This document shows positions 1 to 54,445 of a stretch of 54,445 nt of DNA, piece after piece (within the stretch, counting starts at the first letter, position 1; every line of letters starts with the position of its first letter). The stretch is from NCBI GenBank assembly GCA_016866785.1, contig VGLH01000009.1:1-54445 (forward strand), in the 5' to 3' direction. The notes below the pieces were generated by a model. That model ran no database searches and was not told the DNA's origin. It worked only from the letters and a program-made list of their open reading frames with translations. This stretch comes from Candidatus Poribacteria bacterium (GTDB lineage: Bacteria; Poribacteria; WGA-4E; GCA-2687025). The position numbers and the translations under genes were made by a program.

Positions 1-1271
1 ACTTCGCCCGTCGTTGGCTCTGCCAGCCGCAGAAGCGACTTGCCGAGGGTCGTCTTGCCGCAGCCCGACTCGCCGACGACAGCGAGCGTTCTGCCGCGCG
101 GGATCGAGAACGACACGCCGTCCACGGCGCGGACGTAGCCGACCGTTCGGCGCAAGACTCCCTTTCGGATCGGGAAGTGGGTCCGTAGGTCGCGCACCTC
201 GACAAGCGCGTTGCCGCCGGACGGCTGAACTGCCACGGCAGGAGCCGTCGCAGGACGAACGCTCATTGGCTTGGCAGGAACCCCGACGTGGTCCTCTCGG
301 GGCGCGCCGGGGGCGTAGAGGTGGCACAGCGCGTCGTGTCCCGCCTCGAACGAGAAGCGCTCCGGTGGCGTCTCGCGGCAGACCGGCAGCGCGTCGTCGC
401 ATCGGTCGGCGAATCGGCATCCGGTTGGGTAGAGCGTCGCCAGCGGAACCATCCCCTCGATGGTCTCCAGGTCTCCTCCGCGCTGCTGGCGCGACGGGAG
501 CGAGCGGAACAGCGCCTCCGTGTAGGGATGGCGCGGCGACGCGAAGAGCCCCGCCGTCGATGCGTTCTCGACGATCTGCCCGGCGTACATGACGGCGATC
601 CGGTCGGAGTTCTCCCTGACCACGCCGAGGTCGTGCGTGATGAGCAGAACGGACATGCCGATGTCACGCTGGAGGTCGCGGATCAGGTCGAGGATCTGCG
701 CCTGAACGGTCACGTCGAGCGCGGTCGTCGGCTCGTCGGCGATGAGCAGCCGGGGTCGGCACGAGAGCGCCATCGCGATCATCACGCGCTGCTTCATCCC
801 GCCGGAAAGCTGGTGCGGGTAGGAGCGCAGGCACGCCGACGGATCGGGGATGCCGACGCGGTCGAGCATCTCCGCCGCGAGCCGATCCGCCTCAGACGCC
901 CGCCCGTGCCGGCGGATCGCTTCGACGATCTGAAAGCCTACCGTGTAGACGGCGTTCAGCGAAGTCATGGGGTCCTGAAAGACCATCGCGACTTCGCGTC
1001 CCCGGAGCTTGCGCTTCTTCGATTCAGAGAGCGCGGTCATCTCCGTCTCGCCGATGTGGACGGAGCCGCCAGCGTGGAACCCCGCCGGATGCGGAACGAG
1101 CCCCATGATGCTCAGCGCCGTGACGGACTTGCCGCAGCCCGATTCGCCGACGATGGCGAAGGTCTCTCCCTGCCGGATCGAGAATGAGACGCCGTCCACC
1201 GCCTTCGCGATCCCATGCGGGGTGCGGAAGTAGGTGCGGAGCCCGCCGACGTGCAGAACGATGTCGCTCAT
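1..1271 (-). CDS. Fused DppD-DppF type ABC transporter ATPase, 3' part cut off by window edge
   Basis: The frame is open from an ATG at 1271 to the window edge (423 codons) and carries two ABC ATPase domains. The first has Walker A GESGCGKS, signature LSGGMKQR, Walker [13 protein letters not shown] and the DppD/OppD-type cysteine-rich C-terminus ([15 protein letters not shown]). After a short linker the second domain starts near residue 345 and reaches its own Walker A (GESGCGKT) near residue 395 before the sequence ends. It should energise uptake of peptides or similar oligomers at the inner membrane with the two permeases just upstream; the ATG overlaps nothing and lies 4 bases past the DppC stop. 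DppD and DppF are usually separate genes; tandem fusions such as GsiA and YejF are known. An internal ATG (264-266) marks where a separate DppF would normally start. Confidence 0.9.
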
Positions 1272-1275
1272 CAGT

Positions 1276-2457
1276 TCATCCGGCTCTCAGACGGGGGTCG
1301 AGCGCATCTCGGACGGCGTCGCCGAAGATGTTCGCTGGGAGCACTAAGCCGAACATGAAGGCGAACGCCGCGACCAGGTTCCACCAGACGACGGGATCGC
1401 GCGACAGCTCGAACCGCGCGTCGTTGATCATACTGCCCCAGCTCGCCGTCGTCGCGCCGACGCCGATGTTCAGATAACTCAGGACGGCTTCGGCGAGGAC
1501 GAGTCCGCTGAACCGTAGCACCGACGAGATCAGGACGATATGGAGCACGTTGGACAGGATGTGCCGCGTCATGATCTTCCAGCCCGACACGCCGAACGCC
1601 TGCGCCGCCTGGACGAACTCCATCTCGCGGAGCTTGAGGGTCTCACCGCGCAGTACGCGGCACAGCCCCGTCCACGTCGTGACACCCATGATGATGCAGA
1701 GCTGGAGCACGCCTCTGCCGAAGATGAGGATGAACGCCGCGATGACGAGCACGTCGGGGATCGACGCGAGCGTGGAGTAGACGTAGGTGACGGCGTCGTC
1801 CACGCGCTTGCCGTAGTAGCCCGCCGCGATGCCGAACAGGAGCGCGAACGGAATCACGAGGATCGTCGTGAATCCGCCGATGACGAGCGCTGTGCGAATG
1901 CCCCGCAGCGCTTTCAGGAGCACGTCATCGCCGACGCGGTCGGTTCCGAAGGGATGAGCGCGCGGATGTTGCAGCGGCACGTAATCGCGCGTCGCGGTTC
2001 CGTCGTCGTCGCGGATCGTCTCTTTTGCGAAGGAGTGCGTCGCCAGGGGCGCGGAGAAGGTCTTCTCCGTCTTGCCGCCCAGGTTCAGCAGAACGGCGTC
2101 GAGGCGGTCGAGGAGCGTCCTGCCGCGCGCTTCGAGGACGCGGGAACCGTCCTCGGCGAGGACCACCCCGCCGGACTCGTCGCGGAGCGCATCGCGCCAT
2201 CCGATGCTCTCCAGAAGCCCGACGAGCCCGTAGAGACAGAGGATGACGAAGCAGACCGCCGCTTTGCGGTCCTGGAACACCCGCCGCGCAGCGTCCCGCC
2301 AATAGGCGCGGCGCGACGCCCGCCACACGAGCCACGCCGCGAGCGCCAGGACGACCAGCACGAGCCCGTTCGTCAGGGCGTGCGCGTGATCCGCGTAGAA
2401 CGCCTGCAGCAACCCGATGAGTCCGCCCGTCGCGTTCGCGTCATCCGATGGGGGCAT
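1276..2457 (-). CDS. dppC: ABC transporter permease, DppC/OppC family
   Basis: Inner-membrane permease of a dipeptide/oligopeptide importer, 393 aa, longer than the usual ~300. The extra length is N-terminal: a membrane segment near residues 28-46, a second near 68-88, then about 100 residues of extracytoplasmic loop before the conserved transport domain. The EAA loop that contacts the ATPase is visible (EFVQAAQAFGVSGWKIMTRH, about residues 280-300). The C-terminal NIFGDAVRDALDPRLR is typical of DppC. It sits between DppB (3-base gap) and the fused ATPase, so it is part of one operon. Substrate cannot be read from the sequence. Confidence 0.93.
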   Translation of the reverse strand: MPPSDDANATGGLIGLLQAFYADHAHALTNGLVLVVLALAAWLVWRASRRAYWRDAARRVFQDRKAAVCFVILCLYGLVGLLESIGWRDALRDESGGVVLAEDGSRVLEARGRTLLDRLDAVLLNLGGKTEKTFSAPLATHSFAKETIRDDDGTATRDYVPLQHPRAHPFGTDRVGDDVLLKALRGIRTALVIGGFTTILVIPFALLFGIAAGYYGKRVDDAVTYVYSTLASIPDVLVIAAFILIFGRGVLQLCIIMGVTTWTGLCRVLRGETLKLREMEFVQAAQAFGVSGWKIMTRHILSNVLHIVLISSVLRFSGLVLAEAVLSYLNIGVGATTASWGSMINDARFELSRDPVVWWNLVAAFAFMFGLVLPANIFGDAVRDALDPRLRAG

Positions 2458-2460
2458 GGG

Positions 2461-3444
2461 CTACTCCAGCCGTACGCGCGGATCGACCAGCGTGTAGCTG
2501 ATGTCCGTCAGAATCTGTCCCACGATGTAGAGAACCGATCCGAGGAACACCATCGACCGCACGATGGCGAAGTCCCGCGCGTTGATGGCGTCGATCGTGT
2601 AGCTCCCCAGACCGGGGATGGCGAAGAAGTTCTCCATGAGCAGGTTCCCCATGAAGAGGAACGGGATGCTCATGACGACGCTCGTGAGAATGGGGATCAT
2701 CGCGTTCTTCAGGGCGTGGACGAAGAGGACGCGCGTCTCCGACAAGCCCTTCGCCCGCGCCGTGCGGATGTAGTCGCGGTTGATCTCCTCCAGGAAGATC
2801 GTGCGGTTGTATCGGATGCCGCTCCCCAGCGACGCGACGACGCCGATCAGGATGGGCAGCAGCGTGAACTTGACCGCATGGATGCCCGTGTCGTAGCCGG
2901 AGATGGGCACGAGATTCCACAGCCTGCCCAGCACGAACTGAGCCCCGATGATGTAGAACAGCGCCGAGATGGACATCGCCGCGACAGCGACGATGACGCC
3001 CCAGGTGTCGACATAGGTTCCCCGGTAGAACGCGATGAACAGGGCGATGGCGATCTCGGCGAGAACCGCCGTCACGAACATCGGCACGGCGATCAGGAGG
3101 CTGGGCCCCATCCGCGCCACGATCTCGTGCCCGATCGACTTCCGATCCTGGTCGGAGACGCCGAAGTCGAACCAGAGGAGCGACGCCGTCTTGGTGAAGA
3201 AGATCGTCTGCGTCGCCTTGCCGACGACGGTCGGTTCCTCGCCGTTCCAGAGAAGCGGGAGCCCGTAGCCGTGCTCGTCGAGCCAGGTCTGGATGTCCGC
3301 CTCGGTCGTGTTCTTGGCGCCGAGGATCTGGAGCGCCATCTGACGGGGCGACGCCACGCCGAAGAAGAGCAGGAACGTGATGAGGTTCACCCCGACGAGA
3401 ATGGGGATCGCGTAGAGCACGCGGCGGACGATGTAGGAGATCAT
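2461..3444 (-). CDS. dppB: ABC transporter permease, DppB/OppB family
   Basis: Inner-membrane permease partner of DppC, 327 aa, standard length. It opens with the family's N-terminal membrane helix (MISYIVRRVLYAIPILVGV), has an extracytoplasmic region to about residue 110, then the membrane domain with EAA loop (INRDYIRTARAKGLSETRVL) and the typical ending DISYTLVDPRVRLE. Its ATG overlaps the stop of the solute-binding protein gene by 4 bases (3441-3444), implying translational coupling. Substrate is inferred only from family: peptides or other oligomers. Confidence 0.94.
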   Translation of the reverse strand: MISYIVRRVLYAIPILVGVNLITFLLFFGVASPRQMALQILGAKNTTEADIQTWLDEHGYGLPLLWNGEEPTVVGKATQTIFFTKTASLLWFDFGVSDQDRKSIGHEIVARMGPSLLIAVPMFVTAVLAEIAIALFIAFYRGTYVDTWGVIVAVAAMSISALFYIIGAQFVLGRLWNLVPISGYDTGIHAVKFTLLPILIGVVASLGSGIRYNRTIFLEEINRDYIRTARAKGLSETRVLFVHALKNAMIPILTSVVMSIPFLFMGNLLMENFFAIPGLGSYTIDAINARDFAIVRSMVFLGSVLYIVGQILTDISYTLVDPRVRLE

Positions 3445-5663
3445 CTGCCATGCTCCCTGCGACGGACGGTGACGACGGCTGGGATCGAGCCGAGAACCAG
3501 CAGCCCCGCGACGGCGAGCAGCGGCGTGTAGTTGGGCTTATTCCAGCGGGCGCGCATCGTCTTGCGCTGTGCCGGGTCGAGGTCGAGGTACTTCAGCGTC
3601 CCGTTCGCCATCTGATTCGGCTTGGCGTTGCGGATCCACGCGTGGCGGAGCCCGAACGACACCGGATGGAAACCCCATATCCACGGGGCGTCTTCCTGAG
3701 CGACGGCGAGCATCCGGTCGATGAGCGCCTGCCGCTCCGGCGTGTTCGTCATGTTCTCCATTTGGGCAAAGAGGCGGTTGTAGTCCGGGTTGTCGTAGTT
3801 GGCGGCGTTCTCGCCGTCGTGTTCTTTCTTGCCGTTGGGTCCGTAGAGCAGGAACAGGAAGTTCTCGGGGTCCGGGTAATCGGCGAGCCAGCCCCATGAG
3901 ATGATCTGGAAGTTCGCGTTGTGGACTTTGTCCTGGAACCTGCTGTAGTCGGTCGCGTTGCTGACGAGCGTGGCTCCGAGGGCTTCGAGCTTCTTGGAGT
4001 ACCAGCGGATCGTCGCCTGATCGCCGGCTCCCGTGAGCACATTGTCGAAGCTGACGCGGAGCGGCTTGCCGTCCTTTCCGCGTCCGTTGGGATAGCCGGC
4101 TTCGGCAAGCAGACGCTTCGCCTCGTCGAGCGATTTGCGAACCGGGGCTCCGGCGCGGTCATTCCAATCGTAGACGAAGGGGTTCATTCCAGCCCGCCCT
4201 TCGACGCGCCCGAAGATGCCCGGCGGGATGGGCCCGTGAGCCGCTAGCGCTCTGCCGTTGGCGAAGATCTCAACGTACTCCTCCGTGTCAATGGCGATGG
4301 AGATGGCTTGCCGGAGCTTGCGCTTCTCCGGCTCGTAGCCGCCGACGACCGGATCGAGCATGTTGAACGCGAGATAGTAGGTCGCCGTGTTGACGGCTGT
4401 CGTCAACTGGACGCCGCGCTCCTGCATCCAGGGGGAGAGCGTCGCGCCGGTTTCGGCGTTCATGACGATGGCGCGGTCGAAGTTGTCCGAAGAGATGCCC
4501 GACGCGTCGTAGTAGCCCTGGAGGAACTTGCTCCATCGGGGCACGTCCTCCTTTTCGAGCTTGTAGACGAACCGGTCGATGAACGGCAGCGACTGTCCAG
4601 CGGATGCCAGGAAGCCGTCCGCGTCGTCGTTCGGTTCCCCCTCGGACGGGTAGGTCTCTGTCGTTCGGTAGTTCTCGTTGCGCGTCAGGACGATCTCGAG
4701 GTTCGGGTTGTAGGTCGCGAACCGGTACGCGCCCGTGCCGACGGGATACTGGTCGATGGTCATGTTCTTGCGGATGAGCGCGCCCTGGTCGTAGAAGGCG
4801 ATGGCTTCCGGCGGCATCGGCGAGAAGAAGGGCATCGCCAGCCAGTAGAGGATCTGCGGGTACTTGCGAGTCAGGACGATCCGGTAGGTGTGGTCATCGA
4901 CGACCTCCGCGCCAGGCAGCGGGAACGCGCCGTAGTCGAGCGAGATGGGGTCGTAGCGCTCGTCTCGGTCGGCGTTGTAGGCGATGCCGCCACGCGCCTG
5001 GCGCTCGGCGCGCGCCGCCGACAGCGCTTCTTCGAGTGCGGCGGCGTACTCCTCCATCCCCTCGATGTAGCCGCCGATGGTGCTGAGGATGGGGCAGCTC
5101 AAGCGCGGGTCCGCCAGCCGCTGAATCTGGTAGACGTAATCCTTCGCGGCAAGCTCTCGCGTGCCGGTCTCGGCGAAGCCGCCGATGTCGTCGATGGACT
5201 CCACGTCCGCGTCGGTCAGGTTCGCATTGGCGGGCGAACCGTCAGGGCGCTTGGCGAAACACGGGTGCGGCTGGTAGAGGATGCCCGGCTGGATGCGAAT
5301 CTCGTAGACGGCGCGCGCGACCTTCTCGGCGGGCGGATCGCCTTCGAGAAGCGTTCCCTGCGCGTCATAGTACTGCGGTTCGGGAACCGACTCGGCGGTG
5401 AGCGGGATCAGCTCGTAGGGGCGCTTGAGGTAGTGGTACTGGAACGGCGGCTCGTAGATCTGGGCGATGAAGGCGTACTCGTTGGCGCTGTACGACCGGG
5501 CGGGGTCGAGGTGCTTAGGGGGCTCCTCGAAGGTGCTGTAGTAGACCTTGCTTTCGGCGTCCTCAGCGCGGTAGGGGTTGTTCGGGTTCGACGGATCGCA
5601 GCCTGCCAGCGCGACCGCCAGAAGGAACGCGCCCCACGCCTGGAACTTCACGGGCTCTCCCAT
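3441..5663 (-). CDS. Solute-binding protein family 5 (OppA/DppA-like) lipoprotein with C-terminal membrane anchor
   Basis: 740 aa, well above the ~530 aa of classic OppA/DppA. A lipoprotein signal ends at LAGC (Cys22), so the mature protein should be lipid-anchored. The SBP_bac_5 fold is seen in 'PPKHLDPARSYSANEYAF', 'PVGTGAYRFATYNPNLEIVL', 'RKLRQAISIAIDTEEYVE' and 'SWGWLADYPDPENFLFLLYG'. The protein ends with a hydrophobic helix (about 712-733) and a basic tail (RRREHGR), a second membrane anchor that ordinary binding proteins lack. Extra inserts between residues 110 and 230 account for most added length. It is the first transporter gene, overlapping DppB by 4 bases; the TIM-barrel gene ends 22 bases upstream. 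Confidence 0.9.
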   Translation of the reverse strand: MGEPVKFQAWGAFLLAVALAGCDPSNPNNPYRAEDAESKVYYSTFEEPPKHLDPARSYSANEYAFIAQIYEPPFQYHYLKRPYELIPLTAESVPEPQYYDAQGTLLEGDPPAEKVARAVYEIRIQPGILYQPHPCFAKRPDGSPANANLTDADVESIDDIGGFAETGTRELAAKDYVYQIQRLADPRLSCPILSTIGGYIEGMEEYAAALEEALSAARAERQARGGIAYNADRDERYDPISLDYGAFPLPGAEVVDDHTYRIVLTRKYPQILYWLAMPFFSPMPPEAIAFYDQGALIRKNMTIDQYPVGTGAYRFATYNPNLEIVLTRNENYRTTETYPSEGEPNDDADGFLASAGQSLPFIDRFVYKLEKEDVPRWSKFLQGYYDASGISSDNFDRAIVMNAETGATLSPWMQERGVQLTTAVNTATYYLAFNMLDPVVGGYEPEKRKLRQAISIAIDTEEYVEIFANGRALAAHGPIPPGIFGRVEGRAGMNPFVYDWNDRAGAPVRKSLDEAKRLLAEAGYPNGRGKDGKPLRVSFDNVLTGAGDQATIRWYSKKLEALGATLVSNATDYSRFQDKVHNANFQIISWGWLADYPDPENFLFLLYGPNGKKEHDGENAANYDNPDYNRLFAQMENMTNTPERQALIDRMLAVAQEDAPWIWGFHPVSFGLRHAWIRNAKPNQMANGTLKYLDLDPAQRKTMRARWNKPNYTPLLAVAGLLVLGSIPAVVTVRRREHGR

Positions 5664-5685
5664 CGATGGAGCGGCCAGCCGCCGA

Positions 5686-6465
5686 TCAACCGTCGACGAT
5701 GGCTTCCTGCGCGAACGCGAGACTCGCCGCCGCGCTGGCCACCGGGTCGTCGCCGGATGGGATGTCCAGCATCAGATAGCCGTCGTAGTCGAGCTCGTAG
5801 AGCGAACGGGCGATGGCGGGGAAGTCCACGATTCCGAGACCCAGCGGGCGCCCGGATCGGTCTTCGGCGATGTCCCGCACTCGCACTTGGCAGAGCGCAT
5901 CGCCCAACTCCCGAAGCTCCGCCGCCGGATCCCGCTCGCGAAGGACCGCATCGACGAGGTCGTAGGCGATTCCGCAGCCGGAGCCGACCTGCTGAACGAG
6001 GCGGACCATCTCCGCGACTGGAAGCGCGGCTCGGAACGCCAACCGGCACTGGTACGCCGCCGCCGCCTGAGCCGCGTTGCGCAGCGTCTCGATAGCGCGC
6101 GAGTCGCTCGCGATGCCTTCGCCAGCGACGTCTCCCAGAGGGGCGACGACCGTACGGACTCCCAGTTCTGCCACGCGGGGATTCAGAGCGTGGCACAGGC
6201 GCATCGCGTTGTCTCTCACCTTTTCGTCGGCGTGCAGCAAGCCAAGACGCTCGAGCCGAGCGAAGTACACGGCGGAGACATCGATGCGGCTCTCCTGCTT
6301 GTAGTGGCGCAGCTCACGGACACCGGCGCGGGTCCAGATGGGGTGCTCGCGAACCTGGGGTCCTCCGAGGGTCAGTTCGACGCCGCTGTATCCGAGGTTG
6401 TGGGCGATACTGAGCGCACGATCCAGGGAGGCGCTGAACGCAACGTCGCGGATACCGACCTTCAT
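5686..6465 (-). CDS. TIM-barrel protein, sugar phosphate isomerase/epimerase family, degenerate metal site
   Basis: 259 aa, AP endonuclease 2-like TIM barrel (PF01261 type): MKVGIRDVAF start, LGYSGVELTLGG, IAYDLVDA, GIVDFPAIARSLYELDYDGY. The family normally binds a divalent metal through Glu, Asp, His, Glu. Here only the Asp (YDLVDA) is in place. The first Glu position reads LAFRAAL, the His position reads QVRVRDI, and the last Glu reads MLDIPSG. It may therefore lack isomerase activity or act by another route. The start overlaps the upstream zinc-ribbon gene by 4 bases (ATGA). Its link to the transporter downstream is only positional. Confidence 0.85.
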   Translation of the reverse strand: MKVGIRDVAFSASLDRALSIAHNLGYSGVELTLGGPQVREHPIWTRAGVRELRHYKQESRIDVSAVYFARLERLGLLHADEKVRDNAMRLCHALNPRVAELGVRTVVAPLGDVAGEGIASDSRAIETLRNAAQAAAAYQCRLAFRAALPVAEMVRLVQQVGSGCGIAYDLVDAVLRERDPAAELRELGDALCQVRVRDIAEDRSGRPLGLGIVDFPAIARSLYELDYDGYLMLDIPSGDDPVASAAASLAFAQEAIVDG

Positions 6466-6716
6466 GTTCCGGCGGCTCCCTTGCGTCGAGCCACGCTTTC
6501 AGCCTGCAGCGCGTCGATGCACGCGTCGCAGAAGTAGTAGGTATACCCGGAGATCACCTCGCGCTCCACGAGTAGGCTCGGATCAAAGCGCGTGCCGCAC
6601 ACATTGCACCGAGGTCGTCGGTCTCGGTCGCGGCTGGGGCGTTCCGACCGCCGTGACCGGATAGCCAGCACGACGATTGCTCCGAGGACGGCATAGACGA
6701 GCCAATGGAACCACAT
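6462..6716 (-). CDS. Small membrane protein with C-terminal zinc-ribbon-like motif
   Basis: 84 aa. One N-terminal membrane helix (WFHWLVYAVLGAIVVLAI, about residues 2-19) and a basic stretch, then two CxxC pairs: CNVCGTRF near residue 38 and FCDACIDA near 63. That spacing suits a zinc ribbon facing the cytoplasm. The stop overlaps the ATG of the TIM-barrel gene, so the pair is probably translated together. No named family recognised. Composition matches neighbours, and the overlap makes it likely to be real despite its size. Confidence 0.72.
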   Translation of the reverse strand: MWFHWLVYAVLGAIVVLAIRSRRSERPSRDRDRRPRCNVCGTRFDPSLLVEREVISGYTYYFCDACIDALQAESVARRKGAAGT

Positions 6717-6774
6717 CGCCAGTCGTCCTGCGGCGGCTCGGATGCCCGCATTCCCGTCGCATGCTGTGATGCCT

Positions 6775-8154
6775 TCAGCGGACCAAGACGATGGTGCCGA
6801 TCCTCACCTGACCGCCGATCTCGATCTGATAGACGTAGATGCCGCCTGGCAAGAGCTCGCCCGACTCGTCCCTGCCGTCCCACTGCGTGTCCTGCGGCGA
6901 AGGATCGAGCTGCCGCACCTTGCGACCGTGGAGATCGAAGAGCGTCACGACCATGTCGCCTTCGGCGTCGCCCAGCGCCCGCGTCGGGAACGTCACGCGA
7001 TTGAACGGCGCGTTCCCGAGCGGCGTGAACGGATTCGGGAACGGCGTTTCCAGCAGCACGTGCCACGTCTCCGTAGGGTCGGAGCGGTTGCCGGCTTCAT
7101 CCACGGCAACGACCGCGTACCGATACCGTCCGACGTCAAGACGCTCCCGGTGGAGGAACTCGTACTCCTTGGCTGCCGCATCGGCGGGAACCGTCGTCAG
7201 CACGACGGACGCTTCGCCAGCGCGAGCGAACATCAGGTCGTAGGAGACCACATCCGGGGAGGCGCTGGGAACCCAGCGGACCCCCGTGTTCTGGGCGATC
7301 GGTTCCACGATGACGACGGCAACCGGCTTCGGCGGGTTGGTGTCCCGACCAACCGTCGCCGACACAGCCCCCGAGCGCGCCGACACGACCAGCCGGCTCT
7401 TGTAGGCGGCAACCTCGTAGCGATGCGCGCCGGCTGGCACGTTCACATCGCGGAACGAGGTCCGATCCCTTCCCAGGGCGTCAGCGGGCAGCCCTCCGTC
7501 GCGATAGATGAGGTAGCCGGTGACATCGGCATCGTCGACAGGCGTCCAAGTCACAATCACGTCATTGTCGCCATCGGGGTCCGCGACGGCGGCGATGCCG
7601 GTCGGCGACGCAGGCGGGACGTTCGGGAACACTTCGAGTGTGTAGTCGTTGTTGTTCGCCGGATTCCCGTCGATCTCACCGGGCTTGATGAACTCGCCGA
7701 TCTGCAGGTCGGACAGGTTGCGGATGGCGATGCGAAACAGCGCTTCCTTCTGCGGGAGGTCTGGCGTCTGGACATCGAAAATGACTTCGATGATCGAGCT
7801 GAGGAAGTTGTCGATGGGGTTGGCGAGCGTGAAGCGTAGCGTCGTTCCGGCGGTGCTGCCGACGAAGGGAACCGGGGCTCCCTCGATCCGCACTTCCCGG
7901 AGGTCGCCGTCCGTGGCGACGAATCCCGCTGGCATGATGACCTGTACCGTCTTGATCTCCTCGCCTACCTCCGCCTGGGATCGGTCGACCAGGAGCGTCA
8001 GGATCAGCCGAGGCTTGGACGACGTGGGGACGCGCCCGCTGGGGTCGTTCAGGACGTTCAGTTCTCCGGTCGAGGAGACGGCGGCGTGGGCGGCGGGCGT
8101 CAGGCTCCACCATCCGCAGAGCGTCAGGGCGATGAGCGAGGCGATGCGTCTCAT
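6775..8154 (-). CDS. Secreted FN3-like protein with FlgD/T9SS-like C-terminal domain
   Basis: 459 aa with a signal peptide ending near AHA (about residue 24). The N-terminal half is beta-rich. One or two fibronectin type III-like modules follow (VIVTWTPVDDADVTGYLIYR near 200; VRWVPSASPDVVSYDLMF near 290). The last 90 residues carry the FlgD Ig-like / type IX-like C-terminal pattern: FPNPFTP, LFDLHGRKVRQL, W-DGRDESGELLPGGIYVYQI. Such domains are common at the C-terminus of proteins exported across the outer membrane in the FCB group. It closes the envelope cluster; the PorV-like gene ends 18 bases upstream. Role inferred: surface or secreted protein. Confidence 0.86.
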   Translation of the reverse strand: MRRIASLIALTLCGWWSLTPAAHAAVSSTGELNVLNDPSGRVPTSSKPRLILTLLVDRSQAEVGEEIKTVQVIMPAGFVATDGDLREVRIEGAPVPFVGSTAGTTLRFTLANPIDNFLSSIIEVIFDVQTPDLPQKEALFRIAIRNLSDLQIGEFIKPGEIDGNPANNNDYTLEVFPNVPPASPTGIAAVADPDGDNDVIVTWTPVDDADVTGYLIYRDGGLPADALGRDRTSFRDVNVPAGAHRYEVAAYKSRLVVSARSGAVSATVGRDTNPPKPVAVVIVEPIAQNTGVRWVPSASPDVVSYDLMFARAGEASVVLTTVPADAAAKEYEFLHRERLDVGRYRYAVVAVDEAGNRSDPTETWHVLLETPFPNPFTPLGNAPFNRVTFPTRALGDAEGDMVVTLFDLHGRKVRQLDPSPQDTQWDGRDESGELLPGGIYVYQIEIGGQVRIGTIVLVR

Positions 8155-8172
8155 GGCGTTCCCGTCGCCCTC

Positions 8173-9132
8173 CTAGAAGCTCACGCGAACGGAAAGGCGT
8201 TGGCTCGTGTTGTCTTTGACGGCGGCGTCGAGCACCTCGATCGCGAGGTCGAGATGCGCTTCGATCCCAGCGACGTCGAGCCGCAATCCGACTCCCGCCG
8301 TGACCGCCGACACGCTGCCTACGCCGGAAGCCGTGCGATAGCCGATCCGTGCCACAAGGCTGTCCGACAGACCGACCTCGGCGCCGACGCCAACGGTCGT
8401 CCCATCTCCGGCAGCGACCTCGGCGGCGACGAGACTGCGCGACAGCACGCCGCGCAGCGCCTCCTGTTCGGCGGACTCGGCGATTCGGCTCAACCGCAGG
8501 CTCGCCCCGACGCGGACGATCTGGGGCGCTTCATCCGGTTCCTCAGCTTCCTGAAACGACAGGTCTGCGGGAACCAGGTTCTGCGCGCTGATGCCGACGG
8601 CGACGCCCTGAACGGGAACCAGGAGGACGCCGGCATCCAGCGTCATCGCGCTGACATCGTAGACCGCGCCGAAGTAAGGGTTCTCCACGACGTCCGCGTT
8701 GGTGGAGTCGAGCCCGACGCGCAGGTGTTTCAACTGCGCCCCGATCTTGACGAACTCGGCGATCCGATGCGCATAGCCGATGCTGGCGGCTGTTTCGCGA
8801 TAGACCCCCGCCGCGTCCGACTGGGAGACGAACCCGATGCCGATGCCGCCGGGCCCCAACGACGACACGGCGAACACGGCGTCCTGCACGATGAGCGGTT
8901 CCGAGATGCCGGAGAAGAGCGCGGAGCGCGTCAACCCCACTTCGCGGCGACCCGTCAACGCGATCCCTGCGGGGTTGTAGGCGATCGTCGTCGCGTCGTC
9001 TGCGACCGCCGTGAAAGCGCCGCCGAGAGCCATCGGACGGGCTCCAGCCAGGGGCGACCGACCTGCCGCCGACGCCAACGTGGGCAACAGGAACAGGAGC
9101 CAGGGGATCGACAACCGACGCCGCATGGACAT
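8173..9132 (-). CDS. PorV/UPF0164-like outer-membrane beta-barrel protein
   Basis: 319 aa with a signal peptide (cleavage near ASA, residue 22). The segment ADDATTIAYNPAG near residues 44-56 is the hallmark of PorV/PorQ and UPF0164 outer-membrane proteins. The rest alternates hydrophobic and polar residues, and the protein ends in a C-terminal Phe (SVRVSF), as expected for a barrel inserted by Bam. In Bacteroidetes PorV carries type IX substrates to the cell surface. The two FlgD-tail proteins in this cluster make an analogous role plausible, but this is inference. It starts 4 bases after the chaperone gene ends. Confidence 0.86.
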   Translation of the reverse strand: MSMRRRLSIPWLLFLLPTLASAAGRSPLAGARPMALGGAFTAVADDATTIAYNPAGIALTGRREVGLTRSALFSGISEPLIVQDAVFAVSSLGPGGIGIGFVSQSDAAGVYRETAASIGYAHRIAEFVKIGAQLKHLRVGLDSTNADVVENPYFGAVYDVSAMTLDAGVLLVPVQGVAVGISAQNLVPADLSFQEAEEPDEAPQIVRVGASLRLSRIAESAEQEALRGVLSRSLVAAEVAAGDGTTVGVGAEVGLSDSLVARIGYRTASGVGSVSAVTAGVGLRLDVAGIEAHLDLAIEVLDAAVKDNTSQRLSVRVSF

Positions 9133-9136
9133 GACG

Positions 9137-10114
9137 CTAGCTTCCGTCTTGTGTCGGAGCCGTCTGCCGCGATGCGACGGTGGACTCCATCAGGCGAATA
9201 TCGGCTCTCGCACGCTCGTCCCGGAGCCAGCCGTCCATCACGACGCGGACGCGTTCCAGCTCGAGTTTGGCGATGATCGCTGCGCGCACGTCGGCGAGCG
9301 GCTGACGGGAGGCGTCCCGACGCTCTCGCAGGACGGCGACGAGGAACCCGCCCGGAACCCGTAGCGGCGCCGTCACTCCCGACACAGGCAGTTCCGCCAC
9401 AGCATCTCCGAGAGCCGCCGGAAGATCCGAAGCGAGCTTCAGACCGCTGTCGAGCACGACACGAATCGCCAGGTCGCCGTTGACCTGTTCCGCAAGCGCC
9501 TCCGGGGTCAACTCACCCGATGCGATACGCTCGCGCAACGCGACTGCTTTCCGCTGGGCGTCTGATTCGAGACTCGTCTCGCCGTCGAACTCGACGGTGA
9601 ACTGCGCGAGGCGAAACCGCGCCGGAACGCTGAACTCCTCGGGGTGCGCGACGTAGTAGGCTTCGACGTCCGTCGGGCTCACCTCGGTGATCTGTGGTCT
9701 GAAGTTGCGCAGCTCCAACTGGACGAGCATCAGGCTGTCGCGGATCTGCTCTCTGGCGTCGTCGAGCGTCATGCCTCGACGAGCGAGGTCGTCGATGAAC
9801 TGCTGCCGGCTGGGGAACGTGCCCTGGAGCCGCTCGAGGTGCTCGGAAACGCGCTCGTCGGTCACGAACGTGAAGTTCCGCGCCTTCTGCAAGAACAGGC
9901 GCTGATCGATGAGGGAGTCCAGCACGCGCCGCCGAGCGTTGGCATCCGCTGTATCCGCGTTCTCGACGCGCATCGCCATCGCGAGGGCGCTCGCGGTGAT
10001 CGCTTCGCCGTTCACGGCGGCGACGACGTAGTCGGCGAGAACGTCCGCCGTCTGAGCCCATGCCGCTCCGACGACCAGCGATACGCTGAACGCCGCCGCG
10101 ACGAGCCGCATCAT
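9137..10114 (-). CDS. SurA-like periplasmic peptidyl-prolyl isomerase/chaperone
   Basis: 325 aa from the ATG at 10114, which overlaps the stop of the upstream barrel gene (ATGA). A signal peptide (FSVSLVVGAAWAQ) is followed by a SurA N-terminal domain: DYVVAAVNGEAITASALA, then helices with RRRVLDSLIDQRLFLQKA. A parvulin-type PPIase region follows (VEAYYVAHPEEFSVPARFRL to VPGGFLVAVLRER) with a C-terminal helix. Family role: escorts unfolded outer-membrane proteins through the periplasm. Its place among barrel and secreted-protein genes suggests service to this cluster. The PPIase core looks divergent, so catalysis is unsure. A longer reading to 10306 would overlap the upstream gene deeply and lacks a signal peptide. 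Confidence 0.85.
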   Translation of the reverse strand: MMRLVAAAFSVSLVVGAAWAQTADVLADYVVAAVNGEAITASALAMAMRVENADTADANARRRVLDSLIDQRLFLQKARNFTFVTDERVSEHLERLQGTFPSRQQFIDDLARRGMTLDDAREQIRDSLMLVQLELRNFRPQITEVSPTDVEAYYVAHPEEFSVPARFRLAQFTVEFDGETSLESDAQRKAVALRERIASGELTPEALAEQVNGDLAIRVVLDSGLKLASDLPAALGDAVAELPVSGVTAPLRVPGGFLVAVLRERRDASRQPLADVRAAIIAKLELERVRVVMDGWLRDERARADIRLMESTVASRQTAPTQDGS

Positions 10115-11769
10115 GGCAGGAGCTCCCACTGTCTGTCCACGATGCCGAACCACGTGGTCGTCGCCTTTCCGAGATCGTCCCATCGGCGCTTCACGCCCAT
10201 TCGTAGCATCGTATTCGCGCTCCGAGCGGTCGCCTGGATGGATGCGTCGTCGAGCTGCGCCCCCGAACCTGGCTCCGGAACCACCAGACCGACGCTGGCG
10301 AGGCACGTCAGAGCGTTCCGAAGCCGGATCGTCGACAGGAGCATTCCTCCCACCTGTCGCGGCAGGTCGGGTCGGCGAAGCTCCCAGCCGCGCACGCCGA
10401 ACCGGGCGCTGCCCATCGAAGTGCGCAGCGTCAACTCGACACGCCGTCGTATGCTGTTCAGGTCATCCACGTTGCCGATCTGGTTCGACCAGACCCCGCC
10501 GAGGCGTATTCTACGCACTATTGGCGACGAAAACCAGACTCGCGTGTCGATCCGCGCCGTTGCGGTCGCTAAACGCTCCTCGGACAGAAACTGACCGCCG
10601 ATCCGGGCGCGTCGAGTCGGCGCGAGCTGCCCTCTGGCGAAGATTCCTTGCCGTCCGCTCGCGTGGCTGCCCAACGGCGCGATGAATCGAACCGGAACGT
10701 GGTAGGCGTTCAGAGCCAGTCGAGCGTTGGGTCCTCTCGCGGCGAGTTCGAGCCGGGCGGCGACCTCCCCGGCGTGGGCGGCTTCGCCGCGCCATCGGAG
10801 CCCGCCGACAGCGCCGTGCGCGTCGACAGAGAACGTCCTTCGCGGGGACGGGTCGCGCCCGAGGATCGGCGTTCCCACCAAGCTGCGTTCCGACTGGACG
10901 GTCCACGCGACGGCGGCGCGGCCGGCTGGAAGCGCGAGCTCGGCGCGCGCGCCTGCCGACCGCTCCTCAAGGGCTCCATCGACGGATCGGGATCGCGCCA
11001 AGCCGGTTTGCGCAGGGCTCAACGACGCCGTTTTGGGAATGATGGATCGGAACCCGGTGAGAGCGGCGCGCTCGCTGCTCCATGTCGCCGCGACGCCCCT
11101 CTGCCGCGCCGTCGATGCGACGTTGGGCGAGATGCCGTTCGGGTAACGGCGGTTGCCGGTGTTCGCCGCCAACCCCGTGCCGAACCCGACCGAGAAGTCG
11201 CCTGCGACGGCGTGCAGCTCTGGATGCGCCCATTCGACGTATCCGCGCGTTAGGCGCGAAGGTTCCCGCTCGCGGACGACACCCATGCGTCGATCCCATC
11301 GCAGCGCCTCGGCGCCGCCGGAGGACTCGGCTGCGGCGACGGTGAATCCGGTTGCGGGAGTGGCTCGGACGAAGCCGGTCAGGACGCCTCGCTCGCCATC
11401 GGATCGGTGATCGGTGAAGCGCTGTCGGACGCGCGCCGTTCGTGGCGCATCTGACGCCTCGTAAACGAACGACGAGCTCGAATCGGGCAAGGGCTCAACC
11501 GACAGCCCATCTTGCCCCCAATCCCTCGATGGGCTGAGCGGGAGCTCCTGCATGACGCTCAGCTCATCGGGACTTGCTTCCCGCAAGCTCAACGGCAGAT
11601 CGAACCACTCGCGCAACTGGAGCCACTCCGCGAACGTTACCTCCCCCTCTTCGAGCCAGGCATCGACGTCCGACGGTTCCGATAGCACGGCGTGGTCAGG
11701 CGGTTCGTAGCCATGCAGCGGCGAGGCGATCAGGCAGAGCGCGCAAAGGGCGCGAGCCGCGCGGTTCAC
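10111..11769 (-). CDS. Large predicted outer-membrane beta-barrel with degenerate helix-hairpin-helix N-terminus
   Basis: 552 aa from a GTG at 11769 that overlaps the previous stop (GTGA). A signal peptide (ALCALCLIASPLHG) is followed at about residues 25-85 by an acidic helical region. Within it, 'LSLREASPDELSVMQELPLS' resembles one ComEA-like helix-hairpin-helix repeat but lacks the glycine of its hairpin. From about residue 100 on, the sequence is regular alternating beta-strand, Arg/Ala/Gly-rich, consistent with a 16 or more stranded barrel. Helix-hairpin-helix plus barrel proteins are known in FCB bacteria but uncharacterised. Flanked by PorV-like and SurA-like genes. No enzymatic motif seen. 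Confidence 0.78.
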   Translation of the reverse strand: MNRAARALCALCLIASPLHGYEPPDHAVLSEPSDVDAWLEEGEVTFAEWLQLREWFDLPLSLREASPDELSVMQELPLSPSRDWGQDGLSVEPLPDSSSSFVYEASDAPRTARVRQRFTDHRSDGERGVLTGFVRATPATGFTVAAAESSGGAEALRWDRRMGVVREREPSRLTRGYVEWAHPELHAVAGDFSVGFGTGLAANTGNRRYPNGISPNVASTARQRGVAATWSSERAALTGFRSIIPKTASLSPAQTGLARSRSVDGALEERSAGARAELALPAGRAAVAWTVQSERSLVGTPILGRDPSPRRTFSVDAHGAVGGLRWRGEAAHAGEVAARLELAARGPNARLALNAYHVPVRFIAPLGSHASGRQGIFARGQLAPTRRARIGGQFLSEERLATATARIDTRVWFSSPIVRRIRLGGVWSNQIGNVDDLNSIRRRVELTLRTSMGSARFGVRGWELRRPDLPRQVGGMLLSTIRLRNALTCLASVGLVVPEPGSGAQLDDASIQATARSANTMLRMGVKRRWDDLGKATTTWFGIVDRQWELLP

Positions 11770-12572
11770 GGTTGAGCGCCGATCGCGATGGAGACCGAGT
11801 GCGTAGCGGACAGCGCGGAGTGGGTCTCGACGGCGTAGACCAGCAAGAAGCCGTCTCGCCGCAGCGTGAAGCCGGTCGCCCACTGCCAGGGGTGGCTGTG
11901 GACGCCTCCGGCGAGCGTGAGCCAGTCAGCGCCGCGCCATTCGACGCCGACGGCAACGCCGCTCTCATCGCGACGGCGGTACAGGTCGGCGAATACCGTG
12001 CTGGCGTCATCGATGCGCATCTCGGTGCCGATGCGGTATTCGCGCGGCGGCGTTCCGCGAGTCGTCCGAACGCGACGCACCGAGCCTCCGAGACCGATGG
12101 TCGGCTGAACACGCGCCTGAAGCCCTACGTCGGCGCTCCAAGCTCCTCGGCGGTCATGATCCGCGACGCGATGCGAGTAGGACGACCCTCGGACTCCAGC
12201 CGACACGGCTCCAATCCGGTACGCGCCTCCGAGGCTCGCCGTGTCTTCTACGTAGAGGTCATTCCCGAAGCGATCCCACCGGCTGGAGAGCGTCGCCGTG
12301 GAGCCCACGGGCAGCACGCCGCCGACCGACTGCTCGGACAGCCCTGCGACACCGAACGGGCGGCAATAGGCGGCGTCCACCCAGGTCCCACTCGATGAAG
12401 CCGGGTTCAGCGCGCCGGAGACACGGGCGCGGGTGTCGGCAACCCCGCTCCTGCCGATGGCGATGTTCGCCGGCGCGAGGGGTTCTCGCTCGAACGATGC
12501 CAGCGCGTTGCCTGGAGCCCACGTCGCGGCGATAGCAGCCAACGCGGAGAGGGCCCAAGCTCGGTGGGTCAT
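11766..12572 (-). CDS. PorV-like predicted outer-membrane protein, divergent
   Basis: 268 aa, signal peptide ending at NALA (about residue 25). The segment ANIAIGRSGVADTRARVSGA followed by LNPAS corresponds to the PorV/UPF0164 motif in which an asparagine-proline-alanine turn closes the first hairpin. The rest is alternating beta-strand. It overlaps both neighbours by 4 bases (GTGA with the barrel downstream; ATGA with the LTD gene upstream), so the three are translated as a block. Related in pattern to the protein at 8173-9132 but clearly divergent. Function inferred from motif and context only. Confidence 0.75.
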   Translation of the reverse strand: MTHRAWALSALAAIAATWAPGNALASFEREPLAPANIAIGRSGVADTRARVSGALNPASSSGTWVDAAYCRPFGVAGLSEQSVGGVLPVGSTATLSSRWDRFGNDLYVEDTASLGGAYRIGAVSAGVRGSSYSHRVADHDRRGAWSADVGLQARVQPTIGLGGSVRRVRTTRGTPPREYRIGTEMRIDDASTVFADLYRRRDESGVAVGVEWRGADWLTLAGGVHSHPWQWATGFTLRRDGFLLVYAVETHSALSATHSVSIAIGAQP

Positions 12573-13930
12573 GGCTCGGAGACGACAATCGCCAGCGCAG
12601 CCGCGCGAGGACGGTTCTCAGACACGGCGAGCAGTTGGATGATGTAGATGCCCGTGGGAACCGACTCGCCGGCGTCGTTCTTGCCATTCCACTCCATCGA
12701 CTGCCTGCCGGAGTAGGGAGATTCCGACGCGAGGACGCGCACCAGCACCCCGGCGCTGTTGAAGATACGGAGCGTCACGGTCGACGAGATGGGCGCTTCG
12801 TAGCGGATGGCGAGAGCCCCGTGCGACGGGTCGAACGGGTTCGGAGAGGCGTCCAGCACCGGTCGTTCGCCGGTGTCATGGCGGACGCTGTTCTCGAGAC
12901 CGGGCGTCGATCCCGCCTGCGAGACCGAGAGCCGCCAGTTGTCGAGGCGAGCGGAGTCGTCACCCGGTTCGCGTCTCTCGAGCGACTGTCCGGGCGTGAC
13001 ATCGAGCGAGCCGTAGGTCATCGTGTCGATGCTCGTGCTGTCTCCCGCGTTCACCGCGACGGTATCGCCCGTGTCGTTGAGCGTTGGCAGCGCGATTTCG
13101 AGGACGACGGTGTCGAGAGGCAGGTTCGGGTGCGCGGTTCTGAGCTCGTCGGCGCTGCGCGTCAGGAGGATGTACGCCTTTGCCGGGAACACGGCGGACG
13201 GAATCTCGACGGGCAGGTTCCGCGCGTCCGAGATGGTCCAGCCCTGCATGAGAACCGGCACATCGCCGCCGTTGTGGAGCTCGACCCACTCCGGCGCATC
13301 GGTCTTGGGTCGGAACATGATCTCGTTGACGACGACGATTCCGGCAGCGGGAGGCTGGGGCTGAGCGGACGGCTTGGGCTTCGGCGGACTCGTCTCGCGA
13401 CCGATGGTGGTTCCGGTCGCGTCGGTCGAGAGTTGCCAGTTCTCCGGCGCGTCTGCCGCCCAGATGTTGATTCGCTCGAACGAAACGCCGCTCCGCGCCG
13501 CGGTGGGAGGCGTAAACGTGTCTTGGAGCGTGCCGTTCGCGTCAAACAGCCGGATCGGGTCCGTCGTCGAGAGCCCGTTCCCGATGGAGGCGTTCGTCGG
13601 CTTCAGGCGTAGCGTTCCGTCGGGGATTGCGTACTGGTTGTCGTAGTCCGGGTCGAGAATGACCGCGAAGGAATGGGGAGCCAGTTCCGCGGAGTCCGTG
13701 GCGACGAATGGGACGAGAACGTCTTTGGCGTCGCGGTCGGCGATCTGCCAGCCCTTGAGGTCGACGGGTTCGTCGCCGGGGTTGAAGAGCTCGACGAACT
13801 CGCCGGCTTTTTGCCCTCCCTGCGCCTCATTCGGGTTCGCCATCACCTCGGTGACGACGACGCTTCCGGCGTGGATGGGTTCCACCGCCAGCAGCAACAG
13901 AACGCACAGCGCGACGGCGGTCCGGCTCAT
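12569..13930 (-). CDS. Secreted protein with two lamin-tail domains and FlgD-like C-terminal domain
   Basis: 453 aa. The ATG at 13930 was chosen because AGAGGAA lies 5 bases upstream and a signal peptide (MSRTAVALCVLLLLAVEPIHA) follows directly. Two LTD (lamin-tail) Ig-like domains: about 22-150 (VVVTEVMANPNE, GEFVELFNPGDEPVDLKGW) and 185-310 (VVVNEIMFRPKT, PEWVELHNGGDVPVLMQGW). A Pro/Lys-rich linker separates them. The C-terminal 90 residues are a FlgD Ig-like tail (ASPNPFDPSHGALAIRY, LRIFNSAGVLVRVL, W-NGKNDAGESVPTGIYIIQL). LTD proteins are usually surface-bound or secreted. The tail pairs it with the FN3 protein at 6775-8154 as a probable client of the same export route. Confidence 0.87.
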   Translation of the reverse strand: MSRTAVALCVLLLLAVEPIHAGSVVVTEVMANPNEAQGGQKAGEFVELFNPGDEPVDLKGWQIADRDAKDVLVPFVATDSAELAPHSFAVILDPDYDNQYAIPDGTLRLKPTNASIGNGLSTTDPIRLFDANGTLQDTFTPPTAARSGVSFERINIWAADAPENWQLSTDATGTTIGRETSPPKPKPSAQPQPPAAGIVVVNEIMFRPKTDAPEWVELHNGGDVPVLMQGWTISDARNLPVEIPSAVFPAKAYILLTRSADELRTAHPNLPLDTVVLEIALPTLNDTGDTVAVNAGDSTSIDTMTYGSLDVTPGQSLERREPGDDSARLDNWRLSVSQAGSTPGLENSVRHDTGERPVLDASPNPFDPSHGALAIRYEAPISSTVTLRIFNSAGVLVRVLASESPYSGRQSMEWNGKNDAGESVPTGIYIIQLLAVSENRPRAAALAIVVSEP

Positions 13931-13949
13931 GGGTTCCTCTGCGACGGGC

Positions 13950-14729
13950 TCACTTCTGGAGTGACCTGGGCTTCCCCAGGATGACCGATGCCACGATGCC
14001 TTGTCGCACAGACCTGTCGTCGGCACGGAGGTGGAACGCCGAATGCGGCGCCAGAGGCGGACGCCCATGTGGTTCCGTATCCTGGCGGGTCGCTGGGGTC
14101 TCCGGAGTCTGCCCAGTTAGTGGGTCCCCTGCGAGGACATCATGCGTGCCATCGAGATGGAACCAGATCGCGTGAACGCGCACGGAGGAGCCATAGCGCT
14201 CGCGGAGCTGCCCAGCGGCGTCGAGAACACCGCCACGTGTCGTTCCAGCGAGACAGTCATCGTGGCCCGTCAAGACGATGTCTCGTACCTCGTGGCGCGT
14301 GAACGCGATGGCTACCTCGTCTTGGTAGTCGTCGAGGAAGCCCGCGCCGCCAGCGACAGACACTCTATCGAAGTGCCCGTAGGTGATACCGGACTTGGCA
14401 CGGAATGACTCGACCATCTGCTGGATCCGAGGATCGATGCAGTGCACCAGGCAGACCTTCGACCCGGTGAGGTCAGCTCTTCCGTGAGCGGTTGCCGTAC
14501 TTGGTGCGGCGTCCGCCCGCATGAACACGCGCGGCATGGGCTGAATGCGCTCCGATGGGCGTTCCGTCCGGCTGTTGGACCAGTCGTCAATAGGCGGTTG
14601 TTCGGGAACGGATTCTGGTGTCGGCGCATCCCGGTTTCTGCGCTCGGAGAGCTGCCGAAACGCCCACACTCCCAAGCCGATGGCGACCCAGATCAACGTC
14701 GTGATGAGTTCTTGACTGCGTTCGCCCAC
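13950..14729 (-). CDS. Membrane-anchored beta-carbonic anhydrase-like protein
   Basis: 259 aa from a GTG at 14729, 2 bases after the upstream stop; no better start with the N-terminal helix exists. One membrane helix (about 9-24, ITTLIWVAIGLGVWAF) leads to a Pro-rich linker and a domain with the beta-class carbonic anhydrase site: C97-x-D99-x-R101 (HCIDPR) and H156-x-x-C159 (GHDDC), giving zinc ligands Cys/His/Cys and the Asp-Arg dyad. Known family reaction: CO2 plus water to bicarbonate and a proton. Beta-CAs are normally soluble. The topology (catalytic domain inside or outside) is uncertain. The domain is short (about 150 residues), like the clade D type. It sits in an envelope cluster. 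Confidence 0.75.
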   Translation of the reverse strand: MGERSQELITTLIWVAIGLGVWAFRQLSERRNRDAPTPESVPEQPPIDDWSNSRTERPSERIQPMPRVFMRADAAPSTATAHGRADLTGSKVCLVHCIDPRIQQMVESFRAKSGITYGHFDRVSVAGGAGFLDDYQDEVAIAFTRHEVRDIVLTGHDDCLAGTTRGGVLDAAGQLRERYGSSVRVHAIWFHLDGTHDVLAGDPLTGQTPETPATRQDTEPHGRPPLAPHSAFHLRADDRSVRQGIVASVILGKPRSLQK

Positions 14730-14731
14730 GT

Positions 14732-15124
14732 CTAAGATGCCTTGAAGTTGATCGTGATGACGTCCGACAGCGTGGAACCATCCTCCGCCACGATGCGGAG
14801 GATGGTCAGCGTGTAGGGGCGTCCGGGAACCAGCGGCTTCTCCGGCTTGACGAACGCGGTGCGAGTCGCGGCGTCGTACTGGACGTCCACGGTCATTCCG
14901 ACGATACGGAGACCATCTCGCACCGAGGTGAGTGTCACCGGTTTGCTGAACCGCACGCGGAGCGGCTCGGACGCGACCCAGTCGTCCCCGTCGGCGGGAG
15001 AGGTCGAGAGCACCGTCAGTGGAGTCGCGCGGTCGTCCTCGACATCGCTGTCGGTCGTACACCCGCTGAGCACGACGACTGCTGCGAGCAAGGGGAACGC
15101 CATGAGCGAGGCGGCGCGGCGCAT
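14732..15124 (-). CDS. Lipoprotein with bacterial Ig-like (Big_5) domain
   Basis: 130 aa from the ATG at 15124, with AGGAA about 8 bases upstream. The signal (MRRAASLMAFPLLAAVVVLSGC) ends in a clear lipobox, LSGC. The mature part is one SbsA/Big_5 Ig-like domain: LTVLSTSPADGDDWVASEPL, VRFSKPV, then VRDGLRIVGM and PGRPYTLTIL. Such domains are structural and bind other surface proteins or polysaccharide. It is followed 2 bases later by the membrane-anchored carbonic anhydrase-like gene. No enzymatic feature. Confidence 0.82.
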   Translation of the reverse strand: MRRAASLMAFPLLAAVVVLSGCTTDSDVEDDRATPLTVLSTSPADGDDWVASEPLRVRFSKPVTLTSVRDGLRIVGMTVDVQYDAATRTAFVKPEKPLVPGRPYTLTILRIVAEDGSTLSDVITINFKAS

Positions 15125-15134
15125 CCGTCGGTTC

Positions 15135-16136
15135 CTAGCCGGAGAATCGACCATAGCTCCGACGATCTCCGCTCTCATCGCCTCCGGCGGCGATTGCCTG
15201 GCGCATGTCCGTGTCCGCCATCAGGTTCCGCAGCGAGTAGTAGTCGCGGATACCGAGCCGCCCCGAACGGAACGCTTCGGCGATTGCCAAGGGAACCTCG
15301 GCTTCCGCTTCGACGAGGTCGGCGTTCTTCTCCTCGACGACGGCTCTCATCTCCTGTTCCTGAGCCTGGGCGATCGCTCGTCGTTCCTCCGCCTTGGCGC
15401 GGGCGATCTTGAGCTCCGCCTCGGCGCGGTCGCGCTGGAGCTTCGCGCCGATATTGTCGCCCACGTCGACGTCGGCGATGTCGATGGAGAGAATCTCAAA
15501 CGCCGTTCCCGTCGCGAGCCCCGCGTTGAGGACGGTTCGCGAGATGCTCTCCGGGCTCTCCTGGACTTCCGCGTGTGTCTCCGAGGAACCGATGGTCGTG
15601 ATGATGCCCTGTCCGACGCGGGCGATGACGGTGGCTTCCCCGGCTCCCCCGACGAGCCGGTCGATGTTCGCCCGAACCGTGACGCGCGCCGTCACGACGA
15701 GTTGGATGCCGTTCTTGGCGACGGCGACGATCTTGGGCGTCTCGATGACCTTCGGCGTGATCGACATGCTGACGGCTTCGAGCACGTCTCTGCCCGCCAG
15801 GTCGATGGCGGCGGCGCGTTCGAACTCCAGTGGGATGTGCGCCTTGTCCGCTTCGATGAGCGCCTGGACGACCCGCTCGACTTTGCCGCCGGCGAGGAAG
15901 TGCGCTTCGAGGCTCGGCAGCGCGAGGGACAAGCCCGCCTTCGTCGCGGCGATCAGCGGATCGACGACGACGCGGGGCGGGACGCGCCGCAGCTTCATCG
16001 CGACCAGATCGCCGAAGATGCGGACGTGCACACCTGCCGCGCGCGCCGCGACCCACAGCCCGATGGGAACCATCCAACTGAGCGCGACGACGAACGCGAC
16101 CACCAGCACGATGACGACGGCTGAAAACTGGAACAT
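15135..16136 (-). CDS. floA: Flotillin-like protein FloA, copy 2
   Basis: 333 aa. N-terminal membrane hairpin ([25 protein letters not shown]), an SPFH-type core with the FloA hallmarks [46 protein letters not shown] and GRDVLEAVS, then an Ala/Glu-rich coiled coil (about 230-290). FloA oligomers organise membrane microdomains and affect fluidity. It is the third gene after NfeD, the usual FloA partner, and the second FloA copy in a row; the copies share most core motifs but differ in the C-terminal tail, here ending [10 protein letters not shown]. Probably co-transcribed from the promoter at 18706-18734. Confidence 0.92.
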
Positions 16137-16183
16137 GGGTACTCCGATGGGCGTTGCGTGGGCGTTGCGCTCGCGCAGGGACG

Positions 16184-17113
16184 CTAGGACGCTTCGGCGC
16201 CTCCGGCGATGTTGCCGGCTCGGAACGCCTCGGCGAGCGCTCGCGGCACGCTGGCTTCCGCCTCGACGACGTGCGCCTGCATCTCTTGCACGCGCGCCTT
16301 CATCTCCTGCTCACGGGCGCGCGCCATGGCGGCGCGTTCCTCCGCCTTGGCTTGGAACACAACGAGATCGGCTTCCGCCTGCTCCGCCGCCAGTCGAGCG
16401 CCGATGTTCTCGCCGACGTCCACGTCGGCGATGTCGATGGAGAGGATCTCGAACGCGGTGCCGGCGTCCAGCCCTCTGGCGAGGACCTTCTGCGAGATGA
16501 TGTCGGGGTTCTCCAAGACCTCTTTGTAGTCCTGAGCTGAACCGATGGCGGAGACGATGCCCTCTCCGACGCGCGCCAGGATGGTCTCTTCGCCTGCGCC
16601 GCCGACGAGTCGTTCGATATTCGCTCGAACCGTGACGCGCGCTGTCGCCTTGAGCTGCACGCCGTCGCGGGCGACCGCCCAGACGACGGGCGTCGAGATG
16701 ACGCGCGGGTTCACGCTGACCTGCACCGCCTCGAAGACGTCGCGGCCCGCGAGGTCGATGGCAGTCGCCCGCTCGAAGCTGAGCTCGATCCCTGCCTTGT
16801 CGGCGGCGATCAGGGAGTTGATGACACGCGCGACGTCGCCTCGCGCGAGATAGTGACCTTCGAGCTTAGAGATGTTGACGCCATGGCGGGACGTGATGCC
16901 CGCCTTCGTCGCGTTGATCATGGGCCCGATGATCCGGGGCGGCGACACACGCCTGAGGCGCATCCCGACCAGATCGCCGATCAGGCGCACTCGGACACCG
17001 GCGAACAGGGCGGATATCCACAACCCCATCGGGACGAAGTAGAAGAGCAGGAACAGGAAGAGGATTCCGCCGAAGACGACGAGGATCGTCAGGAACGCGA
17101 TGGAGTCGCCCAT
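16184..17113 (-). CDS. floA: Flotillin-like protein FloA, copy 1
   Basis: 309 aa, near the family's usual ~330. N-terminal hydrophobic stretch ([23 protein letters not shown] shortened to about residues 5-30), SPFH core ([56 protein letters not shown]), then an Ala/Glu/Met coiled coil with repeated EEQ-type heptads to about 290. Starts 12 bases after NfeD ends. Membrane-microdomain scaffold by family knowledge. The adjacent second FloA suggests the two may form mixed or separate assemblies. Confidence 0.92.
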
Positions 17114-17125
17114 GGGAGCTCCTGG

Positions 17126-18634
17126 CTACGCGGATGCCTTGGTTCGGCGCACGACGACTCGCACGCCCTCGACTTGGACCACCTCGACCGGCTGGTTCGA
17201 CGCGATGAACTCGCCGTCGGCGACGACATCGACGCGCTGTCCGCCGATCTCGGCGACGCCGGCGGGGCGCAACTGCGACACCGACGTGCCGCTGAGTCCG
17301 AGCAGACCTGCCAGGTCGGCGCGAGGCGCGCGGTAGCCGTCGGCGCTCCGCTCCTCGACGCCCAGGATGAGCCGGTTCCATGCTCGTGTTTTCGGGAGCG
17401 CCATCCCGAGCACGACTGCCAGCGTGATCGTGCCGAGGATGGAGATGGACAGCGAGGTCAGCGCGCCGCTGAGGCTCTGCGCCGATTGACCGAAGACGAA
17501 GAGCAGACCCCCGACCATCAGGGCGATCCCCGATATGCCCGCGACGCCGAACCCCGGTATGACGAAGATTTCGAGCGCCAGCAGAACGAGCCCGATCAGG
17601 AACGCGAGCAATCCGTAGCTTGCTTGCACCTCGGCGAGCATGTGTCCGCCGAAGAAGAGCGCCAGGCTGAGTATCCCGGCGATGCCCGGGATGCCGAATC
17701 CGGGCGTGCGCAACTCAATCAGGATGCCCACCATGCCGATGGACAGCAGGAGAGAACCGAAGAGCGTCCCCGTGACCCCGATCGCGAGCCGTTCCAGGAT
17801 CGACTTGCTCATGCGGATGACCTGCGCCCCCTCCAGCGACTCGATAACGCGGAGCTTCGGTTCCGACGCGCGAGCCGTCTCCAGGTGCGATGTGGTGTAG
17901 ACGCGAGGCTTGCCATCCACTTCGGCGAGGGAGTAGGCGGCGAGCAGTTCGTCCAGGTTCACGGCGCGCAGCTCGACGAAACCGAGGTCGAGCGCGGCGT
18001 CGGTTGTGAGCGTCAGCAGTTCGCCCTCGTGGCTGAGCACTTCGATGGAAGGGTCCGACGCCTTCCGCTCCGCGAACTCAGCAGGCGTGAGCGCCTCGAC
18101 GCCCGCTTCGGATCGGACAAGGACCTTCTTCTTATCGACCATGGCTTCGGCGATGGCGGGGTTCCTGCCGTTTCGCTCGGCGGTCGCACGGATCTTGCCG
18201 CGAATGTAGGAAATGACCTTCTCGCCGAGCTCCTCGCCGCCCTGACTGACGGGAGCGGCGTCTCCGATGGTGGAGCCCGGAGCCATGACGATCTGATCGG
18301 ATGCCAGCGCGATGACGGCTCCGGCGGATATCGCCTCGGTGCGGACGTAGGCGATGGTCGGCTTCTCGGTCTCGAAGATCGCGTTCACGATGTCGCCCAT
18401 CGCGTCGACGCGCCCGCCGGGCGTGTGCATGTCGAATACGATGACGTCGGCGGATCGTTCGGCGTCCTTGAGCGCGCGCTCGATGTAGGTGGCGAGTCCC
18501 TTGCTGATCTCGGAGCGGATCTCGATGACGTTGACGGTCGCCCCGAACGCCGCGCCGTGGAGGGACAAGAGGACCAGGGCGATCAGAAAGACCGGGTACG
18601 ACACGCTGCGTGGAGAGCGGGGAACCGATCGCAT
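17126..18634 (-). CDS. nfeD: NfeD family membrane-bound serine protease (ClpP class)
   Basis: 502 aa, the long NfeD1b form. The ATG at 18634 was chosen for a perfect AGGAGG 7 bases upstream and the signal/anchor helix that follows. A ClpP-like protease domain (about 35-230) shows HTPGGRVDAM, the nucleophile motif ISAGAVIALASD and GSTIGDAAPV; a Lys general base is likely in the KVISYIRGKI region. Four to five membrane helices follow (about 295-420), then a C-terminal OB-fold (GLSGTSVSQLRPAGVAEIGG, VEVVQVEGVRVVV). NfeD works with stomatin/flotillin partners, and two FloA genes follow. A strong promoter and a 13-bp tandem repeat precede it. Confidence 0.93.
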   Translation of the reverse strand: MRSVPRSPRSVSYPVFLIALVLLSLHGAAFGATVNVIEIRSEISKGLATYIERALKDAERSADVIVFDMHTPGGRVDAMGDIVNAIFETEKPTIAYVRTEAISAGAVIALASDQIVMAPGSTIGDAAPVSQGGEELGEKVISYIRGKIRATAERNGRNPAIAEAMVDKKKVLVRSEAGVEALTPAEFAERKASDPSIEVLSHEGELLTLTTDAALDLGFVELRAVNLDELLAAYSLAEVDGKPRVYTTSHLETARASEPKLRVIESLEGAQVIRMSKSILERLAIGVTGTLFGSLLLSIGMVGILIELRTPGFGIPGIAGILSLALFFGGHMLAEVQASYGLLAFLIGLVLLALEIFVIPGFGVAGISGIALMVGGLLFVFGQSAQSLSGALTSLSISILGTITLAVVLGMALPKTRAWNRLILGVEERSADGYRAPRADLAGLLGLSGTSVSQLRPAGVAEIGGQRVDVVADGEFIASNQPVEVVQVEGVRVVVRRTKASA

Positions 18635-18661
18635 CGGGTGCCTCCTGTTCGCGCCCGACCG

Positions 18662-18687
18662 GACTTGGCGTGCAGACTTGGCGTGCA
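18662..18687. repeat. Tandem 13-bp direct repeat in nfeD leader
   Basis: Two perfect adjacent copies of GACTTGGCGTGCA (18662-18674 and 18675-18687). They lie between the predicted nfeD transcription start (about 18699) and its ribosome binding site, so they are in the 5' untranslated leader. Possible operator or RNA-level control site; function unknown. Confidence 0.75.
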
Positions 18688-18705
18688 TCGGCGTCCGTGC
18701 TCGCC

Positions 18706-18734
18706 ATTGTATCGTCGGGGTCGAGACCCGTCAA
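18706..18734 (-). promoter_or_regulatory. Predicted sigma70-type promoter of nfeD-floA-floA
   Basis: On the minus strand: -35 TTGACG (18734-18729), 17-base spacer, -10 TACAAT (18711-18706). Predicted start near 18699, 65 bases before the nfeD ATG. Five of six bases match the consensus in each box. Confidence 0.65.
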
Positions 18735-18773
18735 GAAAGCCGATGAAGGCGAGCTCTCGCGCCGTGACTCGGC

Positions 18774-18802
18774 TTGTGCGTCCACCGCGTCCATCCTACA
18801 CT
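18774..18802 (+). promoter_or_regulatory. Predicted promoter of esterase-MDR-DUF4838 operon
   Basis: -35 TTGTGC (18774-18779), 17-base spacer, -10 TACACT (18797-18802). Predicted start near 18809, about 31 bases before the ATG at 18840. It is divergent from the nfeD promoter. Confidence 0.5.
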
Positions 18803-18839
18803 CGGCAGACCGACGACCCACCGCGTGGAGGATACGCCG

Positions 18840-19751
18840 ATGTCCGACTCGAGTCGCCGCGCCGAGCTCTACGGTCTCCTGGGCGACCTTCCGCCGCGCG
18901 ACCGCCCCATCTCCGTGCTGGAACGATCCGTCCGAACCGCCGACGACGGCTACGTCATCGAAGACCTGCTACTAGACCTGAACGGCATCGAGCCGGTTCC
19001 CGCTTACTTCGTGAAGCCCGCCGGAAGCGGCGACGCCGCGCTGCCCACGGTTCTCTACAATCACGCTCACGGCGGCGACTACGCCCTCGGCAAGGACGAA
19101 CTCACCGAAGGGCGAACCGCCCTCCAGACCCCGCCCTACGCCAAACTCCTGACCGACATGGGCTGCGCCGCGCTCTGCATGGACACGTGGGTGTTCGGCA
19201 AGAGGCACAACGCGAGCGAATCATCTGTCTTCAAGCGAATGATCTGGCACGGTCAGGTCCTGTGGGGGATGATGGTCTACGACTCGATCCGCGGGATCGA
19301 CTACCTCTGCAGCCGTCGCGACGTGGACGCAGGGCGGCTGGGAACCGTGGGCATCTCCATGGGCAGCACGATGGCGTGGTGGGTCGCCGCCCTCGACGAG
19401 CGGGTCCGCACCTGCGTCGACATCTGCTGCCTGACGGACTTCCACGCTCTCATCGACGCGGGCGGGCTCGATGGGCACGGCATCTACTACTACGTACCGC
19501 GCCTGCTCCGGCACTTCACGACGGCGCGGATCAACGCGCTCATCGCGCCGCGCGCCCACCTGAGCCTCGCGGGTCTTCGAGACACCCTCACGCCGCCAGC
19601 GGGTCTGGAACGCATCGACGCGGAGCTTCGGCAGGTCTACACGACGCACGGCGCGTCCGAGCGATGGAAGCTGCTCACCTACGACGTGGGGCACGAGGAG
19701 ACCGCCGAGATGCGCCGCGAGATCGTCCAGTTCCTGCGCGATACCCTCTGA
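18840..19751 (+). CDS. Alpha/beta hydrolase, acetyl xylan esterase / dienelactone hydrolase type
   Basis: 303 aa from the ATG at 18840, with GGAGG 9 bases upstream. The fold is seen in [12 protein letters not shown] (oxyanion region), then the nucleophile elbow GISMGS near residue 180, a late Asp in LRDTLTPP and the His in DVGHEET: a complete Ser-Asp-His triad. Likely hydrolyses an ester, perhaps acetyl groups on polysaccharide or a sugar-derived ester. No signal peptide, so cytoplasmic. First gene of a plus-strand operon with an MDR dehydrogenase (17-base gap) and a DUF4838 protein, which suggests carbohydrate breakdown. Substrate is not identifiable. Confidence 0.87.
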
Positions 19752-19768
19752 CGACAGGACGCTGCGTC

Positions 19769-20785
19769 ATGCGCATCCGCGAGATACGAATCACCGAGCC
19801 CTTCCGCGCCGAGGTCTCCGAGTCGGAGCTCGACCCGATTCCAGGCGACGGCAACGCGCTGATCCGCACGGAGTTCAGCGGCATCAGCTCAGGAACGGAG
19901 CTCGCCGTTTTCACCGGCAAGCACCAGTGGTTGACGGACCCGAACTACCCGAGCTGGCGTTTCCCGTTCCGGTCGGGATACAGCGCGTGCGGTGTCGTCG
20001 AGGCGGTCGGATCGGGTGTGACAGGGCTGGAGCCTGGAACGCGGGTCGCGTACGCCGGAAACCACACGTCGCGCGCGATCCGTCCGGCGCGGTCGTGCTG
20101 GCGTGTTCCGGAGGGCGTGCGTCCCGAGTTCGCGGCGTTCACGTGCATCGTGCGCTACGGCTTCGGGGCTGCGGCGCGCGTTCCGACGACGATGGGGCGC
20201 TCCGTCGTCGTCCAGGGGTTGGGCGTCATCGGGCAGTCTGCTGTACGGGCGTTCGCCGCGTCGGGCGCGTACCCGGTCATCGGTGTCGATCCGTTCGCCA
20301 ACCGTCGTGAAACGGCGCTGCTGGGCGGCGCGGACGCCGTGCTCGACCCGGGCGATAACTTCCCTGTCGCTCTGCGCGAAGCGAACGGCGGGGAGTTGCC
20401 GGACATCGTCGCCGACGCGACGGGCGTTCCGGCGGGAGTCGTGAGTGCGATGGGCATGACCCGCGAAGGCGGACAGTGCGTCATCGTCGGATCGCCGCGC
20501 GGGACGGTTCCTGAGATGAACTTCTATCCCGACATGCACAAGCGGTGCATCGAAGTGCTCGGCGCACACGGCGACTTCCTGTTCGGACCCATCGGAGCGC
20601 GCCTCGGCTGGAACGTGGATCGGGCGATGCGATGGATTCTCGAACAGACGGCGTCCGGTCGGCTGCGCGACGCCGGCATCCCGACGGAGTGCGCTGCGCC
20701 GTCCGAGGCTATCGATGTCTACGACCGGCTTCTCAACGGCAAGGACACGATCGTATCAGCCGCGTTCGATTGGTCGCGCGGCTAG
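19769..20785 (+). CDS. Medium-chain dehydrogenase/reductase (zinc-type alcohol dehydrogenase-like)
   Basis: 338 aa. The N-terminal GroES-like domain has EFSGISSGTELAVFTG, the motif of the SGTE-containing MDR subgroup that lacks the usual catalytic Cys. The Rossmann domain (about 150-290) has VVVQGLGVIGQSAVRAFAAS, followed by VIGVDPFANRRE for the cofactor ribose. It ends in the substrate-domain helix EAIDVYDRLLNGKDTIVSAAF. Presumed NAD(P)-dependent oxidation of a sugar or polyol derivative. It sits between the esterase and DUF4838 genes (gaps of 17 and 15 bases) in one operon. The frame extends far upstream, but that part is antisense to nfeD and floA. Confidence 0.9.
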   Translation: MRIREIRITEPFRAEVSESELDPIPGDGNALIRTEFSGISSGTELAVFTGKHQWLTDPNYPSWRFPFRSGYSACGVVEAVGSGVTGLEPGTRVAYAGNHTSRAIRPARSCWRVPEGVRPEFAAFTCIVRYGFGAAARVPTTMGRSVVVQGLGVIGQSAVRAFAASGAYPVIGVDPFANRRETALLGGADAVLDPGDNFPVALREANGGELPDIVADATGVPAGVVSAMGMTREGGQCVIVGSPRGTVPEMNFYPDMHKRCIEVLGAHGDFLFGPIGARLGWNVDRAMRWILEQTASGRLRDAGIPTECAAPSEAIDVYDRLLNGKDTIVSAAFDWSRG

Positions 20786-20800
20786 GTCAGGAGAAGAGAC

Positions 20801-22528
20801 ATGCTGCTGCTCGCAGACGCCGGCATGACCGAGTACGTCATCACCGTGGCGGCGGAGGCATCCGCTCCGGAACGGCACGCCGCACAGGAACTGTCACGCT
20901 ATCTGGGCGAGATCGCCGGTGCCCGGTTCGAGATCGTCGCTCCGGATGCGAAGGGGAACCGCCCATGCCTTGCCGTCGGAGCGGGAGCCGCCACGGCGGC
21001 GGGACTCGATCCTGAGGAGCTCGAGGACTTGGGCGATGACGGTCTGCTCATTCGCACGCAAGACCCCGACATCGTCCTGAGCGGCGGAGCCGGGGCTCCG
21101 CGTGGGACGCTCTACGCGGTCTACACGTTCCTTGAGGACACGCTCGGATGCCGCTGGTGGACGCACGAGGCGAGCTACATTCCGAGCATGCCGCGACTCG
21201 AGATTCCCGACCTGAACCGGCGGTTCGTGCCGATCTTGGAGTATCGAGAGCCGTTCCACTTCCACGCGTTCGACGGCGACTGGGCGGTTCGCAACAAATC
21301 GAACGGCAACTCGGAACGCCTCGACGCGCAGCGCGGCGGCAAGCATGTCTACAAGGGGTTCGTCCACACGTTCTTCCCGCTGGTTCCGCCGGAGAAGCAC
21401 TTCGCGGAACATCCTGAGTGGTACTCGGAGATCGAGGGCAAGCGCGTTCATGAACGCGCCCAGCTCTGCCTGACGAACCCGGAGCTCCTGGAGTTCCTCA
21501 CGGAGCGCGTCCGCGAATGGCTCCGCGAGAGCCCGGAGGCGACGATCATCTCCGTGTCGCAGAACGACTGGCACGGCGCGTGTACGTGCGACAACTGCCG
21601 CGCGATCGACGAGGAAGAGGGGAGCCACGCCGGAACGCTGCTGCGCTTCGTCAACGCCGTCGCCGAGCGGATCGAAGACGAGTTCCCCAACGTCGCCGTC
21701 GATACGCTGGCTTACCAGTACACGCGCAAGCCGCCGAAGGTCACGAAACCTCGGCACAACGTCATCGTCCGGTTGTGCAGCATCGAGTGCAACTTCGCGC
21801 AGCCGCTCAGCCACGAGAGCAACCGCGCCTTCCGCGAAGACATCGAGGGCTGGTACGCCATCTGCGACCGCCTCTACATCTGGGACTACGTGACGGACTT
21901 CCGCCACTACGTCCAGCCGCACCCAAACTGGTACGTGCTGGGCGAGAACGTCCGGTTCTTCGTGGAACACGGGGTCAAGGGTCTCTTCGAGCAGGGCTCC
22001 TACCAGTCGCTCGGCGGCGAGATGGCGGAGCTCCGCGCATGGGTTCTCGCCAAGATGCTCTGGGACCCGTCGCGGAACGCCTCAGCGCTCATCGACGAGT
22101 TCCTCACAGGCTTCTACGGACACGCCGCGCCGCACATCGTCGATTACATGCACAGCGTCCACGACGCCGTCATCGCGGCGAACTACCACCTGGGATGCTT
22201 CACGCCGCACGACGCGCCGTTCCTGAGTCCCGATCTGATCCTCGAAGCCCTGCGCCACTTCTCCGCCGCCAAGAGCGCGGTTCGCAACGATCGTGAGCGG
22301 CTCGCGCACGTCGAGCTGGCGAGCCTCGCGCCGATGTATCTGGCGCTGATGCGCTGGGATGAGGTGCGGGAACGCGCCGATGCGACGGGTCAGGAGTGGG
22401 TGCTCGCCGACAAACGGCTCGCCGCCGTCGAGGACTTCGCGGTCATCTACGACGCGAACCGGATGACCCACCTCGCCGAGTGGGGCGAGCGGAACATCGA
22501 CTGGCTGCGGAGGGAGTGCGCGAAGTAG
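20801..22528 (+). CDS. DUF4838 protein, alpha-glucuronidase-like glycoside hydrolase candidate
   Basis: 575 aa, cytoplasmic by absence of a signal peptide. The N-terminal ~130 residues are an alpha-glucuronidase-like accessory domain (APERHAAQELSRYLGEIAGA, GTLYAVYTFLEDTLGCRWWT). The DUF4838 barrel follows: HTFFPLVPPEKHFAEHPEWY, ISVSQNDWHGACTCDNC, TLAYQYTRKPPK, YIWDYVTDFRHYVQPHPN and GLFEQGSYQSLGGEMAEL, which are strongly conserved in the family. The family is linked to GH67/GH84-type enzymes and sits in carbohydrate operons, but few members have been tested. A CxxC pair (CTCDNC) may bind metal. Last gene of the operon; the convergent SCP2-like gene ends 27 bases away. Confidence 0.9.
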   Translation: MLLLADAGMTEYVITVAAEASAPERHAAQELSRYLGEIAGARFEIVAPDAKGNRPCLAVGAGAATAAGLDPEELEDLGDDGLLIRTQDPDIVLSGGAGAPRGTLYAVYTFLEDTLGCRWWTHEASYIPSMPRLEIPDLNRRFVPILEYREPFHFHAFDGDWAVRNKSNGNSERLDAQRGGKHVYKGFVHTFFPLVPPEKHFAEHPEWYSEIEGKRVHERAQLCLTNPELLEFLTERVREWLRESPEATIISVSQNDWHGACTCDNCRAIDEEEGSHAGTLLRFVNAVAERIEDEFPNVAVDTLAYQYTRKPPKVTKPRHNVIVRLCSIECNFAQPLSHESNRAFREDIEGWYAICDRLYIWDYVTDFRHYVQPHPNWYVLGENVRFFVEHGVKGLFEQGSYQSLGGEMAELRAWVLAKMLWDPSRNASALIDEFLTGFYGHAAPHIVDYMHSVHDAVIAANYHLGCFTPHDAPFLSPDLILEALRHFSAAKSAVRNDRERLAHVELASLAPMYLALMRWDEVRERADATGQEWVLADKRLAAVEDFAVIYDANRMTHLAEWGERNIDWLRRECAK

Positions 22529-22555
22529 GCTCCGCCGCGCCAGACATGGGCAGCG

Positions 22556-22969
22556 CTACGACGTCAAGAGGTGGCGCATGCCGACGTCTTGGAGATGCTG
22601 CGGATAGTGCTCCATGGCGGGACGGAGGAGGGGCAGGAACCGAGTTAGCTTGGAGAGCGACCCGCGATAGGTGATCCTGCCGGCGAAGACCTCGCCGATG
22701 GGATTGATCGAGCCCATCCAGAACCGATGGGCGATGTCTGCCGGCATCCAGAGCTCGACATCCGCGAGCGTCTTCGTCTCGTCGAGAAGGACCGCATTGG
22801 ATCCGGATCGGGCATCGACGGTGATCGATGCATCGGGATCGGAATAGCGGAAACGGACGACGATGCCGGAGTCGGCAATCGCGTCGAAGAGCCGGGGCTC
22901 CTCGCTGACTTTGACGAGCCATGCGCCGATGCAGGCGTAGAACTCGTCCGCGTCTCTGAAAACGCCCAT
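22556..22969 (-). CDS. SCP2 sterol-binding domain-like protein
   Basis: 137 aa from the ATG at 22969, preceded by GGAAGG. The fold pattern of SCP2 lipid-carrier domains is visible: GIVVRFRYSDPDASITVDAR, ADVELWMPADIAHRFWMGSINP, FAGRITYRGSLSKLTRFLPLL. In bacteria these small proteins bind hydrophobic ligands or act as acyl/electron-transfer accessory proteins; the ligand is unknown. It starts 13 bases after the M24 peptidase gene ends and closes the long minus-strand run. No catalytic residues expected. Confidence 0.75.
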   Translation of the reverse strand: MGVFRDADEFYACIGAWLVKVSEEPRLFDAIADSGIVVRFRYSDPDASITVDARSGSNAVLLDETKTLADVELWMPADIAHRFWMGSINPIGEVFAGRITYRGSLSKLTRFLPLLRPAMEHYPQHLQDVGMRHLLTS

Positions 22970-22982
22970 CCAGCCTTCCGCG

Positions 22983-24113
22983 TCAGATCTCGAGCGTGCG
23001 GTCGAGCGTGGAAAGCACCTCGACGCCATCGTCCATCACGAGCACGTCATCTTCGATTCGGACCCCCCCGACACCGGAGTAGTACAACGCCGGCTCGATG
23101 GCGAGGATATTGCCGCTCGATAGGACATGGTCGCGCAGCGCCAAGTGCGGGCGTTCGTGTCCCTCCAAGCCGATCCCGTGACCCGTGGCATGGAAGAAGC
23201 CCTGCGGCTTCCCGTCGACGGCGTGCGTCTTGTAGCCGCGGTCGTCGAGGAACTTCGCGACGGCGGCATGGACGTCCTTGCCGCTGGCTCCGGGTTTCAG
23301 CAGCGAGTAGGCGTGCTGCTGCGCCTCTATCACCGTTTCGTACTGGCGACGGAGCGGATCGGAAGCCTTGCCACGCACGACGGTTCGAGTCAGGTCGGCG
23401 TAGTAGCCGTTGCCGAAGCTCTTGGGCGAGCAGTCGATGATGATCGGCTGGTTGGCGTACAGAGATCCCGCGCCCTCCTGATGGGGCGAAGTGGTCTGCT
23501 CGCCGCACGAGACGACGGTATGGGAGGCGACGCACTCGTGCATGGTCAGATAGCAGTGGACCGCTTGGCGGACATGGCTGGATGCAAGCGGCTTGCCGTC
23601 GCGCATGAGGACGTCGTCCTTGCCGATCTTCGCAGTGCGGATCAAGTCGATCCCTGACGCGAGGGCTGCTTCGGTGACTTGGATGGTCTGCCGCATCAAC
23701 TCGATCTCGTCTGCGGTCTTGACCATCCGTTCTTCGAAGAACGGTTCCGGCTTGGCTTCGACGGTGTAGCCGTAAGAGCGGATGGAATCGGCGAACTTGA
23801 GGCTGAAGTCGGGCGGTACGATGACCCTGTCTACACCGAACTCTCGGAGAAGGATGTCGACGATTTCGCCGGTGCTGGGCGTCTTCTGGTGCTTGTCCTG
23901 CGCCAGTTTCCAGTACTGGGCAAGAGGCAGCACACGGTCCACGGTTGCGTGCTCGCGGGCGCGCTCCAGCTCCAGGTTCCCGATCACGGCAACGCTCTCG
24001 CCGGAGGTTCGGAGGTAGATGAACGCGTCCGGCACGAACAGCCGTGTGGCATAGTACATGTTCGCGTCCTTCTCGCTCGCGCTCACGAGTAGGATCGCAG
24101 TCCGATCATCCAT
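22983..24113 (-). CDS. M24 family metallopeptidase (Xaa-Pro peptidase)
   Basis: 376 aa. The ATG at 24113 is preferred to the one at 24119 because GAGGAG abuts the latter but lies 6 bases from the former. An N-terminal creatinase-like domain (about 1-125) is followed by the pita-bread catalytic domain with all five metal ligands: Asp (IIIDCSPK), Asp (YYADLTRT), His (HATGHGIGLEGHE), Glu (LAIEPALYY) and Glu (VRIEDDVLV). Removes N-terminal residues preceding proline from peptides in the cytoplasm. Lies between folB and the SCP2-like gene, with no obvious pathway link. Confidence 0.92.
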   Translation of the reverse strand: MDDRTAILLVSASEKDANMYYATRLFVPDAFIYLRTSGESVAVIGNLELERAREHATVDRVLPLAQYWKLAQDKHQKTPSTGEIVDILLREFGVDRVIVPPDFSLKFADSIRSYGYTVEAKPEPFFEERMVKTADEIELMRQTIQVTEAALASGIDLIRTAKIGKDDVLMRDGKPLASSHVRQAVHCYLTMHECVASHTVVSCGEQTTSPHQEGAGSLYANQPIIIDCSPKSFGNGYYADLTRTVVRGKASDPLRRQYETVIEAQQHAYSLLKPGASGKDVHAAVAKFLDDRGYKTHAVDGKPQGFFHATGHGIGLEGHERPHLALRDHVLSSGNILAIEPALYYSGVGGVRIEDDVLVMDDGVEVLSTLDRTLEI

Positions 24114-24175
24114 CAGCATCTCCTCTGTCGTCGTCGCACGCGGCGTCGTTCGCCAAGCGCAGATCGACAGCAGTT

Positions 24176-24187
24176 CTCAACGTTGAG
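24176..24187. repeat. 12-bp perfect palindrome between folB and M24 peptidase genes
   Basis: CTCAACGTTGAG is a perfect palindrome in the short gap between the folB stop and the peptidase start. It could be a repressor site; no promoter motif could be placed next to it with confidence. Confidence 0.35.
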
Positions 24188-24206
24188 GCGCGATGACACG
24201 CCCGGC

Positions 24207-24614
24207 TTACTCTTCCCGCGAGCGGACTATCTCCACCGCAGATGATTCGACGCTCCCCCACGGCGCGAGCATGTCTACCAACGCGGGAGGGGGCGTTTTT
24301 TCGACCAGCACTCGAACTCCCGATACGGCAAACGAACCCAAGACCATGTCGGCGATCGCCTCGGCGAGTGCCTCGATCAGTCGGTAGCTGCGCTCCGAGC
24401 CGAGGACGACGATCCTCCGGCATACGTCGCCATAATCCACGGACTCGCCCAGGTCGTCCGTCCGACCGGCAACCCTCAAGTCCACCAGCAGGTCGACATC
24501 GACCCGATACCATTGCCCGACTTCGCGTTCGACATCGAACACGCCGTGGCGTCCGTGGAACCGGATCCCACGCAGCCGAATCCGATCCGAGACGGCATCC
24601 GACATCGGCATCAT
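24207..24614 (-). CDS. folB: Dihydroneopterin aldolase
   Basis: 135 aa, typical for FolB (about 120). Start at the ATG at 24614, overlapping the KamA stop (ATGA); another ATG at 24605 is possible. Motifs: RLRGIRFHGRHGVFDVERE (substrate-binding loop), WYRVDVDLLVD, VDYGDV, YRLIEALAEAIADMVL and the catalytic Lys in VEKTPPPAL. Converts 7,8-dihydroneopterin to 6-hydroxymethyl-dihydropterin in folate synthesis. No other fol genes are in the window. Confidence 0.92.
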   Translation of the reverse strand: MMPMSDAVSDRIRLRGIRFHGRHGVFDVEREVGQWYRVDVDLLVDLRVAGRTDDLGESVDYGDVCRRIVVLGSERSYRLIEALAEAIADMVLGSFAVSGVRVLVEKTPPPALVDMLAPWGSVESSAVEIVRSREE

Positions 24615-25732
24615 CGAGCGTCGAAGCGGACCAGCGAGCTCTGCGGAATCACCGGCGACGCGAGCTCTTCCGGGACGTTCGGGTATCGGTAGATGTTCCC
24701 TTCGTAGTTGCGCAGCACGATTTCCTGATCGTTCCACTCAACGACCGCGTCCGGCAGAAGCGCGATCTTCCCGCCGCCTCCGGGCGCGTCGATGACGAAA
24801 TGCGGTACCGCCATACCGGACGTGTGTCCCCTGAGAGCCTGAATGATCTCGAGTCCCCTGCGAACCGACGTCCGAAAGTGATCCGTGCCCTGAACCAGGT
24901 CCGCTTGGTAGATGTAGTACGGCTTCACACGGATCCGGAGCAGCCGCTGCATCAACTCCTTCATCGTCGCCGGATCGTCGTTGACTCCCCTCAGCAAAAC
25001 GGTCTGACAACCCAGCGGAATCCCGGCATCTGCCAGCATGCCACACGCTTTCTCCGCCTCCGGAGTCACCTCTCGGGGGTGATTGAAATGCGTGTTGATG
25101 TAGAGCGGATGGTGCTTCTTGAGCACGGCGCACAGTTCGGACGTGACCCGCTGCGGCAGCGCGCATGGAACACGCGTCGCAACGCGAAGTATCTCCACAT
25201 GCGGAATCGCGCGCAGCTTCCCGAGAATCTCGTCGATCCGCTGATCGGACAGCATCAGCGCATCGCCGCCGGACACGACGATGTCGCGTATCTCCGGATG
25301 GTCGCGAATGTACTGGATCCCCCGGTCGATCTCTTCCTTCGGCAACGAGTGGGGATCGCCCACCTTCCGCTTCCGGGTGCAGAATCGGCAGTAGATCGGA
25401 CACTGATGGTTGATGTAGAAGAGCACGCGATCTGGATAACGGTGCGTCAGGTTCAGGATCGGACTGTCCGATTCCTCGGCGAGCGGGTCGTCGTACCCGA
25501 TTTCACCTTGGAGCTCCTCGATGTCCGGCACCACCTGCTTCCAGATCGGATCGTCTTTCGACTCGATCAAGCTCAGGTAATAACGGTTGATCCGAAACGG
25601 GAATTCCTTCTCGATCCGCCGGAGCGATTCCACGTCGAGGTCGAACCGTCGAGCCAATTCCTCCGCGGTCGATACTCCGCCTCGGAACACGTCCCGCCAA
25701 TCCTCCGCCCATGGCGCGGCGTCTTCGGTCAT
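24611..25732 (-). CDS. KamA family radical SAM aminomutase (lysine 2,3-aminomutase-like)
   Basis: 373 aa. Radical SAM cluster motif CPIYCRFC (CxxxCxxC) near residue 110, the SAM-binding VVSGGDALML, HPREVTPEA, LGCQTVLLRGVND and the PLP lysine in GGGGKIALLP. These are all expected in lysine 2,3-aminomutase and its relatives. Family reaction: migration of an alpha amino group to the beta carbon using PLP and a 5'-deoxyadenosyl radical. EpmB, which acts on free lysine for EF-P modification, is the alternative; no epmA or efp lies nearby. The stop overlaps folB by 4 bases. The ABC ATPase ends 42 bases upstream. Confidence 0.9.
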   Translation of the reverse strand: MTEDAAPWAEDWRDVFRGGVSTAEELARRFDLDVESLRRIEKEFPFRINRYYLSLIESKDDPIWKQVVPDIEELQGEIGYDDPLAEESDSPILNLTHRYPDRVLFYINHQCPIYCRFCTRKRKVGDPHSLPKEEIDRGIQYIRDHPEIRDIVVSGGDALMLSDQRIDEILGKLRAIPHVEILRVATRVPCALPQRVTSELCAVLKKHHPLYINTHFNHPREVTPEAEKACGMLADAGIPLGCQTVLLRGVNDDPATMKELMQRLLRIRVKPYYIYQADLVQGTDHFRTSVRRGLEIIQALRGHTSGMAVPHFVIDAPGGGGKIALLPDAVVEWNDQEIVLRNYEGNIYRYPNVPEELASPVIPQSSLVRFDAR

Positions 25733-25774
25733 CCACCAACTCCCTGTGAGCGCTGGCTGGGCTTCATAACGAGC

Positions 25775-26830
25775 TCACCGGTCAGGATGTTCATGTCCCA
25801 GCCGCGTATCGTTATACATCGACGGGTGCGAAATGGCAAAACAGCGGACATTATGGGAGTGTGCATCCTCAGCGGTTTCATTCAGTGTCGACGAGCCTGG
25901 CATGGCGCTCAGCTCCGGCGTCCGCTCGGAGCAGATCGGACCGCGTGCCGAGCATCTCGTGGCGAAGCGACACCCGCTGCCCCACGAGCCGGGAGTCGGG
26001 ACGACACCGTCGATGGGTACTAGACGATCCGCGTCACCAGTCAGCGTCGGTACCGACCGAAGCAGCCCCTGGGTGTACGGGTGTCCTGGCGACCCGAAGA
26101 GCGCATTCACCGGCGCATCTTCGACGATCTCGCCGGCGTACATGACCAGGACTCGTTCCGACATCTCGGCGACCACGCCCATGTCGTGGCTGATAAGCAG
26201 CATCGCCATGCCGCGCTCATCGCGCAGGCGTCGCAGCACATCCAGAATCTGCGCCTGAACCGTCACGTCCAACGCCGTCGTCGGTTCGTCCGCGATCAGC
26301 AGCGCCGGGCGTCTCACGATCGCCATGGCGATCATGACTCGTTGGCGCATACCCCCGCTGAGTTCGTGGGGATATGCCCTCAGTTGCCTGACCGGATCCG
26401 GTATCCCCACCGATTCGAGCGCGCTCAGGATATCGCCGCGCACTTCGGACGCCGACGCCTGACGGTGACTGGTCGCAGCCGCCGCGAGCTGGTCGCCGAC
26501 CTGGAACACCGGGTTCAGCGACGTCATCGGCTCCTGAAAGATCATCGCGATCTCGGAGCCCCGCACTCGCCGCATGTCGCGCTCAGCCAACGAGAGGAGC
26601 TCGACGCCCTGAAGCGATAACCGAGAGGCGACGATCCGCCCGACATGGCTTCGGATCAGCCGAAGCACCGCAAGCGCTGTGACGCTCTTTCCGCTGCCGG
26701 ACTCACCGACCAACGCCACCGTCTCGGCGGGGTGGATGTCGAACGACACGTCCGACACCGCAGGCGTCCATCCACCGCGCGAGCGAAAGGCGACCGAAAG
26801 CTCCCGAACCGACAGCAACGGATCCGCCAT
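25775..26830 (-). CDS. DppD/OppD-type ABC transporter ATPase, orphan
   Basis: 351 aa from the ATG at 26830, 2 bases after the stop of a membrane-protein gene. Walker A GESGSGKS near residue 38, Q-loop IFQEPMTSLNPVF, signature LSGGMRQR, Walker [14 protein letters not shown]-loop LISHD, and the OppD-type C-terminal cysteines (GCRFATRCSARGPIC and a later VRCFA). That group is typical of peptide importers and may hold an iron-sulfur cluster. No permease, solute-binding protein or second ATPase of this class is adjacent; the closest set is 20 kb away. The tight junction hints that it serves the membrane proteins encoded upstream, but that is inference. Confidence 0.9.
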   Translation of the reverse strand: MADPLLSVRELSVAFRSRGGWTPAVSDVSFDIHPAETVALVGESGSGKSVTALAVLRLIRSHVGRIVASRLSLQGVELLSLAERDMRRVRGSEIAMIFQEPMTSLNPVFQVGDQLAAAATSHRQASASEVRGDILSALESVGIPDPVRQLRAYPHELSGGMRQRVMIAMAIVRRPALLIADEPTTALDVTVQAQILDVLRRLRDERGMAMLLISHDMGVVAEMSERVLVMYAGEIVEDAPVNALFGSPGHPYTQGLLRSVPTLTGDADRLVPIDGVVPTPGSWGSGCRFATRCSARGPICSERTPELSAMPGSSTLNETAEDAHSHNVRCFAISHPSMYNDTRLGHEHPDR

Positions 26831-26832
26831 CG

Positions 26833-27540
26833 CTAGGTCGGGAGAAGATGAAGCCACTCGCGCAGCAGGAACTCGACACGCTGGATCAGCAGCATGACAC
26901 GGTTCATCACCGTGTTACCGAACGCCGACCCGAATCCGATCATGAGGAACCACATGCCGACGCGCGAGACCGCGCCGACGGCTCCTCGGTGTTCCATCGA
27001 GAAGAAGAAGTAGGTCAACGCGGCGATGGTGCCCACCAGCACGATGATCGCGTTGATCGCCACCGCGCTCCCGTTCAGCGCGTCGAACGGGATGATCGCG
27101 GCGTTCATCTGCTTGTAGACCTGCTCCTTAAACACAACCGGCACGCCCATTCCCATCGACGCACCGAGGGCGAACGACACCGGGATTCGCACCAACCAGC
27201 CATGTCCTCGCGCGAACTGGGCGAAGAAGAGCAGCCCCAGGATGATCGGCACGACGACGATCAGCTCGGACGGCTGTGCATGCGCCGTTTCCCCTGCCTG
27301 CGTGAGCTGCCGCAGATCGCGCTCGCTGAAGTACCCCACGCCTCGCTTGAGCGGCTCCCAGACGTAGGGGAGGAACGCGTTGAAGTACTGACGTGCGACG
27401 AGGTACCCGGCAGACACCCCCACGAAGAGATGTTCCGCGAACTTGTAGAACGGGTTGTCGTGGTACAGGAAGCTGTACAGGCAGAGCGTCAGGATCGCGG
27501 CGATCCAGATCCCCAGTGTTGCCGACATAGATTGTGTCAT
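26833..27540 (-). CDS. Uncharacterised multi-pass membrane protein, DUF6754 cassette (C)
   Basis: 235 aa from the ATG at 27540, which overlaps the previous stop (ATGA). Five or six membrane helices: ATLGIWIAAILTLCLYSFLY, LFVGVSAGYLVARQYF, ELIVVVPIILGLLFFAQF, a Gly/Met-rich segment near 125-140, AINAIIVLVGTIAALTYFFF and VGMWFLMIGFGSAFGNTVM. The loop NPFYKFAEHLFVGVSAGY near residue 28 is notable for charged residues beside helices. No named family recognised. Translationally coupled to the two other membrane genes of the cassette, so probably a subunit of one complex. Confidence 0.85.
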   Translation of the reverse strand: MTQSMSATLGIWIAAILTLCLYSFLYHDNPFYKFAEHLFVGVSAGYLVARQYFNAFLPYVWEPLKRGVGYFSERDLRQLTQAGETAHAQPSELIVVVPIILGLLFFAQFARGHGWLVRIPVSFALGASMGMGVPVVFKEQVYKQMNAAIIPFDALNGSAVAINAIIVLVGTIAALTYFFFSMEHRGAVGAVSRVGMWFLMIGFGSAFGNTVMNRVMLLIQRVEFLLREWLHLLPT

Positions 27541-28406
27541 GCGGGGTCTCCTTCCGCCGCAGCACGCTGCTCCCGGAAGTAGAGGACGTTGCCGAAGATG
27601 ACGATGGCGATGATCAGCAGGTGCACGAACGCCAGCGTCGCAACTCGCCGCGTCGCGGTGGCGGGCGCGTTGATGAGGTTCTCGTACTCGGCGGCGCCGA
27701 CGCCTCCGCCGATGAGACCCGCGAGCTGTCCTGAGTTCAGATACGGGAACTGCTGCGAAACCATGACCCCGGTGACGCCTACGGCGACCTTGACGCCGTA
27801 ACGTCCTTGACCATCGACGACCCACCAATCCGGGCTGTCGCCTGCGGCGAAATCGACGACCAGTGCGATCTGGTCGAAGTTCTGGATGCCTTGCATCACC
27901 GGCAATGCGTCAAGGCGTTCGCCGCGGACGTCTGTCTCGATGAACTGCGGGATGTTCTGTCCAAGCCGACGGATCAGCGTGTCCGTGCCGAGACGGTACC
28001 CGAAGTTGACGTAGTCGGTTCCTTCGACGAGGCGGCTGCCTCCCGATTCGCTTCGGAACTCGTCGCTGTCGACGACGCGGGCGAGCGCGCGAGACCCCAG
28101 CGGCGCAGCGTCTGGGAACAACGACACGGTCAGAACTCGCAGTCCCTTGCGGAACGCATGGCGCATGACAGCTTCGACCTGCGGCTGCACCTCAGCCATC
28201 GACGAGGGCCCATAGCTGAACGACAGGAGAACGGCGTCCCCCGGCTTCAATCCCTCCATCGTGTTGAAGGCGGCTCTCGTCGCGTTCGAGACCGGAACCG
28301 GGAAGGGGATCGTGACGAGGACCGGGACGATCACAGTCACTGCTACGACGAGGAAGATGAACCGCCGGTCGGTGCGGATGAAGCTCCATATCGCGTTCAT
28401 GCTCAT
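27537..28406 (-). CDS. Uncharacterised membrane protein with large soluble domain, DUF6754 cassette (B)
   Basis: 289 aa. One helix at the N-terminus (about 16-36), one at the C-terminus (about 259-278), and between them about 220 residues of mixed alpha/beta soluble domain. That domain starts with MEGLKPGDAVLLSFSYGPSS, includes GTDYVNFGYRLGTDTLIRRL, and ends with GVMVSQQFPYLNSGQLAGLI. The pattern suggests a Rossmann-like extracytoplasmic or cytoplasmic domain held at both ends. Both borders overlap neighbouring genes by 4 bases (ATGA). No family assigned. Part of the DUF6754 cassette. Confidence 0.85.
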   Translation of the reverse strand: MSMNAIWSFIRTDRRFIFLVVAVTVIVPVLVTIPFPVPVSNATRAAFNTMEGLKPGDAVLLSFSYGPSSMAEVQPQVEAVMRHAFRKGLRVLTVSLFPDAAPLGSRALARVVDSDEFRSESGGSRLVEGTDYVNFGYRLGTDTLIRRLGQNIPQFIETDVRGERLDALPVMQGIQNFDQIALVVDFAAGDSPDWWVVDGQGRYGVKVAVGVTGVMVSQQFPYLNSGQLAGLIGGGVGAAEYENLINAPATATRRVATLAFVHLLIIAIVIFGNVLYFREQRAAAEGDPA

Positions 28407-29344
28407 CCTCCTCCGCCGAGGTAGGTGCGCTCAATGCCGAAGATGATGCGGAATGCCTGTGCCACCGACCCCAGACCGACCCCCAACATGATGGCGCGGC
28501 GCATCGCCAGATTGGGAACCTCCAGAATCCAGTCCTTTGCGGCGGTCGGGGCTTCTGGGATCATCGGGAGCACCTTGCCCCAGACGTAGATGAACGGCGT
28601 GGTCAGCCCGAGGATGATGATGCAGGCGGAGAGCAGAAGCAGCGTCGCTTCCAGGTTCCTCGCGCGGAAGGCCCGGAACGCGGCGGACGCGATGAAGAAC
28701 GCCAGGATGGAGAACATCGTGGAGTCCAACGGGACGTAGAAGTACTCGTAGATCCAGTTGAAGACGTCCGCGCCCGGGTGGATGACCGCGAACGCGGTGC
28801 CGTTCTCCGGAGGGACGCCTTGGCGCCATGCTGCGATCGCCGCTGTCACAACGCCGTCGGTGTTGCCGTCGTCAGCGTCCGACACGGTCGTTGTGACCAA
28901 CGCGTCGGTGTGGCCTCCGCCCTCGTAGAGGACGCGGACGCGGTCGCCTTTCTCGAGCGTCACGCCCTTCACGCCGGCGTCGCGGATCGTGATCGTGCCG
29001 GCCTTCGCCGTGTAGGTCCCTTCCTCGTACGGCAGCGCTTGCGTCGTCTCCAGGCCGCGCAGCGGATGGGCGAACCCTTCGACGAAGCCGACGCCCGCCG
29101 TCACGACCAAGCCGAGGAGAACGACGACGCTGTAGGGCCAGTTCGCCGTCTGCCGTCGCACACGTCGCGTGTGCACCATAATGAGGCTGCCAATGCCGAG
29201 CACCAGCGCGAACACGCCGATCGTCAGCATCCAGTCATTGACCCGCCTGAAGAGCTCCATGGACAGCGGGTGCGGCACGAACCACTGCACCAGCATCAAC
29301 AAGCCCATGACAAGGCAGATCGCCAAGGGTAACGTTGTTCGCAT
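28403..29344 (-). CDS. Uncharacterised multi-pass membrane protein, DUF6754 cassette (A)
   Basis: 313 aa. Three membrane helices (about 5-23, 38-58, 72-92), then about 110 residues of beta-rich extracytoplasmic or cytoplasmic loop (EEGTYTAKAGTITIRDAG, LEKGDRVRVLYEGGG). Three more helices follow (about 205-223, 228-252, 285-303). The mid loop resembles a small barrel but no family was recognised. An AGAGGA ribosome site lies about 10 bases before the ATG. Followed by a 4-base overlap with the next cassette gene; DUF6754 ends 36 bases upstream. Probable complex subunit. Confidence 0.85.
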   Translation of the reverse strand: MRTTLPLAICLVMGLLMLVQWFVPHPLSMELFRRVNDWMLTIGVFALVLGIGSLIMVHTRRVRRQTANWPYSVVVLLGLVVTAGVGFVEGFAHPLRGLETTQALPYEEGTYTAKAGTITIRDAGVKGVTLEKGDRVRVLYEGGGHTDALVTTTVSDADDGNTDGVVTAAIAAWRQGVPPENGTAFAVIHPGADVFNWIYEYFYVPLDSTMFSILAFFIASAAFRAFRARNLEATLLLLSACIIILGLTTPFIYVWGKVLPMIPEAPTAAKDWILEVPNLAMRRAIMLGVGLGSVAQAFRIIFGIERTYLGGGG

Positions 29345-29380
29345 GTGTTACTTATCCTCTCGGCGCGGCGGAACCCAGCT

Positions 29381-30751
29381 CTAGCGTGCCAGATCCGTGT
29401 CGAAGAACCATGCGATCGCGTCGATGTGGGCGAACTGCAAGACGACACCGACGATGAGCGCGATCATCAGCGCAGCCTTCCCGATGTCCTGGGCTCGGAT
29501 GGTGCTCAGCAACGGGATGTCGTGCGACAGGTACGCGCTCGCGGCGAAGAGCTCCTCGCCGATCAACGTGTAGTCGCACGCCGCGAGGAAGAACGGAACC
29601 TGCGAGTCTCGGTCGGTTCCGGCGATTTGGATCGCTCCGACGCTGTTGCCCGTCTCCGCCAGGATGAGCGATTCGGCGTAGAACACACCCTGTAGGAAAA
29701 TCGCGCTGGGCTTCTCGCGCACCATGATCCCGTCGACGGCGGCTGCGTAGGCGAACTGGCTGTCCGTCACGAAGAACACGTCCTCGGATCGGTACGCGTC
29801 GGGTCTGCCGATGTCGGTGTAGGCTTGTTCCCCAACCGTGCGCATCACCTGCATGACGATGGCGTCGCGGCACGGCACGCGCACCGCCGTTCCCAACTCG
29901 CCCGCCTTCTTCGCGACGTGACCGTAGATGTTCATCGCGGACATCGTCGCGATGCTGCCGACTCCTCCGATGCCGGGGACGTAGAGGATAGGTCTGCCCA
30001 TCTCCGTCGCCCTGCCGATCGCCTCATCGACGGCTTCCAGTCCAGGGATGCGGCGAATCTTCGGTGTCTTGCCCGCCTTGGCGAGCTGGATCAGTGTGAG
30101 GAGAAGGCCGGCGAACAGGATGGTCGCCAGCAGCACCGGCGTCCGACCCGTGTGGTACCAGTTTCCAGTCGCCTTCGCGGGCGCGCTCTCAGAGGAATCG
30201 ACCTGAATGTCTGGCGGCGGCTCCGGCTGCGGAGCATCTGCGGCGGCTGGCGGGGTCGCTCCGGGTTCCGCTGGCGCTGCGGCTGGCGGACCGATCGGCG
30301 CAACGGCTTCGCCGTCGGCAACCTCCGGCGATGGCTCGGCAACGGGTTCCGGCGGCGGGGCTGGGTAGAGGGCTCGAACGACATAGACGTAGGGAACGGA
30401 AGGCTCGCGGAGCGACGTGCCCTTGACCGAGGCTCCGGCGGCTCCCTTGTCGGCGAAGCTGCGCTCCTTCGGGGCGAGCGGCTTCGCACCGGATGCTGGC
30501 TTGAGCTCGCCGCCATCGGCGGGGCGGCGGAGGACGACGAATCCCTTGAGGTCTTCGGCACCGGTCGTCGGGAACTGCCATGTCACCTGGACGCCGCGGC
30601 TGCCGTCGTCGTTCGGAATGTCGCTTGCTTGGACATCCGTTGCGGCGACCTGGGCGTACGCGGCTGGCAGCACGAGGAGACATGCGGTGATCGCAGCGAC
30701 AACCGCACCGAGTGTTCTATGGACGCTCGGACGTCCTGCCCTTTCCCGCAC
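29381..30751 (-). CDS. DUF6754 membrane protein with FN3-like N-terminal domain
   Basis: 456 aa. Start is the GTG at 30751: AGGAGG lies 7 bases upstream and a signal/anchor helix follows (about 13-33). An FN3-like domain (about 36-130: RGVQVTWQFPTTGAEDLKGF) and a Pro/Ala/Glu-rich linker (130-195) lead to a membrane helix (205-224). The conserved DUF6754 domain follows: ILYVPGIGGVGSIATMSAMN, RVPCRDAIVMQVMRTVGEQA, GRPDAYRSEDVFFVTDSQFA, IFLQGVFYAESLILAETGN, AACDYTLIGEELFAASAYLS. A C-terminal helix (427-448) ends it. The strong conservation of the last domain suggests a catalytic or nucleotide-sensing job, but none is known. Own predicted promoter at 30804-30831. Confidence 0.88.
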   Translation of the reverse strand: MRERAGRPSVHRTLGAVVAAITACLLVLPAAYAQVAATDVQASDIPNDDGSRGVQVTWQFPTTGAEDLKGFVVLRRPADGGELKPASGAKPLAPKERSFADKGAAGASVKGTSLREPSVPYVYVVRALYPAPPPEPVAEPSPEVADGEAVAPIGPPAAAPAEPGATPPAAADAPQPEPPPDIQVDSSESAPAKATGNWYHTGRTPVLLATILFAGLLLTLIQLAKAGKTPKIRRIPGLEAVDEAIGRATEMGRPILYVPGIGGVGSIATMSAMNIYGHVAKKAGELGTAVRVPCRDAIVMQVMRTVGEQAYTDIGRPDAYRSEDVFFVTDSQFAYAAAVDGIMVREKPSAIFLQGVFYAESLILAETGNSVGAIQIAGTDRDSQVPFFLAACDYTLIGEELFAASAYLSHDIPLLSTIRAQDIGKAALMIALIVGVVLQFAHIDAIAWFFDTDLAR

Positions 30752-30803
30752 CGTGTACCTCCTAGTCAGCCATGCACGCGTCGGCGGGTGGTAGCGGCGT
30801 GCC

Positions 30804-30831
30804 ATCGTAACACAGGTGAGATGCGACGCAA
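30804..30831 (-). promoter_or_regulatory. Predicted promoter of DUF6754 gene and downstream membrane genes
   Basis: On the minus strand: -35 TTGCGT (30831-30826), 16-base spacer, -10 TACGAT (30809-30804). Predicted start near 30797, 46 bases before the GTG start. Lies in the 84-base gap after the barrel-sandwich gene. Confidence 0.45.
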
Positions 30832-30835
30832 AGCC

Positions 30836-31966
30836 CTAATCCCGCGACATCGTTTCGACGAGCTCGATGTTCGCCCGCGGGAGCTCGATGGTCTCGCCGT
30901 TGCTCAGGCGAACCGAGGCGACACGCACGCGGGCTTCGGTCTCCAATCGACGCGGCTCGACCGGCAGTCCGGCGACGACGCCCACCGATCCGAAGTGCGG
31001 CTCCCGGATGACGCGCACGTTGGCGCCGATCTCCAATACCCCCGATGCCGGCGTCTGGCGTTCCGCGTGGTGGGATTCGAGTGGAATGACGATCTCGGGG
31101 CGCTGCACGCCGGCTCGGATCTGGGTCGCCCCGTTCACCGACGCGAGGGCTCCAACGCGCGTACGGAGCAGCTCGAACGTCCGCTGCGCCATCGAGATGT
31201 CCCCGAAACCTTCCGTCACGGCGACGGTGATGCCGATCGGCTCCGTGCCGGTGATGGCGACGCCGAGGTCGTAGCCGAGAAGCGTTCGCAGATCGGCGTC
31301 GTCGATGCCGCCTCCGATGATCGCCTTGGCGCCGACTTCGCGGGCGCGGGCAATGGCTCCGTACTCCACACGCCCGCCGCCTACCAGGACTTTACCGCCG
31401 TGTTCCGGCTTGATCGCCGCCTGGCGGATCGGCTCGGACGGTTCGTCCGTGATGAAAACGAGCTCTCCGACCGTCTCGCCGCCGACGCCGAAGATGCCCT
31501 GCACGAACGTCGCGTGCGTCTCGACGACCACGCCCTCGCGAGGGATCACCTCGACGATTCTGCCTCGGATGTAGGCATGAACCTCCAGCGGCGTCGGGGG
31601 TTCCCGCAGAATCGCCTGACCCGTGACGGTCGAAACGCTCTCCAACGTGCCGCGCGCAGGGGCGCGAACCTGTCCGCGGAACAGCCCGAGCAAGCCCTTG
31701 GTCTCGGCGAGAACCGTGTTCTCGGCGACCTCCTCGCCGACGCGAACCCGCATCCGCGCTTCCAGCTCGTCCGGGGGCACGCCGAGGAGCCCCGCGATGT
31801 TGATCAACTGGGCGTTGCCGGGAAGCTCCGTGCGAGCAACGACCGTGTCCGATGAGACCTCGTCTCCCGCGGCGACCATCACATCGCCAGGGAGCGGAAG
31901 CTTGCGCTCCTTGCGTACCGTCACACCATCGCTGACCGCGAGTCCCGGCGTGTAGGCTTGGGGCAT
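30836..31966 (-). CDS. Barrel-sandwich-hybrid protein of unknown function, MutL partner
   Basis: 376 aa, soluble, start at the ATG at 31966 with AGGAG 8 bases upstream; only 5 bases after MutL. The N-terminal half (to about 150) reads like two barrel-sandwich (biotinyl/lipoyl-like) modules: RKERKLPLPGDVMVAAGDEV, RVRVGEEVAENTVLAETKGL, GQVRAPARGTLESVS. No lysine sits in a recognisable lipoyl or biotinyl motif. The second half (about 165-300) is alpha/beta, with GVGGETVGELVFITDEPSE, VLVGGGRVEYGAIARAREVG and KAIIGGGIDDADLRTLLGYDL, and ends in an SH3-like beta segment. RnfC-type N-terminal domains are a remote analogue. Function unknown. Confidence 0.82.
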   Translation of the reverse strand: MPQAYTPGLAVSDGVTVRKERKLPLPGDVMVAAGDEVSSDTVVARTELPGNAQLINIAGLLGVPPDELEARMRVRVGEEVAENTVLAETKGLLGLFRGQVRAPARGTLESVSTVTGQAILREPPTPLEVHAYIRGRIVEVIPREGVVVETHATFVQGIFGVGGETVGELVFITDEPSEPIRQAAIKPEHGGKVLVGGGRVEYGAIARAREVGAKAIIGGGIDDADLRTLLGYDLGVAITGTEPIGITVAVTEGFGDISMAQRTFELLRTRVGALASVNGATQIRAGVQRPEIVIPLESHHAERQTPASGVLEIGANVRVIREPHFGSVGVVAGLPVEPRRLETEARVRVASVRLSNGETIELPRANIELVETMSRD

Positions 31967-31971
31967 GCGAT

Positions 31972-33840
31972 CTACTCCTGGTCCGACAGCGACGGGTAGA
32001 GGTCCAACGCCTGATACCACTTCTGCAGGGCGGCGACTCGCGGCGCTTCGTCCTTGGGCAGATGGAGGGGTCTGCCGCGCGTGTCGACAATCAGTCCGAC
32101 GACGCCGCCGGTCACGGTCAGGGAAACGGGTCTGCCCCTGCCGGCTCCGAGGTCGAAGGTTCCCTCCGGCACGAACTCGAGTTGAGCTTCCTCACCGACG
32201 CCCAACTGCCAGACTCGCAGCTCGCCGCCCGGCACGACCCCATCGAGCATGTTCCCGCCTGGGAGCGTGCCCCGGACCCGCACGGAGCTCTTCTCCGGCG
32301 ATCCAGTCGGCGCGATGCTGGTTCCCAGCCGAATCAGGCAGTCGCGGTCGAATACGTGCATCGCCGCGGCTTCGTTCACCTGGGCGAGAACGCCCAACTG
32401 CGGCATCATGAAGATCGAATCGACGGCGAGTTCCGTGACCCATTCCGGCGCAAAGGCGTCGAGCATCATGAGAGCCGACTGCTGGCGTCTGGGAGCGTGC
32501 GACAGCACCCCGCCGCTGCCGACGATCAGATCGAGCGACGCCAAGTTGACCAGCGTGTCGTGGCTCGACGTCTGGTTGAACGCGTCGGAGATGGTCCGTT
32601 GCTGCTGCACGCCGCGCAGTCCGACCGCCAGCTTCTTGTGCTGGTCGAGCGCAAGCCGGAGGGCTTCACGGGCAATCGCCTGCTCAATGATCAGCTCTTT
32701 GAGCGTCTGCGGGATGGTCGTCGGGCGGATCATCTTGTTCTTGATCCGGTTCCGCAGGTCGCGCTCATCGACCGGGAACGGGATCCATCGCAGGATGTTG
32801 GGGAGCCCGGCTTCCGCGAGGACGTTCGACACGCTGTAGCTCATCCCGAGGTTGGCGCTGACGGTTCGATTGAACACGCCCTGGAACACCGAGAACACGT
32901 CCGTCGTCGCGCCGCCGATATCGACGCCCAGGATCTCGATGCCGCGTTGCGACGCGATGGTCTGCATCATGTAGCCGACCGCTCCGGGCGTGGGCATGAT
33001 CGGCGCGTCGGTCCACTCCATCAGCTTGGGATAGCCGGGAGCGTGCGACATGACATGGTGCAGGAACTGGTCCTGGATCTTCAGCCGCGCCGGCATGAGC
33101 TCTTCGCGCTCCAATGTCGGGCGCAGGTTGTCGACGACCTCCAGGGCGGTCTTGCCTTCGAGCTGTTTCTGGATCAGGTCGCGCGCGTCCTTGTTGCCTG
33201 CGTAGACGACCGGAAGCTCGTAGCTGATTCCCAGTCTCGGGCGCGGATTGGCGGCGGCGATCAGTTCGGCGAGCTCGACGACGTGGGTCGTCGTGCCGCC
33301 GTCCACGCCGCCGGAGAGGAGGATCATGTCGGGGCGGAGTCTGCGGATCTGTTCGATGCGTTCGTGGGGGAGCCGCTTGTCGTTGGACGCGATCACGTCC
33401 ATGACGATGGCTCCGGCTCCGAGGGCGGCGCGTTCCGCGCTCTCGGCGGTCATGTTGCGGACCACGCCGGCGACCATCATCTGGAGTCCGCCTCCGGCGC
33501 TGCTCGTGGAGATGTAGATATCGACGCCTTCGTCGTCGGTCTGCGGAGAGATGATCGCGCCATCCCGGATCAGACGACGCCCGGCGAGCTCCTCGACCTC
33601 CGTGACCGCGTTCAGGACGCCGGCGGTCACGTCCTCGACCGGGGCTTCGACGGTCGTGGGCGATTCGCCCCGGACTTTGAGGCGGTACTCGTCGCCGTCG
33701 AGTTCGATGAGGATGGCTTTGGTCGTCGTGCTGCCGCAGTCGGTCGCCAGGATGGAGCGGATCTTTTCGGGAACCGGTCGCTTCTGGCGGGCAGGGGCGT
33801 CGAGGCTAGGAGCGTCGGAAGAAGCGGATGAGTCGGGCAT
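31972..33840 (-). CDS. MutL/GlmL-type ASKHA ATPase (glutamate mutase L-like)
   Basis: 622 aa from the ATG at 33840, the last start before the conserved domain. ASKHA nucleotide-fold motifs: phosphate 1 LATDCGSTTTKAIL (residues 31-44), phosphate 2 GVDIGGATTDVFSV (305-318), adenosine IVGSGGVLSHA (439-449). Also AGGGLQMMVAGVVRNMTAES and ILLSGGVDGGTTTH, typical of GlmL. GlmL is associated with B12-dependent glutamate mutase or ornithine aminomutase as a chaperone or reactivating factor. No B12-dependent mutase subunit lies in the window, so here it probably does another job with the barrel-sandwich and membrane proteins. It overlaps the preceding small gene by 35 bases. Confidence 0.9.
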   Translation of the reverse strand: MPDSSASSDAPSLDAPARQKRPVPEKIRSILATDCGSTTTKAILIELDGDEYRLKVRGESPTTVEAPVEDVTAGVLNAVTEVEELAGRRLIRDGAIISPQTDDEGVDIYISTSSAGGGLQMMVAGVVRNMTAESAERAALGAGAIVMDVIASNDKRLPHERIEQIRRLRPDMILLSGGVDGGTTTHVVELAELIAAANPRPRLGISYELPVVYAGNKDARDLIQKQLEGKTALEVVDNLRPTLEREELMPARLKIQDQFLHHVMSHAPGYPKLMEWTDAPIMPTPGAVGYMMQTIASQRGIEILGVDIGGATTDVFSVFQGVFNRTVSANLGMSYSVSNVLAEAGLPNILRWIPFPVDERDLRNRIKNKMIRPTTIPQTLKELIIEQAIAREALRLALDQHKKLAVGLRGVQQQRTISDAFNQTSSHDTLVNLASLDLIVGSGGVLSHAPRRQQSALMMLDAFAPEWVTELAVDSIFMMPQLGVLAQVNEAAAMHVFDRDCLIRLGTSIAPTGSPEKSSVRVRGTLPGGNMLDGVVPGGELRVWQLGVGEEAQLEFVPEGTFDLGAGRGRPVSLTVTGGVVGLIVDTRGRPLHLPKDEAPRVAALQKWYQALDLYPSLSDQE

Positions 33841-34192
33841 GGAGTCGATCGCGTCTCTTTGGCTCGTTGCGGGCTTTCGCCGCGTGCGCGACAGCTTCGA
33901 GGCGTTCGATGCGTTGCAGGAGACCCTCGAGGTGCTCGTCACGCTCGAGCAACAGGGCCACCTTCCGGTAGGACTCTCGATCAAGAAACGCTGTCACAAT
34001 CGGGCTGAGCGCAATCATAACTTGGCTGCCGACGAAGTTCAAGGGCTTGCACATCTCCAGAGCGAAGAGGGCGGGAGCCGACATGCCTCGCCGGACGATG
34101 GCGTCAGCCATGCGATCCAGGAGCTGAGACGCCTCTTCGGGGGGAATCTCCTCGGCGGACACGGGAAGGGATGGGTGGGACGACGGAACCAT
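33806..34192 (-). CDS. Small conserved protein, unknown function, MutL-associated
   Basis: 128 aa. Predicted mostly helical: a helix near 17-35 (EEASQLLDRMADAIVRRGM), then 'APALFALEMCKPLNFVGSQV', a hydrophobic stretch (MIALSPIVTAFL) that may lie on the membrane, and a coiled helix (ALLLERDEHLEGLLQRIERLEAV) with a very basic C-terminus. The block around CKPLNFVGSQ has the look of a conserved family signature, but I cannot name it. It overlaps the MutL start by 35 bases and begins 4 bases after the PH-like gene ends. Probably part of the same complex. Confidence 0.75.
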   Translation of the reverse strand: MVPSSHPSLPVSAEEIPPEEASQLLDRMADAIVRRGMSAPALFALEMCKPLNFVGSQVMIALSPIVTAFLDRESYRKVALLLERDEHLEGLLQRIERLEAVAHAAKARNEPKRRDRLHARLIRFFRRS

Positions 34193-34196
34193 CGGC

Positions 34197-34655
34197 TCAG
34201 TGAGTCTCCGACGGGGTCGCGTCTCGGGAGTTCCCGGCGATTCGGCGCTCGATGAAATCCCGGATGGCTGTGGCGTCCGGCGGCAGGAATACGACCAATC
34301 CGCGGTACTTCGCCAGACGCGTCGGGCGCTCGAAGGGGCTCAGGAAAAGCGTCGAGCCGTCACCGACGCAAGACCGGAAGCGGCTCCACGGGTACGCGAA
34401 CGAGCGTCCCAGCGCGACGGAACGGACCTCCAAGCGGTCGCTGAACGCTCCGTAGCGCCGAGGCAACCAGAACGGAGCCGTGCTCCCGATGAGCACCGCC
34501 GCCGCCACCAACGCGAAGGGTACGCTCTGCTGAACGTACCCAGCCACCACGGCAATGGCGAGAAACGCAACCCCGCCGACGACCGCCAACCCTGGACGAC
34601 GGCGGGCAAGATGAACCGTCCACTCGAAGATCGGTTCATCGGCGGGCGCGTCCAT
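34197..34655 (-). CDS. Membrane protein with PH-like domain
   Basis: 152 aa from the ATG at 34655; a GTG at 34667 in frame would add 4 residues. Two adjacent membrane helices (GLAVVGGVAFLAIAVVAGYV and FALVAAAVLIGSTAPFW) are followed by a bacterial PH-like domain: FSDRLEVRSVALGRSFAYPW, SRFRSCVGDGSTLFLSPF, LVVFLPPDATAIRDFIERRI. Such proteins are usually membrane-bound with a cytoplasmic PH-like module of unknown ligand. Lies 20 bases after secG ends and immediately before the MutL-linked small gene. Confidence 0.75.
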   Translation of the reverse strand: MDAPADEPIFEWTVHLARRRPGLAVVGGVAFLAIAVVAGYVQQSVPFALVAAAVLIGSTAPFWLPRRYGAFSDRLEVRSVALGRSFAYPWSRFRSCVGDGSTLFLSPFERPTRLAKYRGLVVFLPPDATAIRDFIERRIAGNSRDATPSETH

Positions 34656-34674
34656 CGTCGTCGTCACGCGGGCG

Positions 34675-35094
34675 TCAGTTGCCGCCGCTCGCCGGAGCAG
34701 GGGCGGGAGTGGTCGTCGTCGCGCTGCTACCCGATGCTGCCGGCGCAGGCGTTGTCGTCGTTGCGCTGCCGCTCGCCTGCCCGGACGGCGTCGCAGACCC
34801 CGAAGCCGCGCTGGGCGCTTCAGGAATCGGAGCCGACTGCTGCTCGACCGTGCCGATGTGCGTCGGCTGGTAGAGGCGCGTCAGCACAATGACCAGCACC
34901 ATGTAAGCGATCGCCAAGCCGGTTGTCAGCTTGGCGAGGAACGTGACCGCGCCGCCGCCGCCGAATATCTGCGTCGACATGCCGCCGAGGGCTGCCATCC
35001 CTTCGCCCTTGCCGGGCTGGATGAGGATGACCAGCACCAGCGCGGTGCAGACGAAAACGAACACAATCGTCGCCAGAACCGTCAGGATGCCCAT
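34675..35094 (-). CDS. secG: Preprotein translocase subunit SecG
   Basis: 139 aa. Two membrane helices (about 3-22 and 52-72) flank the SecG signature LIQPGKGEGMAALGGMSTQIFGGGGAVTFL. The C-terminal tail is a long Ala/Thr/Pro/Ser-rich repeat (SGSATTTTPAPAASGSSATT and similar), which makes it longer than E. coli SecG (110 aa). Part of SecYEG, the inner-membrane protein channel. secG after tpiA is a common order in bacteria. Confidence 0.92.
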   Translation of the reverse strand: MGILTVLATIVFVFVCTALVLVILIQPGKGEGMAALGGMSTQIFGGGGAVTFLAKLTTGLAIAYMVLVIVLTRLYQPTHIGTVEQQSAPIPEAPSAASGSATPSGQASGSATTTTPAPAASGSSATTTTPAPAPASGGN

Positions 35095-35161
35095 GTTCTC
35101 TTTCCGTAAGGGTTCGTACGCTGTTCCGACATCCGAGCCACCTGCCGCCTCGGAGGACGCT

Positions 35162-35926
35162 TCACCGCATCGAGTTCGCCGTGGCGATCATCGAGCAGAA
35201 CGACTCCGCCTGAAGGCTGGCGCCGCCGACGAGCGCGCCGTCGATATCCGGCTGCGCGAGCAGTTCGCCGATGTTGTCCGGCTTGACGCTGCCGCCGTAC
35301 TGAATGCGAACGGCATCCGCCACGCTCTGACCGTAGAGCTCGGCGAGGATGGCGCGGATCAGCCGGTGCACATCCTGCGCCTGCTGCGGCGTCGCCGTGA
35401 CACCGGTTCCAATCGCCCAGACCGGTTCGTAGGCAATCACGCTGCCTCGCATCTGCTCTGCTGAAATCCCGGCGAGACCCTCGACGACCTGCGCTCGGAT
35501 CAGCGACTCGGTAACGCCGCCCTGCCGCTGGTCCAACGTCTCGCCGACGCAGTAGATGGGTCGCAGTCCGGCGGCATGCGCGGCGCGGAGCTTGCGGTTC
35601 GCCGACTCGTTCGTTTCGCCGAAGAACTGCCGACGCTCCGAGTGGGCGATGATGACGTCCGAGCAGCCCACATCGAGCAGCATCGCGGGCGATACCTCGC
35701 CGGTGAACGCGCCGCTGGTCTCCCAGTGCATGTTCTGACCGGCGAGCCGCGCCGACGAACCCTTGAGCGCCTCGCCCGCGACGGCGAGCGAGGTGAACGT
35801 CGGCGCGACGACGGTTTCGACGTGATTCGAGGCATCGGCGACCTCACGGATCGCCGACACGAGGGCGACGGCTTCCGCCGTCGTCTTGTTCATCTTCCAG
35901 TTGCCCGCAACGATGGGGGTTCGCAT
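35162..35926 (-). CDS. tpiA: Triosephosphate isomerase
   Basis: 254 aa, standard length. All active-site motifs present: NWKMNKT (Lys13 type), IIAHSERRQFFGE (His), AYEPVWAIGTG (Glu base), QYGGSVKPDN and LVGGASL. Interconverts dihydroxyacetone phosphate and glyceraldehyde 3-phosphate. Sits between pgk (14 bases) and secG (67 bases) in the glycolysis operon. Confidence 0.97.
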   Translation of the reverse strand: MRTPIVAGNWKMNKTTAEAVALVSAIREVADASNHVETVVAPTFTSLAVAGEALKGSSARLAGQNMHWETSGAFTGEVSPAMLLDVGCSDVIIAHSERRQFFGETNESANRKLRAAHAAGLRPIYCVGETLDQRQGGVTESLIRAQVVEGLAGISAEQMRGSVIAYEPVWAIGTGVTATPQQAQDVHRLIRAILAELYGQSVADAVRIQYGGSVKPDNIGELLAQPDIDGALVGGASLQAESFCSMIATANSMR

Positions 35927-35940
35927 GGTCCGCGTGCCCT

Positions 35941-37134
35941 CTATCTGTCCGCGTTCGTCAAAGCGACAACGCCCGGCAGGGGCTTGCCTTCGAGGAACTC
36001 GAGCGATGCGCCGCCGCCGGTGCTGATGTGGGTGATCTTGTCAGCGACGCCTGCCTTGTGAACCGCCGCGACGCAGTCGCCGCCGCCGACGACGGTCGTT
36101 GCATCGAGCTCCGCCAGCGCCCGCGCGATGGCGACGGTTCCCACGGCGAAGCGGTCGAACTCGTAGACGCCGAAGGGCCCGTTCCAGAGGACGGTTTTGG
36201 CGCGCCGCAGGATCTCCAGGTACATCGACGCCGTGTTGGGCCCGATGTCGAGCGCCTCCCAGTCGTCATCGATCGTATCGCGGTATGCGGACTTGAACAC
36301 CGGATTGGGCCCGTATTCCTTGGCGATCACGTGATCGATGGGGAGGTAGATCGGCATGTGCCGTTGGAGGGATCGAATCAGCACGTCGGTTGCCGTCTCG
36401 ACGTAGTCCTTCTCGACGCGCGAGTTGCCGACACGCCGACCCATCGCCGCCAAGAAGGTGTATGCCATCGCGCCACCGATGAGGATGCCGTCGGCGATCT
36501 CCACCAGGCGCCTCAGGACCCCGATCTTGTCGGACACCTTCGCCCCGCCTAGGAGAACCAGGAACGGTCGTTCGGGGTTCTCGAGGGCGGCTCCCAGGTA
36601 TTCGAGCTCGCGGTCCATGAGCAAACCGGAGGCTGCGGGGGTGAGGATCGCGGGAACGCCAGCCGTCGAAGCGTGAGCTCGATGCGCGGCTCCGAACGCG
36701 TCGTTCACGTAGAGGTCGGCGAGCGCTGCCAACTCCGCCGCGAAGCTGGGGTCGTTCTCCTCCTCTTCCGGGTGGAAGCGGAGGTTCTCGAGCATCAGCA
36801 CTTCACCGGGTCCGAGGGCTGTCACGGACGTCCGAACGGCGGGCCCGATGCAGTCATCGACGAACGCGACGGGATGTTCGAGGCGCGCTGCCAGCCGTTC
36901 CGCAACGGGTCGGAGCGAGAACTTGGGGTTCCGCTCTCCATCGGGTCGTCCCAGATGGGAGGCGAGGATCACCCGCGCTCGTCGCTCGATGAGCAGACGG
37001 ATCGTCGGCAGGGAAGCGACGATGCGCGTCTCGTCGGTGATGACGCCCTCGGCGATGGGCACGTTGACATCGACGCGAACGAAGACGTGCTTTCCTTCGA
37101 CGGACAGATCCCGTACGGAAAGCTTCTTTTCCAT
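35941..37134 (-). CDS. pgk: Phosphoglycerate kinase
   Basis: 397 aa from the ATG at 37134, which gives the family's usual start (MEKKLSVRDLSVEGKHVFVR); a GTG at 37155 is an alternative. Motifs: VRVDVNVP, SHLGRPDG, LENLRFHPEEE, GGAKVSDKIGVL, WNGPFGVYEF, GGGDCVAAV and ISTGGGASLEFLEG. Transfers phosphate from 1,3-bisphosphoglycerate to ADP. Between gap and tpiA in the operon. Confidence 0.97.
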   Translation of the reverse strand: MEKKLSVRDLSVEGKHVFVRVDVNVPIAEGVITDETRIVASLPTIRLLIERRARVILASHLGRPDGERNPKFSLRPVAERLAARLEHPVAFVDDCIGPAVRTSVTALGPGEVLMLENLRFHPEEEENDPSFAAELAALADLYVNDAFGAAHRAHASTAGVPAILTPAASGLLMDRELEYLGAALENPERPFLVLLGGAKVSDKIGVLRRLVEIADGILIGGAMAYTFLAAMGRRVGNSRVEKDYVETATDVLIRSLQRHMPIYLPIDHVIAKEYGPNPVFKSAYRDTIDDDWEALDIGPNTASMYLEILRRAKTVLWNGPFGVYEFDRFAVGTVAIARALAELDATTVVGGGDCVAAVHKAGVADKITHISTGGGASLEFLEGKPLPGVVALTNADR

Positions 37135-37224
37135 GGGAGACTCGATTTCTGTCACCGACTAGAGCGAGGCTCGCCTCACGCCGAAATGGTGAGAGCTCGC
37201 CTGAGCCTGCCGCTCCGTCAGAGA

Positions 37225-38238
37225 CTATAGCCCCTTGCCGGCAAGGAAGGTGATCAGGTCGCCCAGCCGCGTCGAGTACCCCCACTCGTTGTCGTACCAG
37301 GACAGAACCTTGACGAGGTTGCCGCCCAAGACCATGGTCGACAAGCCATCGACGATGGACGAGTAGGCGTTGCCGCGCAGGTCGCTGGAAACGAGGGGGT
37401 CGTCGGACACGTCGAGGATGCCCTTCATGCGACCGGCGGCTGCGGCTCTGAGGGCGTCGTTGACGGCGGCTTCGGTTGCTGGCTTCGACGTCAGCGCCAC
37501 CAGATCGACGATGGACACGGTAGACGTGGGAACCCGCATCGCCAGACCGTGCATACGGTCCTTGAGCGCCGGGATGACGAGGCTGATCGCCTTGGCGGCG
37601 CCGGTCGTCGTCGGGATGATGTTCATGGCGGCCGCGCGCGCGCGGCGCATGTCCTCGTGGACGACATCGTTGACGCGCTGGTCGTTCGTGTAGGCGTGAA
37701 CCGTCGTCATGAACCCCTTCTCGATGCCGAAGGAGTCGGTCAGCACCTTGGCGACCGGGGCGAGGCAGTTCGTCGTGCAGCTCGCGTTGGAGATGACGTG
37801 GTGCTTCGCCGGATCGTACGCGTCTTCGTTGACGCCGAGGACGAACGTTCCATCTTCGTTCTTGGCGGGAGCGGAGATGATGACCTTCTTGACCGTGTCG
37901 CGCTTGTGGGCGACCGCCTTCGTGGCGTCCGTGAAGAACCCGGTCGACTCGATGACGACCTGAGCGCCGACGGCTCCCCATGGGATCTGGGCGGGGTCGC
38001 GTTCGGCGCACACGGCGATGGACCTGCCGTTGACGACGAGGGCGTTCGTCCCGACCTCGATGGTTCCGGGGAAGACACCGTAGTTCGTGTCGTACTTGAG
38101 CAGATGGGCGCTCGCTTCGAGCGGCGCGAGATCGTTGATTCCGACGACTTCGATCTCGTTCCCGTACTTCGCCGCCATCGCTCGGAACGTGATCCGGCCG
38201 ATCCGTCCGAAGCCGTTGATCCCGACGCGAATCGCCAT
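37225..38238 (-). CDS. gap: Glyceraldehyde-3-phosphate dehydrogenase, type I
   Basis: 337 aa from the ATG at 38238 with AAGGAG 8 bases upstream. NAD-binding start ([15 protein letters not shown]), catalytic Cys in [22 protein letters not shown], and the C-terminal [12 protein letters not shown]. An Asp at the adenosine-binding strand end (INDLAP) favours NAD. First gene of a run gap-pgk-tpiA-secG and then the MutL cassette. The predicted promoter at 38345-38373 leaves a 100-base leader. Confidence 0.97.
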
Positions 38239-38344
38239 TCGGTTTCTCCTTGTGGGACGCGGGAGCTCATGCACGTGGCGTCGCCGTGAGTCAGCGGGCT
38301 ACAAGGGCGCAAGCGCCTCTCCGGACAGGCGGCGCGCATTCCAA

Positions 38345-38373
38345 AGTATGGCGCGGCGGCAACGTCGAGTCAA
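38345..38373 (-). promoter_or_regulatory. Predicted promoter of gap-pgk-tpiA operon
   Basis: On the minus strand: -35 TTGACT (38373-38368), 17-base spacer, -10 CATACT (38350-38345). Predicted start near 38338, about 100 bases upstream of the gap ATG. Confidence 0.6.
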
Positions 38374-38387
38374 CTGGCGACGCGGCT

Positions 38388-39206
38388 TCAGACGCGGCTG
38401 AGCGGCGTGCGTGTCTCGGGCTGGAGCAGGGCGCGGGCAACGGCGAGCACGTCCACACCGGTGATCCCATCCGCCAGCAGCGTATGGGCAGCCTGTAGCG
38501 CCGTAGCGCCAGTCGTCACCAGGTCGTCGACGACCAGCACGCGAGCGCCGAGGTTGGCTGCGGGGACCAGGCTGCGGAACACGCCCGACATCGCCTGCGC
38601 GCGGTCTGCCCGACCGTCCAGCCGCGATAGGGGCGCGGTGAGGGTTGTCCGGCGGAGCCACTCGCGGACGGGGAGTCCGACTTGCGGCGCGAGAGCTTCC
38701 GCGATCCGCTGCGCTTGGTTGAAGCCGCGTTCGGCATGGCGCGCTCGGTGCAGTGGAACCGGCACCAATGCCGAATACCGGTTCCAGTCGAAGAGCGGCG
38801 GAGCGGCGGCGAGGACGAGTTTGGCGAGAGGTTCCGCCAATCCGGGTCGTGACTGATACTTCAGGGCGTGGATAGCCGCCCGAATCGTCGGGGTGTACTC
38901 GGTCGCTGCGCGGATCTGGAAGGGCGGAGTGGTCGCGTCCTGGACGGGCAGGCAGTGTTGGCAGACGGTGCAGTTCGATGAGGCTGGCGCGCCGCATCGG
39001 TCGCAGCGCGGAGCACTCCACACGGGAACCGCTTCCCAGCATGTCCGGCAGAGCGTGGGCGAGTCGGCGACGCTATCGCCGCATGCCGGACAGCGCGTCG
39101 GAAACGCCCAAGAGGCGAAGTCGCGCGCCAGGATCGTTAGGGCGGAGTGCTTGATGGACGTTGCCTTGAGCGCCGAAGCGCGAGGCAATGCCCCGCGCTT
39201 CGTCAA
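38388..39206 (-). CDS. comF: ComF family phosphoribosyltransferase
   Basis: 272 aa from a TTG at 39206; no in-frame ATG or GTG precedes the conserved domain. N-terminal zinc finger with four CxxC pairs: PTRCPACGD, LCRTCWE, RCDRCGA and CTVCQHC, then a type I phosphoribosyltransferase domain: LVPVPLHRARHAERGFNQAQ and the PRPP loop VLVVDDLVTTGAT. ComF acts in DNA uptake during transformation in some bacteria; many homologues have unclear roles. Ends near the gap promoter region; unrelated neighbours. Confidence 0.92.
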   Translation of the reverse strand: MTKRGALPRASALKATSIKHSALTILARDFASWAFPTRCPACGDSVADSPTLCRTCWEAVPVWSAPRCDRCGAPASSNCTVCQHCLPVQDATTPPFQIRAATEYTPTIRAAIHALKYQSRPGLAEPLAKLVLAAAPPLFDWNRYSALVPVPLHRARHAERGFNQAQRIAEALAPQVGLPVREWLRRTTLTAPLSRLDGRADRAQAMSGVFRSLVPAANLGARVLVVDDLVTTGATALQAAHTLLADGITGVDVLAVARALLQPETRTPLSRV

Positions 39207-39227
39207 TCTTCTCGGTCAGTGTCGCGA

Positions 39228-39836
39228 CTAGCGCGCCTTGATGGCAGCCCACGTCGTCGTGCTCTTGCCTTCCGGCTCGACAGCGGTCGGCAGGTCCATC
39301 GGCACGTAGGTGCCCTCGAACCAGCGCACGTCATCGATCCAGAAGTCGAGGTCGTTCTCGGCGATGTGGAGCGTCAGGGACGCTGGCTTCACAAGGGCCG
39401 CGGGCTTGAACTCGACGTAGTACTCTTTCCAGGTCGTCGTCGTCGCCATCATCTTCTCGCCGTACGCCGTCCACGGATCCGCCGACAGCTCGGGCTTGAA
39501 GTTGATGTTCTTCGGACCCTCGGACTTCACCCACGCCGCGAACGTGTACTGCGTGTTCGCCTTGAACTCGATGCCGGGGTTGTACTGGAAGCCCGAATCC
39601 CAGAAGTTGGCGCCCTTCTTGGCGACCGTGACCATCGCGCTCGCCTTGCCCGTGTGCTTCTGAGTCGTGTCGAGCTTGAGCTGCGCATCGCCGTACGTGA
39701 CGAACGGGTCCGTGTTGCCGGCTTCGAAATCGCCGTTCTTCGCCAGGTTGGCGACTGCCGCACTTGCGCTGAGAGCAACCCCCATCATCAGGGCGAGACA
39801 GCCGGTTGCCACACGCGCGGAGAATCGATCGTGCAT
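39228..39836 (-). CDS. Secreted carbohydrate-binding-like protein with TTW-type C-terminal tail
   Basis: 202 aa, AAGGAG 9 bases upstream of the ATG. A signal peptide (ending near SAAVA, about residue 28) leads to one beta-sandwich domain like CBM4/9 family carbohydrate-binding modules: NLAKNGDFEAGNTDPFVTYG, ASAMVTVAKKGANFWDSGFQ, KANTQYTFAAWVKSEG, TWKEYYVEFKP, LDFWIDDVRWFEG. The last 18 residues (AVEPEGKSTTTWAAIKAR) match the tails of three other secreted proteins in this window. No catalytic residues. Probably binds polysaccharide at or outside the cell surface. Promoter at 39919-39947. Confidence 0.85.
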   Translation of the reverse strand: MHDRFSARVATGCLALMMGVALSASAAVANLAKNGDFEAGNTDPFVTYGDAQLKLDTTQKHTGKASAMVTVAKKGANFWDSGFQYNPGIEFKANTQYTFAAWVKSEGPKNINFKPELSADPWTAYGEKMMATTTTWKEYYVEFKPAALVKPASLTLHIAENDLDFWIDDVRWFEGTYVPMDLPTAVEPEGKSTTTWAAIKAR

Positions 39837-39918
39837 CTGAAGACTCCTTGGAGTTATGCCGTGCGCGCTACCACGTAACCTCTGATAGCCGTTGGAGGTG
39901 ACGGGGCGCTACGTAGAG

Positions 39919-39947
39919 AGTATGTCTCTCCGGCAACCGCGGTGCAA
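39919..39947 (-). promoter_or_regulatory. Predicted promoter of secreted CBM-like gene
   Basis: On the minus strand: -35 TTGCAC (39947-39942), 17-base spacer, -10 CATACT (39924-39919). Predicted start near 39912, about 76 bases before the ATG. A 5-bp inverted repeat (GAGAG/CTCTC, 39916-39930) spans the -10. Confidence 0.55.
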
Positions 39948-39977
39948 GACTCGTGCGTTAGGTGCCCGGCTGGCGTT

Positions 39978-40970
39978 CTACTCGTGCCCGCCGTCGTGTC
40001 CGCCTGGAGGCGTCGTGCCATCGAACGAGTCGAAGCCGGCGTAGACGACGGTCGTTCCCATCCCGCTCTCAGCGTGATGGAGCTCGTGGCAGTGGAACAT
40101 CCAGACACCTGGGTTGTCCGCGACGATGTAGGCGTCGAACGTCTGGCCGGGCGAGATATTGAGCGTGTTGACCCTCTGCGGGACGCTCAACGGCTCGCCG
40201 TCCTGCGCCATCACGATCAGGTCGTGACCATGGATATGCATCGGATGCTGGCCGTTGCTGAGGTTCAGTAGCCGCAGTCGGATGCGTTGCCCCTTCTGCA
40301 CGCGGATGGGCTCCGTTTGCGGGTAGAGCTTGCCGTTGATGCTCCACGCGTTGTAGTCGCCAGCCGCACCGTGTCCGGCCATCGCCGGCATGTCCGCAAC
40401 CCACCCGTTGAGCATCAGCGTGTACTCGGCGTCGAAGCGGGGCTGGCCCGCGGCCTTCTGCGGGTCGATGACGAACACGCCGTAGAGTCCCTTGTCGATC
40501 TGTTCTGCCTCGGTCCCAAGCCCATGGGGATGGTACATGAACGTGCCCGCATGACTCGCCATGAAGTCGTAGACGCGCGTCTCGCCGGGCTGGATGAGAG
40601 GCTGATTCAGCGGCGCGGCTCCATCCTGCTGGTAGGGTAGATGGAGACCATGCCAGTGAACCGACGTGGGCTCGGGCAGTTCGTTCGTGACGGTGATCCG
40701 TACGCGGTCGCCTTCGGTAACGCGCAGCGTCGGGCCCGGCACCTGGTCGTTGAAGGCATAGGCGTCGACGAGGACGCCATCGCCCAGATCATGGATCATC
40801 GGACGCGCCGTCAGTGTGAACTCCCGCAGCTTGCCGGTGGGCGTGATGCTCGTCGTCTGCGGCAAGGTGAAAAGCTCATCCGACTCGCCGCACCCCGTCC
40901 AAGCGGCGGCTGCCAACGCGAGCACGCACAGGGCCATGAGGGCAGCGCGCGCAGCAGAATGTGCGTTAAT
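39978..40970 (-). CDS. Multicopper oxidase (laccase-like)
   Basis: About 330 aa. Start uncertain: an ATT at 40970 has GGGAGGAG 5 bases upstream, while GTG at 41036 lacks a ribosome site. Two cupredoxin domains carry the four HxH copper motifs: VHWHG, MYHPHG, HPMHIHGH and HCHELHHAESGM, including the type 1 Cys and axial Met. An N-terminal hydrophobic stretch ends at WTGC, a weak lipobox, so it may be a periplasmic lipoprotein. Oxidises metals or phenolics and reduces O2 to water. The protein is shorter than three-domain laccases. The Gly/His-rich C-terminus (GGHDGGHE) may bind metal. Located next to COX IV. Confidence 0.88.
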   Translation of the reverse strand: MNAHSAARAALMALCVLALAAAAWTGCGESDELFTLPQTTSITPTGKLREFTLTARPMIHDLGDGVLVDAYAFNDQVPGPTLRVTEGDRVRITVTNELPEPTSVHWHGLHLPYQQDGAAPLNQPLIQPGETRVYDFMASHAGTFMYHPHGLGTEAEQIDKGLYGVFVIDPQKAAGQPRFDAEYTLMLNGWVADMPAMAGHGAAGDYNAWSINGKLYPQTEPIRVQKGQRIRLRLLNLSNGQHPMHIHGHDLIVMAQDGEPLSVPQRVNTLNISPGQTFDAYIVADNPGVWMFHCHELHHAESGMGTTVVYAGFDSFDGTTPPGGHDGGHE

Positions 40971-41091
40971 CGTGGCTCCTCCCAGGACGGTGGATGAATG
41001 ACCAGACGCCACGATCCCGGTGAGGGACCCTGGCACCTTGCGTAAGGGGTTGCGGCGGCCGCGACGTGGAGGGGACCCACGCCGCCCAACG

Positions 41092-41481
41092 TCAGTGTCC
41101 GGACGGCGCTTCGGCCTGCGCCGCCTGAGACGTGTGTTCCCACCCGCCGCCGTCGACGGTTCGGATGTCGCTCTTCACCAGCATGACCAAGATCAGGCTG
41201 AGGACGAACGGCGACACTGCCATCCACGCGACCAGGCGCTTCTCGAAACGGACGTGCATGTAGTAGCTCGCGACGAGGATCGCCTTCACGCCGGCGACGA
41301 CCAGGAGAGCGAGGATCATGACGCCGCCCATGCCGCGCATGAGCGCGGGAATGGACAACTCGACGACCGTCAGGACGGCAAGAGCTCCGAAGACGAACCA
41401 GTACGAACGATCGTGGGATTCGTGCTTGGCGCTGGCGTGAGCGCCGGCAGACGTGGGCGCTGCCACGGTTGTTCTCCTCAT
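41092..41481 (-). CDS. Cytochrome c oxidase subunit IV (CtaF/COX IV family)
   Basis: 129 aa from the ATG at 41481, with GAGG upstream. Three membrane helices: SYWFVFGALAVLTVVELSI, MGGVMILALLVVAGVKAILV, WMAVSPFVLSLILVMLV. The YYMHVRFEKR loop is typical of prokaryotic COX IV proteins of caa3-type oxidases. Small accessory subunit at the inner membrane. It follows the SDR-COX III gene by 32 bases, and no subunit I or II gene lies within the window. Confidence 0.9.
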   Translation of the reverse strand: MRRTTVAAPTSAGAHASAKHESHDRSYWFVFGALAVLTVVELSIPALMRGMGGVMILALLVVAGVKAILVASYYMHVRFEKRLVAWMAVSPFVLSLILVMLVKSDIRTVDGGGWEHTSQAAQAEAPSGH

Positions 41482-41513
41482 GTCGCCTCGTGTCACCGGC
41501 ACGAGCAGAGTTG

Positions 41514-43172
41514 CTAGAACAGATAGAGGATCGTAAACAGGATGATCCACACGAGATCGACGAAGTGCCAATACAAGCCGACCATCTCGACGGCGTTGTG
41601 CCGCGCCGCCGTGTACTTGCCCCGCAACGCCCGGACGAACAGAGCCGCCAGCATGATGACGCCGATGGTCACGTGTGCGCCGTGGAAGCCCGTCAGCGTG
41701 TAGAAGAATCCCCAGAACTGGTTCTCCATCGGCTTGTGGTGCGCCAGGAAGTGCGCCCACTCATACGCCTGCAGCCCGACGAAGATCGAGCCGAATAGGA
41801 TCGTCAGACCGAGGAACACACGGAACTTGCCTTGTTTGTTCTCCTGAACGCCTGACAGCCCCAGCACGAGCGTCATACTGCTCATGATAAGGATGAACGT
41901 CATCGACGCGACGAGTCCGAGGTTCAGGTCGGTCGGCCGGGGCCACTGCGGCGTCGCGTTCCGAACGACGATGTAGGCTCCGATGAGCCCCGTGAAGAAC
42001 ATGACTTCCGATGCCAGAAAGACCCACATGCCGAACTTCGCCAGGGAAACTCCCGTGTTCGACGGCGGGATCGGATGATGGTAGACGACCCACTTGCCGC
42101 CGCGACGGCGCGACGACGACGCGACGGCTACGGCAGCGGAGACGTTCATAGGCTGATAGGCTCCAGATCCTGCGTAGGCGATATTCTGCGGAGTGAACGG
42201 GATCGCCTTCACCTCCAGATCACGGAAGAAGGGCAGCTCGTTGCAGACGTTGCCTTCCATGAGCATGTCCAGTTGGTCGCGCGTGATGGGCAGCAGACGG
42301 CGGAGAAAACGGATGCTCAGCAGTATGCGGATCAGGAACGCCGGGACAGGGGCTTTCCATCGAGGCTTGCTTCGACCGAGACCGGCTCCGATCACGTCGA
42401 GCAACTCGCCCCAGCGGAAGCGTGCCTTGCCGCCGACTTCGTAGGTCTTGCCCTTCGCAGCATCGACCGCGAGCGACTTCACGATGCCCTCGGCGAGGTT
42501 CTCGATGGCGACCGGCTGTAGCTCGAAGGGCGAACCGTCACGCGCCAGGCTCTCTTGCCAGCGCCGGGCGAACGGCACGAATCCCTTCACCAATGCAGCG
42601 AGCGACGGCAATCCTTCTCGGAACAGGGGGAGAGGGATGATCCCCGGCAGACCGAACATGTCCTTCGCCAACTGCGAGACGAACTCCGGTTGCCCCTTGC
42701 TCGGCTTTCCGAACACCACCGACGGACGGAAGATCGTGTAGTCCATCCCGCTCTGGCGCAGATGCTCTTCCGCCTCGAACTTGGTCCACTGATACGCGGA
42801 GGAGGCGTCGGCTCGCGGTTTCGCACCGTTGGCGCTCATCAGGAGGAACCGCTTGACGCCTGCGCTCTTTGCGGCGTCGATGACGTTCTTGGCTCCCTCC
42901 AGGTGGATCCGCTGGAAGGTGACGCCAGCATCGGGGACTTCCCGGAGGATGCCGACCAGGTGAACCACGGCTTCGACGCCGTCGAGCCCTGGGGTGAGCG
43001 TGTCCGCCTGGGTGATGTCGCCGTGGACGACCTCGACGCGGTCGGCGAGCTCGCCCAGTTTCGATTCGCTGCCGCGTCGCAGCAGCACGCGGACGTCGTG
43101 TCCCGCCGACAGCAACTCGCGCAGTACATAGCTGCCGACGAAGCCGGTCGCGCCGGTCAGGAAGACCTTCAT
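41514..43172 (-). CDS. Fusion: NDUFA9-like SDR domain plus cytochrome c oxidase subunit III
   Basis: 552 aa in one uninterrupted frame. Residues 1-325 are an atypical SDR of the NDUFA9/complex I subunit type: MKVFLTGATGFVGSYVLREL with NAD-binding TGATGFVGS, Y-x-x-x-K (YQWTK), and IFRPSVVFGKPSKGQP. Around residue 340 (MNVSAAVAVASSSRRR) a subunit III begins, with five helices: LAKFGMWVFLASEVMFFTGL, ASMTFILIMSSMTLVLGL, LGLTILFGSIFVGLQAYEW, LTGFHGAHVTIGVIMLAALF and VGLYWHFVDLVWIILFTILY. Standard COX III genes are separate. The domain boundary has a plausible internal ATG, so separate translation is possible. Confidence 0.85.
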   Translation of the reverse strand: MKVFLTGATGFVGSYVLRELLSAGHDVRVLLRRGSESKLGELADRVEVVHGDITQADTLTPGLDGVEAVVHLVGILREVPDAGVTFQRIHLEGAKNVIDAAKSAGVKRFLLMSANGAKPRADASSAYQWTKFEAEEHLRQSGMDYTIFRPSVVFGKPSKGQPEFVSQLAKDMFGLPGIIPLPLFREGLPSLAALVKGFVPFARRWQESLARDGSPFELQPVAIENLAEGIVKSLAVDAAKGKTYEVGGKARFRWGELLDVIGAGLGRSKPRWKAPVPAFLIRILLSIRFLRRLLPITRDQLDMLMEGNVCNELPFFRDLEVKAIPFTPQNIAYAGSGAYQPMNVSAAVAVASSSRRRGGKWVVYHHPIPPSNTGVSLAKFGMWVFLASEVMFFTGLIGAYIVVRNATPQWPRPTDLNLGLVASMTFILIMSSMTLVLGLSGVQENKQGKFRVFLGLTILFGSIFVGLQAYEWAHFLAHHKPMENQFWGFFYTLTGFHGAHVTIGVIMLAALFVRALRGKYTAARHNAVEMVGLYWHFVDLVWIILFTILYLF

Positions 43173-43284
43173 TCTCTCTCCGCCACGCGTCGCGTCTGGT
43201 GTGCGGTCGTATAGTACAGGAGCGCACTGCCCGGTCCGGTGGACCCAGACCGTCGTTGTCCCTCGTGCTCACCGGTGACCCAAA

Positions 43285-43299
43285 CGATATCAGATATCG
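43285..43299. repeat. 7-bp inverted repeat, 1-base spacer
   Basis: CGATATC-A-GATATCG, about 110 bases upstream of the SDR-COX III gene on the minus strand and past the ThuA terminator hairpin. AT-rich in a GC-rich setting, so a candidate protein-binding site. Function unknown. Confidence 0.4.
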
Positions 43300-43350
43300 G
43301 CTGGGCTTGACAACGACGTTTGCCGTGGCTAGGGGCGCAGAGCACGACGA

Positions 43351-43376
43351 AGGCGGGGGTTCAGACGCCCCCGCCT
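43351..43376 (-). terminator. GC-rich hairpin after ThuA-like gene, probable terminator or 3' stabiliser
   Basis: Perfect 9-bp stem AGGCGGGGG / CCCCCGCCT with 8-base loop, 22 bases after the ThuA-like stop on the minus strand. No U-run follows, so it is either a non-canonical terminator or an mRNA end-protecting hairpin. Confidence 0.5.
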
Positions 43377-43397
43377 GTGGTTGAGTTCGCGGCTCGT

Positions 43398-44171
43398 TCA
43401 GCGCGACTTGAAGCCCGCCCAGGTCGCCGCCAGCCGCCCTTCGGGTTCCACGGGCGTTACCGCGCTCAGCATGGAGGCGATGAAGAACAGCCCGTTGCCC
43501 AGCAAGGGCTTCGCCGGTTCGGTGCGACCGTCGTCGCGCGTGTCGATGCACGCCGTGACGTAGACTCCCTTGCCATATGGCAGGTAGGCGGCAGCCACCT
43601 CCCCGTTGTCCTTGCGCTTGGCGAGGACGACCCAGGACTTGTCCACGCCGGCGAAGTTGTCGTCCAGCACCATCGCGTTCATATCGGCGGCGTTCGGCTT
43701 CGAGAACAGGCCGGATTTCGCACCGTCCGCCGTGATCTCGACGTCCGAATCCGCCGTGTTCTGGACGGTCACGGGGTGTTCGTCGATGGGCATCCAGCCT
43801 CCGACCTGCTTGCCGGCGGCGTCCTTGAAGTTGTCATCGAAGGCTGAGATCCAGATGCCTCCGCCCGCCTTCACCCAGTCACGCACCTTCGCCTCGGAAC
43901 CCGCCATGAAGTAGAGACCGTCATGTCCCGGCGCGTTCCACGGCATCCAGATGATCTGCGCGCCGCGCATGTTCCCGTCGAACGTGCCGCCCTCGATGAC
44001 GACGCGTTCATAGGTGAAGTTGTGCGCTCCGGCGCTCTTGATCGCCTCGAGCGCGTCCATCTCCTTGGATCGCGCGTCGCCGATGAGGATCAGAACCTTG
44101 AAGTTCGCAGCCCAAGCCGTCGAACCGACCAGAGCCATCGCCGCCACGGCGAGTGCAACCGTCCGTCTCAT
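43398..44171 (-). CDS. Secreted ThuA-like (class I glutamine amidotransferase fold) protein with TTW-type tail, copy 2
   Basis: 257 aa, GGGAGAG upstream. A signal peptide (ending near STAWA) leads to a ThuA-like flavodoxin/GATase fold: FKVLILIGDARSKEMDALEA, GTFDGNMRGAQIIWMPWNAP, GHDGLYFMAGSEAKVRDWVK, GGGIWISAFDDNFKD, DEHPVTVQNTADSDVEITAD. ThuA domains occur in trehalose/carbohydrate-utilisation proteins, function unproved. The tail VEPEGRLAATWAGFKSR matches the shared motif. More than half of positions match the neighbour at 44261-45040, so a tandem duplicate. Confidence 0.85.
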   Translation of the reverse strand: MRRTVALAVAAMALVGSTAWAANFKVLILIGDARSKEMDALEAIKSAGAHNFTYERVVIEGGTFDGNMRGAQIIWMPWNAPGHDGLYFMAGSEAKVRDWVKAGGGIWISAFDDNFKDAAGKQVGGWMPIDEHPVTVQNTADSDVEITADGAKSGLFSKPNAADMNAMVLDDNFAGVDKSWVVLAKRKDNGEVAAAYLPYGKGVYVTACIDTRDDGRTEPAKPLLGNGLFFIASMLSAVTPVEPEGRLAATWAGFKSR

Positions 44172-44223
44172 CGTCTTCTCTCCCTATCGGATGGCATCAT
44201 GCCGCCGACGTCTGGACGGGCCG

Positions 44224-44243
44224 CGCAGCCGCCGTCGGCTGCG
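44224..44243 (-). terminator. GC-rich hairpin between the two ThuA-like genes
   Basis: 8-bp stem CGCAGCCG / CGGCTGCG with 4-base loop, about 17 bases after the stop of the upstream ThuA-like gene (minus strand). No U-run. Its position matches the hairpin after the second copy, so each copy may carry its own 3' structure. Confidence 0.45.
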
Positions 44244-44260
44244 ACTGCGCGGGAACCGGC

Positions 44261-45040
44261 CTACTCCGCTCGCAGCGTTCCCCAGGTCGTCGCCGCCTTC
44301 CCGGCGGGCGACACGGCGAGGCTCGATTCGAGCCAGTTCGCCAGGAACAGGAGCCCGTTGGCGATGAGCGGCGTCGCCGGAGCCATCTTTCCGGCGTCGC
44401 GCGTGTCGATGCACGCCTCCACGTAGACCCCCTTGCCCCACGGCAGATAACACGCGGCCGGCTGGCTATTGTCCTTCCGTGTGGCGAGGATCACCCACGA
44501 CTTGTCCAACGAGGCGAAGTTGTCGTCGAGGACGATCGCGTTCATATCGACCTTGTTCGGCTTGGCGAACAAGCCCGATTTGTTCCCGTCCGCTGTGATG
44601 TCGACGTCGGAATCCGCCGTGTTCTGCACGACGATGGGGTGCTTGTCGATAGGCATCCAGGAACCGACCTGCTTGCCGTTGGGGTCGGTGTACGCGTCAT
44701 CGAACGCCGAAATCCAGACGACACCCCCGTCGTTGACCCACTGCTTGAACTTCTCCTCGGAGCCGCCCATGAAGTACGCGCCATCGTGACCGGGCCCGTT
44801 CCAAGGGAACCACACGATCTGCGCCCCGCGCATGTTCCCGTCGAACTTCCCTCCCTCGATCTTCACCTCCTCGAACTCGAACGTATGCGGAGCGACGGAC
44901 TTCGTCGCGACGACGACCGCCGCCTCTTGGTTCCGAGCATCGCCGTTCAGCACGAGAACCTTGTACTTCCCAGCCAACGCGACGGGAGCCAGCAGGCAGA
45001 GCGCAAGGGCGATCACGAGTGACCGCGGTCCTCTCACCAT
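44261..45040 (-). CDS. Secreted ThuA-like protein with TTW-type tail, copy 1
   Basis: 259 aa from the ATG at 45040, with AGGAGG 7 bases upstream. Signal peptide (SLVIALALCLLAPVALAG) and ThuA-like fold as in the neighbour: YKVLVLNGDARNQEAAVVVA, GGKFDGNMRGAQIVWFPWNG, GHDGAYFMGGSEEKFKQWV, GGVVWISAFDDAYTDPNG, NTADSDVDITADGNKSGLFA. The family's usual GATase catalytic Cys is not evident. Tail AVSPAGKAATTWGTLRAE. A GC-rich hairpin follows. Substrate unknown; surface or periplasmic carbohydrate handling is inferred from fold relatives. Confidence 0.87.
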   Translation of the reverse strand: MVRGPRSLVIALALCLLAPVALAGKYKVLVLNGDARNQEAAVVVATKSVAPHTFEFEEVKIEGGKFDGNMRGAQIVWFPWNGPGHDGAYFMGGSEEKFKQWVNDGGVVWISAFDDAYTDPNGKQVGSWMPIDKHPIVVQNTADSDVDITADGNKSGLFAKPNKVDMNAIVLDDNFASLDKSWVILATRKDNSQPAACYLPWGKGVYVEACIDTRDAGKMAPATPLIANGLLFLANWLESSLAVSPAGKAATTWGTLRAE

Positions 45041-45059
45041 GGCTTTCCTCCTTTCTGCA

Positions 45060-45815
45060 TCAGTTCGCGGTTCTGAGCGTCCCCCATGTGACGGTCGCCT
45101 TGCCGTTGGGCTGAACCGCGAGGCTATTGGACTTCGCCTTGTAGTTCTGAGCGACCTCCTTCTCGGTGAGTATTCTCTTGTAGATGCGTACCTCATCGAC
45201 CATGCCGTTGAGATAGCGGCCGTCGTGTTCGCTTCCGACGCGCATCGCGTTCAGGTTGTTCGCCGTCGCTCCGGCGACACCCTGGATGACGAACGCGCCA
45301 TCCACGTAGAGCTTCAGCTCGTTCGCGCCTGTGTCCGATGTGTAGACGATGTGGTACCACGTGTTGATCGCCGCCGGAGCGACGATCTTGACGCCGTCGT
45401 TCTTATGCGCCTGAATCTGGTTGCTCTCGAACTTGAAGTGGACCGTGCCGGCCTTCCACTCGCCGCCGCCAAAGGTCGAGACGATTCCCCGGATGCTGCC
45501 GAACTCACGCGCGTGAGCCCACGCCTCGACGCTTACCGCCTTCTCATCGCCCAGCTTGGGGATTTCGATGAAATCGGTTGTACCGTTGAGGTCGATGGCT
45601 TCGCCGATCTTCCCGGCGACGGACTTCGGGTTCCCGCTGATCTTGCCGTCGTGCTTGCCCATGGCATCCGCTGCGACGGCCCCCTTGATCGACGCTTTGT
45701 CGAACGTGTAGTGGGCGATGAGCCCATCCACGACGAACTCCTGCGCCGTCGCCGAGACGGCAGCGACCGTCAGCATGCCGACAATGATCCACCGTGATAC
45801 GCCCAGTGACTTCAT
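45060..45815 (-). CDS. Secreted LamG (concanavalin-like) domain protein with TTW-type tail
   Basis: 251 aa from the ATG at 45815. Signal peptide (IIVGMLTVAAVSATAQ) and one LamG/concanavalin A-like domain: DGLIAHYTFDKASIKG, DLNGTTDFIEIPKLGDEKAV, SVEAWAHAREFGSIRGI, TWYHIVYTSDTGANELKLYV, MVDEVRIYKRILTEKEVAQN. Tail SLAVQPNGKATVTWGTLRTAN matches the shared motif. Likely binds glycans at the surface. Three 11-bp repeats containing AGGAG lie just upstream and may set its translation. The cupin gene ends 95 bases upstream. Confidence 0.88.
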   Translation of the reverse strand: MKSLGVSRWIIVGMLTVAAVSATAQEFVVDGLIAHYTFDKASIKGAVAADAMGKHDGKISGNPKSVAGKIGEAIDLNGTTDFIEIPKLGDEKAVSVEAWAHAREFGSIRGIVSTFGGGEWKAGTVHFKFESNQIQAHKNDGVKIVAPAAINTWYHIVYTSDTGANELKLYVDGAFVIQGVAGATANNLNAMRVGSEHDGRYLNGMVDEVRIYKRILTEKEVAQNYKAKSNSLAVQPNGKATVTWGTLRTAN

Positions 45816-45819
45816 CCTT

Positions 45820-45852
45820 TGTGTCTCCTGTGTGTCTCCTGTGTGTCTCCTG
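45820..45852. repeat. Three perfect 11-bp tandem repeats overlapping the LamG ribosome-binding region
   Basis: TGTGTCTCCTG occurs at 45820-45830, 45831-45841 and 45842-45852. Read on the minus strand each unit is CAGGAGACACA and carries a Shine-Dalgarno-like AGGAG. The nearest lies about 9 bases from the LamG ATG. Copy-number change would move or add ribosome sites without touching the reading frame. Confidence 0.85.
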
Positions 45853-45910
45853 TGGTCGAAGGTCTTTGTGTGTGAGATGGGCGACGACGGCGACGCGCAG
45901 CCGCCGGGAC

Positions 45911-46273
45911 TCATTCAGCCATCTCCTGCTCCGTCGGCAGTGGGTGAACGCCGACGTGCAGGTGACCGGGTCGTTTCTTGCCGCGCAGCGCCATTTCCAG
46001 ATACACGCCCTGGAATGGCTCCTCTGAGAGCACTTCGATCGTATGATGGAGCTCGCCCATCTTCGCGTAGAGCAGGTCTCCGCGACCCATCTCACGCTCT
46101 TCGTCGCCGCAGCGCACGCGGGCTCTGCCGCCTGTAATGAGCCAATACTCGTCTGCGTCGTGGAAATGGAGGTCGCCCGGCGCGTCCTCACGCCGCATCG
46201 CAAACGGGCCCCAAGAGCTGACGCGCGCCTGATAGAGTTCGGTGGAGCGGTCTTGCGCCATCAGGAATGCCAT
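45911..46273 (-). CDS. Small cupin protein
   Basis: 120 aa, one cupin barrel. Motif 1 (DLHFHDADEYWLITGG) gives two His and a Glu-type metal site, motif 2 includes GDLLYAKMGELHHTI with the last His. GGAGG lies about 10 bases before the ATG. Single-domain cupins of this kind act as sugar isomerases, epimerases or metal-binding sensors; none can be assigned here. It precedes the LamG gene on the same strand and faces the Gfo/Idh gene divergently. Confidence 0.82.
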   Translation of the reverse strand: MAFLMAQDRSTELYQARVSSWGPFAMRREDAPGDLHFHDADEYWLITGGRARVRCGDEEREMGRGDLLYAKMGELHHTIEVLSEEPFQGVYLEMALRGKKRPGHLHVGVHPLPTEQEMAE

Positions 46274-46413
46274 TGCTGGGTGTCCTCCGGCTGGGTCACC
46301 GTGACTCGGACGACGCCTAACCGAAACTTAACACGCTAGAGCCGTCATCGCAACAGGATTCGGTCCGCCGGGAACTGCCGATCTGGCAGGTCCATCGGCG
46401 TCTGAGCCGGCTG

Positions 46414-46443
46414 TCGACAGGCTGCGGCGGCATGTGCTATGTT
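46414..46443 (+). promoter_or_regulatory. Predicted promoter of Gfo/Idh/MocA gene
   Basis: -35 TCGACA (46414-46419), 18-base spacer, extended -10 TGCTATGTT. Predicted start near 46450, 66 bases before the ATG. The -35 lies inside a 10-bp palindrome (CTGTCGACAG, 46411-46420). Confidence 0.35.
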
Positions 46444-46515
46444 GTGCGGCGGAAACGACGGCAGTCACTGCGTCCACGGACGCAACGCGAACCGCCCGGA
46501 AGGAACAGGACCGTC

Positions 46516-47574
46516 ATGGCAAAGACACTCAAGGTCGGGATCATCGGCGTCGGTGGGATCGCCGGAACGCATGTTCCGGGTTGGCAGGCGTCGCCCCATG
46601 CGGAGATCGTCGCCGGTAGTGATCTGGACGAGCGGGTTCTCGAACACTGGGGCAAGAACCTCGGCGTCAAGAAGCTCTCGAAGGACCCCGCTGAGCTCTT
46701 CGCCGACAAGGACATCGACATCATCGACGTCTGTACGCCCAACAACTACCATGCCCCGCTGAGCATCGCGGCGCTGGAAGCCGGCAAGCACGTCATCTGC
46801 GAGAAGCCCCTCGCGCCGACACCCGCGCTCATCGACAAGATGATCGCCGCGCGCGACAAGTCCGGCAAACTGCTGATGACCGCCCAGCACTTCCGGTTCC
46901 AGGGCAACTCCAAGGCGATGAAGGCGGAGCTCTCGACCGGCGTTCTGGGCGACATCTACCACGCGCGAAGCTGGATGCTGCGCCGCGCCCTCGCGCCCGT
47001 CCGCCCCGGGTTCATCCTCAAGAAGCACAGCGGCGGGGGTCCCTGCATTGACATCGGCGTGCACATCCTCGATCTGACGCTCTGGTTCATGGGGAGCCCG
47101 AATCCGGTCGCCGTCTCCGGCGTCGCGAAGGCAGAGCTCGCCCATCGCAAGAACATCTTCACGGCGTGGGGCAAGACGCAACTGCCCAAGGAGTACGACG
47201 TCGAGGACTTCGCCGCCGCGTTCGTTCGGTTCGACACCGGCGCGACGCTCGTTATCGAGGTGAGCTGGCTGCTCCATCATGACACGCGCGGCGAAGACAT
47301 GCAGATGTGGCTCTACGGGACCAACGCCGGATGCCACTGGCCCAAGTGCGAGTTCTACTCGTCCAACGGCGAGACGTACCAGCACTACAACCGGTCGCTG
47401 CAACTGACGCAGGACATCCGCGAGCCGCACGCCCAGGAGTGCGTCGAGTTCGCCCAGGCGATCATCGACGGCGCGCCCTCGCCGGTTCCGGCGGAGCAGT
47501 CGCGGCAGGTCATGTCGATCCTCGACGGCATCTACCGAAGCCAGACTTCCAGCAAGGAAGTGCGGCTCAAGTAG
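46516..47574 (+). CDS. Gfo/Idh/MocA family oxidoreductase
   Basis: 352 aa from the ATG at 46516. N-terminal Rossmann domain with KVGIIGVGGIAGTHVPGW, VDVCTPNNYHAPLSIAALEA and the catalytic EKPLA. The C-terminal domain has GGGPCIDIGVHILDLTLWFM, where the His is the usual catalytic residue. NAD(P)-dependent oxidation of a sugar, inositol or derivative in the cytoplasm. Substrate unknown. A hairpin 24 bases after the stop may end or attenuate the transcript before the enolase-superfamily gene. Confidence 0.92.
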   Translation: MAKTLKVGIIGVGGIAGTHVPGWQASPHAEIVAGSDLDERVLEHWGKNLGVKKLSKDPAELFADKDIDIIDVCTPNNYHAPLSIAALEAGKHVICEKPLAPTPALIDKMIAARDKSGKLLMTAQHFRFQGNSKAMKAELSTGVLGDIYHARSWMLRRALAPVRPGFILKKHSGGGPCIDIGVHILDLTLWFMGSPNPVAVSGVAKAELAHRKNIFTAWGKTQLPKEYDVEDFAAAFVRFDTGATLVIEVSWLLHHDTRGEDMQMWLYGTNAGCHWPKCEFYSSNGETYQHYNRSLQLTQDIREPHAQECVEFAQAIIDGAPSPVPAEQSRQVMSILDGIYRSQTSSKEVRLK

Positions 47575-47598
47575 CCGATGGCGATTCGCATCCGGCGG

Positions 47599-47618
47599 AA
47601 GGGCGGTCGCCCGCCCTT
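47599..47618 (+). terminator. Hairpin after Gfo/Idh gene
   Basis: 8-bp stem AAGGGCGG / CCGCCCTT with a 4-base loop (TCGC), followed by only a short T run. Lies between the oxidoreductase stop (47574) and the next start (47642); partial terminator or processing site. Confidence 0.45.
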
Positions 47619-47641
47619 TCGTCGTACCCGGTGGGGAACCG

Positions 47642-48880
47642 ATGGCTTCGACGGTGATCCGCTCGGTTCGGACGCGCGACGCGCGCTTCGCTCTCGCCCC
47701 CGGGGAGGGCGCCGACTCCGTCCACTCGAACCCCGAGTACTCCTACGCCGTGACGGAGCTCGCGACCGACGGGCCCGTCATCGGCGTCGGACTCGCCTTC
47801 ACGCTGGGCGGCGGCAACGACCTCGTCTGCCGCGCCATCGAATCGTTGAGCGAACCGGTCGTCGATGCCGAGATCGAGGAGCTCATGGCGAGATGGGGCG
47901 CGACCTATCGGCGGATCGCGAACCATCCGCAGCTTCGGTGGCTGGGTCCCCACAAAGGCGTCGTCCACTTGGCGCTGGCGTCGATCACCAACGCCTGCTT
48001 CGATCTGTGGGCGAAATCGCGCGGAGTTCCGCTGTGGCGCTTGCTTCTCGACCTGTCGCCGGAAGCCGTCGTCGCGGCGCTCGACCTGTCCTATCTCGAC
48101 GACGCGATGCCCGAGGCCGACGCCTTGTCGTTGCTTCGATCCGAGCTCCCGACACGCGCCAAACGCGAATCGATCATCCAGCGCGGCTATCCCGGCTACG
48201 ACACGTCCGTCGGGTGGTTCCAGTACGAGGACGCCGAGGTGCGTCGGCGGACGCAGGAGGCGATGGATGCCGGGTTCACGGCGATGAAGCTGAAGGTCGG
48301 GTCGCCCGATGGATCGCGCGACGTGCGGCGGGCGCGGATGATCCGCGATGTCGCTGGTCCCGACGCCCGCATCATGCTGGACGCCAACCAGAAGTGGTCG
48401 CTGCCGGAGGCGGTCGCCATCTGCCGCGAGTTCGCGGCGATGAACCCCTACTGGGTCGAGGAGCCGATGCACCCCGACGATGTCCTCGCCCATCGCGCCC
48501 TCGCAGAGGCAGTCGATCCGATCCCGCTTGCCCTCGGCGAGCACGTGCCGAACGCCGTGCTGTTCAAGAACTTCCTCCAGGCACAGGCGATGCGGTTCAC
48601 GCAGGTGGATTGCGCGCGGGTCGGCGGCGTGAGCGAGTTCATCACGGTGAGCCTGCTGTCGCGGAAGTTCGGCGTGCCGGTTGTGCCGCACGTGGGCGAC
48701 ATGGGGCAGATTCACCAGCACCTGGTTCTGTTCAACCACATCGCGCTGGGTCACGAGGCGCTGTTCCTGGAGTACATCCCCCACCTGCGGAAGCGCTTCG
48801 TCCATCCGGCGGATGTGCGCGACGGGGTCTACGCGACGCCGATGGAATCGGGGAGCTCGTCGGACCTTCTCGACGGATAG
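47642..48880 (+). CDS. Enolase-superfamily dehydratase, L-fuconate dehydratase-like
   Basis: 412 aa. Mandelate racemase/muconate lactonising fold. Seen: KxK base pair (AMKLKVG), metal ligands Asp (MLDANQK), Glu (WVEEP), Glu (ALGEH) and a His base in VPHVGDMGQIHQH, which resembles the fuconate dehydratase arrangement. N-terminal DSVHSNPEYSYAVTELAT suits that subgroup. Expected reaction: dehydration of an acid sugar such as L-fuconate. It follows the Gfo/Idh gene on the same strand, so both may serve one sugar pathway. Substrate specificity is inferred only. Confidence 0.88.
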   Translation: MASTVIRSVRTRDARFALAPGEGADSVHSNPEYSYAVTELATDGPVIGVGLAFTLGGGNDLVCRAIESLSEPVVDAEIEELMARWGATYRRIANHPQLRWLGPHKGVVHLALASITNACFDLWAKSRGVPLWRLLLDLSPEAVVAALDLSYLDDAMPEADALSLLRSELPTRAKRESIIQRGYPGYDTSVGWFQYEDAEVRRRTQEAMDAGFTAMKLKVGSPDGSRDVRRARMIRDVAGPDARIMLDANQKWSLPEAVAICREFAAMNPYWVEEPMHPDDVLAHRALAEAVDPIPLALGEHVPNAVLFKNFLQAQAMRFTQVDCARVGGVSEFITVSLLSRKFGVPVVPHVGDMGQIHQHLVLFNHIALGHEALFLEYIPHLRKRFVHPADVRDGVYATPMESGSSSDLLDG

Positions 48881-48912
48881 ATTTACACATTGCCGCCATC
48901 GCCCCTCTCAAT

Positions 48913-48942
48913 CCGTCATTCCCGCGAGGGCGGGAGCGACGG
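48913..48942. repeat. REP-like long hairpin
   Basis: Imperfect inverted repeat with arms ending TTCCCGC / GCGGGAG, a 4-base loop and one mismatch in about 13 pairs. The sequence resembles the widespread bacterial CATTCCCGCG...GCGGGAATG repeat type. Located 33 bases after the dehydratase stop; may act as terminator or REP element. Confidence 0.5.
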
Positions 48943-48988
48943 AAGGGCATAGCGCGGTCGGCGGTTGACTGCGCCCTGGGCGTTCATG

Positions 48989-48997
48989 TGATAGAAT
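48989..48997 (+). promoter_or_regulatory. Predicted extended -10 promoter of F5/8-like lipoprotein gene
   Basis: TGATAGAAT is a good extended -10 (TGnTAGAAT). A TTGACT lies 21 bases before TAGAAT, too far for a normal -35. Predicted start near 49004, about 25 bases before the ATG. Confidence 0.4.
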
Positions 48998-49028
48998 CGC
49001 GTGTCCGCCGCCACCGGAGGATACGCCG

Positions 49029-49667
49029 ATGTCGTTCGGCACAGCACGACGGCGCTCGAACGCGCCCAGCCACATCCTACTCGCCATGCTGCTCGCCGCC
49101 ACGGCGGGCTGCGCTTCGTTCTCGACACTCCTGCACACCAATTGGAGCGAGAACTACGCCCTCGACGCCTACGGGGCGACCGCCAACCACGAAGCGCTCA
49201 TCGACGGCAAGCCGACCACCGTCGCGAGCACGCCCGTCAAAGCCGATCCGCGCGAGTTCGTGGTCCAGTTCCCGGAACCGAAGCGCGTGCGCCGCATTCG
49301 CATCGTGAACCACAACCTCTACCGATTCACCGTCTCCTACTGGGACGCGGAGCGGTCGGACTGGCAGGTGGTCAAGACGGTGTGGCAGCGGCGGGACGTG
49401 GACAGCTTCGAGCGCTCCATCCAGCCGCTCTTCACGATCACCGGGATCAACTTCGTGACGGACCGCATACGGATCGCCGTCTCGCGAACCGTCGAAGACC
49501 AGATCGTCAACAAGCTGGCTCCCGATCCGTCGGACAAGATCCTCGATCACGTGCAGCGCACGGTTGGCGGGACGTGGATGGAGTTCTGGCGGGTCATCGT
49601 CGAGTCGCCAGCCCGAGTCCGTGAGGTCGAGGTCTACGGCGTCCTGCCGCGCGAGACGAAGAGCTAG
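49029..49667 (+). CDS. Lipoprotein with discoidin (F5/8)-like domain
   Basis: 212 aa; GGAGG 8 bases before the ATG. The signal ends in TAGC (lipobox ATAGC, residues 25-29). The mature part reads as a discoidin-like beta-sandwich: NHEALIDGKPTTVASTPVKA, FVVQFPEPKRVRRIRIVNHN, YRFTVSYWDAERSDWQVVKT, WRVIVESPARVREVEVYG. Such domains bind carbohydrate or surface ligands. Its stop shares the CTAG with the convergent M19 gene (49664-49667). Its initiation region is identical over 18 bases to that of the esterase gene at 18840. Confidence 0.85.
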   Translation: MSFGTARRRSNAPSHILLAMLLAATAGCASFSTLLHTNWSENYALDAYGATANHEALIDGKPTTVASTPVKADPREFVVQFPEPKRVRRIRIVNHNLYRFTVSYWDAERSDWQVVKTVWQRRDVDSFERSIQPLFTITGINFVTDRIRIAVSRTVEDQIVNKLAPDPSDKILDHVQRTVGGTWMEFWRVIVESPARVREVEVYGVLPRETKS

Positions 49668-50638
49668 TCCATCACGGCGCGGATGACCCGGAGCCAGTTG
49701 CCGCCCATCACCTGGGCGACATCCGGCTCGGAGTAGCCGCGTTCCAGCAGCGCCTCGGCGATCCGTGGGTAGCAGAGGATGTTCTCGAGCCCCGGCACTC
49801 GCGGATCGTCGAAGCCGTCGAAGTCCGACCCCAACGCGACATGCTCGACGCCCGCCGTCTGGATCGCGTGGTCCATGTGATCCATGAACCGCCCGAACGT
49901 CGGCACGTGCGCGTCGATGAAGAACGGCACGATGGACATGCCCATCAGTCCGCCGTTCCGGGCGATCCGTCGCATCTGGTCGTCGGTCAGGTTCCGCTCG
50001 TGCGGGCAGAGGGCGCGGGCGTTCCCGTGCGAGAATACGACCGGTTTCTGCGCGATGTCGATGGCGTGTTCGAAGCACGAGTCGGAGATGTGCGCCAGAT
50101 CGCAGACGATGCCGAGTCGTTCGAGCTCTGACATCACCTGCACGCCGAAGGGCGTCAGCCGCCCGCCGGTGCTGTTCTGGCGCGTCGAGTCCGCGATGGC
50201 GTTCCGCCGGAAGTGCGTCAGACCCAGCAGTCGGACGCCGAGACGGTGGAACATCCGCAGAAGCCCGATCTCGCCGTCGAGGAAGTCGCCGCCTTCGAGC
50301 GTCACGAACACGGCGAGCTTGCCGTCGCGCTGGGCGTCGAGAACGCTCCGCGAGTCGGTTCCCAGGATGATCGCGTCGGTGTGAGTCTGAACAACGCGGT
50401 GGAACACGTCGAGGATGGTGAGCGCCCAGCGCGGGAAGGGCTCCCGGTAGGCGCTACCGCAAACAGGCGCGATGGCGAGAAACTGAGCGGTCAGCCCCAC
50501 CTGATGCGCTCGCGGCAGGTCGAAGTCCGTGGCGGCGAGTCGCTGATCGAAGCGGGGGCTGCCCTCCCAGACGCGGTGAAGCGTGTCGGCGTGTCCGTCG
50601 ATCAGCAACGAGGGCGCTCCTGCCATATCGTCTGCCAT
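49664..50638 (-). CDS. Membrane dipeptidase, M19 family
   Basis: 324 aa. Zinc-binding set of the M19 amidohydrolase fold intact: HxD (DGHADT), Glu (TLEGGD), His (DLAHIS), His (SHGNAR) and Asp (GSDFDG). Hydrolyses dipeptides, often with D-residues at the C-terminal side. No signal peptide visible, so probably cytoplasmic. Convergent with the lipoprotein gene and 6 bases after HIBADH. Confidence 0.93.
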   Translation of the reverse strand: MADDMAGAPSLLIDGHADTLHRVWEGSPRFDQRLAATDFDLPRAHQVGLTAQFLAIAPVCGSAYREPFPRWALTILDVFHRVVQTHTDAIILGTDSRSVLDAQRDGKLAVFVTLEGGDFLDGEIGLLRMFHRLGVRLLGLTHFRRNAIADSTRQNSTGGRLTPFGVQVMSELERLGIVCDLAHISDSCFEHAIDIAQKPVVFSHGNARALCPHERNLTDDQMRRIARNGGLMGMSIVPFFIDAHVPTFGRFMDHMDHAIQTAGVEHVALGSDFDGFDDPRVPGLENILCYPRIAEALLERGYSEPDVAQVMGGNWLRVIRAVMD

Positions 50639-50644
50639 GGATGG

Positions 50645-51538
50645 TTACGACCTGCCTCGGAAAGTGAGCTCCGCGACGCCGGACTTGTCGAGTTCGCCCT
50701 TGCCGATGGCAACCATGCGGCGGAACTGCTCGAGAGTCGCTTTCGCCAGGGGCAGGTCGAGGTGTTCCTCCTCGGCGAGTGCTACGGCGATGCCGGAGTC
50801 CTTCGCGGCGTGGGCGGCGGAGAAGTAGCAGTCGTGGTCGCGGTTCTGCATGTCCTCGCCGTCGGTTTCGAGGACGCGAGAGTTGGCTCCCGTCTGGCTG
50901 AACACCTCGCGGAGCATCGACAGATCGAGCCCGAGGGCGTCACCGAGCCCCAACCCCTCGGCGAGCGCCGCCGTGTTGATATTCATCACCATGTTGACCA
51001 GCGCCTTCACCTGCGCCGCCTTGCCAGCGGGCCCGATGTACCGGAGCGCCGAGCTCAGCGTTTCCAGGATGGGTTTGGCGCGCTCATAGGCGTCGGGTGA
51101 GCCGCCGACCATCAGGTAGAGCGTCCCCTGCCGCGCCTGGGTGATGCTGCTCGCCATGCACGCTTCGAGGCTCTGAGCCCCGTGCCGGGCGCAAAGGGCT
51201 TCCACTTCGACGTGAACGCCCGGCGTGATCGTCGCGCAGTTGATGAACAGTTTGCCGTCTGCGTGGACGAGCAGCGAGTCGTCGGCGTTGTCCGCGTAGA
51301 TGCGCCGCATCGCTGCGTCGTCCGTCACGACCGTGATGACGACATCGGACAACTCGGTGATCCGCGCCAACGTCGCGGCGGCTTCGCACCCGAGCTCACC
51401 GGCGAGCTCCGTCGAGCGCGCCTTGTCGATGTCGTAGACGGCGGCGACCGCGTACCCAGCGTCGCGCAGGCGGCGAGCCATGTTCGCGCCCATTCTCCCG
51501 ACACCGACGAAACCGATCCGGAGGTCGTTCTTTTCCAT
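50645..51538 (-). CDS. 3-hydroxyisobutyrate dehydrogenase-like beta-hydroxyacid dehydrogenase
   Basis: 297 aa from the ATG at 51538. NAD-binding GFVGVGRMGANMARRLRDAG, substrate-binding region CMASSITQARQGTLYLMVGG, and catalytic Lys in GKAAQVKALVN, followed by the all-helical dimer domain. The family oxidises 3-hydroxyisobutyrate, glycerate or related beta-hydroxy acids. Lies between M19 and DUF5069 genes; no valine-degradation genes nearby, so tartronate semialdehyde reductase or a sugar-acid role is equally possible. Confidence 0.9.
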   Translation of the reverse strand: MEKNDLRIGFVGVGRMGANMARRLRDAGYAVAAVYDIDKARSTELAGELGCEAAATLARITELSDVVITVVTDDAAMRRIYADNADDSLLVHADGKLFINCATITPGVHVEVEALCARHGAQSLEACMASSITQARQGTLYLMVGGSPDAYERAKPILETLSSALRYIGPAGKAAQVKALVNMVMNINTAALAEGLGLGDALGLDLSMLREVFSQTGANSRVLETDGEDMQNRDHDCYFSAAHAAKDSGIAVALAEEEHLDLPLAKATLEQFRRMVAIGKGELDKSGVAELTFRGRS

Positions 51539-51619
51539 CTTCTTCGCTCCGTTCGTTCGGCAAAATGCCCACCGTTGTCGGGTGGGCATGCGTACGAGCC
51601 ACGAGGCATCGCGCTGGTG

Positions 51620-52057
51620 TCAGCCTGTGACGCTCCCGTGGAACGCCAGCCAGTCCTCGAGTTCGTTCAGGCGCACGGCGTCACGGATCGTGCGGTCGTC
51701 CTCAATGCCGTTGGCGCCGAGAATCCCGGAGCGCGTGTCGTCGCCATGCTCGTATCCGCGAACCGCGGCATTGTGCTTCTCGATGTCGGACTCGGTCAGC
51801 TTCGTGCCGTTCGCGCGCACCCACGCCTCGAACTGCGGGTACGTCGGCAGATTCTGATTGACGAAGGCGATGGTCTTGGAGCGGTCCAAGCCGAGATCGT
51901 CGAGGGTCAACTGGTCGAAGCCGTCGCCGCATAGGTCCCAGTCTTCGTGAAGCAGACCCTTGGAGCCGAGCAGTAGCTTCTGCCACAGGCGCGGAAGGTG
52001 AACCGCACCCAATGGACCCGCGGAACCGGAACTGATCAACGGGACTTGTCCCGCCAT
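51620..52057 (-). CDS. DUF5069 protein
   Basis: 145 aa from the ATG at 52057 with AGGAGG 7 bases upstream. The family pattern is clear: GPLGAVHLPRLWQKLLLGSK, GDGFDQLTLDDLGLD, PTYPQFEAWVRANG, SDIEKHNAAVRGYEH. Helical, cytoplasmic, function unknown. Transcribed from a predicted promoter divergent to the TIM-barrel gene. Confidence 0.85.
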   Translation of the reverse strand: MAGQVPLISSGSAGPLGAVHLPRLWQKLLLGSKGLLHEDWDLCGDGFDQLTLDDLGLDRSKTIAFVNQNLPTYPQFEAWVRANGTKLTESDIEKHNAAVRGYEHGDDTRSGILGANGIEDDRTIRDAVRLNELEDWLAFHGSVTG

Positions 52058-52116
52058 GATGCGTCCTCCTCTGTTGTCACCCAACACGGACATCGGTCCC
52101 TGACGGAACCGATGCG

Positions 52117-52145
52117 AGTATAGACCAACGCTCGCGCGGGAACAA
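52117..52145 (-). promoter_or_regulatory. Predicted promoter of DUF5069 gene
   Basis: On the minus strand: -35 TTGTTC (52145-52140), 17-base spacer, -10 TATACT (52122-52117). Predicted start near 52110, 53 bases before the ATG. Confidence 0.5.
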
Positions 52146-52158
52146 GCTCGCGTTGGTC
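52123..52158. promoter_or_regulatory. Candidate operator between divergent promoters
   Basis: 8-bp inverted repeat GACCAACG (52123-52130) and CGTTGGTC (52151-52158), 20-base spacer. The left arm abuts the DUF5069 -10 box, and the right arm lies just before the TIM-barrel -35. Position and symmetry suit a regulator that acts on both genes. Confidence 0.45.
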
Positions 52159-52177
52159 GCAGTTCCGACGGCACGCG

Positions 52178-52206
52178 TTCTGCACAGACCCCAGCGAGCG
52201 TATACT
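52178..52206 (+). promoter_or_regulatory. Predicted promoter of TIM-barrel gene
   Basis: -35 TTCTGC (52178-52183), 17-base spacer, -10 TATACT (52201-52206). Predicted start near 52213, 25 bases before the ATG. The -35 is weak. Confidence 0.4.
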
Positions 52207-52237
52207 GGCTCCCGGCAACGCACGAAGGAGGAGCGCC

Positions 52238-53065
52238 ATGGAATGCGTCGTGTTCCCCAAGTTCTTCCAGACCCTGACGAGCTCGGAGCTCGGGCAGACG
52301 CTGCGCTCCATCGGCTTCGACGGCGTCGACGTCATGGTGCGCGACGGATACTGGGTCACGGCGGACACACTCGCGGAGAGCCTACCCGAGTTCGTGCGAA
52401 CCATGCACGATTTCGGGCTATCGACAGACAACGCGACGACGGACTACGTCGATATCACCGACCCCGACCTGGAGCACGCCGTCGCGACGATGGCGGAGAA
52501 CGGCATCCAGCAGTTCCGGCTCAAAGGCTTTCCCTACGAGGGCTTCGGAACCTTCGCCAGCTCGTTTGACTCCGCGCGTCGCACGCTGGCGCACTTCGAG
52601 AAGCTGGGCGCCAAGCACGGCATCCGCGTCTTCTTCCAGACGCACGGCGGAACGCTTCACGCGACGGCGACGGCATCGCTGTTTCTCGTCCAGGGGTTCG
52701 ATCCGCGCTACATCGGCGTTCACCACGACCCGGCGAACATGATCTGCCAAGAGGGCTACGAGTCGTGGGACAAGGGCTTCGATGCGCTGGGCGACTACCT
52801 GTGCATGGTGGGCGTCAAGAACGCGGCGGCGTTCCTGGCTCCAACGGGTCCGGACTACCGGCTCCGATGGCGGCGCGAATGGACGACGTTGAGCGAGGGT
52901 CAGGTCGATTGGCGTGAAGTGTTCGCCGCGCTGGCTCGAACGGGATTCCGGGGACCCCTCTGCATGCATAACTTCTACGAGCGCGGCATCGCGGGACTGA
53001 CCGAGCAGACGCGCCGCGACCTGGAGTACCTCCGAACTCTCCTCGCGGAAGCCGGACTCGACTAG
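52238..53065 (+). CDS. TIM-barrel sugar phosphate isomerase/epimerase family protein
   Basis: 275 aa, GGAGGAG just upstream of the ATG. AP endonuclease 2-like barrel: LRSIGFDGVDVMVRDGYWVT, GIRVFFQTHGGTLH, IGVHHDPANMICQEG, GQVDWREVFAALARTGFRGP, LCMHNFYERG. The usual metal Glu is replaced by Gln (FFQTHGG) and the last Glu by His or Asn (MHNFYE); the Asp (HHDPAN) remains. A non-standard metal site is possible. It converges on DUF1805 with a 4-base overlap. Substrate unknown. Confidence 0.85.
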   Translation: MECVVFPKFFQTLTSSELGQTLRSIGFDGVDVMVRDGYWVTADTLAESLPEFVRTMHDFGLSTDNATTDYVDITDPDLEHAVATMAENGIQQFRLKGFPYEGFGTFASSFDSARRTLAHFEKLGAKHGIRVFFQTHGGTLHATATASLFLVQGFDPRYIGVHHDPANMICQEGYESWDKGFDALGDYLCMVGVKNAAAFLAPTGPDYRLRWRREWTTLSEGQVDWREVFAALARTGFRGPLCMHNFYERGIAGLTEQTRRDLEYLRTLLAEAGLD

Positions 53066-53397
53066 CGCAGTTCGAGCAGTACGCGAAGCGCCTCGGAGCC
53101 GGTCATACCTTCGCGGATGCCCGCGTCCCGAGCGTGTCTTGTCGCGGCGGCGATCCGAGCGTCGAAGAGGTCTTCGGGATAGACGAGTGGGTGCTCCGGC
53201 GTTCCGCGCGCGACAGCGACGATCTGCCCGAACCGCTCCAGCGTGGCAACGTCGTACGCGCCGCATCCGACAATCCCTCGGTTCGTCAGCAGGGCGCAGT
53301 ACTGACCGCCCTCCCACTGGGCGCGGTGCCCGATGCACCTGCCCCACGCCGTCTCGATGACACGATCCTCGACCGTCGGCAGCGGGTTGTCGGACAC
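53062..53397 (-). CDS. DUF1805 (YunC-like) protein
   Basis: 111 aa from a GTG at 53397 with GGAGG 6 bases upstream; the ORF cannot start later without losing the conserved N-terminus. Family motifs: GGQYCALLTNRGIVGCGAYD, ATLERFGQIVAVARGTPEHP, LVYPEDLFDARI, GMTGSEALRVL. Function unknown in the family. Convergent with the TIM-barrel gene and divergent from the radical SAM gene. Confidence 0.87.
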   Translation of the reverse strand: MSDNPLPTVEDRVIETAWGRCIGHRAQWEGGQYCALLTNRGIVGCGAYDVATLERFGQIVAVARGTPEHPLVYPEDLFDARIAAATRHARDAGIREGMTGSEALRVLLELR

Positions 53398-53436
53398 GAT
53401 GTCCTCCCGATTCTTGATCGCGCACGGAGCGCCGTT

Positions 53437-53465
53437 TTGCCTCTGGGTTCCTGGATGCCTACACT
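53437..53465 (+). promoter_or_regulatory. Predicted promoter of radical SAM gene
   Basis: -35 TTGCCT (53437-53442), 17-base spacer, -10 TACACT (53460-53465). Predicted start near 53472, 50 bases before the ATG. Confidence 0.45.
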
Positions 53466-53521
53466 GGGGTCACGAACGTCGCGACCGGTGACACAGCGAC
53501 GCCGTGCGACATGAGGACGTC

Positions 53522-54445
53522 ATGCCGACCCACACGCACCCTTCACCCATCGATGCGCTGATCGCGTGGGCGCGCGCCATCCGCTCGCGCGAGTTCCTCG
53601 ACGCCAACCGGACGGTCGCGGACCGCTTCGCCGAGGGGCTTGCCGGCGCTGGGCTCGCGGGAACCTCGTTCGCCGACTTGTTCGCGCTCGCCCAATCGGT
53701 CTGCGTCCCGCCGGAAGCCTTGCCTGACGACCTTCGGTCGAAGGATTCCGTCTACCTCGTCATCACGACGCGGTGCAACAACGGCGTCGCCATGCGCGAC
53801 ACGTCCGGCGGCGTGCGGTTCGAGACCTGCGCCCACTGCCTCAACGGATCGGGCCCCCACGGCGCGTCGATGTCGTTCGCCGACGTCGACCGCGTCGTAG
53901 CGAACCTGCCCGACCGCGTTCGCGAGATCGAGATCAGCGGCGGCGAGGTGCTCCACCCGGACGTGCTGCCGCTGACGCTTCACACGCTCCGCGCCTGTTC
54001 CGAGCGGTTCGGCGACGGGCCCCTGCTGTCGATCCAGACCAATGGCGACTTCCTGCGTTCGCCGCGCCAGTCGCGCCGGCTCGTGGCGGAGCTCATCGCG
54101 CATGGGCTCCGGCGGATCGTCGTCGCCAGCATGGATATCTATCACGGGCGCGGGAGAAGTGTCGAGGAAAAGCTCGATGAGCGGAAGCGTCACTACGCGC
54201 GGATCGCGGAAAACCTGAAGCGGGAGTCCGTCGTGTTCGTGGGCGAGGACGACTTCGGCTCGCTGCCGCCCCGTCGCGGGATGCTGACAGCCCACTTCTT
54301 CGGAGCCGACGTGGAGAAGTGGTTCGGCGGTTTCATCGTGGACGACCTCGTGCCGAACGCGCGTGCTGTAAGAACAGGCGTCGCGGTCGAGTCGGCATCG
54401 GGCGTCCGGTTCTGCGACCACCACGCGGGCGCTCAGGGATTCCTC
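53522..54445 (+). CDS. Radical SAM-like protein with widened CX17CX2C cluster motif, cut by window edge
   Basis: 308 codons are open from the ATG at 53522 to the right edge. A helical N-terminal region (to about 80) precedes 'YLVITTRCNN'. The cluster-binding cysteines appear as C, then 17 residues, then CAHC (CX17CX2C) instead of CX3CX2C. A radical SAM GGE motif follows (EIEISGGEVLHPDVLP), then SIQTNGDFL and IVVASMDIYHG, as in strands of the partial TIM barrel. If iron-sulfur bound, it would cleave SAM; the target is unknown. C-terminal cysteines (FCDHHAG) continue past the edge. Divergent from DUF1805. Confidence 0.75.
   Translation, partial: MPTHTHPSPIDALIAWARAIRSREFLDANRTVADRFAEGLAGAGLAGTSFADLFALAQSVCVPPEALPDDLRSKDSVYLVITTRCNNGVAMRDTSGGVRFETCAHCLNGSGPHGASMSFADVDRVVANLPDRVREIEISGGEVLHPDVLPLTLHTLRACSERFGDGPLLSIQTNGDFLRSPRQSRRLVAELIAHGLRRIVVASMDIYHGRGRSVEEKLDERKRHYARIAENLKRESVVFVGEDDFGSLPPRRGMLTAHFFGADVEKWFGGFIVDDLVPNARAVRTGVAVESASGVRFCDHHAGAQGFL

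Follow-up and report, generated by a model that had tools for sequence, protein, structure and literature searches.

A short conserved C-terminal peptide on unrelated exported proteins of Poribacteria is probably an undescribed address label

The window analyzed here, a 54,445-nucleotide stretch from a MAG of Candidatus Poribacteria, encodes four proteins that end in closely similar peptides (Table 1). An earlier note, made from the sequence alone, had reported these four tails, and all of them are found where it placed them, each reaching the stop codon of its minus-strand gene. The signal peptides claimed for the four proteins are likewise present, all four being classical by our heuristic. 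For two of the proteins, the CBM-like and LamG labels given earlier agree with Pfam, which returns CBM_4_9 and Laminin_G_3, respectively. The other two lack a Pfam match; the ThuA-like label proposed for them is borne out by an AlphaFold model, which resembles the solved ThuA-like structures 1t0b (TM ~0.5) and 4e5v, as well as other amidotransferase-like folds. The start of ThuA-like protein B was set at 45040, the onset of its signal peptide; the mechanical ORF extends to 45196. The model of the LamG-type lectin also matches toxin receptor-binding lectin domains, a likeness at the level of the fold only, with no functional meaning.

Table 1. Features of the window, with the evidence for each.
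Feature	Position	Strand	C-terminal end	Evidence
PorV/PorQ-family and PorP/SprF-like outer membrane protein	8173..9033	-		NF033709 4.3e-18, TIGR03519 1.2e-11, both below curated cut-offs
Exported CBM_4_9 protein, 202 aa	39228..39836	-	TAVEPEGKSTTTWAAIKAR	Pfam CBM_4_9 match; heuristic signal peptide
Tail 1 (CBM_4_9 protein)	39231..39287	-		Tail-profile match 6.1e-9
Exported ThuA-like protein A, 257 aa	43398..44171	-	TPVEPEGRLAATWAGFKSR	Heuristic signal peptide
Tail 2 (ThuA-like protein A)	43401..43457	-		Tail-profile match 4.1e-8
Exported ThuA-like protein B, 259 aa	44261..45040	-	LAVSPAGKAATTWGTLRAE	Signal peptide; AlphaFold
Tail 3 (ThuA-like protein B)	44264..44320	-		Tail-profile match 5.4e-8; AlphaFold
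Exported LamG-type lectin, 251 aa	45060..45815	-	LAVQPNGKATVTWGTLRTAN	Pfam Laminin_G_3 match; heuristic signal peptide
Tail 4 (LamG-type lectin)	45063..45122	-		Tail-profile match 5.2e-9; AlphaFold

The core of the tail comprises 17 residues, mostly ungapped, with the pattern [LT]-[AP]-V-[EDSQ]-P-x-[GD]-[KR]-[AL]-A-x-x-W-[AG]-x-[LIM]-[KR], and is usually followed by 1–4 residues and the stop codon. Column counts over 91 tails show that these final residues vary in number and identity. The spacing V-x-P-x-[GD]-[KR]-x4-W-[AG]-x-h-[KR] is stable. The earlier pattern was too strict: T precedes the W in just 37 of the 91 tails, the G position is also occupied by D or other residues, and M or V can take the hydrophobic position close to the end. 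About 90 tails, the four of the window among them, are present in the 4.35 Mb MAG. A profile search of this genome gives 101 matches, nearly all C-terminal, whereas a column-reversed profile of the same kind gives 2, both with E > 3; thus, the tail is not a product of chance. Among 563 ORFs in 624 kb near tail genes, scores are bimodal (92 ORFs with at least 20 bits, the remainder with no more than 0.5), and no internal copy is seen, the tail being C-terminal in every case.

Carriers of the tail are overwhelmingly exported. Signal peptides are called in 85 of the 92 tail ORFs (~92%) versus 89 of 471 other ORFs (19%; p ~1e-42), using a heuristic rather than SignalP and allowing alternative start codons for both sets alike. 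Among 102 further tail ORFs, most of which come from elsewhere in the phylum, the same heuristic finds a signal peptide in 83, and the ORFs without one include 17 that are cut by the end of the locus. One carrier, a DUF362 protein, has a Tat-type N-terminus, and no clearly cytoplasmic carrier was found. The proteins do not have the features of lipoprotein sorting, with a lipobox cysteine flagged in only 4/92 tail ORFs; when these are inspected by eye, the cysteine mostly lies within the hydrophobic core, with an AxA site downstream. Nor do they conform to Type I secretion, in which a C-terminal signal occurs without a signal peptide.

Once signal peptide and tail are removed, the bodies of the carriers fall into 28 unrelated groups. 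The folds represented include LamG, CBM_4_9, CBM9, NPCBM, 3-keto-disaccharide hydrolase-like, Kelch, PD40 propeller, PKD and DUF4960. As the check proposed earlier required, the tail sits only at the extreme C-terminus, on exported proteins with many folds. ThuA-like proteins provide a natural control in this regard. Ten exported members carry the tail (degenerate in two of them), and two apparently exported members (L281 and L285) do not; by contrast, none of the 23 crystallin-fused ThuA-like proteins, which have no signal peptide, has it. Exported forms, in other words, mostly carry the tail, and the cytoplasmic crystallin-fused form never does.

What is conserved is the peptide. Identity at third codon positions among tails is 0.46, against 0.45 expected from codon usage; these positions drift freely, and therefore conservation acts on the peptide and not on the DNA. 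The same statistics exclude a DNA-level repeat or recombination as the origin of the tail. In the AlphaFold model of the LamG-type lectin, a linker (residues 227–239, pLDDT ~50) precedes a helix at 240–250, and in that of ThuA-like protein B a low-confidence tail extends beyond the folded domain. Had the tail belonged to a structured domain, the earlier reading would have suffered, but both models place it outside, with a short helix predicted for the tail behind a low-confidence linker. The 28 body groups and the AlphaFold models together exclude the idea that it is a portion of the LamG domain. No transmembrane helix is evident in the last 25 residues of the carriers, where the best 15-residue hydropathy window has a median of 0.44 and a maximum of 1.06.

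Each of the 85 genomes examined from the phylum, a sample that spans more than one class and ten families, has 13–99 copies of the tail. Outside the phylum it was seen in 0/155 genomes, and in 0/49 of a named panel. It is hence universal in the phylum and confined to it among the genomes searched. We found no entry describing the tail in Pfam, NCBIfam or the PDB, and no paper describing it in literature searches by topic and by sequence string, in line with the earlier remark that no named signal is known to have this pattern. Probably, then, the tail is an undescribed address label for proteins that exit the cell.

On balance, we favor a role for the tail in sorting or anchoring, as a C-terminal signal that takes effect once the protein has crossed the inner membrane. 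A role in sorting, anchoring or processing had been suggested before, and much of that suggestion holds: the tail is extremely C-terminal, on exported proteins of many folds, and outside the folded domain. The single co-occurring processing gene that was predicted alongside has not emerged. No operonic partner recurs, the 50 same-strand neighbors of tail genes being mainly sugar-metabolism families (Gfo/Idh 5, xylose isomerase-like 4) and singletons, and presence/absence cannot single out a partner because every genome of the phylum has the tail. Carriers consist of an N-terminal export signal (Sec, with one Tat-type motif), a folded cargo, a flexible linker and the short conserved peptide. 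We envisage that this peptide docks in a dedicated outer-membrane receptor, which would either carry the protein onto the cell surface or tether it there; any cleavage would fall within the linker.

The likeliest receptor and translocon would be the phylum's divergent type IX-like apparatus, composed of an SprA translocon, PorU-like sortases and PorV-family shuttles. In this scheme, large proteins would use their FlgD_ig-type C-terminal domains, and the tail would form a second class of signal, a short one. That this route in particular carries the tail proteins is a tentative proposal, in which we place rather less than even confidence. By the heuristic, the carriers have the N-terminal Sec signal peptide expected of type IX cargo. 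SprA, PorU and PorV homologues are all encoded, and all are divergent. Two SprA-like ORFs of ~2,200 aa each match TIGR04189 (6e-42 and 2e-44), and SprA-like, PorU-like and window PorV-like proteins score under curated NCBIfam cut-offs. Across the phylum, type IX-like parts are about as widespread as the tail, with Peptidase_C25 found in 82/83 genomes, and the PorV family (7–23 proteins per genome) and FlgD_ig in 83/83. SprA_N exceeds the threshold in only 23/83. The PorV-like protein of the window, which also matches PF11751 above the cut-off (7.7e-8), represents a possible type of receptor for the tail.

It is also conceivable, though somewhat unlikely, that the tail is the sorting signal of an outer membrane system of its own, with no relation to type IX secretion. 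The signal to be expected for type IX cargo, the FlgD_ig domain, is found on other proteins of the tail-bearing genomes; these proteins seem to fill the type IX route already, and therefore the tail may use another. The tail, unlike type IX parts, is limited to one phylum among the genomes searched, and it has neither a model match, among those listed, nor a predicted fold in common with type IX C-terminal domains. However, no candidate machinery was found, numerous PorV-family proteins are already on hand, and in Flavobacterium different type IX signals are served by separate shuttles (PMC12618676). We give a similarly low probability to the broader claim that the entire phylum uses an undescribed, type-IX-independent C-terminal signal, served by a separate receptor and separate outer membrane machinery. 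If true, such a signal would bring dozens of exported proteins in each genome to the surface.

Another idea, which we consider distinctly unlikely, is that the tail is a docking tag, by which exported, mainly carbohydrate-binding domains attach to a scaffold at the surface or in the periplasm, much as dockerins plug into cohesins. Many carriers are indeed small, single-domain, lectin-like proteins (Laminin_G_3 in 36/87, CBMs, NPCBM), a flexible linker is predicted before the tail, and the same genome has weak cohesin and dockerin matches. Yet beta-propellers, DUF362 and ThuA-like proteins are also among the carriers, we found no scaffold that repeats a receptor, and 17 residues is much shorter than a dockerin. 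We are more doubtful still of a stability, folding or proteolysis tag, for instance one that a chaperone or protease of the periplasm would grip, with no role in localization. A short, exposed, patterned C-terminal peptide would suit such a partner, but the conserved part does not include the final residues, which vary, and a tail is lacking from many of the genome's exported and lipoprotein-like ORFs. Finally, that the tail is functionless, a 3′ end spread through recombination or inherited from one LamG family, is extremely improbable: about half of the carriers do belong to one LamG-type group and many tail genes neighbor one another (36 adjacency counts), but the 28 unrelated body groups, the codon test, which already contradicts this reading, and retention of the tail in every genome of the phylum all speak against it.

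Two ways of tagging the C-terminus coexist in these genomes: FlgD_ig domains and the tail, which is borne mainly by small proteins. Time and again, C-terminal sorting signals have opened the way to entire export or anchoring systems. Here, a simple pattern serves to annotate dozens of proteins in each genome and predicts a definite thing, namely a receptor for a 17-residue peptide.

Several known signals bear comparison with the tail. Targeting peptides of encapsulins and microcompartments are short and terminal, often form an amphipathic helix after a linker, and occur on unrelated cargo; that cargo is cytoplasmic, however, whereas tail proteins are exported. PEP-CTERM/exosortase and related tripartite signals likewise recur as short tails at the C-termini of numerous unrelated exported proteins, and their processing enzyme is unlinked. 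These signals require a hydrophobic segment that spans the membrane, followed by a basic end, whereas our tail has no transmembrane helix, and no PEP-CTERM-like model is among the most frequent matches listed for 87 tail proteins. LPXTG/sortase and GlyGly-CTERM/rhombosortase similarly sort signal-peptide proteins by the C-terminus, but column counts of the 91 tails and hydropathy reveal no LPXTG, Gly-Gly motif or transmembrane segment. Type IX C-terminal domains (type A/B; Por_Secre_tail, CHU_C, FlgD_ig-like) resemble the tail in that they end signal-peptide proteins of diverse folds, follow a linker, have no transmembrane helix and occur many times per genome. In Hbp35, the last 22 residues of the domain are reported, in work cited in PMC11969387, to be necessary for secretion and attachment. 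Type IX domains are built of beta-strands, span 40–80 residues and contain motifs B, D and E (PMC11969387, PMC11285876), whereas the tail has 17–20 residues and is predicted to form a short helix, not a beta-sandwich. Por_Secre_tail, CHU_C, TIGR04183 and TIGR04131 are absent among the 25 most frequent Pfam/NCBIfam matches listed for the 87 tail proteins. For all these similarities, the tail does not belong to the type IX C-terminal domains.

All four tails that the earlier note had placed in the window are present, each running up to the stop codon (see table). A 20-column profile built from 23 tails was searched against the window's own assembly (4.35 Mb in 291 contigs, 95% complete) and gave 101 matches at E ≤ 10, the best at 5e-10; a column-reversed control profile of the same kind gave two, both with E > 3. 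The regions around the matches were retrieved and their ORFs read, leaving ORFs in hand for 91 matches. Nearly all of these carry a signal peptide at the N-terminus and stop 1–5 residues past the core; most of those that deviate are fragments at contig ends or ORFs whose start is doubtful. The weak end of the match list yielded a few additional true tails. Column counts over the 91 tails give the consensus [LT]-[AP]-V-[EDSQ]-P-x-[GD]-[KR]-[AL]-A-x-x-W-[AG]-x-[LIM]-[KR], with V in 88, P in 80 and W in 90. K or R flanks the W, before it in 87/91 and after it in 91/91. Identical matches at the start of contig C126 and the end of contig C227 apparently represent a single gene broken between the two contigs; match counts therefore lie slightly above gene counts.

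Features in the window and, for the type IX-like parts, in the same genome (G000) on contig C144
Feature	Location	Strand	Remark
Tail-ending ORF (CBM_4_9)	39228-39836	-	tail up to stop codon
Tail-ending ORF (ThuA-like A)	43398-44171	-	tail up to stop codon
Tail-ending ORF (ThuA-like B)	44261-45040	-	tail up to stop codon
Tail-ending ORF (LamG-type)	45060-45815	-	tail up to stop codon
FlgD_ig/CHU_C-type C-terminus protein	6775-8154		
PorV/PorP-family protein	8173-9033		
SurA-like PPIase	9137-10114		
FlgD_ig/CHU_C-type C-terminus protein	12569-13930		with Lamin Tail Domain
Type IX-like parts (SprA-like, PorU-like C25, PorV-family), own copy	G000:C144:1-5278		loci L176, L266

Occurrence of the tail is all-or-none. 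Among 563 ORFs called over 624 kb (the retrieved regions plus the window) and scored over their last 45 residues, 92 reach at least 20 bits and the remaining 471 score 0.5 or less, and none contains an internal copy. Signal peptides are predicted for 85/92 tail ORFs versus 89/471 others (p about 1e-42, alternative starts permitted in both groups), in a sample that was selected around tail genes and does not measure the tail's share of all exported proteins. The true contrast is probably stronger, since several calls among the non-tail ORFs, for instance on Gfo/Idh dehydrogenases, are plainly wrong. A few tail ORFs seem to bear a lipoprotein signal, in most cases a cysteine that lies within the hydrophobic core. 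One DUF362 carrier, with a weaker tail match (20.5 bits), starts MYTRREFLG, a twin-arginine motif; if its tail is real, the tail is independent of export route.

The proteins so marked are diverse, as the earlier note had anticipated. After 22 N-terminal and 24 C-terminal residues were trimmed from each of 88 tail proteins, the remaining bodies formed 28 groups between which no similarity was detectable. Laminin_G_3 is found in 36/87 by Pfam, alongside 3-keto-disaccharide hydrolase-like, CBM_4_9, CBM9_1, NPCBM, DUF4960, Kelch, PD40 and PKD domains. An AlphaFold model of the LamG protein (alignment of 37 paralogues) has pLDDT above 90 over much of the LamG domain, near 50 in the linker (227-239), and a helix of moderate confidence at 240-250; the ThuA-like protein's tail (242-257) has pLDDT below 50 and includes a short helix. 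Periodicity of core conservation, greater near 80–120 than near 180 degrees, weakly favours a helix. The tail is thus a module and not a domain, appended to these bodies and not embedded in a structured domain. Third codon positions of the tails show 46% pairwise identity, versus 45% expected from the same genes' codon usage, and positions one and two 63%; the tails thus did not arise by recent copying of DNA, and it is the peptide that is maintained.

The ThuA-like proteins, so labelled from fold comparison and not from Pfam, serve as a natural control. Protein B of the window has homologues in 82 further genomes of the phylum; outside it, the searched set contained none. Ten exported homologues (two in the window) carry the terminal tail, degenerate in two, whereas signal peptide and tail are both absent from 23 that are fused to a beta/gamma-crystallin domain; two with a different, exported-looking N-terminal region also have no tail. 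The tail thus tracks export, though not absolutely. The crystallin–ThuA-like protein (loci L286-L308) is cytoplasmic, about 475 aa long and present in more than 20 genomes. Also in the window, an NAD-dependent epimerase-like domain and cytochrome c oxidase subunit III share one 552-residue ORF (41514-43172), which is either a true fusion or a sequencing error.

A 17-column profile of 66 tails finds 13–99 tails per genome (E ≤ 0.001) in 85/85 genomes of the phylum, which is probably Poribacteria; these genomes represent ten families and 22 genera from more than one class. In the two genomes outside the window's class the tail proteins show the same layout. Across 240 genomes the tail occurs in the same 85 and, at 1e-5, in 0/155 outside the phylum, and a named panel of 49 genomes of many phyla gave no match below 0.017. 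Given this distribution, the signal was probably already present in the ancestor of the phylum.

The layout of the tail proteins matches that of a signal read after export across the inner membrane, and on balance we favour a post-export sorting or anchoring signal. Type I secretion signals are excluded by the carriers' signal peptides, and exosortase-, sortase- and rhombosortase-type signals by the lack of a transmembrane helix, the latter in line with the earlier note's reading of the tail. The earlier note knew of no named signal with this pattern; likewise, no NCBIfam or Pfam model was found to cover the tail, no PDB chain matches it, and the consensus string does not occur in the literature searched. 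Less probable alternatives are a docking tag and a signal of an outer membrane system unrelated to type IX; the latter is itself a sorting signal, so that confidence in it overlaps with that in the general claim.

Genomes of the phylum hold divergent type IX secretion parts: SprA-like ORFs of about 2,200 aa (TIGR04189 at 6e-42 and 2e-44), PorU-like C25 proteins in 82/83 genomes (NF033707 at 1e-104 to 1e-115; 3/4 scanned also match FlgD-like C-termini), 7–23 PorV-family matches per genome, and 19 to at least 58 FlgD_ig matches per genome. These SprA-like, PorU-like and PorV-family proteins occur phylum-wide, although type IX secretion has been described as confined to Bacteroidota (PMC4793230, PMC12618676). 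In the window, FlgD_ig/CHU_C-type proteins lie on both sides of a PorV/PorP-family protein and a SurA-like PPIase (6775-13930). Elsewhere, a 1005-residue exported protein (L142:945-3962) combines weak cohesin and dockerin matches with a FlgD_ig C-terminus.

The tail differs from the type IX CTD in matching no CTD model and in its predicted helix. For these reasons, and because we found neither a genetic link to a shuttle gene nor a recurrent operonic partner (the earlier note had expected co-occurrence with one processing gene), we regard a type IX-like route as the more tentative proposal. In Flavobacterium, separate PorP/SprF-like shuttles serve separate type B signals, while type A is read by PorV (PMC12618676). 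A CTD may consist of as few as three strands, and Hbp35 was reported to need its last 22 residues (PMC11969387 and references therein). By analogy, distinct shuttles and shortened CTDs leave room for a second, shorter signal, and it is plausible that the tail serves a type IX-like apparatus in this way.
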